From: an uncultured Bacteroidales bacterium
GTDB taxonomy: Bacteria; Bacteroidota; Bacteroidia; Bacteroidales; F082
Assembly (NCBI GenBank): GCA_900318265.1
Contig: ONKA01000021.1
Coordinates: 1-38,066, forward strand
DNA length: 38,066 nucleotides
Reading direction: 5' to 3'
Part shown: positions 1-38,066 of the stretch, piece by piece
Layout: every line of letters begins with the position of its first letter
Numbering within the stretch: the first letter of the stretch is position 1
The notes under the pieces: model-generated
Told to the model about the DNA's origin: nothing
The model's database searches: none
Seen by the model: the letters and a program-made list of their open reading frames with translations, nothing else
Made by a program: the position numbers and the translations under genes

Positions 1-93
1 ACCATCACGTGGTGAGCGAGAGTCGGCAACTACGATGTGATAGAAGGGTTGACCCTTCTTGCCATGTCTTTGCAATCTAATTTTTGCAGGCAT
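1..93 (-). CDS. rpsP: 30S ribosomal protein S16, 5' part (runs off the left edge)
   Basis: The reverse strand from 93 down to 1 encodes 31 residues beginning [20 protein letters not shown] and continuing through a [11 protein letters not shown] stretch. This is the conserved N-terminus of bacterial ribosomal protein S16, a small-subunit protein that binds 16S rRNA early in 30S assembly. The ATG at 93-91 is the natural start because the family begins MxxKIRLxRxGxK. The remaining part of the protein lies outside the window. A strong Bacteroidetes-type promoter sits upstream at 184-155 and is divergent from the transporter gene at 326. The identification rests on direct sequence similarity and is secure despite the short length. 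Confidence 0.95.
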
Positions 94-154
94 AATTTAA
101 TGTTTTAAGTTGATTTTTAATGAATTAACTAAAACCTACCCGAGGTTTCGGCTG

Positions 155-184
155 CAAAAGTACAACTTTTTATTGGACTGGCAA
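155..184 (-). promoter_or_regulatory. Bacteroidetes-type promoter of rpsP
   Basis: Read on the minus strand, TTG (184-182) is followed after exactly 19 bases by TACTTTTG (162-155). This matches the Bacteroidetes primary-sigma pattern of a -33 TTG and a -7 TAnnTTTG. The rpsP start codon lies about 60 bases further on. The same 19-base arrangement occurs before the thioredoxin gene. Confidence 0.7.
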
Positions 185-264
185 TCAGGTCGGAACAAAT
201 TTTTCTTTTTACCCGTTTCGTAAATCGCCCGACAATGCCTAATTTTGCGGCCGTTTTCAAAGAG

Positions 265-306
265 TCAGGTCCCTGAGGTCCCTGAGCCTGTCGAAGGGTC
301 GAAGGG
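265..306. repeat. CCTGAGCCTGTCGAAGGG-type dispersed repeat
   Basis: The stretch contains GGTCCCTGA twice in tandem, then GCCTGTCGAAGGG and a partial second TCGAAGGG. From memory, CCTGAGCCTGTCGAAGGG and its complement recur in intergenic DNA of many unrelated bacteria, including Bacteroidetes. It lies just before the transporter start, so an upstream TTG start at 245 would translate it as a PEPVEG-like peptide. I regard that as an artefact. Confidence 0.5.
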
Positions 307-325
307 CCGGTTTAAGACAGAAATA

Positions 326-1210
326 ATGCAAAAGCAAAACAAACTTCATTGGGGTTATATTGCGGGCATCGTCTCCGGCATCACCTATGGCATGAACCCG
401 CTCTTTGGTGTGCCCGTCATCAACAAGGGCTTGGATGTCAACTCTTTGTTGTTCTACCGCTATGGTGTGGCCACCTTGTTGATGCTGGCCTATATGCTCG
501 TCGCGAAACGTCAGATTCGCATCACATGGAAACAGTTTGGACTAATGGCCATCCTTGGCGTTTTGTTTACAGGTTGCAGCATCACCTTGTTTGAGGCATA
601 CAAATACATTCCCTCGGGCATTGCCACGAGCATCCTCTATGTCTATCCCATCATGGTCGCACTCATCATGATGTTTTTCGGGCAGTTCCCGAGTTGGAAA
701 ACATGGTTGTCGATATTTGCAGGCGTAGCGGGTGCCATTTTGCTCTCGCTCAAGGGTGGTGGAGGCTTCATTGACTGGCGTGGCATCGCTCTTGTGGTGG
801 CCTCGGGACTGTGCTATACCTTATTCATTGTCATCGTCAACCTAAGTAAGCAAGTCAAAGCGATTCCTAACCTCACTTTGACTTTCTATTGCTTCTTGAT
901 TGGCTCGGTGATGCTGTTTGCCTTGTCGGGTTTCGGTGTGCATCTCAATGCCGTTCCCGATGCAGTCAGTTGGCTGAATGTGTTGGGCTTGGCGATTTTA
1001 CCTACGGCTATTGCGACCATCACCTTGGCAGCTTCAAGCAAGGCTGTGGGTGCCACCAAGACCTCCATCCTCGGCATTCTTGAGCCGTTGACGGCCATCG
1101 TCATCGGGACGCTGGTCTTCCATGAAGCTTTTACACTCAATGTCGCCCTCGGCGTCGCCTTGATTCTTTTCGCAATCCTGTTTATGATCTTGACGGAAAA
1201 GAAAGCCTGA
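326..1210 (+). CDS. EamA/DMT-family transporter
   Basis: A 294-residue integral membrane protein with about ten hydrophobic segments arranged as two EamA halves. The first half begins WGYIAGIVSGITYGMNPLFG and the second lies around GIALVVASGLCYTLFIVIVN. It ends with the typical segment LEPLTAIVIGTLVFHEAFTL near the last two helices. EamA proteins of the drug/metabolite transporter superfamily usually export amino acids, nucleotides or other small metabolites; the substrate cannot be read from sequence. I chose the ATG at 326. An in-frame TTG at 245 would add 27 residues translated from a dispersed repeat and is unlikely. The stop lies only two bases from the stop of the convergent secreted-protein gene, with no visible terminator between them. 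Confidence 0.85.
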   Translation: MQKQNKLHWGYIAGIVSGITYGMNPLFGVPVINKGLDVNSLLFYRYGVATLLMLAYMLVAKRQIRITWKQFGLMAILGVLFTGCSITLFEAYKYIPSGIATSILYVYPIMVALIMMFFGQFPSWKTWLSIFAGVAGAILLSLKGGGGFIDWRGIALVVASGLCYTLFIVIVNLSKQVKAIPNLTLTFYCFLIGSVMLFALSGFGVHLNAVPDAVSWLNVLGLAILPTAIATITLAASSKAVGATKTSILGILEPLTAIVIGTLVFHEAFTLNVALGVALILFAILFMILTEKKA

Positions 1211-1212
1211 CC

Positions 1213-2349
1213 TTATTTGACTTGCACTTTGCTGATGCACCAAGTTTGTCCGTTGTAGGCTTTCAGCAAGTAAAGCCCCGAAGCTAAGGTGGACACATCG
1301 ATGGTATGCCGTTTCCCGTTGGCCTGACCCTGCATGACGGTCTGACCGTTCATGTCGATGATTTCATAGCGACGCAGACCTTCGAGGCTGATTGTCATCT
1401 CGCCTTGAGAGGGGTTGGGGTAAACGGTCATCATGTCGGTGACGGGAGCTTCGTGTTGAGGTACGCCTTCGAAGAAACCATACTCAAAGATGTAGTCACA
1501 GACATAGACGAGTTGTCCACCGTCGTTGGCAGCCTCCCAAGCATAACTGAGTGGACGGTTGGCGAATGGATCCCAAGTGTAGTTGGGCTCCGGATGATAG
1601 GGCAGGAGCACATGGTCGATAGTGCAGGTTTCGTCATAAGCGTATGTCACGCGTTCGGCGACCTGTCCGTTGGAGTGTTTCTCGCGTTGCTTGCAGTTGC
1701 CGTTGGCGTCGAATAGCCTGTCGATGCTGGAGTCGGGCACCCATCCGTCGCTCCAATAAGCGTATGTTTCGTTGGTGCAATTGCCTGCTTCGTCATAGGT
1801 ATAGGTAGTCAAGGCAGAGTTGCTCCATCCCGTGCCACCCCAGGCGTCGTTGTATTCTTCAAGGAGCTGTGTGCAGAGGCCGTTGCCGTCGTAGGAATAT
1901 GTGCCACGCATGAGCAACGTGCCGCCAAGGGTCATCTCATAGCTAGTGAGTAGGTCGCCTTCATAGTGGTAAGAGTAGATGCCTTGCAACTCGAATCCGC
2001 TGCCCCAGTCGTTGTAGTTGGTGCGGGTGAGGCGGTGGTTGTTGTCGTCGTAAGTGTAAGTGATATAACTCGGGAAGATCCACTCGTTGTCGTAGTATTG
2101 GAAAAAGTTGATGCGGATCACATTGCCGCGTTCGTCGTAGTAAAGTGAGTCAATGAGGTCGTCAATTTCGCCGCCAGCGTTGGAAACAGAATGATAGGAT
2201 TCTAGTAGGTTGTCGGCGTTGTAGTAGAACTGTATCTGGTCGACACCGTCGTCGGAATAGAAGCGGTCGAGGAAGTAATCCTGTGCTATGGCTGTGCGGC
2301 AGGAAAACAAGGCGATGAGGATGAGGAAGAGAGGTTTGAGAGTTTTCAT
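1213..2349 (-). CDS. Secreted protein with T9SS type A sorting tail
   Basis: A 378-residue exported protein. The N-terminus MKTLKPLFLILIALFSC continues into RTAIAQ, which looks like a signal peptide cleaved after AIAQ; LFSC could also be read as a poor lipobox. The middle is rich in Tyr, Asp and Asn and contains repeats of the form YxYDxxxNxxxxxxY, about 20-30 residues apart (for example YTYDDNNHR, YSYDGNGLC, YTYDEAGNC), resembling RHS/YD-type wall repeats. The last ~75 residues (VYPNPSQGEMTISLEGL, then a DMNGQ segment and LASGLYLLK) are a clear Por secretion C-terminal domain, which directs export through T9SS and attachment to the cell surface. I chose the ATG at 2349 over one 39 bases upstream because it starts the signal peptide. 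Function beyond surface location is unknown. Confidence 0.85.
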   Translation of the reverse strand: MKTLKPLFLILIALFSCRTAIAQDYFLDRFYSDDGVDQIQFYYNADNLLESYHSVSNAGGEIDDLIDSLYYDERGNVIRINFFQYYDNEWIFPSYITYTYDDNNHRLTRTNYNDWGSGFELQGIYSYHYEGDLLTSYEMTLGGTLLMRGTYSYDGNGLCTQLLEEYNDAWGGTGWSNSALTTYTYDEAGNCTNETYAYWSDGWVPDSSIDRLFDANGNCKQREKHSNGQVAERVTYAYDETCTIDHVLLPYHPEPNYTWDPFANRPLSYAWEAANDGGQLVYVCDYIFEYGFFEGVPQHEAPVTDMMTVYPNPSQGEMTISLEGLRRYEIIDMNGQTVMQGQANGKRHTIDVSTLASGLYLLKAYNGQTWCISKVQVK

Positions 2350-2428
2350 GATAGATGTTTTTTCGGTTTTGATGAAGCAAAAATACATATAATTGTTGAC
2401 AGCGCAAGTTATTTGGCTGTCCTGTCCC

Positions 2429-3030
2429 TTAAAGGCGGATTCCTTCCGCCCCGATTTGCTCTACCAGTCTTCTTCCAATTTCATTAAGCGCAACAAAACG
2501 ATACCGCAAAGAATCGGTTGCAACAGGCGTGTATTCGAAATGCTTGGCCTCGGGCTTGCAGCGAAGCGTTTCCTCGACAGATTGACGGATGAAAGGCGCA
2601 CTGAATGATTTCTCCGTTGGTTCCAAAAGCAAAAGTTTTCCTTGGGAACACGCCTCAAAATAAACGCCGCCCGGCTTGTAAAACCGCTCGTGCGGCGAAC
2701 CTTCCTCGGGGAAGCCTTCATTGAGAAGGACGACTAAAGGGAAGCCTTGCGCCCGAAGCGTCCGTGCGATGATTTGCTCACCCTTGCTAATGGAAGCCGT
2801 AAAGGTTACCGCTCCATTTTGCGCTGACCGCAACACCGCTTTCAGTCTATCTTGGACTTGCTCGTTCGTGGCATTAGTTCTTTGAGAAAGACTTGCAGAT
2901 AAATGAGACGCATTTAAACTGGCCGAATAGCTGAAAACACTGCATCAGTGAGTGCGACGTCAGAATTTAGAATAAAGGTCTGACTTTTCATGTAGAAAAA
3001 AACCATCTTTGCTTCTTGCACCGTTCCCAT
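2429..3030 (-). pseudogene. Frameshifted orphan gene, Bacteroidetes hypothetical
   Basis: On the minus strand an ATG at 3030 opens a reading frame with the segment MKSQTFILNSDVALTDAVFS before a stop near 2918. A second frame, open from about 2950, continues as SYSASLNASHLSASLSQRTN and on through ISKGEQIIA and FYKPGGVYFEACSQGKLLLL to a stop at 2429. The frames join if one base is restored in the TTTT run near 2932. The second part alone has no ATG; a GTG at 2836 would give 135 residues. The KPGG-FEACxxGKLLLL stretch and the run of hydrophobic strands suggest a small Rossmann-like domain. I do not recognise the family. It could be a decayed gene, a sequencing error, or programmed shifting, though the site is not a classical slippery heptamer. 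Confidence 0.5.
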
Positions 3031-3052
3031 AATTTTCTTATTTTTGAAGGCT

Positions 3053-3082
3053 GAAAGTTGAGGCAAATTTGCCCCAACTTTC
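3053..3082. repeat. Palindromic hairpin upstream of dnaE
   Basis: GAAAGTTG (3053-3060) pairs with CAACTTTC (3075-3082). Between them lies GGCAAATTTGCC, itself a perfect palindrome, so the whole element folds with one mismatch. It lies 30 bases before the dnaE start and could act in the leader RNA or as a DNA site. No T-run follows it, so it does not look like a terminator. Confidence 0.6.
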
Positions 3083-3110
3083 AATTCTAAACTTTACACT
3101 CTCAACTGAT
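3076..3110 (+). repeat. Degenerate heptamer array before dnaE
   Basis: Five consecutive 7-base units can be read: AACTTTC, AATTCTA, AACTTTA, CACTCTC, AACTGAT. The array runs to the base before the dnaE start region. It is one of four period-7 arrays in the window (see also 8124, 21935 and 25343), each with its own unit sequence. Confidence 0.5.
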
Positions 3111-3111
3111 T

Positions 3112-6100
3112 ATGTTTTTAGTCTTCGATACCGAGACCACTGGTCTTCCCAAAATTGAAAACGCCCCGCTGACCGACTTCGACAACTGGCCGCGTATGGT
3201 GCAACTGGCTTGGCAGATCCATGACGAGAAAGGCCGCTTCGTGGAGAACCATAACTATCTCGTGCAACCCGATGGCTTTGTCATCCCCATCGACGCCAAG
3301 ATGGTGCACGGCATCTCCACCGAGCATGCCATGAAATACGGCAAGCCGCTCAACGAGGTGCTCGACCTATTTATGATTTCCGCCGCCAAAGCCAAATACC
3401 TGGTGGGCCATAATATCAACTTCGACCTCAATGTGCTGGGCTGCGAGTTCCTGCGTTGTGGTCGCGAGAATCCTTTGCGCCGCTGGCAAATCATCGACAC
3501 CTGCACGGAGAAGACGGCTGAGTTCTGCCAGTTCTCTGGCGGCAAGGGTGGTAAATTTAAACTGCCGCGCCTGGGCGAGTTCCATCACCTGTTGTTTGGC
3601 GAGTACTTCGACTCAGCCCACAACGCCTCTGCCGACGTGGAGGCCACGGCCCGCGTCTTCCTCGAACTGATCCGCCGCGGCGTCCTGGATGAGTCCGACC
3701 TCCATGTCGACACCCAGTTCATCGACGACTTCAAGACCGCCAATCCTGATGTGATCCAACCTGCGGGCATCAAGGTCGAGGCGAACTATGACGAGGAGGA
3801 AAAGGTGGAGGAGGAACCCGAAATGGGCAACTATATTCCACAGCATTTCACCCACTTGCACGTCCACTCGCACTATTCCATGCTCGATGGCATGTCGAAG
3901 GTGCCCGACTTGGTGGCCAAATGCAAGAAAAACGGCATGTATAGCCTCGCCCTCACCGACCATGGCAATATGTTCGGCATCAAGGATTTCGCCGATACGG
4001 TGAACAAGGAGAACGGTAAGGTAAAGGACGCCATCAAGGAACAACAAGCCATTATTGGGAAGCCTGAGTCAACCGATGAGGAAAAGATTGCTGCTCAAGA
4101 GCAAATCGAAAAGCTGAACAAGCAGTTCTTCAAGCCAATCTTTGGCATTGAGACCTACTGTGCTCCCATCAGCATCGACAAACGCGATGGCCGTCAGGAC
4201 CGAGGCTGGCACCTTATTTTATTGGCCAAGAACAAGACGGGTTACCACAGCCTTTGCAAACTAAGTTCTATCGCCTACACGGAGGGCTTTTACTATAATC
4301 CCCGTATCGACCACAGCCTGCTTGAGAAATACCACGAAGGATTGATTTGTAGCTCCGCCTGTCTCGCTGGCGAGGTGCCGCAAAAGATCATGAATGGCGA
4401 CATGAAGGGTGCGGAGGAGTCGATACAATGGTTCAAGAACCTCTTTGGCGAGGATTATTACCTTGAAGTCCAGCGACATAAGACCGATAAACCCGGTGGA
4501 GATACTGAGGTGTACGAACGCCAAAAGGAAGTAAACAAAATCCTCTTCGACTTGGCGAAGAAATATAATGTGAAGGTCATCGCCACCAACGACGTCCACT
4601 TTGTGGAAGAGGAACACGGTGAAGCCCACGACCGCCTCATCTGCCTCAGCACGGGCAAGGACCTCGATGATCCTACGCGTATGCACTACACCAAGCAGGA
4701 ATGGCTGAAGACACCCGAAGAAATGGGTCGCATCTTCTCCGACCATCCCGAGGTGCTGGAGAACACGCAAGAGATTGTCGACAAGGTGGAGACCTATAGC
4801 ATCGATTCCGACCCCATCATGCCTAAATTCCCCATCCCAGAGAGCTTTGGCACGGAAGAGGAGTATCGCAAGAAGTTTACAGAGGAAGACCTCTTCAACG
4901 AGTTCACCCGCGATGAACACGGCAATGTTGTGATGTCGCAGGAAGAAGCCGAGAAGAAGGTCAAGAAACTGGGCGGCTACGACCGTCTGTACCGTATCAA
5001 ACTCGAGGCGGACTACCTCGCCAAGTTGACCTGGGAAGGCGCCAAAGAACGCTATGGCGAGAACCTTACTGAGGATCAAATTGAGCGTATCAAGTTCGAG
5101 CTGCACGTGATGAAGACCATGGGTTTCCCGGGCTACTTCCTCATCGTGAGTGACTATATCCGCGCGGCTCGTGAAGAACTTGGTGTGAGCGTCGGTCCCG
5201 GCCGTGGTTCGGCGGCAGGCTCGGTGGTGGCCTATTGCTTGAAAATTACCGATCTCGACCCATTGAAATACGACTTGCTGTTTGAGCGTTTCCTCAACCC
5301 CGACCGTATCTCCTTGCCTGATATCGACGTCGACTTCGACGATGACGGCCGTGAGCGCGTGCTTAATTGGGTGACCAACAAATACGGCAAGGAGAAGGTG
5401 GCGCACATCATCACCTACGGCACCATGGCGGCCAAGTCGGCCATACAAGACGTGGGTCGTGTGCAGAAGGTGCCGCTGCCCGAGGTAGCCAAGATCAAGA
5501 GTTTTATCCCTGACCGTAACTTTGACGAGGCCGCAGTGAAAGCCGTGGAAGGCGAGGTGCCCAAGAAGATGCCTAAGGTCAACTTGAAGAACTGCTATAA
5601 GTATGTGCCCGAGCTGAAGGAGATGCTCAACGGCGACGACAAGAACATTTCTTCCATGCTGACCTATGCCGAGGAATTGGAGGACACCAACCGCCAAATC
5701 GGCATCCACGCTTGCGGCGTCATCATCGGTGCCGACGACTTGACCAATGTCGCCCCTGTGTGTACCGTCAGGGATAAGGATACGAAAGAGGATGTCGTTG
5801 TAACTCAATATGACGGCCATGTCATTGAGACGGTCGGCCTCATCAAGATGGACTTCTTGGGCCTTAAGACCTTGACTTTGATCAAGGATGCCTTAAAGAA
5901 CATCAAGAAGACGCATGGCATCGACATCGACATCGACCACATCCCGATTGACGATGAGGAAACCTATAAGTTATACTCGGCTGGCAACACCATCGGCACG
6001 TTCCAGTTTGAATCGCCTGGCATGCAGAAATACCTGCGCGAGTTGCAGCCTTCGGTCATCGGCGACATCATCGCTATGAATGCCCTATACCGTCCCGGCC

Positions 6101-7728
6101 CGATGGACAACATCCCTGACTTCATTGCCCGTAAGCAGGGTAGGCAGGAGATTAAGTACGACTTCGACTGCATGGAGAAATACCTGAAAGACACCTATGG
6201 CATCTGCGTCTATCAGGAGCAGGTGATGTTACTCTCGCGCGAGTTGGCCGACTTCACGAGAGGTGAGTCCGATACCTTACGTAAAGCCATGGGTAAGAAG
6301 CAGTTGGCCAAGATGGAGGAGCTCTATGGCAAGTTCATGAAACAAGGTGTGGCCAAGTTGACCAAGACCGAGAACCTTCCCGAAGATGAGGTGAAAAAGC
6401 GTTTGGAGAAGATTTGGGAAGAGTGGAAGAAGTTCGCTTCCTACGCGTTCAATAAGTCGCACGCGGCTTGCTACAGCTGGGTTTCGTACCAGACGGCCTA
6501 CCTCAAGGCGCACTATCCCGCTGAGTTCATGGCTGCGGTGCTCAACAACGAGTTGGGCGACATCAAGCAGGTGAACTTCATGACAGAGGAATGCAAGCGC
6601 ATGAAGATCAATGTGCTTGGTCCCGATGTCAACGAGTCGGAATATGAGTTCTCGGTCAACGAAAAAGGCGAGATCCGTTATGGCATGGGTGGCATCAAGA
6701 ATGTGGGCGAGGCGGCTGTGGCCGGCATCGTGGCCGAGCGCGAAGCCAACGGCAAGTTCAAAGACTTCGGTGACTTCGTGATGCGTGTGGCCGACAAAGG
6801 CCTTAACGTCAGGGCCTTGGAGAGCATGGGCATGGCGGGTTGTTTCGACAGCTTCAAGGGCTTCCATCGCGCTATGTTGTTCTATATCGCGCCTAATGAT
6901 TCTGTGTCGTTCTCCGAACGTGCCATGCGTATGGTAGCCTCCTACAACGAACGCAAGAACTCGTCGCAGATGGACCTCTTCGGCTTCGGTGACGAGGGTG
7001 GGGCAGAGGAGACCTTCAACATGCCTTTGCCGCAGTGCGAGCCTTGGTCGAAGATGAAGGAGCTGGAGATGGAGAAGGAGGCTTTGGGCTTCTATATCTC
7101 CTCGCATCCCATGCAGGTCTATCATCTGCCCATCAAGTACTTCTGCAACTGCGATGTGGAGGGCTTGAAGGCGGCATTGAACGATGTGGAGAAAAACCTC
7201 AAGCGTCCAGTGCGTCTTGGCGGACAAATCACACGTGCCGAGGAGTTTACGGCGAAAAATGGCAATCCCTACGGCCGTTTCACCATCGAAGACCAAAGCG
7301 GTGCTTTGCAGTTTGCCTTGTTCAAGGAGAATTATCTGAATTGTAGGAATTTGTTAACGGTCAACTCGTTCGTGATGCTTTCTGGTATCATGGACCGACC
7401 TTTCCCGAGGGCAGGACAGGATCCGAATGTCGTGTTGCAGACGCTTGAAGTCCGTTTTACGGAGGCGCGCTTGCTAGAATCGCTTTTGGAAAGTACTTCG
7501 AAGACAGTATACATCAAGTTGAATGTGTCGGAGATGAACAAGGAGAGTATGGAAGAGTTTATCAAAGTCCTGAAGGAAAACCCTGGTAAACAGCACTATA
7601 AACTGCATCTCTTTGACCCATTGGGCAAGAAGTCCTGCAACCTTACTCCCGTAAAAGGCGCTATCAACGCTCAGGAAGTGTTGCCGTTGTTGGAAAAGAT
7701 GCCTTTTGTGGAATTTGACTTGCGATAA
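3112..7728 (+). CDS. dnaE: DNA polymerase III alpha subunit with N-terminal 3'-5' exonuclease
   Basis: A 1538-residue replicative polymerase. Residues 1-190 form a DnaQ-like DEDDh exonuclease: D6 and E8 in FDTETTG, D105 in GHNINFDLNVL, and H170 with D175 in HNASADVEAT. The PHP domain starts near 245 (HFTHLHVHSHYSMLDG). The C-family palm carries GPGRGSAAGS and the catalytic PDIDVDFD (D737, D739, D741), followed by the fingers and the segment FNKSHAACYSWVSYQTAYLK. An OB fold lies near 1365-1410 (LGGQITRAEEFTAKNGNPYG). The protein copies the chromosome and, unlike E. coli DnaE (about 1160 residues), brings its own proofreading domain. In PolC the exonuclease is inserted inside PHP, so this order is different. 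The ATG at 3112 gives the exonuclease motif directly at the N-terminus. Confidence 0.95.
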   Translation: MFLVFDTETTGLPKIENAPLTDFDNWPRMVQLAWQIHDEKGRFVENHNYLVQPDGFVIPIDAKMVHGISTEHAMKYGKPLNEVLDLFMISAAKAKYLVGHNINFDLNVLGCEFLRCGRENPLRRWQIIDTCTEKTAEFCQFSGGKGGKFKLPRLGEFHHLLFGEYFDSAHNASADVEATARVFLELIRRGVLDESDLHVDTQFIDDFKTANPDVIQPAGIKVEANYDEEEKVEEEPEMGNYIPQHFTHLHVHSHYSMLDGMSKVPDLVAKCKKNGMYSLALTDHGNMFGIKDFADTVNKENGKVKDAIKEQQAIIGKPESTDEEKIAAQEQIEKLNKQFFKPIFGIETYCAPISIDKRDGRQDRGWHLILLAKNKTGYHSLCKLSSIAYTEGFYYNPRIDHSLLEKYHEGLICSSACLAGEVPQKIMNGDMKGAEESIQWFKNLFGEDYYLEVQRHKTDKPGGDTEVYERQKEVNKILFDLAKKYNVKVIATNDVHFVEEEHGEAHDRLICLSTGKDLDDPTRMHYTKQEWLKTPEEMGRIFSDHPEVLENTQEIVDKVETYSIDSDPIMPKFPIPESFGTEEEYRKKFTEEDLFNEFTRDEHGNVVMSQEEAEKKVKKLGGYDRLYRIKLEADYLAKLTWEGAKERYGENLTEDQIERIKFELHVMKTMGFPGYFLIVSDYIRAAREELGVSVGPGRGSAAGSVVAYCLKITDLDPLKYDLLFERFLNPDRISLPDIDVDFDDDGRERVLNWVTNKYGKEKVAHIITYGTMAAKSAIQDVGRVQKVPLPEVAKIKSFIPDRNFDEAAVKAVEGEVPKKMPKVNLKNCYKYVPELKEMLNGDDKNISSMLTYAEELEDTNRQIGIHACGVIIGADDLTNVAPVCTVRDKDTKEDVVVTQYDGHVIETVGLIKMDFLGLKTLTLIKDALKNIKKTHGIDIDIDHIPIDDEETYKLYSAGNTIGTFQFESPGMQKYLRELQPSVIGDIIAMNALYRPGPMDNIPDFIARKQGRQEIKYDFDCMEKYLKDTYGICVYQEQVMLLSRELADFTRGESDTLRKAMGKKQLAKMEELYGKFMKQGVAKLTKTENLPEDEVKKRLEKIWEEWKKFASYAFNKSHAACYSWVSYQTAYLKAHYPAEFMAAVLNNELGDIKQVNFMTEECKRMKINVLGPDVNESEYEFSVNEKGEIRYGMGGIKNVGEAAVAGIVAEREANGKFKDFGDFVMRVADKGLNVRALESMGMAGCFDSFKGFHRAMLFYIAPNDSVSFSERAMRMVASYNERKNSSQMDLFGFGDEGGAEETFNMPLPQCEPWSKMKELEMEKEALGFYISSHPMQVYHLPIKYFCNCDVEGLKAALNDVEKNLKRPVRLGGQITRAEEFTAKNGNPYGRFTIEDQSGALQFALFKENYLNCRNLLTVNSFVMLSGIMDRPFPRAGQDPNVVLQTLEVRFTEARLLESLLESTSKTVYIKLNVSEMNKESMEEFIKVLKENPGKQHYKLHLFDPLGKKSCNLTPVKGAINAQEVLPLLEKMPFVEFDLR

Positions 7729-7749
7729 AAAAGAATATTTGTATCTTTG
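7720..7749 (+). promoter_or_regulatory. Promoter of the thioredoxin gene
   Basis: TTG (7720-7722), a 19-base spacer and TATCTTTG (7742-7749) match the Bacteroidetes -33/-7 pattern. The -33 element overlaps the last codons of dnaE (stop at 7726-7728), so thioredoxin can be transcribed on its own. The leader is about 45 bases long. Confidence 0.7.
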
Positions 7750-7800
7750 CAGACCGAAAATAAGTAGTAACAAATCTATAAACTAAACAGACTAAAGACT

Positions 7801-8121
7801 ATGGCAGTAATTCAAATGACCGACGACCGTTTTGAAGAGGTCGTCCTGAAATCGGAACTCCCTGTGATGGTGGACTTTGGTGCCACTTGGTGTGGCCCTT
7901 GCAAGAAGGTGGAACCTATCGTCGAGGAACTCTCGGAAGAATATGAAGGCAAAGTGGTTGCCGTGAAGTGCGACGTCGAGGAATGCCCTGGCACAGCCGC
8001 CAAGTTCGGCATCATGAACATCCCCACCGTCCTTTTCTTTAAGGGTGGACAACCTGTCGACAAGAACGTCGGCGCTGCCCCCAAGAAGGTGTTCGTGGAG
8101 AAACTGGAGAAATTGTTTTGA
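7801..8121 (+). CDS. trxA: Thioredoxin
   Basis: A 106-residue cytoplasmic thioredoxin, the usual length for the family. It has the active site WCGPCK (C31 and C34) after the strand VMVDFGATW, and the cis-proline loop NIPTVLFFKGG near residue 75. It would reduce protein disulfides as an electron donor for enzymes such as ribonucleotide reductase or peroxiredoxins. There is no signal peptide. It follows dnaE but has its own promoter. A heptamer repeat array begins two bases after its stop and fills the gap to the next gene. The identification is firm; which thioredoxin paralogue of the genome it is cannot be told. Confidence 0.93.
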   Translation: MAVIQMTDDRFEEVVLKSELPVMVDFGATWCGPCKKVEPIVEELSEEYEGKVVAVKCDVEECPGTAAKFGIMNIPTVLFFKGGQPVDKNVGAAPKKVFVEKLEKLF

Positions 8122-8123
8122 AA

Positions 8124-8207
8124 ATGCTGAATGCTGAATGCTGAATGAGGAATTATTGCATTCCTAATTCAGCATTCCTAATTCAGCATTCCTAATTCAG
8201 CATTCCC
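8124..8207 (+). repeat. Period-7/period-14 repeat array with inverted arms
   Basis: Three ATGCTGA units (8124-8144) plus a variant ATGAGGA are followed, after a short spacer, by three perfect copies of CATTCCTAATTCAG starting at 8159, 8173 and 8187. The right units are built from the complement of the left unit (TTCAGCAT), so the two halves can fold into a stem. The array fills the gap from trxA to the TTG start of the DUF58 gene. Confidence 0.75.
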
Positions 8208-8208
8208 A

Positions 8209-9144
8209 TTGGACTTTTCAATCGATAGGAACCGGCTGACGCAATTCGGCAGCTTGGAGTTCTTGGCACGTCAAATCGTGGAGGGATTCATCACGGGTTT
8301 ACACAAGAGTCCCTTCCACGGTTTTTCTGTTGAGTTCGCCGAACATCGTCTTTATAATACGGGCGAGCCCATACGCCATATCGACTGGAAACTCTATGGC
8401 CGCACGGAGAAGCTCTTCGTCAAGCGCTACGAGGAGGAGACCAACCTGCGCTGCCAACTGGTCATCGACCAAAGCTCGAGCATGTGCTTCCCCGTGAGGC
8501 AGAAGGTCGACTTCGAGCATCCCAACAAACTCTTTTTCTCCATCTATGCCGCCGCCTCACTCATGGAGTTGATGCACCGCCAACGCGATGCCGTGGGCCT
8601 CGACTTGTTTGACGAGACGATAGCGTTTCACGAACCAGCCAAGTCGTCCAATGTGCATAACAAGTTGATCTATACCGAGCTGGAGAAACTGATTGACACA
8701 TACGACAAAAACAACCGCAAGACGACCTCAACACCGCAGTGCCTGCACCAGATTGCAGAGATGACGCACCGCCGCAGCCTTGTGGTCATCTTCACCGACA
8801 TGCTCGACGGCCTCGACGACTACAAGCCGTTGTTCGAGGCGTTGGAGCATTTGAAATACAACAAACACGAAGTCATCCTGTTCCATGTCTTCGACAGCAA
8901 TTTGGAGCAGAATCTGGACTTCGAAAACCGCCCGTACCGTTTTGTCGATTTGGAGTCGGGCGACACTTTGAAACTCAATCCCGTTGAGGTTCAAGAGGCA
9001 TATAAGAAGATTATGACTGAACGCAAGGAAGCTCTGCTGCGCCATTGCTACCAGTACCAAATCGACTACGTTGAGGCTGATATTAATAAGGACTACAACC
9101 AGGTCTTGACGAGCTATTTAATCAAAAGAACAAAACTGCATTAA
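8209..9144 (+). CDS. DUF58 domain protein with von Willebrand A-like fold
   Basis: A 311-residue protein. The central motif RHIDWKLYGRTEKLFVKRYE, about residues 57-76, is the signature of DUF58. A MIDAS-like DxSxS follows (D87, S89, S91 in VIDQSSSM), and a second acidic loop FTDMLDGLDD lies near residue 200. Such proteins often sit beside MoxR AAA+ ATPases and BatA-type aerotolerance genes and are thought to be metal-binding adaptors. No MoxR gene is present here. The start is taken as TTG at 8209, because no in-frame ATG exists before the conserved N-terminal segment FGSLEFLARQIVEGFITGLH. The next gene starts two bases after its stop, implying cotranscription. Exact role unknown. Confidence 0.85.
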   Translation: MDFSIDRNRLTQFGSLEFLARQIVEGFITGLHKSPFHGFSVEFAEHRLYNTGEPIRHIDWKLYGRTEKLFVKRYEEETNLRCQLVIDQSSSMCFPVRQKVDFEHPNKLFFSIYAAASLMELMHRQRDAVGLDLFDETIAFHEPAKSSNVHNKLIYTELEKLIDTYDKNNRKTTSTPQCLHQIAEMTHRRSLVVIFTDMLDGLDDYKPLFEALEHLKYNKHEVILFHVFDSNLEQNLDFENRPYRFVDLESGDTLKLNPVEVQEAYKKIMTERKEALLRHCYQYQIDYVEADINKDYNQVLTSYLIKRTKLH

Positions 9145-9146
9145 TC

Positions 9147-10688
9147 ATGAAACGCTTTGCAATCACTGTGCTGGCGGTATTCGCCTTCATACTCTCGCTT
9201 CGTGCGCAAGTGCATATCCAGGAAATGTCTAATTATGAGCCTGTTGGGCGTAATTTGCTGAACCAAAGGGAAATCATCGCCTTTAAGGAGACTTTTGATG
9301 TCACAATCCAACGTGCTGATTTCGACTCGGTTACGAATACAGTACTGCTCACTTTGATAGATGAAGCTGTAAGAGATGAAAAGATTGTCGATTCTGGCAT
9401 CCGTCATGCGGTGTTTTTCGACCTTGAGCATAATGAATTGAAATGGCGGAAGAAATACTATAGGAATGAAGAGCTTTACATCAAGAGAGGCCCTATGGTC
9501 TTCAAAGTCAAAGAAAACGACTTCTTTTTGGTTGAAGCTGAGACGGGCGAAGAACAGTTTAAAATAGGGACTGGCATGTGGCCTGTGTATTTCAATACAG
9601 AAGAAGGTTGGATGATTTGTATGACTGGCACGAAGGGTTTGGGCAGTAGGCGAAATCTGTGCAGAATCGATTTGAAATCTAAGTCGAAGATTTGGGAGCG
9701 TGACGTCAAATCGGCTCAGGAGTTTGAGATGTCGACGAAACTGAACGATTCAACATTGCTCTTCGTTGGCAATGGTCTCTATTCAGTGGATATCAACAAT
9801 GGCGAGGGTTGGCGCTTGGAAACGAATATGCAAGAGATATCGAACGAAAACTATGGCCTATATAGTTTGGTTTCTTCAGTTAGGGTTTGCTCTAATCCTT
9901 TTGTCGATGGTTCCGATATCTATATCGCTGGCATTAAAAGACTTATAAAAACCGATCGTAACGGCAGGGAACTGTGGCATGCGAGGTTGCCTGAACAAAA
10001 GACCAGTCTTTCAAGGCTGTTTGCCACGAAAGAATATTTGCTTATGGTCAATATGGGTTTTGCACCTCACTCATACTCTTTCTATTATACGTATTTGGGC
10101 AAATGGGGTAAACCCTTTTTGGCAGCGTATGACAAAAAAACGGGAAAGAATGTGTATATGCACGAACGTAAGAAATATGTGGATTTTATCAAGGATGTGG
10201 AGTTTAGGGATGATGATGCCTTGTTCTTGCTTTTTGCTGATAAGGAAGGTCACCAGTCGGTTGAGAAATACCAGGCAAACACGGGCGCACTTATGGGTAG
10301 AAAGGAAGTGGCGCCAGTGGTGATTCAGTCTTCGGGCAGTATGAATGCCTTCGTTGGCTCCGATGTTTGTGTCAAGAAGGACAACAAATTTGTCCACTTG
10401 GTTGAAATGGACACGGTTGGCGTTTATGTGGTTTGCGACAATGGGGTACTCCACCTTGATGGCGGTTTGAAGAGCACGGATTTTATCAGTTTCAATGATT
10501 TGTTTGTCTATAATGGCAAATATGGCGATTTGCGTTTTTATTCTCATGGTAAGGAGACGGTCGTTGTTGACGGTGAGGATAGGGAAGTGGCGACACTCGA
10601 TTTCCCCGATGTGTTTTGCACCGAGTCACAGATTTATAGCATCAAAGACAAGTCGTTGTATGTGATTAATAAGGAGCAACTTTATTAA
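9147..10688 (+). CDS. Exported protein, propeller-like, function unknown
   Basis: A 513-residue protein with a clear signal peptide, MKRFAITVLAVFAFILSLRA, probably cleaved just before QVHIQ. The remainder consists of short beta-strand blocks in which a residue cluster ending in a bulky residue and W recurs (NELKWRKKYYR, KSKIWERDVK, GRELWHARLP), interspersed with segments such as LIKTDRNGRELW and FLAAYDKKTGKNVY. These resemble the AxDxxTGxxxW repeats of PQQ-type beta-propellers, so I infer a periplasmic or surface propeller that binds a partner or ligand. No T9SS tail or lipobox is visible. It starts two bases after the DUF58 gene and ends before a bidirectional terminator. I do not recognise a named family. 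Confidence 0.7.
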   Translation: MKRFAITVLAVFAFILSLRAQVHIQEMSNYEPVGRNLLNQREIIAFKETFDVTIQRADFDSVTNTVLLTLIDEAVRDEKIVDSGIRHAVFFDLEHNELKWRKKYYRNEELYIKRGPMVFKVKENDFFLVEAETGEEQFKIGTGMWPVYFNTEEGWMICMTGTKGLGSRRNLCRIDLKSKSKIWERDVKSAQEFEMSTKLNDSTLLFVGNGLYSVDINNGEGWRLETNMQEISNENYGLYSLVSSVRVCSNPFVDGSDIYIAGIKRLIKTDRNGRELWHARLPEQKTSLSRLFATKEYLLMVNMGFAPHSYSFYYTYLGKWGKPFLAAYDKKTGKNVYMHERKKYVDFIKDVEFRDDDALFLLFADKEGHQSVEKYQANTGALMGRKEVAPVVIQSSGSMNAFVGSDVCVKKDNKFVHLVEMDTVGVYVVCDNGVLHLDGGLKSTDFISFNDLFVYNGKYGDLRFYSHGKETVVVDGEDREVATLDFPDVFCTESQIYSIKDKSLYVINKEQLY

Positions 10689-10729
10689 GTAGGTGCAAAT
10701 GCCTTGTTGATGACTAAGGCAATGAAACA

Positions 10730-10761
10730 AAAAAGTCCGAGAGCAAGCTCCCGGACTTTTT
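10730..10761. terminator. Bidirectional terminator
   Basis: A-run, GTCCG-A-GAGC (10735-10744), loop AA, GCTC-C-CGGAC (10747-10756), T-run (10757-10761). The stem has one A/C mismatch. It lies between the convergent genes ending at 10688 and 10797 and has A/T runs on both sides, so it can serve both. Confidence 0.8.
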
Positions 10762-10762
10762 G

Positions 10763-10778
10763 TTCCCCCGAAGGGGAA
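10763..10778. terminator. Second small hairpin in the convergent gap
   Basis: TTCCCC, loop CGAA, GGGGAA forms a tight 6-bp stem with a four-base loop directly next to the main terminator. It lies only 19 bases beyond the stop of the minus-strand gene. It may reinforce termination or protect 3' ends; no T-run accompanies it. Confidence 0.45.
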
Positions 10779-10796
10779 GAATTACTTACCTAACTA

Positions 10797-13700
10797 TTAC
10801 TTTACTATAACTTTTACAGAAACTGTGTTCTGGCTGTTTTGCAAACTGATGACGTAGACGCCCGTGGCAAGGCTGTGGCTGATGCGCTCAGTGCTGCCTG
10901 CGTTGATCTGCTTCATCATCATGGGCTGACCGAGGACGTTGTAGATGGTCATTGTATAATGGGTGTTGTCGCCGTTTTCGATGACAAACTCATGGTCGGC
11001 ACTCCAAACCTTAACGTTGGCCAGGATAGCTTCGTCCACGCCATCGTCGGTGAGGTCGATGAAGATAGGCTCGTCGAGACCATTGGTGGGATTGATGGTG
11101 TGGGCTTCAGGAGACCATTCGCCATTCTCTGCGTAGTAGTCGTTGATGACATAGCTTTCCATATCGAGGATCCAAATGATGTTAATGCCGTTTTCGTTGT
11201 CGTTGGGCAAGATGCCACCGAACCAGCCATCTTTACCAGCCACCTCTTCTTTGTAGAAGTCGGCGTATTGGTTGATGCTACCGAAGTCAACGCCGGTAGT
11301 CTCGATGCTGGTGGAGTAGACAGGGCGCCAATCGTCGTCGGAGGCAAATATCATGGCAAAGGTCATCGCGGCTTCGTTGCTCTTGGCATAGAAGGCCGAA
11401 CCGCTGTATTCATCGTTTTCGGTGCCGAAGTTCAGCACGGTGGAATAGTCTTCGGTGGTGAAGGTGTTGGCGACCGTAGTGCCATCGTGACCGTCGTTGA
11501 TGCGGATGCGGAGGTAGACATGGTTGCCAGGAGTGAAGCGGGCGTTGGCCGTGGGCTCGTTAATGAACCAAGCGAAGCCGGTGCCTTCTTCATCGGTTGT
11601 GAATTCACCATAACCGCCTTCGGTAGCCAGGCTCGGGCTGGTGGTGCGGTAGAAGCCTTCCGTGTTGGCATAGATGACATTGCCGGCACCTGCGGTCTCG
11701 GGACCGTCGTTAGCGTCAACGAATTGGTTGGTGTAGCGGTAGGTGGCGTTCGGCTCCAAGTTGACAACATAGACTGCAATGGCCACGGGTACGCGGTTGT
11801 TGTTCGAACCGTTGTTGCCTTGGATATACATCGGCATAAAGGCCTCAATGGCGGGCTCGTCCTCGCTGTGGACTGTGCCAGTAACGTTGACTTCAGTGGT
11901 GGCTTCACCGCCTTCGTGGCTGATGGTACCTGTGTAGGTGTCCACGTCAAGACCTTCCACAAGGCGGACGTAGATGGTCACAGGTTGGTCGATGAGTTCG
12001 CCGTCGGCGTATTGGACATACAGCGTCGTGAAGAAGTCTTCGTCATCCAATGAGATTTCGAAGTTTTCGCTGGCCGTCAAGGTCACGTCGCCTTCTCCCA
12101 CCAGGTTGGAACCCGTCAGGGTGTAGCTCTGTGAATTCGACGGACCTTCGCCTTCAATATAGTCGAGGCCATTAATTGTATTAGGTGTGGCCGTCAGGGT
12201 CGGGTTGGCGCCGGCACTGCCAGAGACGAGCAAGATGTCGTCAACCTCCCACGCGGCGGCTTCATTTTCGTCGCAGGTGTACTTGAAGGCAATGTAGCAG
12301 TTGCTGCCGCTGAATTCGTCGAGGCTGATGTTGCCCGACTCGGTCCAGGCCCAGCTACCAGATGAGAGTTCACAAGTCAGGGGTTCCCAGTTGGCTGCGT
12401 TGGGGTCGGTGCCATCGTAATCGTTAGAGAAGAACACCTCAATGGCGGGGCCAGTGTAGTTCATGGCGGTGATGAAGGTCAGCACTACGTCGCTGTAGCT
12501 GTCGAGGTCGAAAGCGGGCGAGATGAGCCAGTCTTCGTTGGCGCCGTGGTTATAGCCGTTCATGTAGGCGTAGTGGTTGCCGCTGTGTTCGGCAATGGTC
12601 CATTCGGCATCTTCGCCTTCCACATTGACTTGTGTCCAGCCGTGCCAATCCTCTTCCCAGTCTTGGTTGAAGATGATGACGAGGTCATTTTGGATCACAT
12701 ATTCGGCGCTGACGACGGGGCTGTTATTGTAGCCTTCCTTCTCGGCGTAGGCCCAGAGAATCATGCTCTCGTCGACGGTGATGGCTTCTTCATATTCTTC
12801 CCAAGGACCGTTCTCAGAATCAAGGCTGTAATAGATGGTGGCGTCAGGGGTGGTGCAAGTGATGGTCACGTCTTGGGTCTCATAATAGGTGCCTGCACCA
12901 GGTGTGAAAACAGGCGCTGCCACTGTCGGAGTGGGCGGGACGCCGCCTTCACCTTGCATGAAGATGTCGAGGAAGAAGTTGTACTCGCCATTGGTCATGT
13001 TGCTGGTGGCGTAGGCTTTCACGATGCTCTCCGTGTCTGTGACGCGCAAAGCCATGGCGCGGGTGTCGGTGGTGGCGTTGATGATGTTGAAGCCGTAATA
13101 CTCAGGCACCATACTCTCGGGTGCGGAGACACCAGAGGAGATGGTCCAAACGGTCTTTTCACCGTTCAATACGAGGTTGGTACCGCTGTTGCCGTATCCG
13201 ATCATGTCGCCGTTGGCATTGGTGAAGGTGTAGCCGTCGGCAGTGACGTCGACCGTCCAGTAGTAGTTGTCTTCATTGCCAAGGATGCTGGCGGGGATGA
13301 TTTCGTCGGTGCCGTTCATCTCGCTGGTGAACTCGGTGGTGGTGAGCTTGCCGCTCGTCGGTGCGTTGGCGATGGCGAGGTAGGCGTCGGCCGTCTCGTT
13401 GTAACGGGAGGCGAGGATGACGCGGTTACCCGCCACAAGAGCGCTGACATCGCTGATGCGGACGTAGTCGTCGCCAGGCACGGGCTCAGCGGTGACATTA
13501 CCGCTGCAGGTCACTTCGATGTCGTCGACGTCGGCGCTGGTGATGGTGATGTCTTCGTCGTTGTATTCACCCACGGCAAGACCGGCTTTCAGGCGGACGT
13601 AGACGGAGGTCTCTTCGATGGTGCCGTTGTTGTGGCTCAGCGTGATGGTGCTCTGTGCGGTGAAGTCGTCGCCCGAGAGCAATGAGATCTCATAATCGGT

Positions 13701-16700
13701 GGCTTCAGCAATGACGACGTTGCCGCTCAGGTTGAGGCCGCTCACGGTGAAGCTCTGCTCATCCGACGGACCGTTGCCTTCCATATAGGTGAACCCAGTC
13801 AGGGCAAGCGGGGTGACGGTGACGATGGCCTCTGAGGTTTGGCCGACAAGCAGGATGTCGTCGACTTCCCAACCAGCGGCCTCTTCATCTGTGCTGGTGT
13901 ACTTGAAGCCGATGTAGCACTCGGTGCCGCTGAAGCTGCTCAAATCGATTTCGCCCGATTCAACCCAAGTCCAACTGCCTGTTGAGAGGGCGCAGGTCAA
14001 AGGCTGCCATGTGGCAGCAGATGGGTTGGTGCCGTTGTAGTTGTTTGAGAAGAACACTTCGAGGTCGGGACCGGTATAGTTCTTTGCCGTACTGAAGGTC
14101 AGCACGGGGTTGCTGTAAGCGTTGAGGTTGAAGGCAGGGGAGATGCACCAGTCTTCATTGGCATGTGCGGCTCCGCTGCTGTAACCGTTGGCGTATGCGT
14201 AGTGGTTGCCTTGGTGGGTGGCCACGGTCCATTCCATCTCGCCATCCACGCTGACGAAGGTCCAGCCGTTCATCTCGCCTTCCCAGTCTTGGTTGAAGAT
14301 GGTGACCACACCCGTTTGGATGGTGTAGGTGGCGCTGGCGACGGGGCTGTCGTTGTAGCCTTCCTTGGTGGCGTATGCCCAAATGGTCATGCTTTCGTCA
14401 ACGGTGATGGCTCCGTTGTAGGTTGTCCAAGGACCGCTTTCCGAAACTGTGCTATAATGTATGGTGGCACCGTCGGTAGCACATGCGATGCTCACGCTTT
14501 GTTCTTCAAAATAGGTACCTGCTTCGGGGGTGAAGGTGGGCGTGGCCACGGTAGGCGTGGGCGGGGTGCCGCCTTCGGTCTTCACGAAGAGGTCGAGGTA
14601 GAAGTTGTAACCGCTACCACCCATGTTTTGTGTGTGGTAAGGACCGAAGTTATGGCTGCTGTTTAAAGCGAAAGCCCTAACATCGTTATTGACATTGCCG
14701 ATAACAAAACCAGTATAGTTGGGCACCATAGCACCTCCTTCTGAGGTCTGAATGGCAATGCTCCATTCGGTGTTGTCGCCGCCTGTGGCGAAGTTGGTGC
14801 CGCTGCTATAACCGATGAGCTCTCCTGCGGCGTTGGTAAAGGTGTAGCCGTTGTTGGTTACGCCCACAATCCAGTAGTAGCTGCCTTCTTCGTCAACGAT
14901 GGAGGCGGGCAGCACTTCGTCGCTGCCAGAGGTGGCTGAGGTGAACAGCACGCCCGTGGGTTTGCCCGACGAGGCGTTGCTCATGGCGTAGTAGTCGGTG
15001 GCATTCTCGTCGAAGCGGGCTGCGACGATGACGTAGCTACCATCGGTGAGTTCGCTCAGGTCGCTGATGCGGACGTAGTTGCCCTCACCCGGAGTGGGCG
15101 GGGTGGGGACTTCACCCGTGACGGTGCCCGAAACGTTGATATAAAGCGTGTCGGCGCCTTCGGTGACGGCCATCAGTTGTTCTTCATACGTGCCGACTTC
15201 GAGGCCAGCCTTCATGCGGACATAGATCTTGATGCCGAAGAAATTGCCTTGATGGTAGACAGTGGCAGGATTCTCGGCATGGAAGGGACTGTCGCCTTGT
15301 GTGGTGACTTCAAAGCTCTCCGAAGGATAGACGTAGGCGGGGCCGACGAGGAAATCGCCTCCGAAGACGAAATTGGCAGTTTCAGAGGGACCGCCTTCAT
15401 CAAAGTCGTAGGTGAAGCCGCTCAGCGCGGTGGGGCTGGCATTCAAGACGGGGCTCTGATCCTCGAGTACGGTGCCGCTCAAGGCGACGGTGGCGTTCAA
15501 TGTACCAGTAGTGACGGTGACATTGCCAGCATAAGAACCGATTGCGAGACCGGACTTCATCCTGACATAGACGTTGGCGTCCACCAGACCTTCGGCGGGT
15601 GTGAGACTGAGGTTATCGGCAAAAGGACCTTCGGCGGTAGTGGCCACTTCGAAGTCTTGCGGGGCTGCAACGCTGACGTTAGCAGTCAAGTCGCTGCCCG
15701 TCACTGCAAAACTAAGGCTTTGTGAAGGACCTTCACCAAAGGTGTATTGGAATCCGGGGAGTTCGGTGGGGGTGAGGGTCAGAGCAGGCTCGGGAATCTC
15801 GTTTGCTTCAATGCTGCCCAGCATGGTGTTGTAATAAGTGCTGGAAGAGATGCCGACATAATAGCCTTTCACCACGACTTCTTGTCCGTCCAGCGAAGTG
15901 AAATCGGTGCTGATTGGGTAGGAGATGCTTCCAATAGCCGTCGTGGCACCATCAATGTCGGTGATGTTGTAGTGCGTTCCGCTAATGGAGAGCGTGCCTT
16001 CGTATTGCACATAGCTTGACAGTTGGGCAGGCGTGGTTGAAGCCACTCTGCTGTCCATCTCTGCACCAGTGATGATGGTGGGCTCTTCTTCCACATAGTT
16101 GGAACTGGTGGCCGGTGTTACAGTTGTCGTGTTGTTGAATTCAAACACGCCGCCATAGACCACGACTGAGCCTGACAGTTTCACCATGTCGCCGATGTTG
16201 TAGCTGCTTTGGGAATAATTCTGGTTGTAATAATAGATATAGCCAGTTCCGTCTCCAACGATAAAGCCTCTAGCACTCTTGGCAACGATAGTACCTTGCA
16301 CGGTGTAGGTGCCGGTGGCGGTGATGTCAGAGATGGTGTTGATTACATTGGGGTTGCCACCCTGTGTTACCGTGACGTCTTTTGTGACAAGTTGGTTGGT
16401 GTTGTAGCTATATGTCAATGTGACGGTGGCGGTGCGCTCTGTTCCCAGAGTATTGACGCTGCAAGTGAAAGGCACTGATGTGCCGACCGTTCCCAAGGTA
16501 AGCCATTCAGCAGTAGTGGTGGCTGTCGTGTTGCCTCCCGAAACAGGATTGTTGATGGTGTATTCGACGGCACCACTTGTGGTGTTGTATTCGATTTCAA
16601 TATCTTCAGCAGTTATGTAAGGGGTCGGAGTAGATCCGCTGACTCTCTTGTAGTATGCGAAAGTCTGACCCTGGATGTTGGCGTTAATGCTAGTATAGCA

Positions 16701-17177
16701 TCTCCAATCTTGTGCAATGGAGGAACCGTTAGGAGTATAGATACCGATAAAACGGGATGTTCCTTGGTGGACTAGGTAGCCCGTTGAAGCATCAACTTTA
16801 AAGGTGTTGTTGGAATTGGTTCCAACACGTACACCGTTGTTAGTGCCTGTGCAATACAGCCAAGTATCAGAAGAGCCATTTGGATAAAAAGTATAACCGT
16901 TAGTGGCATTGCCGCCGATGGTCCACTGGATGTTGTCAGCGATAGTACCAGTTAATGTGTTGCCGCTGACTGTAACAGCAACGGCGGCGGGGGCGCTACT
17001 GGTTCCGTTGTTATTTGTCATAGCATAATCTGAACCGTTGTTGGCAACGATGACAAACACATCAGTGGTGGTAAGATCCGATAAGGGAGTACTCACCCAT
17101 GTGTAAGTTTGCGCCTGTAGGCCAATTCCCGTCAACAGCAACAAGGCTGTCAACAAAAAAGTAAGTTTACGTTTCAT
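10797..17177 (-). CDS. Giant T9SS-secreted multidomain surface protein
   Basis: A 2126-residue exported protein. The signal peptide is MKRKLTFLLTALLLLTGIGLQA. In order it has an N-terminal beta domain, a BACON-like domain (EYTINNPVSGGN, WLTLGTVGT, VTQGG) near 195-275, an OB-fold-like domain (GTYTVQGTIVAKSARGFIVG), and Ig-like units of the form GFxYxxGxGPSxxxSFxVxGxxL. Then comes a large unit repeated twice (from Y701 and Y1238), each copy with a YVRISD domain, a chitobiase-type C-terminal domain (ATIHYSTVSESGPW) and a choice-of-anchor-J domain ending WEVDDILLV. A T9SS tail closes the protein (YNVLGQPMMMKQI, LATGVYVISLQN). It is probably a surface adhesin or glycan-binding scaffold; the ligand is unknown. 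It is mostly acidic and poor in Cys. Only the minus-strand frame is credible; the long plus-strand open frames opposite it are shadows. Confidence 0.9.
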   Translation of the reverse strand: MKRKLTFLLTALLLLTGIGLQAQTYTWVSTPLSDLTTTDVFVIVANNGSDYAMTNNNGTSSAPAAVAVTVSGNTLTGTIADNIQWTIGGNATNGYTFYPNGSSDTWLYCTGTNNGVRVGTNSNNTFKVDASTGYLVHQGTSRFIGIYTPNGSSIAQDWRCYTSINANIQGQTFAYYKRVSGSTPTPYITAEDIEIEYNTTSGAVEYTINNPVSGGNTTATTTAEWLTLGTVGTSVPFTCSVNTLGTERTATVTLTYSYNTNQLVTKDVTVTQGGNPNVINTISDITATGTYTVQGTIVAKSARGFIVGDGTGYIYYYNQNYSQSSYNIGDMVKLSGSVVVYGGVFEFNNTTTVTPATSSNYVEEEPTIITGAEMDSRVASTTPAQLSSYVQYEGTLSISGTHYNITDIDGATTAIGSISYPISTDFTSLDGQEVVVKGYYVGISSSTYYNTMLGSIEANEIPEPALTLTPTELPGFQYTFGEGPSQSLSFAVTGSDLTANVSVAAPQDFEVATTAEGPFADNLSLTPAEGLVDANVYVRMKSGLAIGSYAGNVTVTTGTLNATVALSGTVLEDQSPVLNASPTALSGFTYDFDEGGPSETANFVFGGDFLVGPAYVYPSESFEVTTQGDSPFHAENPATVYHQGNFFGIKIYVRMKAGLEVGTYEEQLMAVTEGADTLYINVSGTVTGEVPTPPTPGEGNYVRISDLSELTDGSYVIVAARFDENATDYYAMSNASSGKPTGVLFTSATSGSDEVLPASIVDEEGSYYWIVGVTNNGYTFTNAAGELIGYSSGTNFATGGDNTEWSIAIQTSEGGAMVPNYTGFVIGNVNNDVRAFALNSSHNFGPYHTQNMGGSGYNFYLDLFVKTEGGTPPTPTVATPTFTPEAGTYFEEQSVSIACATDGATIHYSTVSESGPWTTYNGAITVDESMTIWAYATKEGYNDSPVASATYTIQTGVVTIFNQDWEGEMNGWTFVSVDGEMEWTVATHQGNHYAYANGYSSGAAHANEDWCISPAFNLNAYSNPVLTFSTAKNYTGPDLEVFFSNNYNGTNPSAATWQPLTCALSTGSWTWVESGEIDLSSFSGTECYIGFKYTSTDEEAAGWEVDDILLVGQTSEAIVTVTPLALTGFTYMEGNGPSDEQSFTVSGLNLSGNVVIAEATDYEISLLSGDDFTAQSTITLSHNNGTIEETSVYVRLKAGLAVGEYNDEDITITSADVDDIEVTCSGNVTAEPVPGDDYVRISDVSALVAGNRVILASRYNETADAYLAIANAPTSGKLTTTEFTSEMNGTDEIIPASILGNEDNYYWTVDVTADGYTFTNANGDMIGYGNSGTNLVLNGEKTVWTISSGVSAPESMVPEYYGFNIINATTDTRAMALRVTDTESIVKAYATSNMTNGEYNFFLDIFMQGEGGVPPTPTVAAPVFTPGAGTYYETQDVTITCTTPDATIYYSLDSENGPWEEYEEAITVDESMILWAYAEKEGYNNSPVVSAEYVIQNDLVIIFNQDWEEDWHGWTQVNVEGEDAEWTIAEHSGNHYAYMNGYNHGANEDWLISPAFDLDSYSDVVLTFITAMNYTGPAIEVFFSNDYDGTDPNAANWEPLTCELSSGSWAWTESGNISLDEFSGSNCYIAFKYTCDENEAAAWEVDDILLVSGSAGANPTLTATPNTINGLDYIEGEGPSNSQSYTLTGSNLVGEGDVTLTASENFEISLDDEDFFTTLYVQYADGELIDQPVTIYVRLVEGLDVDTYTGTISHEGGEATTEVNVTGTVHSEDEPAIEAFMPMYIQGNNGSNNNRVPVAIAVYVVNLEPNATYRYTNQFVDANDGPETAGAGNVIYANTEGFYRTTSPSLATEGGYGEFTTDEEGTGFAWFINEPTANARFTPGNHVYLRIRINDGHDGTTVANTFTTEDYSTVLNFGTENDEYSGSAFYAKSNEAAMTFAMIFASDDDWRPVYSTSIETTGVDFGSINQYADFYKEEVAGKDGWFGGILPNDNENGINIIWILDMESYVINDYYAENGEWSPEAHTINPTNGLDEPIFIDLTDDGVDEAILANVKVWSADHEFVIENGDNTHYTMTIYNVLGQPMMMKQINAGSTERISHSLATGVYVISLQNSQNTVSVKVIVK

Positions 17178-17292
17178 TTGGAAAATGTTTAATTATTTGA
17201 TACTTAATGATTTAATTCAATACCAATCCTAGTGGAATAAGCTTCCAAAATTAGCAAAATGTAGATGAATCCTTGGCCTTGGGGGACCATAA

Positions 17293-17351
17293 GTTTTCAA
17301 CAATTTATCAACAGGGTTATGAACAGGATTATCAACAAAACTGTTGAAAAC
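17293..17351. other. Cluster of DnaA-box-like sites within an inverted repeat
   Basis: Four direct nonamers lie close together: TTTTCAACA (17294), TTATCAACA (17305), TTATGAACA (17317) and TTATCAACA (17329), with the last three spaced exactly 12 bases apart. An inverted TGTTGAAAA follows at 17342-17350. The outer GTTTTCAACA and TGTTGAAAAC form a perfect 10-bp inverted repeat. TTATCAACA differs by one base from the DnaA box TTATCCACA. AT-rich DNA lies to the left (17178-17260). Candidate roles are a replication origin, a DnaA-titrating or DnaA-regulated site, or a binding site for another repeat-reading protein. The function is inferred only from pattern. Confidence 0.5.
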
Positions 17352-17365
17352 TTGGCGATGGGGAC

Positions 17366-17392
17366 AAAAAAAGAGACGCCCGAAAGCGTCTC
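17366..17392 (-). terminator. Rho-independent terminator of the lipoprotein gene
   Basis: On the minus strand GAGACGC (17392-17386), loop TTTCGG, GCGTCTC (17379-17373) and a run of seven T (17372-17366) form a classic terminator. It lies about 40 bases after the stop of the 17430-18266 gene. Confidence 0.85.
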
Positions 17393-17429
17393 CAATTCAT
17401 TGGTTTTCAAGCGTGAGGCTTGTGTGACT

Positions 17430-18266
17430 TTATTTCAGGCCACCCCAAGTGCCACGGATGGTCTTGCACTGCGTGTAGGTGGAGGGGCAGTTGCAGACTT
17501 TGTAGGTAGTGCCGTCATAAGGCAAGAAAATGTCAACTGCACGCTGCTCCGAGTCCCAACCTTTGGCAAGGATGTAAGTGTAGTAGGTGGTTCCACCCAT
17601 CATTGGCGAGTCTTGAACGCCGTTGGGCGAGGAGCACATCTCGACGGTATAGGGCTCTTCAGGAGCGTAGGCGTTGGTGCACACGGCGCCTTTCAGCAAG
17701 GCGGCGGCCATGTAACGCTGGATGTACTGGTCGTTCTCGGGGCTGAACTCCGAGGGGACGAGTTTGGTCTTCAAGATGCGGATGATGCCGTCGACGGTGG
17801 AAGAGCTGTTGCACAGCAGGTCAAAGCATTTCTTGCCGGTGGAGGCGTCGCGGGCATAGAGCTCAATGGCCATGGGGATCATGGCAGCCGTGCCTTGGAT
17901 CGACTTGCCCAGGAGACCGTTGTAGACGGCTTCAAACTCGGCATAGCCTGAAGGGATGTTGGTGAAGGTCACCGTGGCCGTGGGCGTGCGGTGTTCGTTG
18001 CTGTTGAAGTTGATGTCGCCATTCACCGTGTAGGTGTGCGAGCCATAGGTCAAGGTGTTGCCCGACACTTGTGGGCTGGCTTTGGTCTCGCTGACGAGCG
18101 AATGCCACTGGTCTTTGGGCTGCACGAGCTTCTCAAGACCGCCCGTGTCGATGGGCAAGTTGTTGAGGTTGACGCCGTTGGGGCAACTGGTCATGCAGAA
18201 GGTGAGGCCGAGGCCTAAAATCGCAAAGGCCAAACCTTTGCCAAATGCGTTGAAGCTTTTTTTCAT
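17430..18266 (-). CDS. Predicted lipoprotein, possibly DUF6935-like
   Basis: A 278-residue protein starting MKKSFNAFGKGLAFAILGLG and then LTFCMTSC. The lipid-bearing cysteine is probably C28 in MTSC, with C24 as an alternative. The mature part has a beta-rich N-terminal half (YGSHTYTVNGDINF, TATVTFTNIPSGYAEFEAVY) and a helical segment GTAAMIPMAIELYARD. A C-terminal region follows with EEPYTVEMCSSPNGVQDSP, YYTYILAKGWDSEQRAV and CPSTYTQCKTIRGTWGGLK. The ending resembles, from memory, an uncharacterised family (DUF6935) shared by Bacteroidetes and Firmicutes; this is tentative. It has its own promoter, divergent from the lipoprotein array at 18398, and its own terminator. Function unknown; outer-membrane or periplasmic anchoring is inferred from the lipobox. 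Confidence 0.8.
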   Translation of the reverse strand: MKKSFNAFGKGLAFAILGLGLTFCMTSCPNGVNLNNLPIDTGGLEKLVQPKDQWHSLVSETKASPQVSGNTLTYGSHTYTVNGDINFNSNEHRTPTATVTFTNIPSGYAEFEAVYNGLLGKSIQGTAAMIPMAIELYARDASTGKKCFDLLCNSSSTVDGIIRILKTKLVPSEFSPENDQYIQRYMAAALLKGAVCTNAYAPEEPYTVEMCSSPNGVQDSPMMGGTTYYTYILAKGWDSEQRAVDIFLPYDGTTYKVCNCPSTYTQCKTIRGTWGGLK

Positions 18267-18293
18267 GATGTTGTATTTTTAGGTTCGTTGGTG

Positions 18294-18301
18294 CAAAAGT
18301 A
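18294..18301 (-). promoter_or_regulatory. -7 box of the lipoprotein gene
   Basis: TACTTTTG on the minus strand fits TAnnTTTG and lies 27 bases upstream of the start at 18266. The -33 region is not a clear TTG. Confidence 0.5.
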
Positions 18302-18365
18302 GATAATTTTTTAAACGGACGGCCTATTTTTTTCAATTTCTTACAACAAATTTGGATTTTTCTAT

Positions 18366-18373
18366 TATCTTTG
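18366..18373 (+). promoter_or_regulatory. -7 box of the lipoprotein/radical SAM operon
   Basis: TATCTTTG fits TAnnTTTG perfectly and lies 24 bases before the first lipoprotein start at 18398. The -33 element is weak. No other such box is obvious between the following genes, which suggests that this promoter drives the whole array. Confidence 0.6.
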
Positions 18374-18397
18374 CAGCGTTATATAACATCAAAAACA

Positions 18398-18889
18398 ATG
18401 AAAAAAGTAGTCCGAATAGTTTGGATAGGCGCCCTTACAGGGTTGGCTTTCTTGGTAGCATGTTGCTCCACCAAGGGTCTCACTAAGGCAGAGAAGAAAC
18501 AATTAAAGAGAGACCGAGACTCCATCCAGCAGGCTCTTGACATGTATTGGATGTCGTGTCCCGACTCCGAGCCTAGTCCGGAATTTATGGTGGAATACAA
18601 CCGTCTTCAATATCAGATTGACTCCATCAACTATCGTTTAGGTAAAAGAGTCGATTTGGAAGAAAGCAAACGGATTTTGGAAGAAAGCAAACAAAAAGCG
18701 AATATGAATAAGGATCGTACTGCCCTTCAGCAACGCATCGACGAGCTGAGGATGGCCTTGGAACGTCGCGAAGGCGCTTGCATCTACGGATCGCCGGAAG
18801 TCATGAAAGAATATGGCAAGAAGACGCAAGAGATGCGTGACGAGCTGAAAACCCTTGAGGATCAACTCGAAGGAATGAATAAGAAATAA
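18398..18889 (+). CDS. YG[SP]P-motif lipoprotein 1 of the radical SAM array
   Basis: A 163-residue lipoprotein. The signal peptide MKKVVRIVWIGALTGLAFL is followed by VAC, giving lipid cysteine C22. The mature protein is highly charged and helical, with two parts. An N-terminal module (EKKQLKRDRDSIQQAL to IDSINYRLGKRVDL) is also found in lipoproteins 4 and 5. A C-terminal helical hairpin, RIDELRMALERREGACIYGS to LKTLEDQLEG, places YGSP (Y130-P133) at the turn. It is first in the operon and ends 17 bases before lipoprotein 2. I chose the ATG at 18398; an upstream in-frame start at 18371 falls inside the promoter. No enzymatic motif is seen. It is a likely substrate of the radical SAM enzyme at 20846, by inference from the gene neighbourhood. 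Confidence 0.85.
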   Translation: MKKVVRIVWIGALTGLAFLVACCSTKGLTKAEKKQLKRDRDSIQQALDMYWMSCPDSEPSPEFMVEYNRLQYQIDSINYRLGKRVDLEESKRILEESKQKANMNKDRTALQQRIDELRMALERREGACIYGSPEVMKEYGKKTQEMRDELKTLEDQLEGMNKK

Positions 18890-18906
18890 CATTAAACCAT
18901 TGCGCT

Positions 18907-19233
18907 ATGGGAAAATGGTTCCGTAAGCTTTGGATAGGCTTATTGTCGGGCACGGCAGCCTTGGCGGCATGTAACATCTTCTCGCCGCCGCCCTGCTATT
19001 ATGGCCCGCCACCTATAGATCCAGCTCAGGATTCGGTTACGCAGTCCAAACAGAACAAGCTTGAAATGTTGCGCCAACGTATCGACGAAATCCATGGTGT
19101 CCTCGAGGAACGCCGAAATTCCGAGATTTATGGCCCGCCCGAGATGATGGAAGAGTATGCGAGGGAGAATAGGCGCTTGCAAGCCGAGGCCGATTCCCTT
19201 GAGCAAGAACTGAAAGCTTTGGAAATGGAATAA
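18907..19233 (+). CDS. YG[SP]P-motif lipoprotein 2 of the radical SAM array
   Basis: A 108-residue lipoprotein with signal peptide MGKWFRKLWIGLLSGTAALA followed by AC, so the lipid cysteine is again C22. A short proline-rich stretch after the cysteine contains CYYGPPP (Y32-P36), the first YGPP copy and the only one outside a predicted helical hairpin. Then comes a hairpin: RQRIDEIHGVLEERRNSEI, YGPP (Y75-P78), and EMMEEYARENRRLQAEADSL. It lacks the N-terminal DSINYRLG module of lipoproteins 1, 4 and 5. The leader ATTGCGCT just before its ATG resembles the leaders of lipoproteins 3 and 5, as expected for tandem duplication. No catalytic motif is visible. Confidence 0.85.
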   Translation: MGKWFRKLWIGLLSGTAALAACNIFSPPPCYYGPPPIDPAQDSVTQSKQNKLEMLRQRIDEIHGVLEERRNSEIYGPPEMMEEYARENRRLQAEADSLEQELKALEME

Positions 19234-19247
19234 TAAAGTATTGCGAT

Positions 19248-19511
19248 ATGAAGAAAACACTTAATGCCATACGTATAGGTCTCTTCGTGGGATTGGCCTT
19301 CTTGTTTGCCTGTGGCTCTTCGCCCAAAGACAAAAAACGTCAAGAGCTCCGTGGCAGGATTGACCAAATCCAGGAAATCCTTTCAAAACGCAGCGCGGAA
19401 GCTATCTATGGCTCCCCACAGATGATGCTTGAAAGGGAAGAACAGAACAACCGTTTGGTGGCGGAGAGGGATTCGCTGGAGAAAGAGCTGAAAAAGCTGG
19501 ATGAGGAATAA
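19248..19511 (+). CDS. YG[SP]P-motif lipoprotein 3 of the radical SAM array
   Basis: The smallest member, 87 residues. The signal peptide MKKTLNAIRIGLFVGLAFLF is followed by AC (C22). After a short GSSPKDKK linker, nearly the whole mature protein is one helical hairpin: RGRIDQIQEILSKRSAEAI, YGSP (Y54-P57), then QMMLEREEQNNRLVAERDSL and EKELKKLDEE. It therefore shows the minimal unit of the family. Its start follows lipoprotein 2 by 14 bases with the leader TATTGCGAT. It is easily missed by length-filtered gene finders. No enzyme motif is seen; a structural or substrate role is inferred. Confidence 0.85.
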   Translation: MKKTLNAIRIGLFVGLAFLFACGSSPKDKKRQELRGRIDQIQEILSKRSAEAIYGSPQMMLEREEQNNRLVAERDSLEKELKKLDEE

Positions 19512-19525
19512 CTAAACTTGTTGAT

Positions 19526-20278
19526 ATGAAAAAGGTGGTTCGCTCAATATGGATTTGCGCCCTTTCCGGACTCGCTTTTTTGGGCGCCTGCTGTAGCTCG
19601 CGCGGCTTATCCAGGGCAGAAAAGAAAAAGCTGAAGAAAGAGCGTGACGCCATTGAACAAACTCTGGCAAAGGAGCTCACTTTTAAAGAAGACACTGGCT
19701 GTTGGGGCTTTGTTGAAGAACGAGCGGAACGCTACGAACTCATGAACAAGCTTGATTCCATCAATTTCCGTTTGGGCGAGGACGTCGATTTGGCTAAGAA
19801 TGTGCACCGACGTGAATTGCAGGGTCATCTTGATACCTTATACTATAGTCTTTACAATTTCGATAATGCATTGATATATGGGCCGCCGGATGATATGGGT
19901 TCGTATTATGCTGAACGTGCTGGCAGACGGAGAGCAATGGTGGCGGATATTGATAACACCAAAAAAGAATTGGAGTTGTTGGACCATCCGGAAATGGAAC
20001 AAAACCCTACACAACGTCGTCGTGAATTGGAAAGCAGGCTTGAGTCGCTAAGAAACACCATTGAGGAACGCGAAGGCGCGCGCGTATACGGCTCACCTGA
20101 AGTGATTCAAGAATATAGGAGGGAAACGCAGCGTTTGCGCCAAGAAGCCGATTCGCTTCAACAGGAAATCAAGGCTTTGGAAGAAACAGAAGAGGCCATC
20201 AAAGTTCTGCCTGTTAGGAAAGTGGAGGGACGTGCTGCAGATGTGCTGTATGGTCCGCCGACGCCTAAGCGTAAATAA
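19526..20278 (+). CDS. YG[SP]P-motif lipoprotein 4, three-motif member
   Basis: The longest member, 250 residues. The signal peptide MKKVVRSIWICALSGLAFLG is followed by AC (C22) and is nearly identical to those of lipoproteins 1 and 5. It has the N-terminal charged module (EKKKLKKERDAIEQTL to LDSINFRLGEDVDL) and then two helical hairpins with YGPP at Y118-P121 and YGSP at Y188-P191. A third YGPP lies at Y242-P245, close to the C-terminus (VLYGPPTPKRK). The second hairpin, RLESLRNTIEEREGARV, is closer to the hairpin of lipoprotein 1 than to its own first hairpin. This suggests growth by module duplication and exchange between genes. It is a candidate multi-site substrate of the downstream maturase. 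Confidence 0.85.
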   Translation: MKKVVRSIWICALSGLAFLGACCSSRGLSRAEKKKLKKERDAIEQTLAKELTFKEDTGCWGFVEERAERYELMNKLDSINFRLGEDVDLAKNVHRRELQGHLDTLYYSLYNFDNALIYGPPDDMGSYYAERAGRRRAMVADIDNTKKELELLDHPEMEQNPTQRRRELESRLESLRNTIEEREGARVYGSPEVIQEYRRETQRLRQEADSLQQEIKALEETEEAIKVLPVRKVEGRAADVLYGPPTPKRK

Positions 20279-20290
20279 AGAATTGCGACA

Positions 20291-20839
20291 ATGAAAAAAG
20301 TAGTTCGCATAGTATGGATCAGCGCCTTGACGGGACTTGCCTTCCTGTCCGCCTGCTTGACGCAGAACGGCTTGACCCGCAAGGAACGCAAGCAACTTCG
20401 TAAAGAGCGAGAGCAAGTCGAAATGCAACTTGCCGAATGCCAAAAAGTTACAGAACTCCCAATACATGAGGCGTTCTATTCCAAATACATGGAGTACTTT
20501 GAAAAGAAGTATGCCTTAGAGAATAAACTCGACTCCATCAATTACCGTCTAGGCGACAGTATCGACCTCGACCGTAACATTCGTCGTCGTCAAATCATGA
20601 AGCGTATTGATTCGTTGACTTTCCTTATTGAGACCTATAATCCGCCTTGTGTCTACGGCCCCCCTCCAGGGATGTATCCAGATTACGATGAAGAACAAGC
20701 TAATAAGGAAAGTGATATTTCCATTTGGGAGAGACAATTGAAAGAGGCGAAAAAAGAGCTGGATGAATTTGATATTTCTCGTTTACCGGATGCCGAAGTT
20801 TTGTATGGTAGTCCATATGAGATACGGCTAAAAAAGTAG
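20291..20839 (+). CDS. YG[SP]P-motif lipoprotein 5 of the radical SAM array
   Basis: A 182-residue lipoprotein with signal peptide MKKVVRIVWISALTGLAFLS followed by AC (C22). The N-terminal module ERKQLRKEREQVEMQL to LDSINYRLGDSIDL is shared with lipoproteins 1 and 4. One hairpin, RIDSLTFLIETYNPPCV, carries YGPPP (Y122-P126); a second motif YGSP (Y172-P175) lies near the C-terminus in VLYGSPYEIRLKK, matching the terminal copy of lipoprotein 4. Its stop lies six bases before the radical SAM start, so translation of the two is probably coupled. This tight junction is the main physical link between the lipoprotein array and the enzyme. Confidence 0.85.
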   Translation: MKKVVRIVWISALTGLAFLSACLTQNGLTRKERKQLRKEREQVEMQLAECQKVTELPIHEAFYSKYMEYFEKKYALENKLDSINYRLGDSIDLDRNIRRRQIMKRIDSLTFLIETYNPPCVYGPPPGMYPDYDEEQANKESDISIWERQLKEAKKELDEFDISRLPDAEVLYGSPYEIRLKK

Positions 20840-20845
20840 ATTAAA

Positions 20846-21931
20846 ATGAGCGAACGCTTAGGCTTATATAAAAAGTTGATGCTCGAACTCAACCGCGCAG
20901 TGCTGCAAAAACGCACCGACGAGCACGAGCTTCACCAATTGTTTTGGGAGTGTACGTTGCGTTGCAACCTCAACTGCCGCCATTGCGGCTCCGATTGTCG
21001 TATGCTCTCCGAGAAGGACGACATGCCACTTGAGGATTTCCTCAAAGTGTTGGACGAGATTCGCGAACATCAAGACCCGGGCAAGCTGATGGTGATCACT
21101 ACGGGGGGCGAACCCACTGTGCGCCCCGACTTGGCCCAATGCGGTGCCGAGATTTCGAAACGTGGCTTCGTTTGGGGCATGGTGTGCAACGGCATGCTGC
21201 TCTCGGCTGAGAAACTCAACGAGTTTATGGATGCCGGACTGAAATCGTTGGCGGTGAGCTTTGACGGATTCGAGGAAGACCACAACTGGATGCGCGGCAA
21301 CCCGAACAGCTACAAGAACGTGCTGCGTGCCGTGGAGGCCATGAAACAACATCCGAGCCTCACTTGGGATGTCATCACATGCGTCAACCAACGCACCATC
21401 AAGTATTTGCCGCAGTTCCGAGATTTCCTTATCTCCTTGGGTATCCGTCGTTGGCGTCTGTTCACGGTGTTCCCCTTCGGCCGCGCCGCCAACGAGCCCG
21501 ACTTCAAGCTCAGCAACGAGCAGTTTGTGATGATGATGGAGTTCATCCGTCAGACAAGGTTGGAAGGCAGGATCCGCGCCGACTATGGCTGCGACGGTTT
21601 CCTTGGCAAGTATGAGGGCGAGGTGCGCAACCACTATTTCTCGTGCAGTGCAGGCATCAACGTGGCCTCGGTGCTGGCCGACGGCTCCATCTCGGGCTGC
21701 CTCAGCATCCGTAGTGACTATCACCAGGGCAACATCTATAAGGACAGCTTCTGGGACGTGTGGCAAAACAAGTTCCAGGTCTATCGTGACCACTCATGGA
21801 TGAAGACCGGCCAATGCGCCGACTGCAAGATGTGGCGCTATTGCCTGGGCAACGGCATGCACCTCCGCGATGGCGACGGGAAATTGCAGATCTGTCAATA
21901 CCACATGATTGTTGGCAACGACAAATCCTAA
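20846..21931 (+). CDS. Radical SAM/SPASM enzyme of the rSAM/lipoprotein type
   Basis: A 361-residue radical SAM protein. The cluster-binding CxxxCxxC is C40, C44, C47 (CNLNCRHC), with extra cysteines C36 and C51. A GGEP motif (ITTGGEPTVRPDL) follows near residue 88. The C-terminal SPASM region has C267, C285, then C324, C327, C333 and C350 (CADCKMWRYC), which would bind auxiliary 4Fe-4S clusters. SPASM enzymes typically modify peptides or proteins, as in anaerobic sulfatase maturation and sactipeptide formation. From memory it fits the family annotated as rSAM/lipoprotein system enzyme (TIGR04133), found next to lipoproteins in Bacteroidetes. Six bases separate it from lipoprotein 5. There is no signal peptide, so it would act in the cytoplasm before lipoprotein export. 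The exact reaction is unknown. Confidence 0.88.
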   Translation: MSERLGLYKKLMLELNRAVLQKRTDEHELHQLFWECTLRCNLNCRHCGSDCRMLSEKDDMPLEDFLKVLDEIREHQDPGKLMVITTGGEPTVRPDLAQCGAEISKRGFVWGMVCNGMLLSAEKLNEFMDAGLKSLAVSFDGFEEDHNWMRGNPNSYKNVLRAVEAMKQHPSLTWDVITCVNQRTIKYLPQFRDFLISLGIRRWRLFTVFPFGRAANEPDFKLSNEQFVMMMEFIRQTRLEGRIRADYGCDGFLGKYEGEVRNHYFSCSAGINVASVLADGSISGCLSIRSDYHQGNIYKDSFWDVWQNKFQVYRDHSWMKTGQCADCKMWRYCLGNGMHLRDGDGKLQICQYHMIVGNDKS

Positions 21932-21934
21932 ATT

Positions 21935-21962
21935 GTCAATTATCAATTATCAATTCTCAATT
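21935..21962 (+). repeat. Heptamer array before aroK
   Basis: Four 7-base units: GTCAATT, ATCAATT, ATCAATT, CTCAATT. The last base is also the first base of the TTG start codon of aroK. The array fills the gap between the radical SAM gene and aroK. Confidence 0.7.
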
Positions 21963-22471
21963 TGAATCGAATCTACATCGTCGGATATATGGGTGCGGGT
22001 AAGACCACTGCCGCACGGCGTCTCGCCCAGCGCTTGGGTTGGGAGGTGGTCGACACGGATGCCCTGTTCGAGGAGAAATACAAGATTTCGGTCAACGACT
22101 TCTTCAACAAATACGATGAAGCGCTGTACCGTAAGCTTGAATCCGAGGTGCTGAAGGCTACCGAGAGCCTGGAAAACGTGGTGGTTTCAACGGGCGGCGG
22201 CACGGCCTGTTATTTCGACAATATGGAATGGATGAACCAACATGGACTGACGGTCTTCATGCACATCAGTCCCAAGGCTGCCGTCGACCGCGTCATCCAT
22301 TCGCGCCATAAACGTCCTTTGGTCGAAGGCAAGAGCGAGGAAGAGTTGACTGATTTCGTTAACAAGCACTATGCCTCGCGTATGCCGTTCTATGAAAAGG
22401 CCAGAATCACCGTGAAGTCGGAAGACCTCGACGTTGATGGCATGATGAACACGATAAAAGAAAACCTCTAG
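21962..22471 (+). CDS. aroK: Shikimate kinase
   Basis: A 169-residue enzyme that phosphorylates shikimate with ATP in the chorismate (aromatic amino acid) pathway. The Walker A motif GYMGAGKTT lies at residues 8-16, followed by the substrate-binding VDTDALFEE near 30, the GGGTA loop near 77, and RPL near 119 in the lid. Length is normal for AroK. The start is TTG, overlapping the heptamer array; it places the P-loop at the normal distance from the N-terminus, and the next ATG would delete part of it. It follows the radical SAM gene by 30 bases and overlaps or abuts the sensor kinase gene. A second enzyme of the same pathway, aroE, lies at 33685-32945. Confidence 0.9.
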   Translation: MNRIYIVGYMGAGKTTAARRLAQRLGWEVVDTDALFEEKYKISVNDFFNKYDEALYRKLESEVLKATESLENVVVSTGGGTACYFDNMEWMNQHGLTVFMHISPKAAVDRVIHSRHKRPLVEGKSEEELTDFVNKHYASRMPFYEKARITVKSEDLDVDGMMNTIKENL

Positions 22472-22473
22472 TG

Positions 22474-24366
22474 ATGAAGAAAGTATTTCTATTAATAGGT
22501 GTGCTGTGGGCTTGCCTGTTTGCTTCGGCGCAAGATCTCGACAGCCTTTTTCAGGTCTTTGAAAACAATAGGGGAGAGGCGGCCTATCGTGCGGCATTGG
22601 CCATCGATGAGACCATAGGCCGCGAACCCAATTTCGATGCCGACACCGACAAGGACGAGATCAAGCTGAAGGTGCTGCGCACGATGATCCTTTATTTCTT
22701 CAACAACAACGATTTCCAGCATGTGGTGCAGTATTCCGAAGTCGGCATCGCCCACTATCAAAAGATCGGTGACCTTTTCAACCAAGCCGGCTGCACGATG
22801 ACCTTGGCCAATGCCTACCAGCGTCTCGGGCAATTGGACAAAGCCATCGACTGCTACAACCAGTGCAACGACCTCATGGACCAGATCGGCGGCGAGATGG
22901 CCGAAGTCAACAAACGCTATGTCATCAACAACATCGCGGAGATCCACCTCTCCATGGGCGAATACGAAACAGCTGAGGAGATGTACCGCAAGTGCATCGA
23001 CATGCTCGGCACCATCGACCCTGCTGACACCGCCTCTAACCTCGACTTGGCTACTTATTACCAGAACCTGGCCGAGGTGCGCATCGCCCAAGACAATCCC
23101 GAGGCGGTGGGTTTCGCCGAGCAGTCGCTGGAACTGTCAAAGAAATACATGGACACCCCGCATAAGATCATCAACAGGTTGATGGCCTTGTCGAAGGCGT
23201 ATCATATCGTCGATCGCAACGACGAGAGTGCCGAGCTGATGGACGAGGCCTTGGGCATCGCGGTAGAAAACGGCGAGACCTTCTTGGAGACCGGTATTTA
23301 CCTGCAAAAAGGCGACTTCACCAAGGCGATAGCCATGGCTGACGAAAACCATTTCGACGAGCTACTCCAGGAGGCGCTTCAAGGCGCCTATTTGGCGGAA
23401 CGGGAGCGCAATCCCAAGCTGGCGCTGGAGTATTTTGAAAGGAGCGTGATGATGAAAGACTCCGTCTTCAACGAGAAGCAGCAGGAACTCATCCGCGACT
23501 ATCAGGTGCGTTATGCCACCCAGGAGAAAGAACACGCCCTAGCCATGGAGCAGGAAAAATCGAAGCGCAACAGGATGTATGTCATCGTTTTGGCCGTCGT
23601 CGCGGCCTTGTTGCTCCTCATCGCATTTATCTGGTATCGTTTGGCACAAGCCCGCAAGAGACGCACCGAGGAGCTGGCCCACCTCAACGCCACCAAGGAC
23701 CGTCTGCTCTCCATCGTGTCGCACGACGTGAGGACACCCGTTGGGGCGATGTGTCAGGTGATGCGCGACCTGACCGACAACTACGACGGTATGGTCGAGA
23801 CCGACCGCAAGGCCAAGCTCGTCATGCTGCGCACCTCGTCGGAGGCCTTGAACGACCGCATGGAGAACATCATCCACTGGGTGAAGGGCGAGTTGGAGAA
23901 CAGCAAGGTTGAGCCTGTCGACTTCAACCTCTCCGAATTGGTCGACGGATGCATCAAGGAGCAGGCGATGGTTATTGATGCCAAGTCATTGAAAGTCTGT
24001 AATGAAGTGCCGAAAGTGATGATGGCTCACGACGACGCCAACGTGGTGCGCCTCGTGATGCAGAACCTGTTGAGCAACGCGGTGAAGTTCTCCTATCCCG
24101 ACGGTGAAGTCAGCGTGAAGGCGGAGGAGAAGGGCGGTCGCATCTGGATCGAGGTGAGCGACAACGGCATGGGCATCGGAGAGAAGAAACTGGAGAAGAT
24201 CTTCAAGTTCATGACCTCATCGGACAGCGGCACGAGTGGCGAGACGGGCACCGGCATCGGCCTCTTCGTCAGCAAGATGCTGGTGGATAAGATTGGCGGT
24301 GAGATTACGATTGAGAGTAGGAAAGATGAAGGCACGGTGGTCCGGTTCAGTGTCAGTGCTCATTAG
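22474..24366 (+). CDS. TPR-containing sensor histidine kinase
   Basis: A 630-residue membrane kinase. The signal peptide MKKVFLLIGVLWACLFASA is followed by a periplasmic region of TPR-like repeats, about residues 30-350 (GDLFNQAGCTMTLANAYQRL). One membrane segment lies at 368-390 (YVIVLAVVAALLLLIAFIWY), then a HisKA domain with H417 in SHDVRTP and a HATPase with NLLSNAVKFS, DNGMGI and GTGIGL. It would sense a periplasmic signal, autophosphorylate and pass phosphate to a regulator, probably the LuxR-type protein at 24680. I chose the ATG at 22474; a GTG three bases earlier overlaps the aroK stop. This TPR-transmembrane-kinase design is common in Bacteroidetes. The signal is unknown. Confidence 0.9.
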   Translation: MKKVFLLIGVLWACLFASAQDLDSLFQVFENNRGEAAYRAALAIDETIGREPNFDADTDKDEIKLKVLRTMILYFFNNNDFQHVVQYSEVGIAHYQKIGDLFNQAGCTMTLANAYQRLGQLDKAIDCYNQCNDLMDQIGGEMAEVNKRYVINNIAEIHLSMGEYETAEEMYRKCIDMLGTIDPADTASNLDLATYYQNLAEVRIAQDNPEAVGFAEQSLELSKKYMDTPHKIINRLMALSKAYHIVDRNDESAELMDEALGIAVENGETFLETGIYLQKGDFTKAIAMADENHFDELLQEALQGAYLAERERNPKLALEYFERSVMMKDSVFNEKQQELIRDYQVRYATQEKEHALAMEQEKSKRNRMYVIVLAVVAALLLLIAFIWYRLAQARKRRTEELAHLNATKDRLLSIVSHDVRTPVGAMCQVMRDLTDNYDGMVETDRKAKLVMLRTSSEALNDRMENIIHWVKGELENSKVEPVDFNLSELVDGCIKEQAMVIDAKSLKVCNEVPKVMMAHDDANVVRLVMQNLLSNAVKFSYPDGEVSVKAEEKGGRIWIEVSDNGMGIGEKKLEKIFKFMTSSDSGTSGETGTGIGLFVSKMLVDKIGGEITIESRKDEGTVVRFSVSAH

Positions 24367-24374
24367 TCTGTTGA

Positions 24375-24395
24375 CCCTGACTGCTGACCCTGACT
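24375..24395 (+). repeat. CTGACCC-type repeat, left inverted arm
   Basis: A 21-base stretch starting CCCTGACTGCTGACC is repeated exactly on the opposite strand at 24621-24641. The pair flanks the truncated four-helix-bundle gene. Further CTGACC units follow directly. Confidence 0.8.
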
Positions 24396-24444
24396 CTGAC
24401 CAATCCCACGTAAATAAAAAGTGTAACAATTAACAAAAGACAAC

Positions 24445-24615
24445 ATGAGAAATTTCAAAAACTATGATGTTTGGACGGACGGCGTTGATTTTTGCGTCGA
24501 AGTTTATAAGATGACGGAGCAGTTCCCTAAAAAGGAAACTTACGCTTTAAGCGATCAAATGCAAAGAGCAGCAGTCTCCATTCCTTCGAATGTGGCCGAA
24601 GCCTTCCCCTGGTAG
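24445..24615 (+). pseudogene. Truncated four-helix-bundle (23S rRNA IVP family) protein
   Basis: A 56-residue reading frame starting MRNFKNYDVWTDGVDFCVEV and ending SIPSNVAEAFPW. It matches the N-terminal half of the four-helix-bundle protein family (TIGR02436/PF05635, usually about 115-125 residues). That family carries a conserved RRAAVSIPSNIAEG motif, and homology breaks exactly at that motif. The C-terminal two helices are missing, so the product is unlikely to fold as in intact members. It lies between the sensor kinase and its presumed regulator, bounded by inverted copies of a 21-base repeat. It is probably the remnant of an insertion or deletion. Intact relatives occur inside rRNA intervening sequences or near mobile DNA. 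Confidence 0.75.
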
Positions 24616-24620
24616 AAACA

Positions 24621-24641
24621 AGTCAGGGTCAGCAGTCAGGG
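24621..24641 (-). repeat. CTGACCC-type repeat, right inverted arm
   Basis: This is the exact reverse complement, 21 of 21 bases, of 24375-24395. An additional GTCAGGGT unit follows. It begins six bases after the stop of the truncated four-helix gene. Confidence 0.8.
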
Positions 24642-24679
24642 TCAGGGTTAATAAAACAAGAAAGAAGAAGAAAAAAACA

Positions 24680-25333
24680 ATGAACGAAGAAATACAAAAT
24701 AGAATAAGAATCTTGATGGTCGAAGACCAACCGATATGTCGCATGGGCATTCACTCCACTTTGGAGAGCTCCAATCTCGACTATCAGATTGTGGCCGAAG
24801 CCGATACGGTGGCGAAGGCCATAAGCTTCCTTGAGCAGAATGGCAACCAAACCGATCTCATCCTCTTGGATTATATGCTGCCTGACGGCACGGGCATGGA
24901 TGTCATTAGCGCGGCCAAGCGCCTTTGTCCCGACGCCAAGATCGTCATCTTCTCGGGTGAGGCGGGTGGGGCCACCGTCAAGCAGCTGTTGGAGGCGGGG
25001 GTGAACGGCTTCATGAGTAAGAGCATCAACTCGGAGGAGATTGCCTTGGTGCTGCGTTCGGTGATGGCGGGCAACGACTACACGGGCGAGGCCCACATGC
25101 GCATCGAGAGCGACCTCAAGGCCGACTACGAGACCATGAAGACCCTCACGCGCCGCGAGATGGAACTCATTAGTTTGTGTGCCACTGGACTGAATACCAA
25201 ACAGTTGGCCGATGAGATGTGTGTCACGCCCCACAGCATCGAGAACATGAAGAGCAGCATCTTCAGCAAGGTAGGGGTGAAGTCGACCAACGAGCTCATC
25301 CTTTTCGCCTTCCGTGTCGGCCTCGTCAACTGA
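24680..25333 (+). CDS. NarL/LuxR-type response regulator
   Basis: A 217-residue two-component regulator. The receiver domain starts RIRILMVEDQPICRMGIHST and has the phosphoacceptor D64 in LILLDYMLPDG, with the conserved VIFSGEAG and GFMSKS segments. The C-terminal LuxR helix-turn-helix (LTRREMELISLCATGLNTKQ, then VTPHSIENMKSSIFSKVGV) binds DNA. The start at 24680 is preferred over an in-frame start at 24590, whose extension is encoded by repeats and a poly-lysine stretch. It is the probable partner of the TPR kinase upstream, although a gene remnant and repeats now separate them. Its stop is followed by a heptamer array and a terminator. The target genes are not known; the surface protein at 25517 is a possible one by proximity. 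Confidence 0.9.
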   Translation: MNEEIQNRIRILMVEDQPICRMGIHSTLESSNLDYQIVAEADTVAKAISFLEQNGNQTDLILLDYMLPDGTGMDVISAAKRLCPDAKIVIFSGEAGGATVKQLLEAGVNGFMSKSINSEEIALVLRSVMAGNDYTGEAHMRIESDLKADYETMKTLTRREMELISLCATGLNTKQLADEMCVTPHSIENMKSSIFSKVGVKSTNELILFAFRVGLVN

Positions 25334-25342
25334 TAAAACTCC

Positions 25343-25370
25343 AACTCTAAACTCTCAACTCTCAACTCTA
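25343..25370 (+). repeat. Heptamer array after the response regulator
   Basis: Four units: AACTCTA, AACTCTC, AACTCTC, AACTCTA, with partial units on both sides. It lies between the regulator stop and the terminator hairpin. Confidence 0.7.
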
Positions 25371-25397
25371 AACTAAACTGTTGATAACTCTAGAGAA

Positions 25398-25423
25398 ATG
25401 AAGGAGTTTTCTCCTCATTTTTC
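25398..25423 (+). terminator. Terminator of the kinase/regulator transcript
   Basis: ATG-A-AGGAG (25398-25406), loop TTTT, CTCCT-CAT (25411-25418), followed by TTTTTC. The stem has one bulged A. It ends the operon before the surface-protein leader. Confidence 0.65.
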
Positions 25424-25442
25424 TTGTATTTTATTGTATATT

Positions 25443-25482
25443 TTTACATCGGTGAAGCAGGTGTTTTTCTTCACGATGTAAA
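25443..25482 (+). promoter_or_regulatory. Leader hairpin before the 1947-residue surface protein
   Basis: TTTACATCGGTGAAG (25443-25457) pairs with CTTCACGATGTAAA (25469-25482) except for one bulged G, with an 11-base loop. It ends 34 bases before the start codon. No T-run follows, so it is more likely an operator, an mRNA-stability element or a cis-regulatory RNA stem than a terminator. Confidence 0.5.
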
Positions 25483-25516
25483 TTATTGAGTATCAACAAA
25501 AATAAATAATAGTAGT

Positions 25517-28500
25517 ATGAAAAAGCATTTTTTACTCTTTACGCTGCTTTTGGCGCTGATGGTGCCGATGGCGGTAATTGGACAAACTCATGTAATTCCT
25601 TACACTGAGGATTTTGAGTCTTATACCAACGTGGGCATTGGCATAGGTGTTACGCCTACTGACTGGACGGTGGCCACGGTCAGTCATACATTTTGCGAAG
25701 TAATTGGCACTAATTCAGGAAAGTATTTGAGGATAGGAAGAGACGGTGATATTAGTTCGACTACTCGAATAGTAACAGCACAATTGCCTTCTTTCTCCAG
25801 TAATTTACGAGTTTTGAAATTGACATTCAAACTTCGGGCAATCCACACTTCGGGCAGCTTGTTACAGGTTGGTTATCTTGATCGAAATGGCATTTTTCAA
25901 TCATTGCAAGATTGTAATCCGACCAATTATCAAGGAAGCCAATACACTACTGTAACTGTAGACTTTAATCGTTCTAGTATTGCCCCTTATAGCAGCGTGG
26001 TAATCAAATATATGGGAGATGTCGCTGATGCAGTTTGGCTCATCGATGATGTTCAAGTAACCTTCAGCCCGAAAACCCCCAGTAGCCTTTCCGCTTCCAA
26101 TGTGACGGGTTCATCTGCCTATTTGTCTTGGTCGCTTGTGGGTCGCGCTGAACAGTATCAAGTGGAATACGCAGATAATGCAAGCTTCAGCAATGCCCAA
26201 ACGGTTTCGACATCAACCCAATCGGTCACATTGACTAGTTTATCTTCTGAGACAAGCTATTATGCAAGGGTTAGGTCGGTGTATGGTAGTTCGGCCCTCA
26301 ACAATTTGACTTATAGCAATTGGAGCAATGTGGCCTCGTTCACCACGCCTGCTCCCACCTGTCTGCCGCCTACGAACCTTACTGTGAGCGATATAACCTC
26401 AACGGGTGCCACTTTCGCTTGGGATGCCGAAGCGGGCGAGGTGTTCCAGTTCTTTATGCGTCAGCTTCCTTATACTTACAATGAGGCAGACTTCATTCAC
26501 GATGGAAATGAGGCAACCTATAATGGTCCTTATACTTACGCCAATTCTTTCAACCCTGGTACCGACAATGTCTTCTATTTGCGAAAAGTGTGCGAGGGGA
26601 ATGACTACAGTGATCCTGTGTCTGTCGAATTCCACACGCTTTGTGAGGCCATCCCTGCCTTGGGCTATTCAGAATACTTTGATGGATATACGGTTGAACC
26701 GGTTTGGAATCCATCAACCCGCATCTTGCCGAGTTGCTGGAATGCCATCAATACGACTACTTATAGCGGCAATATGGCATTTCCTACCATTTTTAACTAC
26801 GACAATAATGCCTATTCCGGTTCCAATTGCCTGTTTATCTATTCGGCTTATTCAGATATGACTGACCCGCAACCCCAGTATGCCATCATGCCTAGGATGG
26901 CTGACCTCGGTGGCATAGAAGTCACATTATGGGCCAAAGGCCATAGTGAGGCGAGCACTTTCAAGATTGGCACGATGACTGACCCAACTGATGCCTCCAC
27001 TTTCACGGAGATTACAGAACAAGCATTGACCACTTCCTACCAGAGGTATATCTATGCCATCCCGGCTAACACTACCGACCAGTACATTGCCTTCATGATT
27101 GACGCTGCCGATTCGGACAGAATTACCAATGGCGTCTATATCGACGACATCGTGATTCCAACATGCTCGAGACCTACTGGCCTACATGTTGCAGAACTTA
27201 CCGCTCGTAGCGTCAGAATCGAATGGGATGCCGAAGAAGGCGAAATGTTCCAACCTCTTATGCCAGGAGGTCAGCCTACGTATCCTTTCGATCCTAACAA
27301 TCCTCCTACGAATTGGAATGTTGAAGAACGGACCGAAAATTTTGCAATATGGGATAACTTGTCGCCTGAAACGACTTATGGTGTGTGGCTCCGCAAATAC
27401 TGCAGCGAGAGTGATCAAAGCGAGCCTATCTATATCATGTTCACCACCTTGGAAGAATGCCTCACGCCCACCAATTTCTATGTGTATTCCGATCCTCAAG
27501 GCGTGTTTGCAAGTTGGGAGGGCAATGCCCCTGTCTATGAAATCGAATACGAAAACTTAGAGACTTGGCAAACGGCAATTAATCATGGATTGGTCTCTGT
27601 GGCGGGTAGCAATACCTATACTTTCACCGGTCAAGAGTCGGTGCCTCTGATTCAGGGAATGAGATACCGCTTCCGCATCAAGGCGCAATGCACCCCTTCG
27701 TTGGCGAGCGAATGGTCGGATTGGTTCTACTATACCGACTGTCCCAACAATTTGAATCTGCCTCTGCACGCTAATTTCGATTATATTCCTACATCTTCAG
27801 GTTTTGCTGAGTTGCCAGGCTGCTGGTCGCGTATCAATAGTTCGACCGACCCCGATTACAAAAACTATCCATGCGTCGAGAACAACCAAAGCCTGTGCCA
27901 TTCCAGTTATTATCCTCAAGGCCTATACAATTACATCCGGTTCAAGGTGGCTGCCAATAACCAATCTGGTGCGGACCAATATCTCGTATTTCCGCCCATC
28001 GATGCTGAATCAGCTGGAGACATAGTCACATTGAGCTTCTACATTAGAAAGGCGGGAAGCGTTGGCACCTGTGAAATCGGATTGATGGACAGATATGGTG
28101 GCATTGATACCTACCAAGGTGTTTACTCCATTGGCAATAATGTCATGCCTTCAACCTATGAGACTGAAAAACGTTCGTTTACCTTTACCTATGCGCAACT
28201 GTCCACCAAGCCGTGTATAGCCATAAAGGTTCCTGTAATTACAGGTATGGCTGTTGAGAATTCCATCTGCGTCGACGACATCGATATCTATCCTGCTGAT
28301 TACCACTGTGGTGAGCCTGTCAACGTGCATGCCGAAAACATTGGTTTGAATTCGGCAAGTGTCGTTTGGGAGATTCCCGTCAGCGTTGGTGGCGAATATG
28401 GCCTCAAATACAAGAAAGCCTCTGATGACGAATGGACAATCGTGACTGAGAATGGTATAGTGTCACTGAATTATCCTTTGGAAAACCTTGATGCCAACAC

Positions 28501-31360
28501 CTTGTATGATGTAGCTGTGAGGAACAACTGCAACGATATCGACCACAGCGAATGGGTGGAAGCTTCTTTCACCACCCTCGATGTGATTCCCGTGCCTACT
28601 AACCTTCATGTCTTTACTGATTATCTTGGCAATCAACATATTGGCAGTTCGTGGGTGGACTTAGCGTGGGATTGCACACCTGTTGCGGGCCAAAACGAAA
28701 TCGACCAATATGGGCTGGAAGTCTCGGACAACGGTGAAACTTGGTATGGTCCTGCAGAAAACGCCTATTGGGGCACTTTTGCCAATCATTGTATCATCGG
28801 TCCCATCTCTCCAGGTACGCATTATGTCCGCGTGAGAGTCGTTAACATTGATGGCAACGTGGTTACTGAGGGCAATTGGTCGGAGCCGTTGCTATTCAAC
28901 ATCGAAGAATGCGACGAGGTCGTGATTATTCGACCTGAAGACCCCTCTGAAACCTACGACTTCGATGAGATCACACTCTTGCCGGATTGTTGGACCGTTT
29001 ATGGCGACATTCCTTACGGCATTTCGATTAATTATAATGCGTTATATTTCGATTTCAGAGATGAAGTTGAAGCCAAATATGTCGAGCTTGAGGAATTCCT
29101 CGTTACGGGAGATTACAGCGGCCTTGTCGTCTCGTTCGATTGGCGCCATGTGGCTCCTGTTGCTGATAATACGACAAATATGACAGTACAGTTGCAGTAT
29201 TGCTTGGGGCAGGAGAACGAGAATTGGCAGAATGCAGGCGAGCCCATCAGTGTGTTTAAGGATGGCTTGACCGAGCCTCAATGGTCGACCTACACGCGCA
29301 TGATACCTTATGATTACTGGACCCATCTCCGCCTGAAGTACACGGTTACCGATTATCAAGAGTTTTCTTCCGGGACATACCCCTACTGTTTAATCGACAA
29401 TTTGGTCGTAGCGGGCCGCAGTTTGTGTAGCAACCCTTCGGATTATACTGTGATAGCACCTGTGACTCATAATAGTGGACGCTTGGTTTGGTATGAAGCG
29501 GAAGGCGCCATGAGCTATAGCATCAGATATCGGGTTGGCACCGAGGGGGAATGGATGCTCATCGAAGGCATTGAAGGCAGTGACGCCACAGCTTTGGATA
29601 ACAACTTAAACAATTGGAATCTCTATTACGACTTGACGGGATTGCAGTCCAGCACAAACTATCAGGTTCAGGTGAAGTCGGACTGTTCGAATGCATGGCC
29701 CAGTACTGATGATGGAGGGTATGCGGCATTCACCACTCAGGCCAATCCTTGTTCCGCTCCTGCCATAGCATTGGCTGACGGCTATCCCAAACTTTCGGGA
29801 TGGGTGCAGTTTGAAGTAACCCAAAATGAAGGCATGACGAGCTGTCAAGTGGCCTGTAAGGCAGGCGATGACGATTGGTATGCATTTAATTATGACCCGG
29901 AGTTTGTATTGATGAGTGTCACGCCTGGCACAACATATCAGATGAAGGTGCGCGGCTATTGCGAAGACCATGAGACTTGGAGCGATTGGAGCGAGCCCAT
30001 CGAATTCAACATCCCTGCAGGTTGCGTGTTTGCAGGATATGAAAGTGATCATTGGAATGATGCCACCAGCTGGTTAAATGAAATCATGCCAAGCCTTTCG
30101 GACAATGTTGCTATTGAAGCCGACGTCATCGTGCCCAATGGCTGCACGGCCTACGCCAATAGCATCGTGTTCAACAGCAGGGGCAGCAATCCCACGCCCA
30201 CGCTCACCATAGCCGACGGTGGCCAAGTGCAATGCAATGCGAATTTCAAGGCTACGATGATGAAGACCATCAATGCCTATCCTGCCACGGAAGGCAACAG
30301 GGCTGGCTACTACTTGATCGCTTCACCTTTGAAAAATCCTACCTATTACGCCAATACCCCTAGCGATATTGCGATGAATCTGCTGACCACCGAAAATGGC
30401 ACTCCCACTTACGACTTCTATAAATGGGATTATAGCTGTGAAGATGGATATGAATGGAGAAACTATAGGACATCAAACTATTCCATGAACAACGCCAATA
30501 GCTACGCCAATGGCTATCTCTATGCCAACAAGAAGGGCACAGAGATCAGCTTCATAGGCACGATGCGCGGCAGTGGTTCGCCATACAATAAAACTGTAAA
30601 CTACTCAGGCAACGAGCAATACGATTTCGACGGATGGAACCTCGTCGGTAACCCATTCACCTGCAATGCCTATCTGATGCAGGGTGACAACTATATTCCG
30701 TACTACAAGATGAACGACACGGGAGACGCCATCGTGGGTGTTGCTGCGGGCACGCCCATTCTACCTTGCGAGGGTGTGTTTGTGTATTGCAACACTTATA
30801 ATGCTAGTGTCACTTTCACTACCACTGGGCCTTCAAGCCCTGTTGGCGAAGCCCCTGCAAATCCTGTGATCTTGTTGCCTACACATGACCTCAATACGCA
30901 TCAGGATGCTACGATGCCTGTGACGGTGACTATAGGTTTGTACCCCGGCTGGAACTGGATTGCACCATCCGTTGAGATAAGTGTGGAAGCCATGCAAGAC
31001 GCGCTTGGCGACGATGCCATCATCCTTCGTGAGGAAGGCAATACGAGCGAAACCGTCAGTCCTGGCCAAATGGTTAAGGTTTATGTGAACGAAGATGGCA
31101 TGTACAATTTAACGGGCCGTCCCATTGCCTCCCACATCACCGTTGATAATCCGGGCGTTTATTGGATTGGCTTCACAGGCGAACCACAAGAGTCGTTAGC
31201 TCAGACAATCATCAACTCGCTTGGCATCACACCTCTGTATGGCGATAAGATCATCTCGCAAGACGGAGGCTTCGCCATCTACGGTCCCTCTTGGAAAGGC
31301 ACTCTTACCGAACTAGTGCCAGGCAAGGGCTACATTTATGTTAGACCTTCAACGGAATGA
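25517..31360 (+). CDS. Giant surface protein: choice-of-anchor-J and fibronectin type III domains
   Basis: A 1947-residue exported protein. The signal peptide is MKKHFLLFTLLLALMVPMAV, continuing IGQ. A choice-of-anchor-J-like domain comes first (YTEDFESY to VWLIDDVQVTF), then fibronectin type III domains (PSSLSASNVTGSSAYLSWS; SSETSYYARVRSVYG). Several further alternating pairs follow, ending in motifs such as NGVYIDDIVIP and NSICVDDIDIYP. The last ~400 residues contain GWNLVGNPF and PGWNWIAPSVEIS segments and end GKGYIYVRPSTE. No recognisable T9SS tail is present, unlike in the other two secreted proteins here. It is probably a surface or extracellular adhesion/glycan-binding protein. The gene has a long leader with a hairpin and ends at a bidirectional terminator. 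Confidence 0.88.
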   Translation: MKKHFLLFTLLLALMVPMAVIGQTHVIPYTEDFESYTNVGIGIGVTPTDWTVATVSHTFCEVIGTNSGKYLRIGRDGDISSTTRIVTAQLPSFSSNLRVLKLTFKLRAIHTSGSLLQVGYLDRNGIFQSLQDCNPTNYQGSQYTTVTVDFNRSSIAPYSSVVIKYMGDVADAVWLIDDVQVTFSPKTPSSLSASNVTGSSAYLSWSLVGRAEQYQVEYADNASFSNAQTVSTSTQSVTLTSLSSETSYYARVRSVYGSSALNNLTYSNWSNVASFTTPAPTCLPPTNLTVSDITSTGATFAWDAEAGEVFQFFMRQLPYTYNEADFIHDGNEATYNGPYTYANSFNPGTDNVFYLRKVCEGNDYSDPVSVEFHTLCEAIPALGYSEYFDGYTVEPVWNPSTRILPSCWNAINTTTYSGNMAFPTIFNYDNNAYSGSNCLFIYSAYSDMTDPQPQYAIMPRMADLGGIEVTLWAKGHSEASTFKIGTMTDPTDASTFTEITEQALTTSYQRYIYAIPANTTDQYIAFMIDAADSDRITNGVYIDDIVIPTCSRPTGLHVAELTARSVRIEWDAEEGEMFQPLMPGGQPTYPFDPNNPPTNWNVEERTENFAIWDNLSPETTYGVWLRKYCSESDQSEPIYIMFTTLEECLTPTNFYVYSDPQGVFASWEGNAPVYEIEYENLETWQTAINHGLVSVAGSNTYTFTGQESVPLIQGMRYRFRIKAQCTPSLASEWSDWFYYTDCPNNLNLPLHANFDYIPTSSGFAELPGCWSRINSSTDPDYKNYPCVENNQSLCHSSYYPQGLYNYIRFKVAANNQSGADQYLVFPPIDAESAGDIVTLSFYIRKAGSVGTCEIGLMDRYGGIDTYQGVYSIGNNVMPSTYETEKRSFTFTYAQLSTKPCIAIKVPVITGMAVENSICVDDIDIYPADYHCGEPVNVHAENIGLNSASVVWEIPVSVGGEYGLKYKKASDDEWTIVTENGIVSLNYPLENLDANTLYDVAVRNNCNDIDHSEWVEASFTTLDVIPVPTNLHVFTDYLGNQHIGSSWVDLAWDCTPVAGQNEIDQYGLEVSDNGETWYGPAENAYWGTFANHCIIGPISPGTHYVRVRVVNIDGNVVTEGNWSEPLLFNIEECDEVVIIRPEDPSETYDFDEITLLPDCWTVYGDIPYGISINYNALYFDFRDEVEAKYVELEEFLVTGDYSGLVVSFDWRHVAPVADNTTNMTVQLQYCLGQENENWQNAGEPISVFKDGLTEPQWSTYTRMIPYDYWTHLRLKYTVTDYQEFSSGTYPYCLIDNLVVAGRSLCSNPSDYTVIAPVTHNSGRLVWYEAEGAMSYSIRYRVGTEGEWMLIEGIEGSDATALDNNLNNWNLYYDLTGLQSSTNYQVQVKSDCSNAWPSTDDGGYAAFTTQANPCSAPAIALADGYPKLSGWVQFEVTQNEGMTSCQVACKAGDDDWYAFNYDPEFVLMSVTPGTTYQMKVRGYCEDHETWSDWSEPIEFNIPAGCVFAGYESDHWNDATSWLNEIMPSLSDNVAIEADVIVPNGCTAYANSIVFNSRGSNPTPTLTIADGGQVQCNANFKATMMKTINAYPATEGNRAGYYLIASPLKNPTYYANTPSDIAMNLLTTENGTPTYDFYKWDYSCEDGYEWRNYRTSNYSMNNANSYANGYLYANKKGTEISFIGTMRGSGSPYNKTVNYSGNEQYDFDGWNLVGNPFTCNAYLMQGDNYIPYYKMNDTGDAIVGVAAGTPILPCEGVFVYCNTYNASVTFTTTGPSSPVGEAPANPVILLPTHDLNTHQDATMPVTVTIGLYPGWNWIAPSVEISVEAMQDALGDDAIILREEGNTSETVSPGQMVKVYVNEDGMYNLTGRPIASHITVDNPGVYWIGFTGEPQESLAQTIINSLGITPLYGDKIISQDGGFAIYGPSWKGTLTELVPGKGYIYVRPSTE

Positions 31361-31398
31361 AGAATGTGACGATTGAATTAAAAATTGGTTGTATACAT

Positions 31399-31428
31399 GA
31401 AAAAAGGCGGTTCGAGCCGCCTTTTTTT
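31399..31428. terminator. Bidirectional terminator
   Basis: A-run, GGCGG (31406-31410), TTCGAG, CCGCC (31417-31421), T-run. It lies between convergent genes ending at 31360 and 31432, with A and T runs on both sides. Confidence 0.9.
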
Positions 31429-31431
31429 TCA

Positions 31432-32868
31432 TTATCTCAGTTCCAACAAGCAGACATTCTCTACATGCTGTGTGTGCGGGAACATGTCGACAGGCTGCAC
31501 TGCCATAACCTTGTATGCTGAATCCAATAGTTGTAAGTCGCGGGCCTGCGTGGCGGGGTTGCAGCTGACGTAGACGATCTTCTTGGCGCGGATCTTCAGC
31601 AGCTGTTCCACCACCTTCTCGGCCATGCCCGCTCGGGGCGGGTCGGTGACAATGAAGTCGGGACGGCCGTTGCTGGCGATGAAGTCGTCGGTGAACACCT
31701 TGGCCATGTCGCCGGCATAGAAGGTGCAGTTCTTGATGCCGTTGATGTCGGCGTTGACCTTGGCGTCGTCGATGGCGGCCTGCACATATTCGATGCCTAC
31801 CACTTTGTTCACGAACCTTGAGAAATACTGGGCGATGGTGCCTGTGCCCGTGTAGAGGTCGTACATCAGCTCATCACCTTGCACGTCGGCGAGGTCGAAG
31901 GCGGTCTTATAGAGCCGCTCGGCTTGGTAGACGTTGGTCTGGAAGAAAGACACCGGTCCGATGCGGAACTTCAGGTCGTCGAATCCTGGGCGCGGCGATT
32001 TCATGGTTTCGATGAGGTAAGGCTCGCCCTTGAGGCACTCGAACGGCAGGTCGTTGATGATGTCGTTCAGCTTCGGGTTGATGACAAGGAGCAACGACAC
32101 GATCTGAGGGAAGGCCATCTCCAGTGCGGGGATGAGTTCGTGGCGTATCACCTCGTTCTCTTCGCTGATGACGAGGATGACCATAAACTCGCCTTTCGAG
32201 TTGCAGCGGACGACGAGGTTGCGCATGAGGCCTTCGTGGGCGCGGAAGTTATAATAGGGGAGGTGGCGTTCCATCGTGAAGCGACGGACGAACAATCGGA
32301 TGTCGTTCGACGGGTAGGCTTGCAGGTGGCATTGCTCGATGTCGACGACGCGGTCGAAGAGCTGAGGCAGGTGGAAACCGAGGCCCTTGCAGGCGTCTTC
32401 GTCATGGGTGCCTGTGGGCGCGCCGTCGGTGAGCCACTTGCGGTTCGAGAAGGTGTATTCCAGCTTGTTGCGGTATTGGAACTGCTTCTCGCAGCCGAGG
32501 ATGGGCCGTATCTCGGGGTATTCTATCTTACCGATGCGGTCGAAGTTGTCCTTCACCTGCTTCTGCTTGTAGTAGGTCTGCCACTCATAGGCCATGTGCT
32601 GCCACTTGCAGCCGCCGCAGAGGCCGAAGTGCTGGCATACGGGCTCCACACGCTTGTCCGACAATTTCTTGAAGTTCAAGATCTTGCCTTCGAAGAAGTT
32701 CTTCTTGCGCTTGTAGACCTCGATGTCGACCACGTCGCCGGGCACGCCAAAGGGGATGAAGACCACACGCCCCTCGGGCTTGGCCACCGACATGCCTTCG
32801 GCACCCGCGTCGATGATCTCGACGTCTTCGATGTATTCTGGTTCTCGTTTTACTTTGTTTCTCACCAT
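31432..32868 (-). CDS. rlmD: 23S rRNA (uracil-C5)-methyltransferase, RlmD/RumA type
   Basis: A 478-residue SAM-dependent RNA methyltransferase of the TrmA/RumA family. An N-terminal TRAM domain (about 12-65) precedes the 4Fe-4S site C78-x5-C84-x2-C87 (CQHFGLCGGCKWQH) with the distant fourth cysteine C180 in VVDIEQC, the same spacing as in E. coli RumA. The SAM motif DLYTGTGTIAQYF, the DPPRAGM motif and the catalytic cysteine near 436 in YVSCNP complete the enzyme. It makes 5-methyluridine in RNA; whether the target is U1939, U747 or tRNA cannot be read directly. I chose the ATG at 32868; the in-frame upstream extension is encoded by CTGACCC-type repeats. Confidence 0.9.
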   Translation of the reverse strand: MVRNKVKREPEYIEDVEIIDAGAEGMSVAKPEGRVVFIPFGVPGDVVDIEVYKRKKNFFEGKILNFKKLSDKRVEPVCQHFGLCGGCKWQHMAYEWQTYYKQKQVKDNFDRIGKIEYPEIRPILGCEKQFQYRNKLEYTFSNRKWLTDGAPTGTHDEDACKGLGFHLPQLFDRVVDIEQCHLQAYPSNDIRLFVRRFTMERHLPYYNFRAHEGLMRNLVVRCNSKGEFMVILVISEENEVIRHELIPALEMAFPQIVSLLLVINPKLNDIINDLPFECLKGEPYLIETMKSPRPGFDDLKFRIGPVSFFQTNVYQAERLYKTAFDLADVQGDELMYDLYTGTGTIAQYFSRFVNKVVGIEYVQAAIDDAKVNADINGIKNCTFYAGDMAKVFTDDFIASNGRPDFIVTDPPRAGMAEKVVEQLLKIRAKKIVYVSCNPATQARDLQLLDSAYKVMAVQPVDMFPHTQHVENVCLLELR

Positions 32869-32885
32869 AGTCTTTGTTCTTTTAA

Positions 32886-32958
32886 CCTTGACCCTGACCA
32901 CTGACCCTGACCTTCCTGACAGTAAAGGCAGGTCATGGTCATGGTCAATGGTCATGGT
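32886..32958. repeat. CTGACCC and GGTCAT repeats between rlmD and aroE
   Basis: The left part carries TTGACCCTGACC and CTGACCCTGACC in close tandem and resembles the inverted pair around 24.4-24.6 kb. The right part is GGTCAT repeated with variants and runs into the 3' end of aroE, where it encodes the terminal NDHDH residues. Confidence 0.65.
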
Positions 32959-33685
32959 CGTTAAAAATCTCCCAGGTTTTCTTCGCCTGTTCCTCAAACA
33001 TCTGCATGCCGTTATACACCTTGGCTCCCCAGGTCTTGCCTAGCTCCATGAAAGCCGTCTCCTTCGGGTTGTAGATAAGGTCGATGAGGATGTGCTTGTT
33101 GCCCAGGGCTTGGTAGTGGATGTCGGGGAATTCGTCGATGTGCGGGAACATGCCCAAGGGTGTTGTGTTGATGATAAGTTGGTGTTGCCGCAAGACCTCA
33201 TCGGTCAAAGTGTCATAGGCGTAGGCGCCTTTTTCTGCGCTGCGGCTGACCAAATCGAAGGGGATGCCTTTTTGTTTCAGCACATACTGGACGGCTTTTG
33301 AGGCCCCACCAGTGCCTAAAACCAGCGCGTGCCCAATAGCCTTGCCGTTGATGGCGCGGTTGAGCAGCTGCTCGAAGCCATAGACATCGGTGTTGTAGCC
33401 TTTCATTTTGCCATTGGTGATTTTCACCACATTGACGGCACCCACTGCTTTGGCCACGTCATCGATTTCGTCCAACATCGGGATAATGGCTTCCTTATAA
33501 GGTATGGTGACATTGAACCCGCAAAGGTCGGGGTATTTCTCCATCACCTCTTTCAGTTCGTCCAATGACTTGAGGTCGAAATGTTGATAGAGGCAGTCCA
33601 GACCTTCGTGCTCAAACTTGTTGTTGAAGTAGAAGCGCGACTGCGAGTGCTTCAATGGATGACCGATGAGTCCGTATCTTTTCAT
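32945..33685 (-). CDS. aroE: Shikimate dehydrogenase
   Basis: A 246-residue NADPH-dependent enzyme that reduces 3-dehydroshikimate to shikimate. It has KHSQSRFYFN near the N-terminus (shikimate-binding serines), FNVTIPYKE near 59 with the catalytic lysine, GYNTDVYGF near 96, and the nucleotide-binding loop GTGGASKAV near 124. The product is slightly short but within the range of Bacteroidetes AroE. The C-terminus ends FNDHDH, encoded by a GGTCAT repeat, so the tail has probably been altered by repeat DNA. A perfect GAGACGCGAT palindrome sits 12 bases upstream of the start. The next enzyme of the pathway, aroK, is at 21962. Confidence 0.92.
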   Translation of the reverse strand: MKRYGLIGHPLKHSQSRFYFNNKFEHEGLDCLYQHFDLKSLDELKEVMEKYPDLCGFNVTIPYKEAIIPMLDEIDDVAKAVGAVNVVKITNGKMKGYNTDVYGFEQLLNRAINGKAIGHALVLGTGGASKAVQYVLKQKGIPFDLVSRSAEKGAYAYDTLTDEVLRQHQLIINTTPLGMFPHIDEFPDIHYQALGNKHILIDLIYNPKETAFMELGKTWGAKVYNGMQMFEEQAKKTWEIFNDHDH

Positions 33686-33696
33686 AGTATCTTGTA

Positions 33697-33718
33697 GAGA
33701 CGCGATTCATCGCGTCTC
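33697..33718. repeat. GAGACGCGAT palindromic element
   Basis: GAGACGCGAT, TC, ATCGCGTCTC is a perfect 10-bp inverted repeat with a two-base centre. It lies 12 bases upstream of the aroE start, between two minus-strand genes. From memory, TAGAGACGCGATTxATCGCGTCTC elements recur in intergenic DNA of Bacteroidetes and cyanobacteria. With the A/T run on one side it could also terminate transcription coming from 33727. Confidence 0.7.
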
Positions 33719-33726
33719 AAAAATTA

Positions 33727-34230
33727 TTATCCAATTCCAAACCAAGCGCCAAACCCTAAGATACACAACACACCTATGATGACACTGGCCAACACGATGC
33801 CACCGATGACGGCAACAACGCTCTTTTTGAAGTCCATGTCGAGGAAACTCGCAGCCAGGGTTCCTGTCCAAGCTCCGGTGCCCGGCAGCGGGATGCCCAC
33901 GAAGAGCATCAACGCCACATAAAGGCCACGACCGGCTTTGGCTTGCAGCTTCTGTCCGCCTTTTTCGCCTTTCTTGAGACACCAACGGCAAAAGCCTCCG
34001 ATGACCTTCTTGTCCTTACCCCATTCGAGGAAGCGGCGCGCGAAGAAGAAGATGAAAGGTACGGGCACCATGTTGCCGATGGCGATGATGAGGTAACTCC
34101 AGATGACGCTGGTGAAGGGGTGGGCGGCGTCGTAGAAGAAACCGTAGGCGACGGGAAGGGCGCCACGAAGTTCAACAATGGGAACCATCGCGATTCCAAA
34201 GATGATGAGGTATTGTAGGAATTTGCTCAT
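33727..34230 (-). CDS. Small multidrug export family membrane protein
   Basis: A 167-residue integral membrane protein with four or five hydrophobic segments. The N-terminal helix starts MSKFLQYLIIFGIAMVPIVE and contains the family-typical PIVELRGALPVA stretch. A segment IGNMVPVPFIFFFARRFLEW and a cytoplasmic basic loop (GKDKKVIGGF, KKGEKGGQK) follow. Next come VGIPLPGTGAWTGTLAASFL and the terminal helix VLASVIIGVLCILGFGAWFG. This matches the family annotated as small multidrug export protein (PF06695, COG2426). The transport function is annotated by family name only; a substrate is not established by the sequence. It lies nine bases downstream of the TPR gene stop, so the two are likely cotranscribed. 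Confidence 0.82.
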   Translation of the reverse strand: MSKFLQYLIIFGIAMVPIVELRGALPVAYGFFYDAAHPFTSVIWSYLIIAIGNMVPVPFIFFFARRFLEWGKDKKVIGGFCRWCLKKGEKGGQKLQAKAGRGLYVALMLFVGIPLPGTGAWTGTLAASFLDMDFKKSVVAVIGGIVLASVIIGVLCILGFGAWFGIG

Positions 34231-34239
34231 GGTGAATTC

Positions 34240-35685
34240 TTATTCGGTTGTGTTGGGGTTTTGGTTGCGTTTGTGTTGCTCGATCAATTCCATGATTTCA
34301 ACGTCGTTGGCCAACAGCTCCTTGTCGTATTCCAGGAAGTCGGGCCAAACTTCGAAGTCGGCGGTCAGGGCTTGGTCCAAGGCCTCCAATCCCTCGCTGT
34401 GGCTGCCTTTCACGAAGTAGGCGTAAGCCAAGAGATAGAGGAGCGAGGAATCGTTGTCGGTCTGTAACAAACCGAATTTGATGGTGTTGATGGCTTCGTC
34501 GATTTTGTCCTGCTGTCCGTAGAGGTCGGCGATATAATAATAGGCATCGGCGTCGTTAGGTGTCTGCTCTTGGATCTTGCGCAGGCATTCCATGGCCTTG
34601 TCGTATTCTTTCAGCTTCATGTAGTCGGTGGCGATGGAGTAGAGGTGGTCGGTCTCCCAAGGCTCGTATTCCAAGGCTTTCTCGAAGAATTTGATGGCCT
34701 TTCGACTTTGGCCACGGTCGCTGAAGACGTAGCCGAGACCTGCATAACCAGAACCTATCATCGGGTTGATTTCCAATGCCTTGTTGAAATGCTCCTCGGC
34801 GGTTTGCAGGTCGTTGAGGCGGTAGTAGCAGTCGCCGATGGTGGTGTGTATCATCGAGGTCTCCACGCCGTTGCGCAAGGCTTCCTCGAGGGTGTCGATG
34901 GCTTCCTTGTAACGTCCGAGGTCATAATAGATGTCGGCCAGGTGCATATTGGTCCAGAGGTCTTCAGGGTCGATGCTGAGGGCGTATTCGTATGGGTCGA
35001 TGCTCTCTTCGTATTGGCCCATCATGCGGTAGGCGTCACCGATGTTGGTCCAGGCTTTGCTGTTGTACGGGTCTTTGTCGACCAGCTTTTGGAAATAGTC
35101 GATGGCTTCTTCCTTGCGGCCGGCGCTGAGGTAGCAGCAACGTATCTCATGGTAGATGGTGTCTTTGTCTTCGGCGAGTGCCAAGGCTTTGTCGTAGAAC
35201 TCGAGGGCGAGGTCATACTTGCGCATGTGCTGGTATTCGTAGGCGATGGCGTTGTAGAGCTCGAACTTCTCGTCTTCGTCAAAATAGGGCAGGGCGCTGA
35301 AGTAGTTCTCCAGGGCTTCTTCCGACTTGCCCAACACGGCGAGACAGGAGCCTAAAGTGAGGAAATAGTCGGGGTCGTCATCGTCGTCGACCCGTTCCAC
35401 ATGTTGCATGATGTCGAAGGCGCGTTGGGCGTCGTTTTCCAGCAGGTATTGTCGGGCGTACTTGATTTTCAGCTTGTTGCTTTCGGGGTGTTGCGACATG
35501 GCCAACTCCACGGCCTGCCGCGACCGTTTCAACTCGTTGTTCTTGGTATAGTGGTCGATGATGTACTCAAACTCCTCGCTGTCGAAGTAAACCGAGTCGT
35601 TGCCCTTCAGCATGGCCTCGTACTTCTCGACGGATTTCTCCATCTCGTCGTCGTAGTCACCATAATAGTCTTCGTCATCAAACAT
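34240..35685 (-). CDS. Tetratricopeptide repeat protein
   Basis: A 481-residue cytoplasmic protein made almost entirely of TPR repeats, about ten to twelve 34-residue units (for example AWTNIGDAYRMMGQYEESID, NMHLADIYYDLGRYKEAIDT, YAGLGYVFSDRGQSRKAIKF). The first 25 residues are very acidic (MFDDEDYYGDYDDEMEKS). No signal peptide, enzyme domain or DNA-binding domain is seen. It is presumably a protein-binding scaffold; the partner is unknown. I chose the ATG at 35685, which has a GGAGAGGAA purine stretch upstream and begins the conserved acidic segment. The in-frame upstream extension crosses the promoter. It shares a divergent promoter region with the TPM gene and leads the operon with the small-multidrug-export gene. 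Confidence 0.88.
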   Translation of the reverse strand: MFDDEDYYGDYDDEMEKSVEKYEAMLKGNDSVYFDSEEFEYIIDHYTKNNELKRSRQAVELAMSQHPESNKLKIKYARQYLLENDAQRAFDIMQHVERVDDDDDPDYFLTLGSCLAVLGKSEEALENYFSALPYFDEDEKFELYNAIAYEYQHMRKYDLALEFYDKALALAEDKDTIYHEIRCCYLSAGRKEEAIDYFQKLVDKDPYNSKAWTNIGDAYRMMGQYEESIDPYEYALSIDPEDLWTNMHLADIYYDLGRYKEAIDTLEEALRNGVETSMIHTTIGDCYYRLNDLQTAEEHFNKALEINPMIGSGYAGLGYVFSDRGQSRKAIKFFEKALEYEPWETDHLYSIATDYMKLKEYDKAMECLRKIQEQTPNDADAYYYIADLYGQQDKIDEAINTIKFGLLQTDNDSSLLYLLAYAYFVKGSHSEGLEALDQALTADFEVWPDFLEYDKELLANDVEIMELIEQHKRNQNPNTTE

Positions 35686-35711
35686 GGGTGTTTCCTCTCC
35701 TAAATTTTGCG

Positions 35712-35719
35712 CAAAAGTA
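35712..35719 (-). promoter_or_regulatory. -7 box of the TPR operon
   Basis: TACTTTTG on the minus strand fits TAnnTTTG and lies 26 bases before the start at 35685. It is paired back to back with the plus-strand box at 35750. Confidence 0.55.
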
Positions 35720-35749
35720 ATAAAAAAGGAGGATATATGGCTTTTTTTG

Positions 35750-35757
35750 TACTTTTG
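35750..35757 (+). promoter_or_regulatory. -7 box of the TPM gene
   Basis: TACTTTTG fits TAnnTTTG and lies 23 bases before the start at 35781. The -33 region lacks a clear TTG. Confidence 0.5.
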
Positions 35758-35780
35758 TACGGCTGATAACACAAACGACG

Positions 35781-37532
35781 ATGAAAAGATTTGCCTTATT
35801 ATTGATTTTGTTTTCATTGGTTTTCAATGCAATGGCGGATGGCCCTTGGACGGTGCGTTCTGTGCCGAATACGCGTTTGAATGGCAATGACATCCATGTT
35901 TCCGACCCTGATGGATACCTGTCGGACAGTGTTGAGATGACCATCAACACGGCCTTGAATGCCATTCGCGACAAGGCTGATGTCTTCGTGGTGACTTTGA
36001 CCTCCATCGGGGATGCCGATCCTAGGCATTTTGCCACGGAATTGTTCAACTACTGGGGCATAGGCGATGCCGAAACCAACAATGGCGTGCTGCTGCTCTT
36101 TGTGGAAGACCAGCATGCCTTGGAGACGGAGACGGGCTATGGCGCCGAAGAGACGCTCACCGACGCCAAGTGCGAACGCATTTTTACCAATACCATCAAA
36201 CCTTTTTTCAAGGCAGGCGACTACGAGGGTGGACTTTGCGCTGGTGTGGCCGACATCGTGACCGTCTATGGAGGTACGGTTCCCGATGGGTTGAAGACGA
36301 CCTTGCCTGGAGGAGGGGATGGCGAAGGAGATACCGGCAGTGATCTTGATTTTAAAGAGATTGTCATATTTGTCGCGATAGGTCTTCTATTGCTTGTCTT
36401 GCCTTTCTGTGGCCTTGTCTTTTGGGCGGCCAAAAGCAAAACCAAAGCCGCTGTTTCTGACGAACACAAAGCCTTTGAGGAAGCAGGTGCCACCTACGTC
36501 GATGGGTTGAAGAGCTCTTGGACGGGATCGCCTTGGGATGGTAGGGGTTGCTTGGGTGCTATGACGATTGGCTTGTCTGTTTTCCTGATCATGTTCATTG
36601 CACTAATAATCGTGACATCCTTTTCCACTGGCATGAGCACAAATCGTCAAGCCTTTTGGGTGTTTTGGGTCACTTTGTTTTTGTATCTCACTTGGGTCTG
36701 CTTCCGCCATAACCACCGTGTGCTCAAGATTGCCAAAAAGCTTTCCAAGAACACAATCAGTCCGAGGTCGGTCTACAAGGCGGCTTTGGACCACGGCGCC
36801 AATAAGGCAGCGATGTGGATGGCGCCATGGCTAGGCTGGATTTATTACGTCATTCTCAAGAAAAAGCTACAGAGCGCTGAGGCTTGTGTCTGCCCGAAAT
36901 GCAATAGTACTATGGAGGCTTATCCTGCATATAGGTTACCCGAGGCCCATGTGGTGGAAAACCGCTTGGGAGCTTTGGATTACCAACCCTACCGATGCTT
37001 GCATGGTCATGTGGTGGTGGTCAAGGAACATGGCAGCCAATTCGAGAATTTCACCACTTGCGAGAAATGCGGTGCCTACACCATGAAGCAGACCGAGACA
37101 AAGACCCTCAGGCAGGCCACCTACGACCAGGCTGGGGAGAAAATGGAGAGCTATGAATGCCAACATTGTGGCGAGACCCTTATGAAGATGGTAGTGATAC
37201 CGCAACTCATCCATTATAGCAGCAGCTCTTCCAGTTCGTCGAGTGGAAGTTCATCCCATTCTTCGTACCATTCTTCACGCGATGATTCGTTCATTTGTGC
37301 GTCCTCAAAAAAATTTTTTCACTGTTTCAAAAATAAAAGTTCCGTTTTACCCCTCAGATTTCTCCATATAGTAGAAGGAAGAAAAGGATCTAGAGGAAAT
37401 TTAAGAACATCTGTTCTTTTATGTGCTTATTATACGGTCTTATGCTCCCCTTTTCAACAGCTATTTTGGTCGTTGATAATACGAGGGAAATTTTCAGGAC
37501 AGCTATTACGAAGCCGTTTTGACCATAGATAA
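35781..37532 (+). CDS. TPM-domain membrane protein with a replaced C-terminus
   Basis: The genuine part is about residues 1-504. A signal peptide MKRFALLLILFSLVFNAMA precedes a TPM domain (VSDPDGYLSDSVEMTINTAL, VLLLFVEDQHALETETGYGA, DYEGGLCAGVADI). A membrane segment lies near 195-215, two more near 260-310, and then two zinc-ribbon-like CxxC pairs (CPKCNSTMEA; CEKCGAYTMK with CQHCGETL). A serine-rich tail (SSSSSSSSSGSSSHSSYHSS) begins. Relatives normally finish with a Ser/Gly-rich GGGSSGGGG-type end. Here the frame runs instead into unrelated sequence after DDSF at about 37,293 and stops only at 37,532. The last ~80 residues are therefore spurious or a fusion tail. TPM proteins are linked to photosystem repair in plants and acid-phosphatase activity elsewhere; the role here is unknown. 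Confidence 0.75.
   Translation: MKRFALLLILFSLVFNAMADGPWTVRSVPNTRLNGNDIHVSDPDGYLSDSVEMTINTALNAIRDKADVFVVTLTSIGDADPRHFATELFNYWGIGDAETNNGVLLLFVEDQHALETETGYGAEETLTDAKCERIFTNTIKPFFKAGDYEGGLCAGVADIVTVYGGTVPDGLKTTLPGGGDGEGDTGSDLDFKEIVIFVAIGLLLLVLPFCGLVFWAAKSKTKAAVSDEHKAFEEAGATYVDGLKSSWTGSPWDGRGCLGAMTIGLSVFLIMFIALIIVTSFSTGMSTNRQAFWVFWVTLFLYLTWVCFRHNHRVLKIAKKLSKNTISPRSVYKAALDHGANKAAMWMAPWLGWIYYVILKKKLQSAEACVCPKCNSTMEAYPAYRLPEAHVVENRLGALDYQPYRCLHGHVVVVKEHGSQFENFTTCEKCGAYTMKQTETKTLRQATYDQAGEKMESYECQHCGETLMKMVVIPQLIHYSSSSSSSSSGSSSHSSYHSSRDDSFICASSKKFFHCFKNKSSVLPLRFLHIVEGRKGSRGNLRTSVLLCAYYTVLCSPFQQLFWSLIIRGKFSGQLLRSRFDHR
37285..37320. other. Junction between Bacteroidales-type and Clostridia-type DNA
   Basis: To the left are a Bacteroidetes TPM gene and genes without Shine-Dalgarno sites. 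To the right, codon use of the open frame becomes random, an AAAAAAATTTTTT tract follows, and the next two genes carry strong Shine-Dalgarno sites and Firmicutes-like products. The TPM protein loses its family-typical end exactly here. No target-site duplication or terminal repeat can be checked because only one side is in the window. Confidence 0.65.
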
Positions 37533-37684
37533 ACAGCAAGGCAAAAGGACATCGTTTGACTGAATACCCGCTTCACAGCGAAGAAAAACGTCCATTTTCG
37601 CCCCGAAAAGCTACACAGGCTTCGGGTCGGGTGGGCGCTTTTGTTTTTCAGGTTATTTCTATTGAAGACATCTCTATGAAGATC
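37294..37684 (+). other. Apparently noncoding left end of the foreign segment
   Basis: About 390 bases without a convincing gene. Open frames here have no recognisable content and overlap each other. A hairpin CCCGAA (37602-37607) to TTCGGG (37621-37626) is followed by GGGCGCTTTTGTTTTT and could be a weak terminator or leader structure. The remainder is AT-rich and otherwise featureless to me. Confidence 0.4.
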
Positions 37685-37690
37685 GGAGGT
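37685..37690 (+). promoter_or_regulatory. Strong Shine-Dalgarno site (GGAGGT)
   Basis: GGAGGT followed by seven bases and ATG at 37698 is a textbook Firmicutes ribosome-binding site. It decides the start of the small gene and contrasts with the Bacteroidales genes in the window. Confidence 0.85.
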
Positions 37691-37697
37691 GAGAAAA

Positions 37698-37877
37698 ATG
37701 CCAAGGATGTCAAATCGCGACAAGGAAGAACTAGCCTTCTTTCTTAACGATCGCGGGCGTATTACCTACGCACAGTTGTGCCGCAGGTGCGAGCATGAAT
37801 GCAAGCAGAGCTTTAGGGCGACTATCATCGCATGCCCTGCATACCTGTCCAAGCGACGAAAGAAAAATGATCAATAG
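37698..37877 (+). CDS. Small conserved protein of Clostridia mobile elements
   Basis: A 59-residue basic protein starting MPRMSNRDKEELAFFLNDRG and containing ITYAQLCRRCEHECKQSFRA. It ends with a YLSKRRKK tail. The cysteines in CRRCEHECK suggest a small metal-binding fold. From memory, near-identical proteins (WAFFL, RxTYNxLCRxCxHxCKQSFRAVxxxC) are frequent in integrative and conjugative elements and plasmids of Clostridia, next to an AAA-ATPase gene, as seen here. The role is unknown, probably element maintenance or transfer. The start follows from the GGAGGT site. The next gene starts 24 bases after the stop. Confidence 0.75.
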   Translation: MPRMSNRDKEELAFFLNDRGRITYAQLCRRCEHECKQSFRATIIACPAYLSKRRKKNDQ

Positions 37878-37887
37878 CTTATTTAAC

Positions 37888-37895
37888 GAAAGGAG
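37888..37895 (+). promoter_or_regulatory. Shine-Dalgarno site (GAAAGGAG)
   Basis: GAAAGGAG with six bases to the ATG at 37902 is another Firmicutes-type ribosome-binding site. Confidence 0.75.
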
Positions 37896-37901
37896 ATATT
37901 T

Positions 37902-38066
37902 ATGACAGAAAAAATGATCAATAACACTAATCTTAAAAGCGCAGAAGAGCTTTACTACAATCCTCTTGTCCGCAGTGATACTGAGATGATAGTAGACAGC
38001 CTCATCCCTTCCGGCCTGACAGTGATCGCAGGTGCAGCCAAATCCTGCAAGAGCTGGCTCATGCTG
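37902..38066 (+). CDS. AAA-family ATPase, RepA/DnaB-like, 5' part (runs off the right edge)
   Basis: The first 55 residues of a protein starting MTEKMINNTNLKSAEELYYN and reaching PSGLTVIAGAAKSCKSWLML. The end is the strand plus P-loop of an AAA_25/RepA-type ATPase, typically GLTxLAGAPKSGKSWL in plasmids and integrative elements of Firmicutes. Such proteins act in replication initiation or as helicases of mobile elements. The invariant P-loop glycine is replaced by cysteine (GAAKSCKS), which may be a natural subfamily variant. The rest of the gene lies outside the window. It is preceded by a GAAAGGAG site and the small mobile-element protein, supporting a Clostridia-type element. Confidence 0.65.
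   Translation, partial: MTEKMINNTNLKSAEELYYNPLVRSDTEMIVDSLIPSGLTVIAGAAKSCKSWLML

Follow-up and report, generated by a model that had tools for sequence, protein, structure and literature searches.

What does a radical SAM/SPASM enzyme do whose gene directly follows five tandem lipoprotein genes carrying repeated YG[SP]P motifs? This question is raised by a locus of a rumen bacterium, which lies in the window, i.e. in the whole stretch of 38,066 nucleotides that was analysed. Our proposed answer is that the locus represents an expanded substrate array for a radical SAM/SPASM enzyme of the family TIGR04133, with a splicease-like (PlpX-type) excision of tyramine at X-Tyr-Gly as the candidate reaction; we give this explanation, which leans on sequence comparison, slightly less than an even chance. 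That YGxP undergoes a modification of some kind is very probable. Pairing of enzyme and motif, motif conservation, and the sequence kinship of the enzyme to YG-precursor maturases were computed in this study. In the open-access literature that was searched, TIGR04133 and TIGR04134 are named in no paper.

Operon and protein families

18398..18889, + strand: lipoprotein 1, 163 aa, Cys22, one YGSP (18785-18796); ORF
18907..19233, + strand: lipoprotein 2, 108 aa, Cys22, two YGPP (19000-19011, 19129-19140); ORF, slot orthologues in L007, L008, L011, L015, L059
19248..19511, + strand: lipoprotein 3, 87 aa, Cys22, one YGSP (19407-19418); ORF, slot orthologues in L007, L008, L059
19526..20278, + strand: lipoprotein 4, 250 aa, Cys22, YGPP (19877-19888), YGSP (20087-20098), YGPP (20249-20260); ORF, AlphaFold2 model
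20291..20839, + strand: lipoprotein 5, 182 aa, Cys22, YGPP (20654-20665), YGSP (20804-20815); ORF
20846..21931, + strand: radical SAM/SPASM enzyme, 361 aa, TIGR04133; ORF, profile search, alignment, AlphaFold2
21962..22471, + strand: shikimate kinase (Pfam SKI), a neighbour outside the system; Pfam

Every number that the first-pass annotation had given for the array was reproduced from the open reading frames: the lengths of the five tandem lipoproteins, the cysteine at residue 22 of each, the nine copies of YG[SP]P (1, 2, 1, 3, and 2 in lipoproteins 1 to 5), and the start of the SPASM gene six bases past the last lipoprotein stop. The gaps along the five lipoprotein genes and the enzyme gene measure only 17, 14, 14, 12, and 6 nt; therefore, these genes likely constitute one operon. 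In lipoprotein 1, the more N-terminal (first) motif site is degenerate compared to its relatives, and lipoprotein 3 would correspond to a single hairpin module. A gene of the same family as the shikimate kinase (SKI) adjoins an unlinked lipoprotein in the genome of L044.

The assignment of the enzyme to TIGR04133, a family named by the first-pass annotation, was borne out by the profile search: it scored 560.7 bits (cut-off 425) and matched positions 2-348 of the 350 model positions. It carries the domains PF04055 (radical SAM) and PF13186 (SPASM). The CxxxCxxC motif (C40/C44/C47) and the further cysteines 249, 267, 285, 324, 327, 333, and 350 are invariant in 21 aligned members. A search with the AlphaFold2 model (mean pLDDT 87.7) by means of Foldseek found generic SPASM-type folds (PqqE, BlsE, anSME, SkfB, SuiB). 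Of the 295 genomes sampled from the order, 64 encode a TIGR04133 enzyme (E ≤ 1e-100). The window's own genome encodes a second TIGR04133 enzyme downstream of three motif-bearing lipoproteins; at this second locus there is a weak match to TIGR04134 (28.1 bits, under the cut-off).

The five lipoproteins of the window gave zero matches to TIGR04134 at E ≤ 1 (profile search, cut-off 39.8 bits), which rules out the membership that the first-pass annotation had put up for checking. The positive controls L072, L108, and L111 pass the cut-off and do hold YGxP, as had been said of this family. Pfam gave matches below the cut-offs only. For lipoprotein 4, AlphaFold2 computed a model with a mean pLDDT of 75.5 and a pTM of 0.48, for which Foldseek found nothing at E ≤ 0.001. 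In this model, the motifs at 19877-19888 and 20087-20098 are located in predicted inter-helix hairpin loops, the third one (20249-20260) in a low-confidence tail. The description of the substrates as nearly all-helical thus agrees with the prediction for the 250-residue protein, to which the support is limited. The locus shares with the NCBIfam pair TIGR04133/TIGR04134 (rSAM_w_lipo/lipo_with_rSAM) a full-length enzyme, lipoprotein genes directly upstream, and YGxP in the substrates. In contrast to TIGR04134, which mostly has one motif near the lipid cysteine, the substrates of the window are predicted to be helical, have the cysteine at residue 22, and contain the motif repeatedly and in predicted hairpin turns; loci of this type reach 6 lipoproteins and 12 motifs. 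Recent redundant copies can be ruled out, because related species possess an orthologue for each of the slots 1-4; the 40 proteins of this comparison came from 14 of the 67 loci, with slot 5 being ambiguous with respect to slots 5/6 of L007.

The YGxP motif and its pairing with the enzyme

Based on composition, 0.006 copies of YG[SP]P are expected in the 790 residues, and 20,000 shuffles gave at most one, which excludes a chance origin of the nine copies. The motif is likewise not widespread among lipoproteins at large: YG[SPT]P occurred in 0 of 186 other predicted lipoproteins (mechanically called ORFs of at least 100 aa) and in 7 of 519 other proteins of 67 related loci. Equal abundance in lipoproteins lacking the enzyme, which had been named as a refutation, was thus not observed. 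Note that the corresponding value for the array class, in which YG[SPT]P was present in 66 of 76, involves a circularity; the value of 0/186 and the position-based count of 66 of 67 loci given below do not.

Tyr, Gly, and Pro are invariant across 38 aligned lipoproteins, the rows having been picked for possessing YGxP. Their codons vary: Tyr is encoded by TAT 90 times and by TAC 85 times, and Pro uses all four codons. The motif recurs on unlike scaffolds, namely TIGR04134, the tail-anchored L080, and the TM-anchored L042; beside the enzyme, it is also found directly after the lipid cysteine (CYGTP) of an unlike scaffold. Conservation in spite of codon variation and dissimilar scaffolds argues for the motif being the target. 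The position X preceding Tyr-Gly is V, L, or I at 172 of 178 clade sites and position x is highly variable, which fits a chemistry acting on Tyr-Gly and not on x.

A YGxP lipoprotein is encoded at most 300 nt upstream of the enzyme in 66 of 67 clade loci, which were defined by enzymes at least 78% identical and for which the upstream lipoprotein was picked by position, not by motif. This count includes L008, where a 65-aa segment of a YGCP protein was scored and the next lipoprotein upstream also has YGxP. The genome of the 67th locus has its YGxP lipoprotein elsewhere. In L008, L011, and L042, array and enzyme are separated by a motif-bearing protein that was not taken for a lipoprotein. The pairing anticipated by the first-pass annotation is therefore conserved in related genomes. 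Outside the clade criterion, a profile of the helical lipoproteins matched in 8 of the 295 genomes of the order, in all 8 cases adjoining TIGR04133, and in 0 of the 231 genomes without TIGR04133. In the order sample, which comprises 73 loci (77 minus four with less than 700 nt upstream) and shares L025, L031, L050, and L063 (G298, G494, G579, and G395) with the clade loci, a chain rule found a YGxP partner in 60 cases. Inspection of the 13 misses added L152, L155, L167, L193, and L202; a YGxP partner is absent in the remaining eight (L165, L166, L169, L172, L179, L180, L186, L203).

The number of lipoproteins per clade locus ranges from 0 to 6. Most loci have one, which is in agreement with the notion that such enzymes normally have one lipoprotein; this rule does not hold for the 14 of 67 clade loci with two or more, for 11 of the 60 order loci with a partner, which have two or three (not all called lipoproteins), and for the second locus of the window's genome with its three. 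Several partners per enzyme are thus no unique trait of the window.

Comparison with spliceases

According to PMC10533398 and PMC11002830, PlpX together with PlpY excises tyramine from X-Tyr-Gly, corresponding to a loss of C8H9NO, for which PMC10533398 gives -135.0757, and the leader is dispensable. Several of the tags tested contain (L/G)YGLPI, another one reads YGVV, and of the 16 positions in FtsZ at which Table 1 lists a tag, 2 were spliced (PMC10533398). PlpX and the system of the window have in common a radical SAM enzyme and a likeness to the YGLP tags, and would share an X-Tyr-Gly target, multi-site substrates, and a dispensable leader. X-Tyr-Gly sites accompany the enzyme here as in splicease systems: there are nine in the window and 178 in the clade. 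We think that the resemblance of YGxP to this splice motif, a link absent from the first-pass annotation, is the best lead. As PMC10533398 reports, Scott et al. 2022 predicted 939 splicease systems; TIGR04133 may already be among them.

As a reference we used TIGR04103, a putative splicease family to judge by its motif and the layout of its loci. A Nostoc TIGR04103 maturase (853 bits, positive control) adjoins a Nif11 precursor ending in LYGLPPELF; among the solved structures searched with its sequence, none was named splicease. It is 28% identical to the window enzyme, which shares the SPASM domain layout and, as GFLGKYE N-terminal of SPASM, the signature G[FY]xGxYE. This signature occurs in 22 of 23 TIGR04133 rows, 4 of 5 YG-precursor maturases, and none of the 9 rows that represent other families; it is absent from the KYGYP enzyme L091 and from L088, L092, L104, L109, and L115. 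In a maximum likelihood tree, which includes neither AhbD nor PlpX, a branch supported by 95/93 separates TIGR04133 and the TIGR04103, GDL/DUF1843, and KYGYP enzymes from PqqE, MftC, NirJ, and TIGR04053; for these values L123 and L124 were dropped due to their long branches, and keeping them gave 92/97 (unstarred). The TIGR04133 branch is long (2.8), its placement among the YG-side lineages reaches no more than 37/32, and the five last-mentioned rows lacking the signature, which have no established YG substrate, also fall on the YG side.

The system differs from spliceases in several respects. The window enzyme reached 117.8 bits with TIGR04103, which is under the equivalog cut-off of 725 and is exceeded by TIGR04053 (121.9 bits); the AhbD model gave 111.4 bits. 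Its SPASM cysteines deviate from those of the TIGR04103/DUF1843 sequences compared, no PlpY-like (RRE-like partner) gene was seen among the ORFs of the operon, and the substrates are lipoproteins instead of Nif11/NHLP leader peptides. The GDL-motif/DUF1843 loci (TIGR03913) also possess tandem paralogous small substrates, most with an N-terminal YG, and enzymes having the signature and tree side of TIGR04133. These enzymes are longer, however (474-516 versus 361 aa), and the DUF1843 substrates (L087, L110, L114) consist of 56-64 aa without a lipobox and without Pro after YG-x. Because of the YGVV tag and the few FtsZ placements spliced in PMC10533398, Pro is not a hallmark of spliceases. The lack of the signature in L091 and the failure of most FtsZ tag placements in PMC10533398 lowered our estimate for splicing. 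In our reading, TIGR04133 enzymes resemble PlpX-type spliceases, and the reaction is inferred from this likeness.

Candidate modifications and their meaning

Intramolecular crosslinking is common among SPASM enzymes, and PqqE and SuiB, both among the nearest folds, are crosslinking enzymes. Rigid hairpin tips would result from a three-residue cyclophane, in which the Tyr ring is joined to the side chain of x, or from a bond linking Tyr and Pro; such a crosslink agrees with the invariance of Tyr and Pro. However, x is Gly at 2 of the 178 clade sites and at the sole site of the small lipoproteins L171 and L174 of the order sample; for this reason, provided that these sites undergo the modification, attachment to the beta carbon of x cannot be the general rule. 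As a crosslink moreover leaves the invariant Gly and the match of YGLP to the splice tags unexplained, we consider it quite unlikely. A crosslinked lipoprotein layer as envisaged by the first-pass annotation would be conceivable but found no support in this analysis.

The families nearest to the enzyme by score are varied (TIGR04053, TIGR04103, AhbD, NirJ2), which would be compatible with a different alteration of Tyr, Gly, or Pro such as epimerisation, C-methylation, hydroxylation, an alpha-thioether, or cleavage; given the signature and the tree position common to TIGR04133 and most YG-precursor maturases, this appears unlikely. The motif could also stay unmodified and form a hairpin turn, for which YG-x-P would be suitable and to which the predicted loop location of two of the three motifs in lipoprotein 4 corresponds, the enzyme then acting elsewhere or on other substrates. 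Against such a role speak the occurrence of YGxP beside the enzyme in unlike scaffolds, after the lipid cysteine, and in the low-confidence tail, and its absence from the 186 other lipoproteins, making it very improbable.

If splicing at X-Tyr-Gly takes place, the cytosolic enzyme would recognise the short tag [V/L/I]-Tyr-Gly-x-Pro without a separate leader or RRE domain. The modification would precede export and lipidation, because the Fe-S enzyme has no visible signal peptide and the substrates have signal peptides. The helical lipoproteins would end up with several ketoamides per protein, many of them at hairpin tips. These might, as a speculation, trap Ser/Cys proteases covalently and reversibly, Val/Leu/Ile taking the P1 position. 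Occurrence, site, chemistry, and use of the modification are all inferred here.

Backbone rewiring at the tag would be an unusual chemistry for cell-envelope proteins. Should the splicease reading be true, a common enzyme of gut Bacteroidales would be assigned a testable reaction, recognisable by a distinctive mass loss, the YGxP array would be a natural multi-site tag, and backbone-spliced residues, hitherto a feature of small natural products, would occur in cell-envelope lipoproteins as well. It is possible, though on balance doubtful, that TIGR04133 splices the backbone of membrane lipoproteins and that many Bacteroidales possess envelope lipoproteins with alpha-keto-beta-amino acids; the lineage of the window would then have raised their number until each operon comprised nine to twelve ketoamide sites, presumably often located at the tips of helical hairpins and perhaps acting as covalent inhibitors of envelope proteases.

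The array and its pairing with the enzyme

The five tandem reading frames of the array (lipoproteins 1 to 5; 18398-20839, + strand), their lengths, the cysteine at residue 22 of each, the nine YG[SP]P motifs and the six-base distance to the enzyme gene (20846-21931, + strand) were reproduced exactly as described in the first-pass annotation. The gaps from lipoprotein 1 through the enzyme are only 17, 14, 14, 12 and 6 nt, which suggests that array and enzyme form a single operon. Nine motifs per 790 residues compare with 0.006 expected by composition; the maximum in 20,000 shuffles was one. The window is an entire contig of a 50-contig assembly (89% complete), and its nearest database records are uncultured Bacteroidia/Bacteroidales, many labelled ruminant and one Candidatus Limimorpha equi. 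On the array's strand, a TPR/HATPase protein (histidine kinase-like) and a LuxR-type response regulator (22471-25333) follow a shikimate kinase gene.

The pairing is real and specific. From a genome contig search the best 80 of 286 relatives were kept, and from these a clade of 67 loci, including the window, was drawn whose enzymes are at least 78% identical. The nearest called lipoprotein at most 300 nt upstream of the enzyme was taken regardless of motif; YGxP was present in 66 of 66, locus L044 having no lipoprotein there, so that the proposed pairing is kept in relatives. In one of the 66 (L008) the nearest call is not a true lipoprotein, and the genuine YGxP lipoprotein lies further upstream. 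Specificity of the motif was likewise borne out: YG[SPT]P occurred in 0 of the 186 other lipoproteins of the 67 loci. The L044 genome (G588) carries on contig C16 (L212:1495-1809) an unlinked 104-aa lipoprotein with VYGSPE, adjoining a shikimate kinase gene, a gene type also found 3' of the enzyme in the window.

The number of lipoproteins per clade locus was zero in 1, one in 52, two in 8, three in 2, four in 1, five in 2 (the window and L008) and six in 1 (L007), with up to 12 motifs per locus. Judged by sequence comparison, the array is maintained, since slots 1 to 4 each have separate orthologues across species (14 of the 67 loci used). Between array and enzyme, L008 (6729-6998) and L011 (6724-6990) encode cytosolic-looking proteins of 88-89 aa with YGCP.

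The enzyme family and its partners

The suggested assignment of the enzyme to TIGR04133 was upheld by an HMM search (560.7 bits, cut-off 425). The enzyme consists of radical SAM and SPASM domains; cysteines 40, 44, 47, 249, 267, 285, 324, 327, 333 and 350 are invariant among 21 aligned members. A confident AlphaFold2 model (pLDDT 87.7, pTM 0.87) has a single helix ahead of the first strand, and the enzyme therefore appears to be devoid of an RRE domain. Elsewhere in the window genome a second TIGR04133 enzyme is encoded (474 bits; contig C22, L002:389-2559), preceded by three lipoproteins with YGxP soon after the lipid cysteine (ACYGAP, ACYGVP, CCKYGMP). Several lipoproteins per enzyme are thus not peculiar to the window.

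TIGR04133 was present in 64 of 295 genomes sampled from the order, a sample that partly overlaps the clade. A profile of the helical lipoproteins matched in 8 of the 295, each time with TIGR04133 just downstream, and in none of the 231 TIGR04133-free genomes. Of 79 TIGR04133 matches, 77 neighbourhoods were taken, the remaining two being the window genome's own; among the 73 with at least 700 nt upstream, 65 had an upstream YGxP protein (60 by rule, 5 by inspection). Eight loci (L165, L166, L169, L172, L179, L180, L186, L203) yielded no upstream YGxP partner; their substrates may be encoded farther away or carry a changed motif. The carriers vary from the TIGR04134 type to short lipoproteins whose motif lies close to the C-terminus (L076) and include two proteins without a lipobox, both adjoining TIGR04133, whose anchors were judged by eye:

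L042:2388-2609, N-terminally TM-anchored protein with two motifs, LYGPPEVLYGPP
L080:3113-3277, tail-anchored protein of 54 aa, CVYGPPPP

The feature common to these unlike scaffolds is YGxP. Outside Bacteroidota, a Treponema saccharophilum plasmid encodes TIGR04133 with a TIGR04134 lipoprotein (SCYGMP; L108:2592-4068).

The motif and its lipoprotein context

Membership of the five window lipoproteins in TIGR04134, the partner family, was not supported, as an HMM search gave no match at E ≤ 1. A roughly 60-residue module recurs in them, its consensus REGACVYGSPE flanked by two helical stretches. In the model of lipoprotein 4, the two inner motifs occupy loops that separate long helices (residues 115-123 and 185-190), and the third belongs to a tail modelled with low confidence; given a pTM of 0.48, weight was placed on local structure alone. 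An alignment of 38 lipoproteins of at least 150 aa, out of 57 that were all picked because they carry YGxP, has just six invariant columns past the signal peptide: E32, L36, R40, Y188, G189 and P191. Codon use in the motif varies (Tyr: TAT 90, TAC 85; Pro: each of the four codons), which indicates that it is conserved at the protein level.

Tyr is preceded by V, L or I at 172 of the 178 clade sites, and position x is usually occupied by S, P or T. This differs from the order-wide sample, where the preceding residue is usually one of C, E, K, V and M. In both sets x is Gly at some sites, which would argue against a bond to x if those sites are modified. Speculatively, V, L or I before Tyr would fit the P1 pocket of HtrA-type proteases. 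In Bacteroidota, surface export is signalled by acidic residues that follow the lipid cysteine; since they are few in the window lipoproteins, these would be predicted to face the periplasm.

Comparison with spliceases

No paper naming TIGR04133 or TIGR04134, and no title pointing to the pair, was found in the open-access literature searched. TIGR04133 may already be among the 939 systems which Scott et al. reportedly predicted in 2022. A term search of a Bacteroidales RiPP survey (PMC10352776) gave no word beginning with splic or lipid. PlpX acts together with PlpY to excise tyramine from Xaa-Tyr-Gly, and an alpha-keto amide remains (PMC11002830, PMC10373908). In PMC10533398 and its Table 1, most splice tags contain (L/G)YGLPI, thus YGxP, and the leader is stated to be dispensable; as only 2 of 16 FtsZ tag placements were spliced and a second tag is YGVV, Pro is no splicease hallmark.

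A Nostoc TIGR04103 enzyme (853 bits) adjoins a Nif11 precursor ending LYGLPPELF. The DUF1843-linked enzymes L087, L110 and L114 have small tandem substrates, most with YG near the start (both in L087, 2/3 in L114, 1/3 in L110; the others YA or YM) and without x-Pro. In another genome of the order, a TIGR04103-like enzyme is followed by a 214-aa protein without Pfam match that repeats KYGYP six times, in five cases as KYGYPC (L091:1468-3599). On an Agathobacter rectalis plasmid, an unannotated 68-aa ORF ending MYGTGVRM (L109:2725-2931) closely precedes a radical SAM gene and is a possible splice precursor.

In a maximum-likelihood tree, TIGR04133 sides with the TIGR04103, DUF1843-linked and L091 enzymes, away from PqqE, MftC, NirJ and TIGR04053 (support 95/93; 92/97 with two long-branch rows kept); the inner branching of its side is without resolution, and five rows there (L088, L092, L104, L109, L115) are without an established YG substrate. 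Directly ahead of SPASM, G[FY]xGxYE occurs in 22 of 23 TIGR04133 rows (exception AYVGPYE), in 4/4 TIGR04103/GDL/DUF1843 rows and in 0/9 from other families; it is absent from L091, the five rows just named, L123 and L124. Against NCBIfam models, the same four enzymes score TIGR04133 third or fourth, for two of them directly behind TIGR03913/TIGR04103, with AhbD and TIGR04053 close. By eye, TIGR04133 differs in the SPASM region in having Cys249, and mostly Gly337 where the available TIGR04103/DUF1843 sequences have Cys. None of the reading frames noted in the window operon resembled PlpY.

On this sequence evidence, some modification at YGxP is very probable, while splicing by the window enzyme itself would have slightly less than an even chance. 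Our interpretation of TIGR04133 is sharpened to that of a putative splicease-like, motif-directed modifier of lipoproteins.
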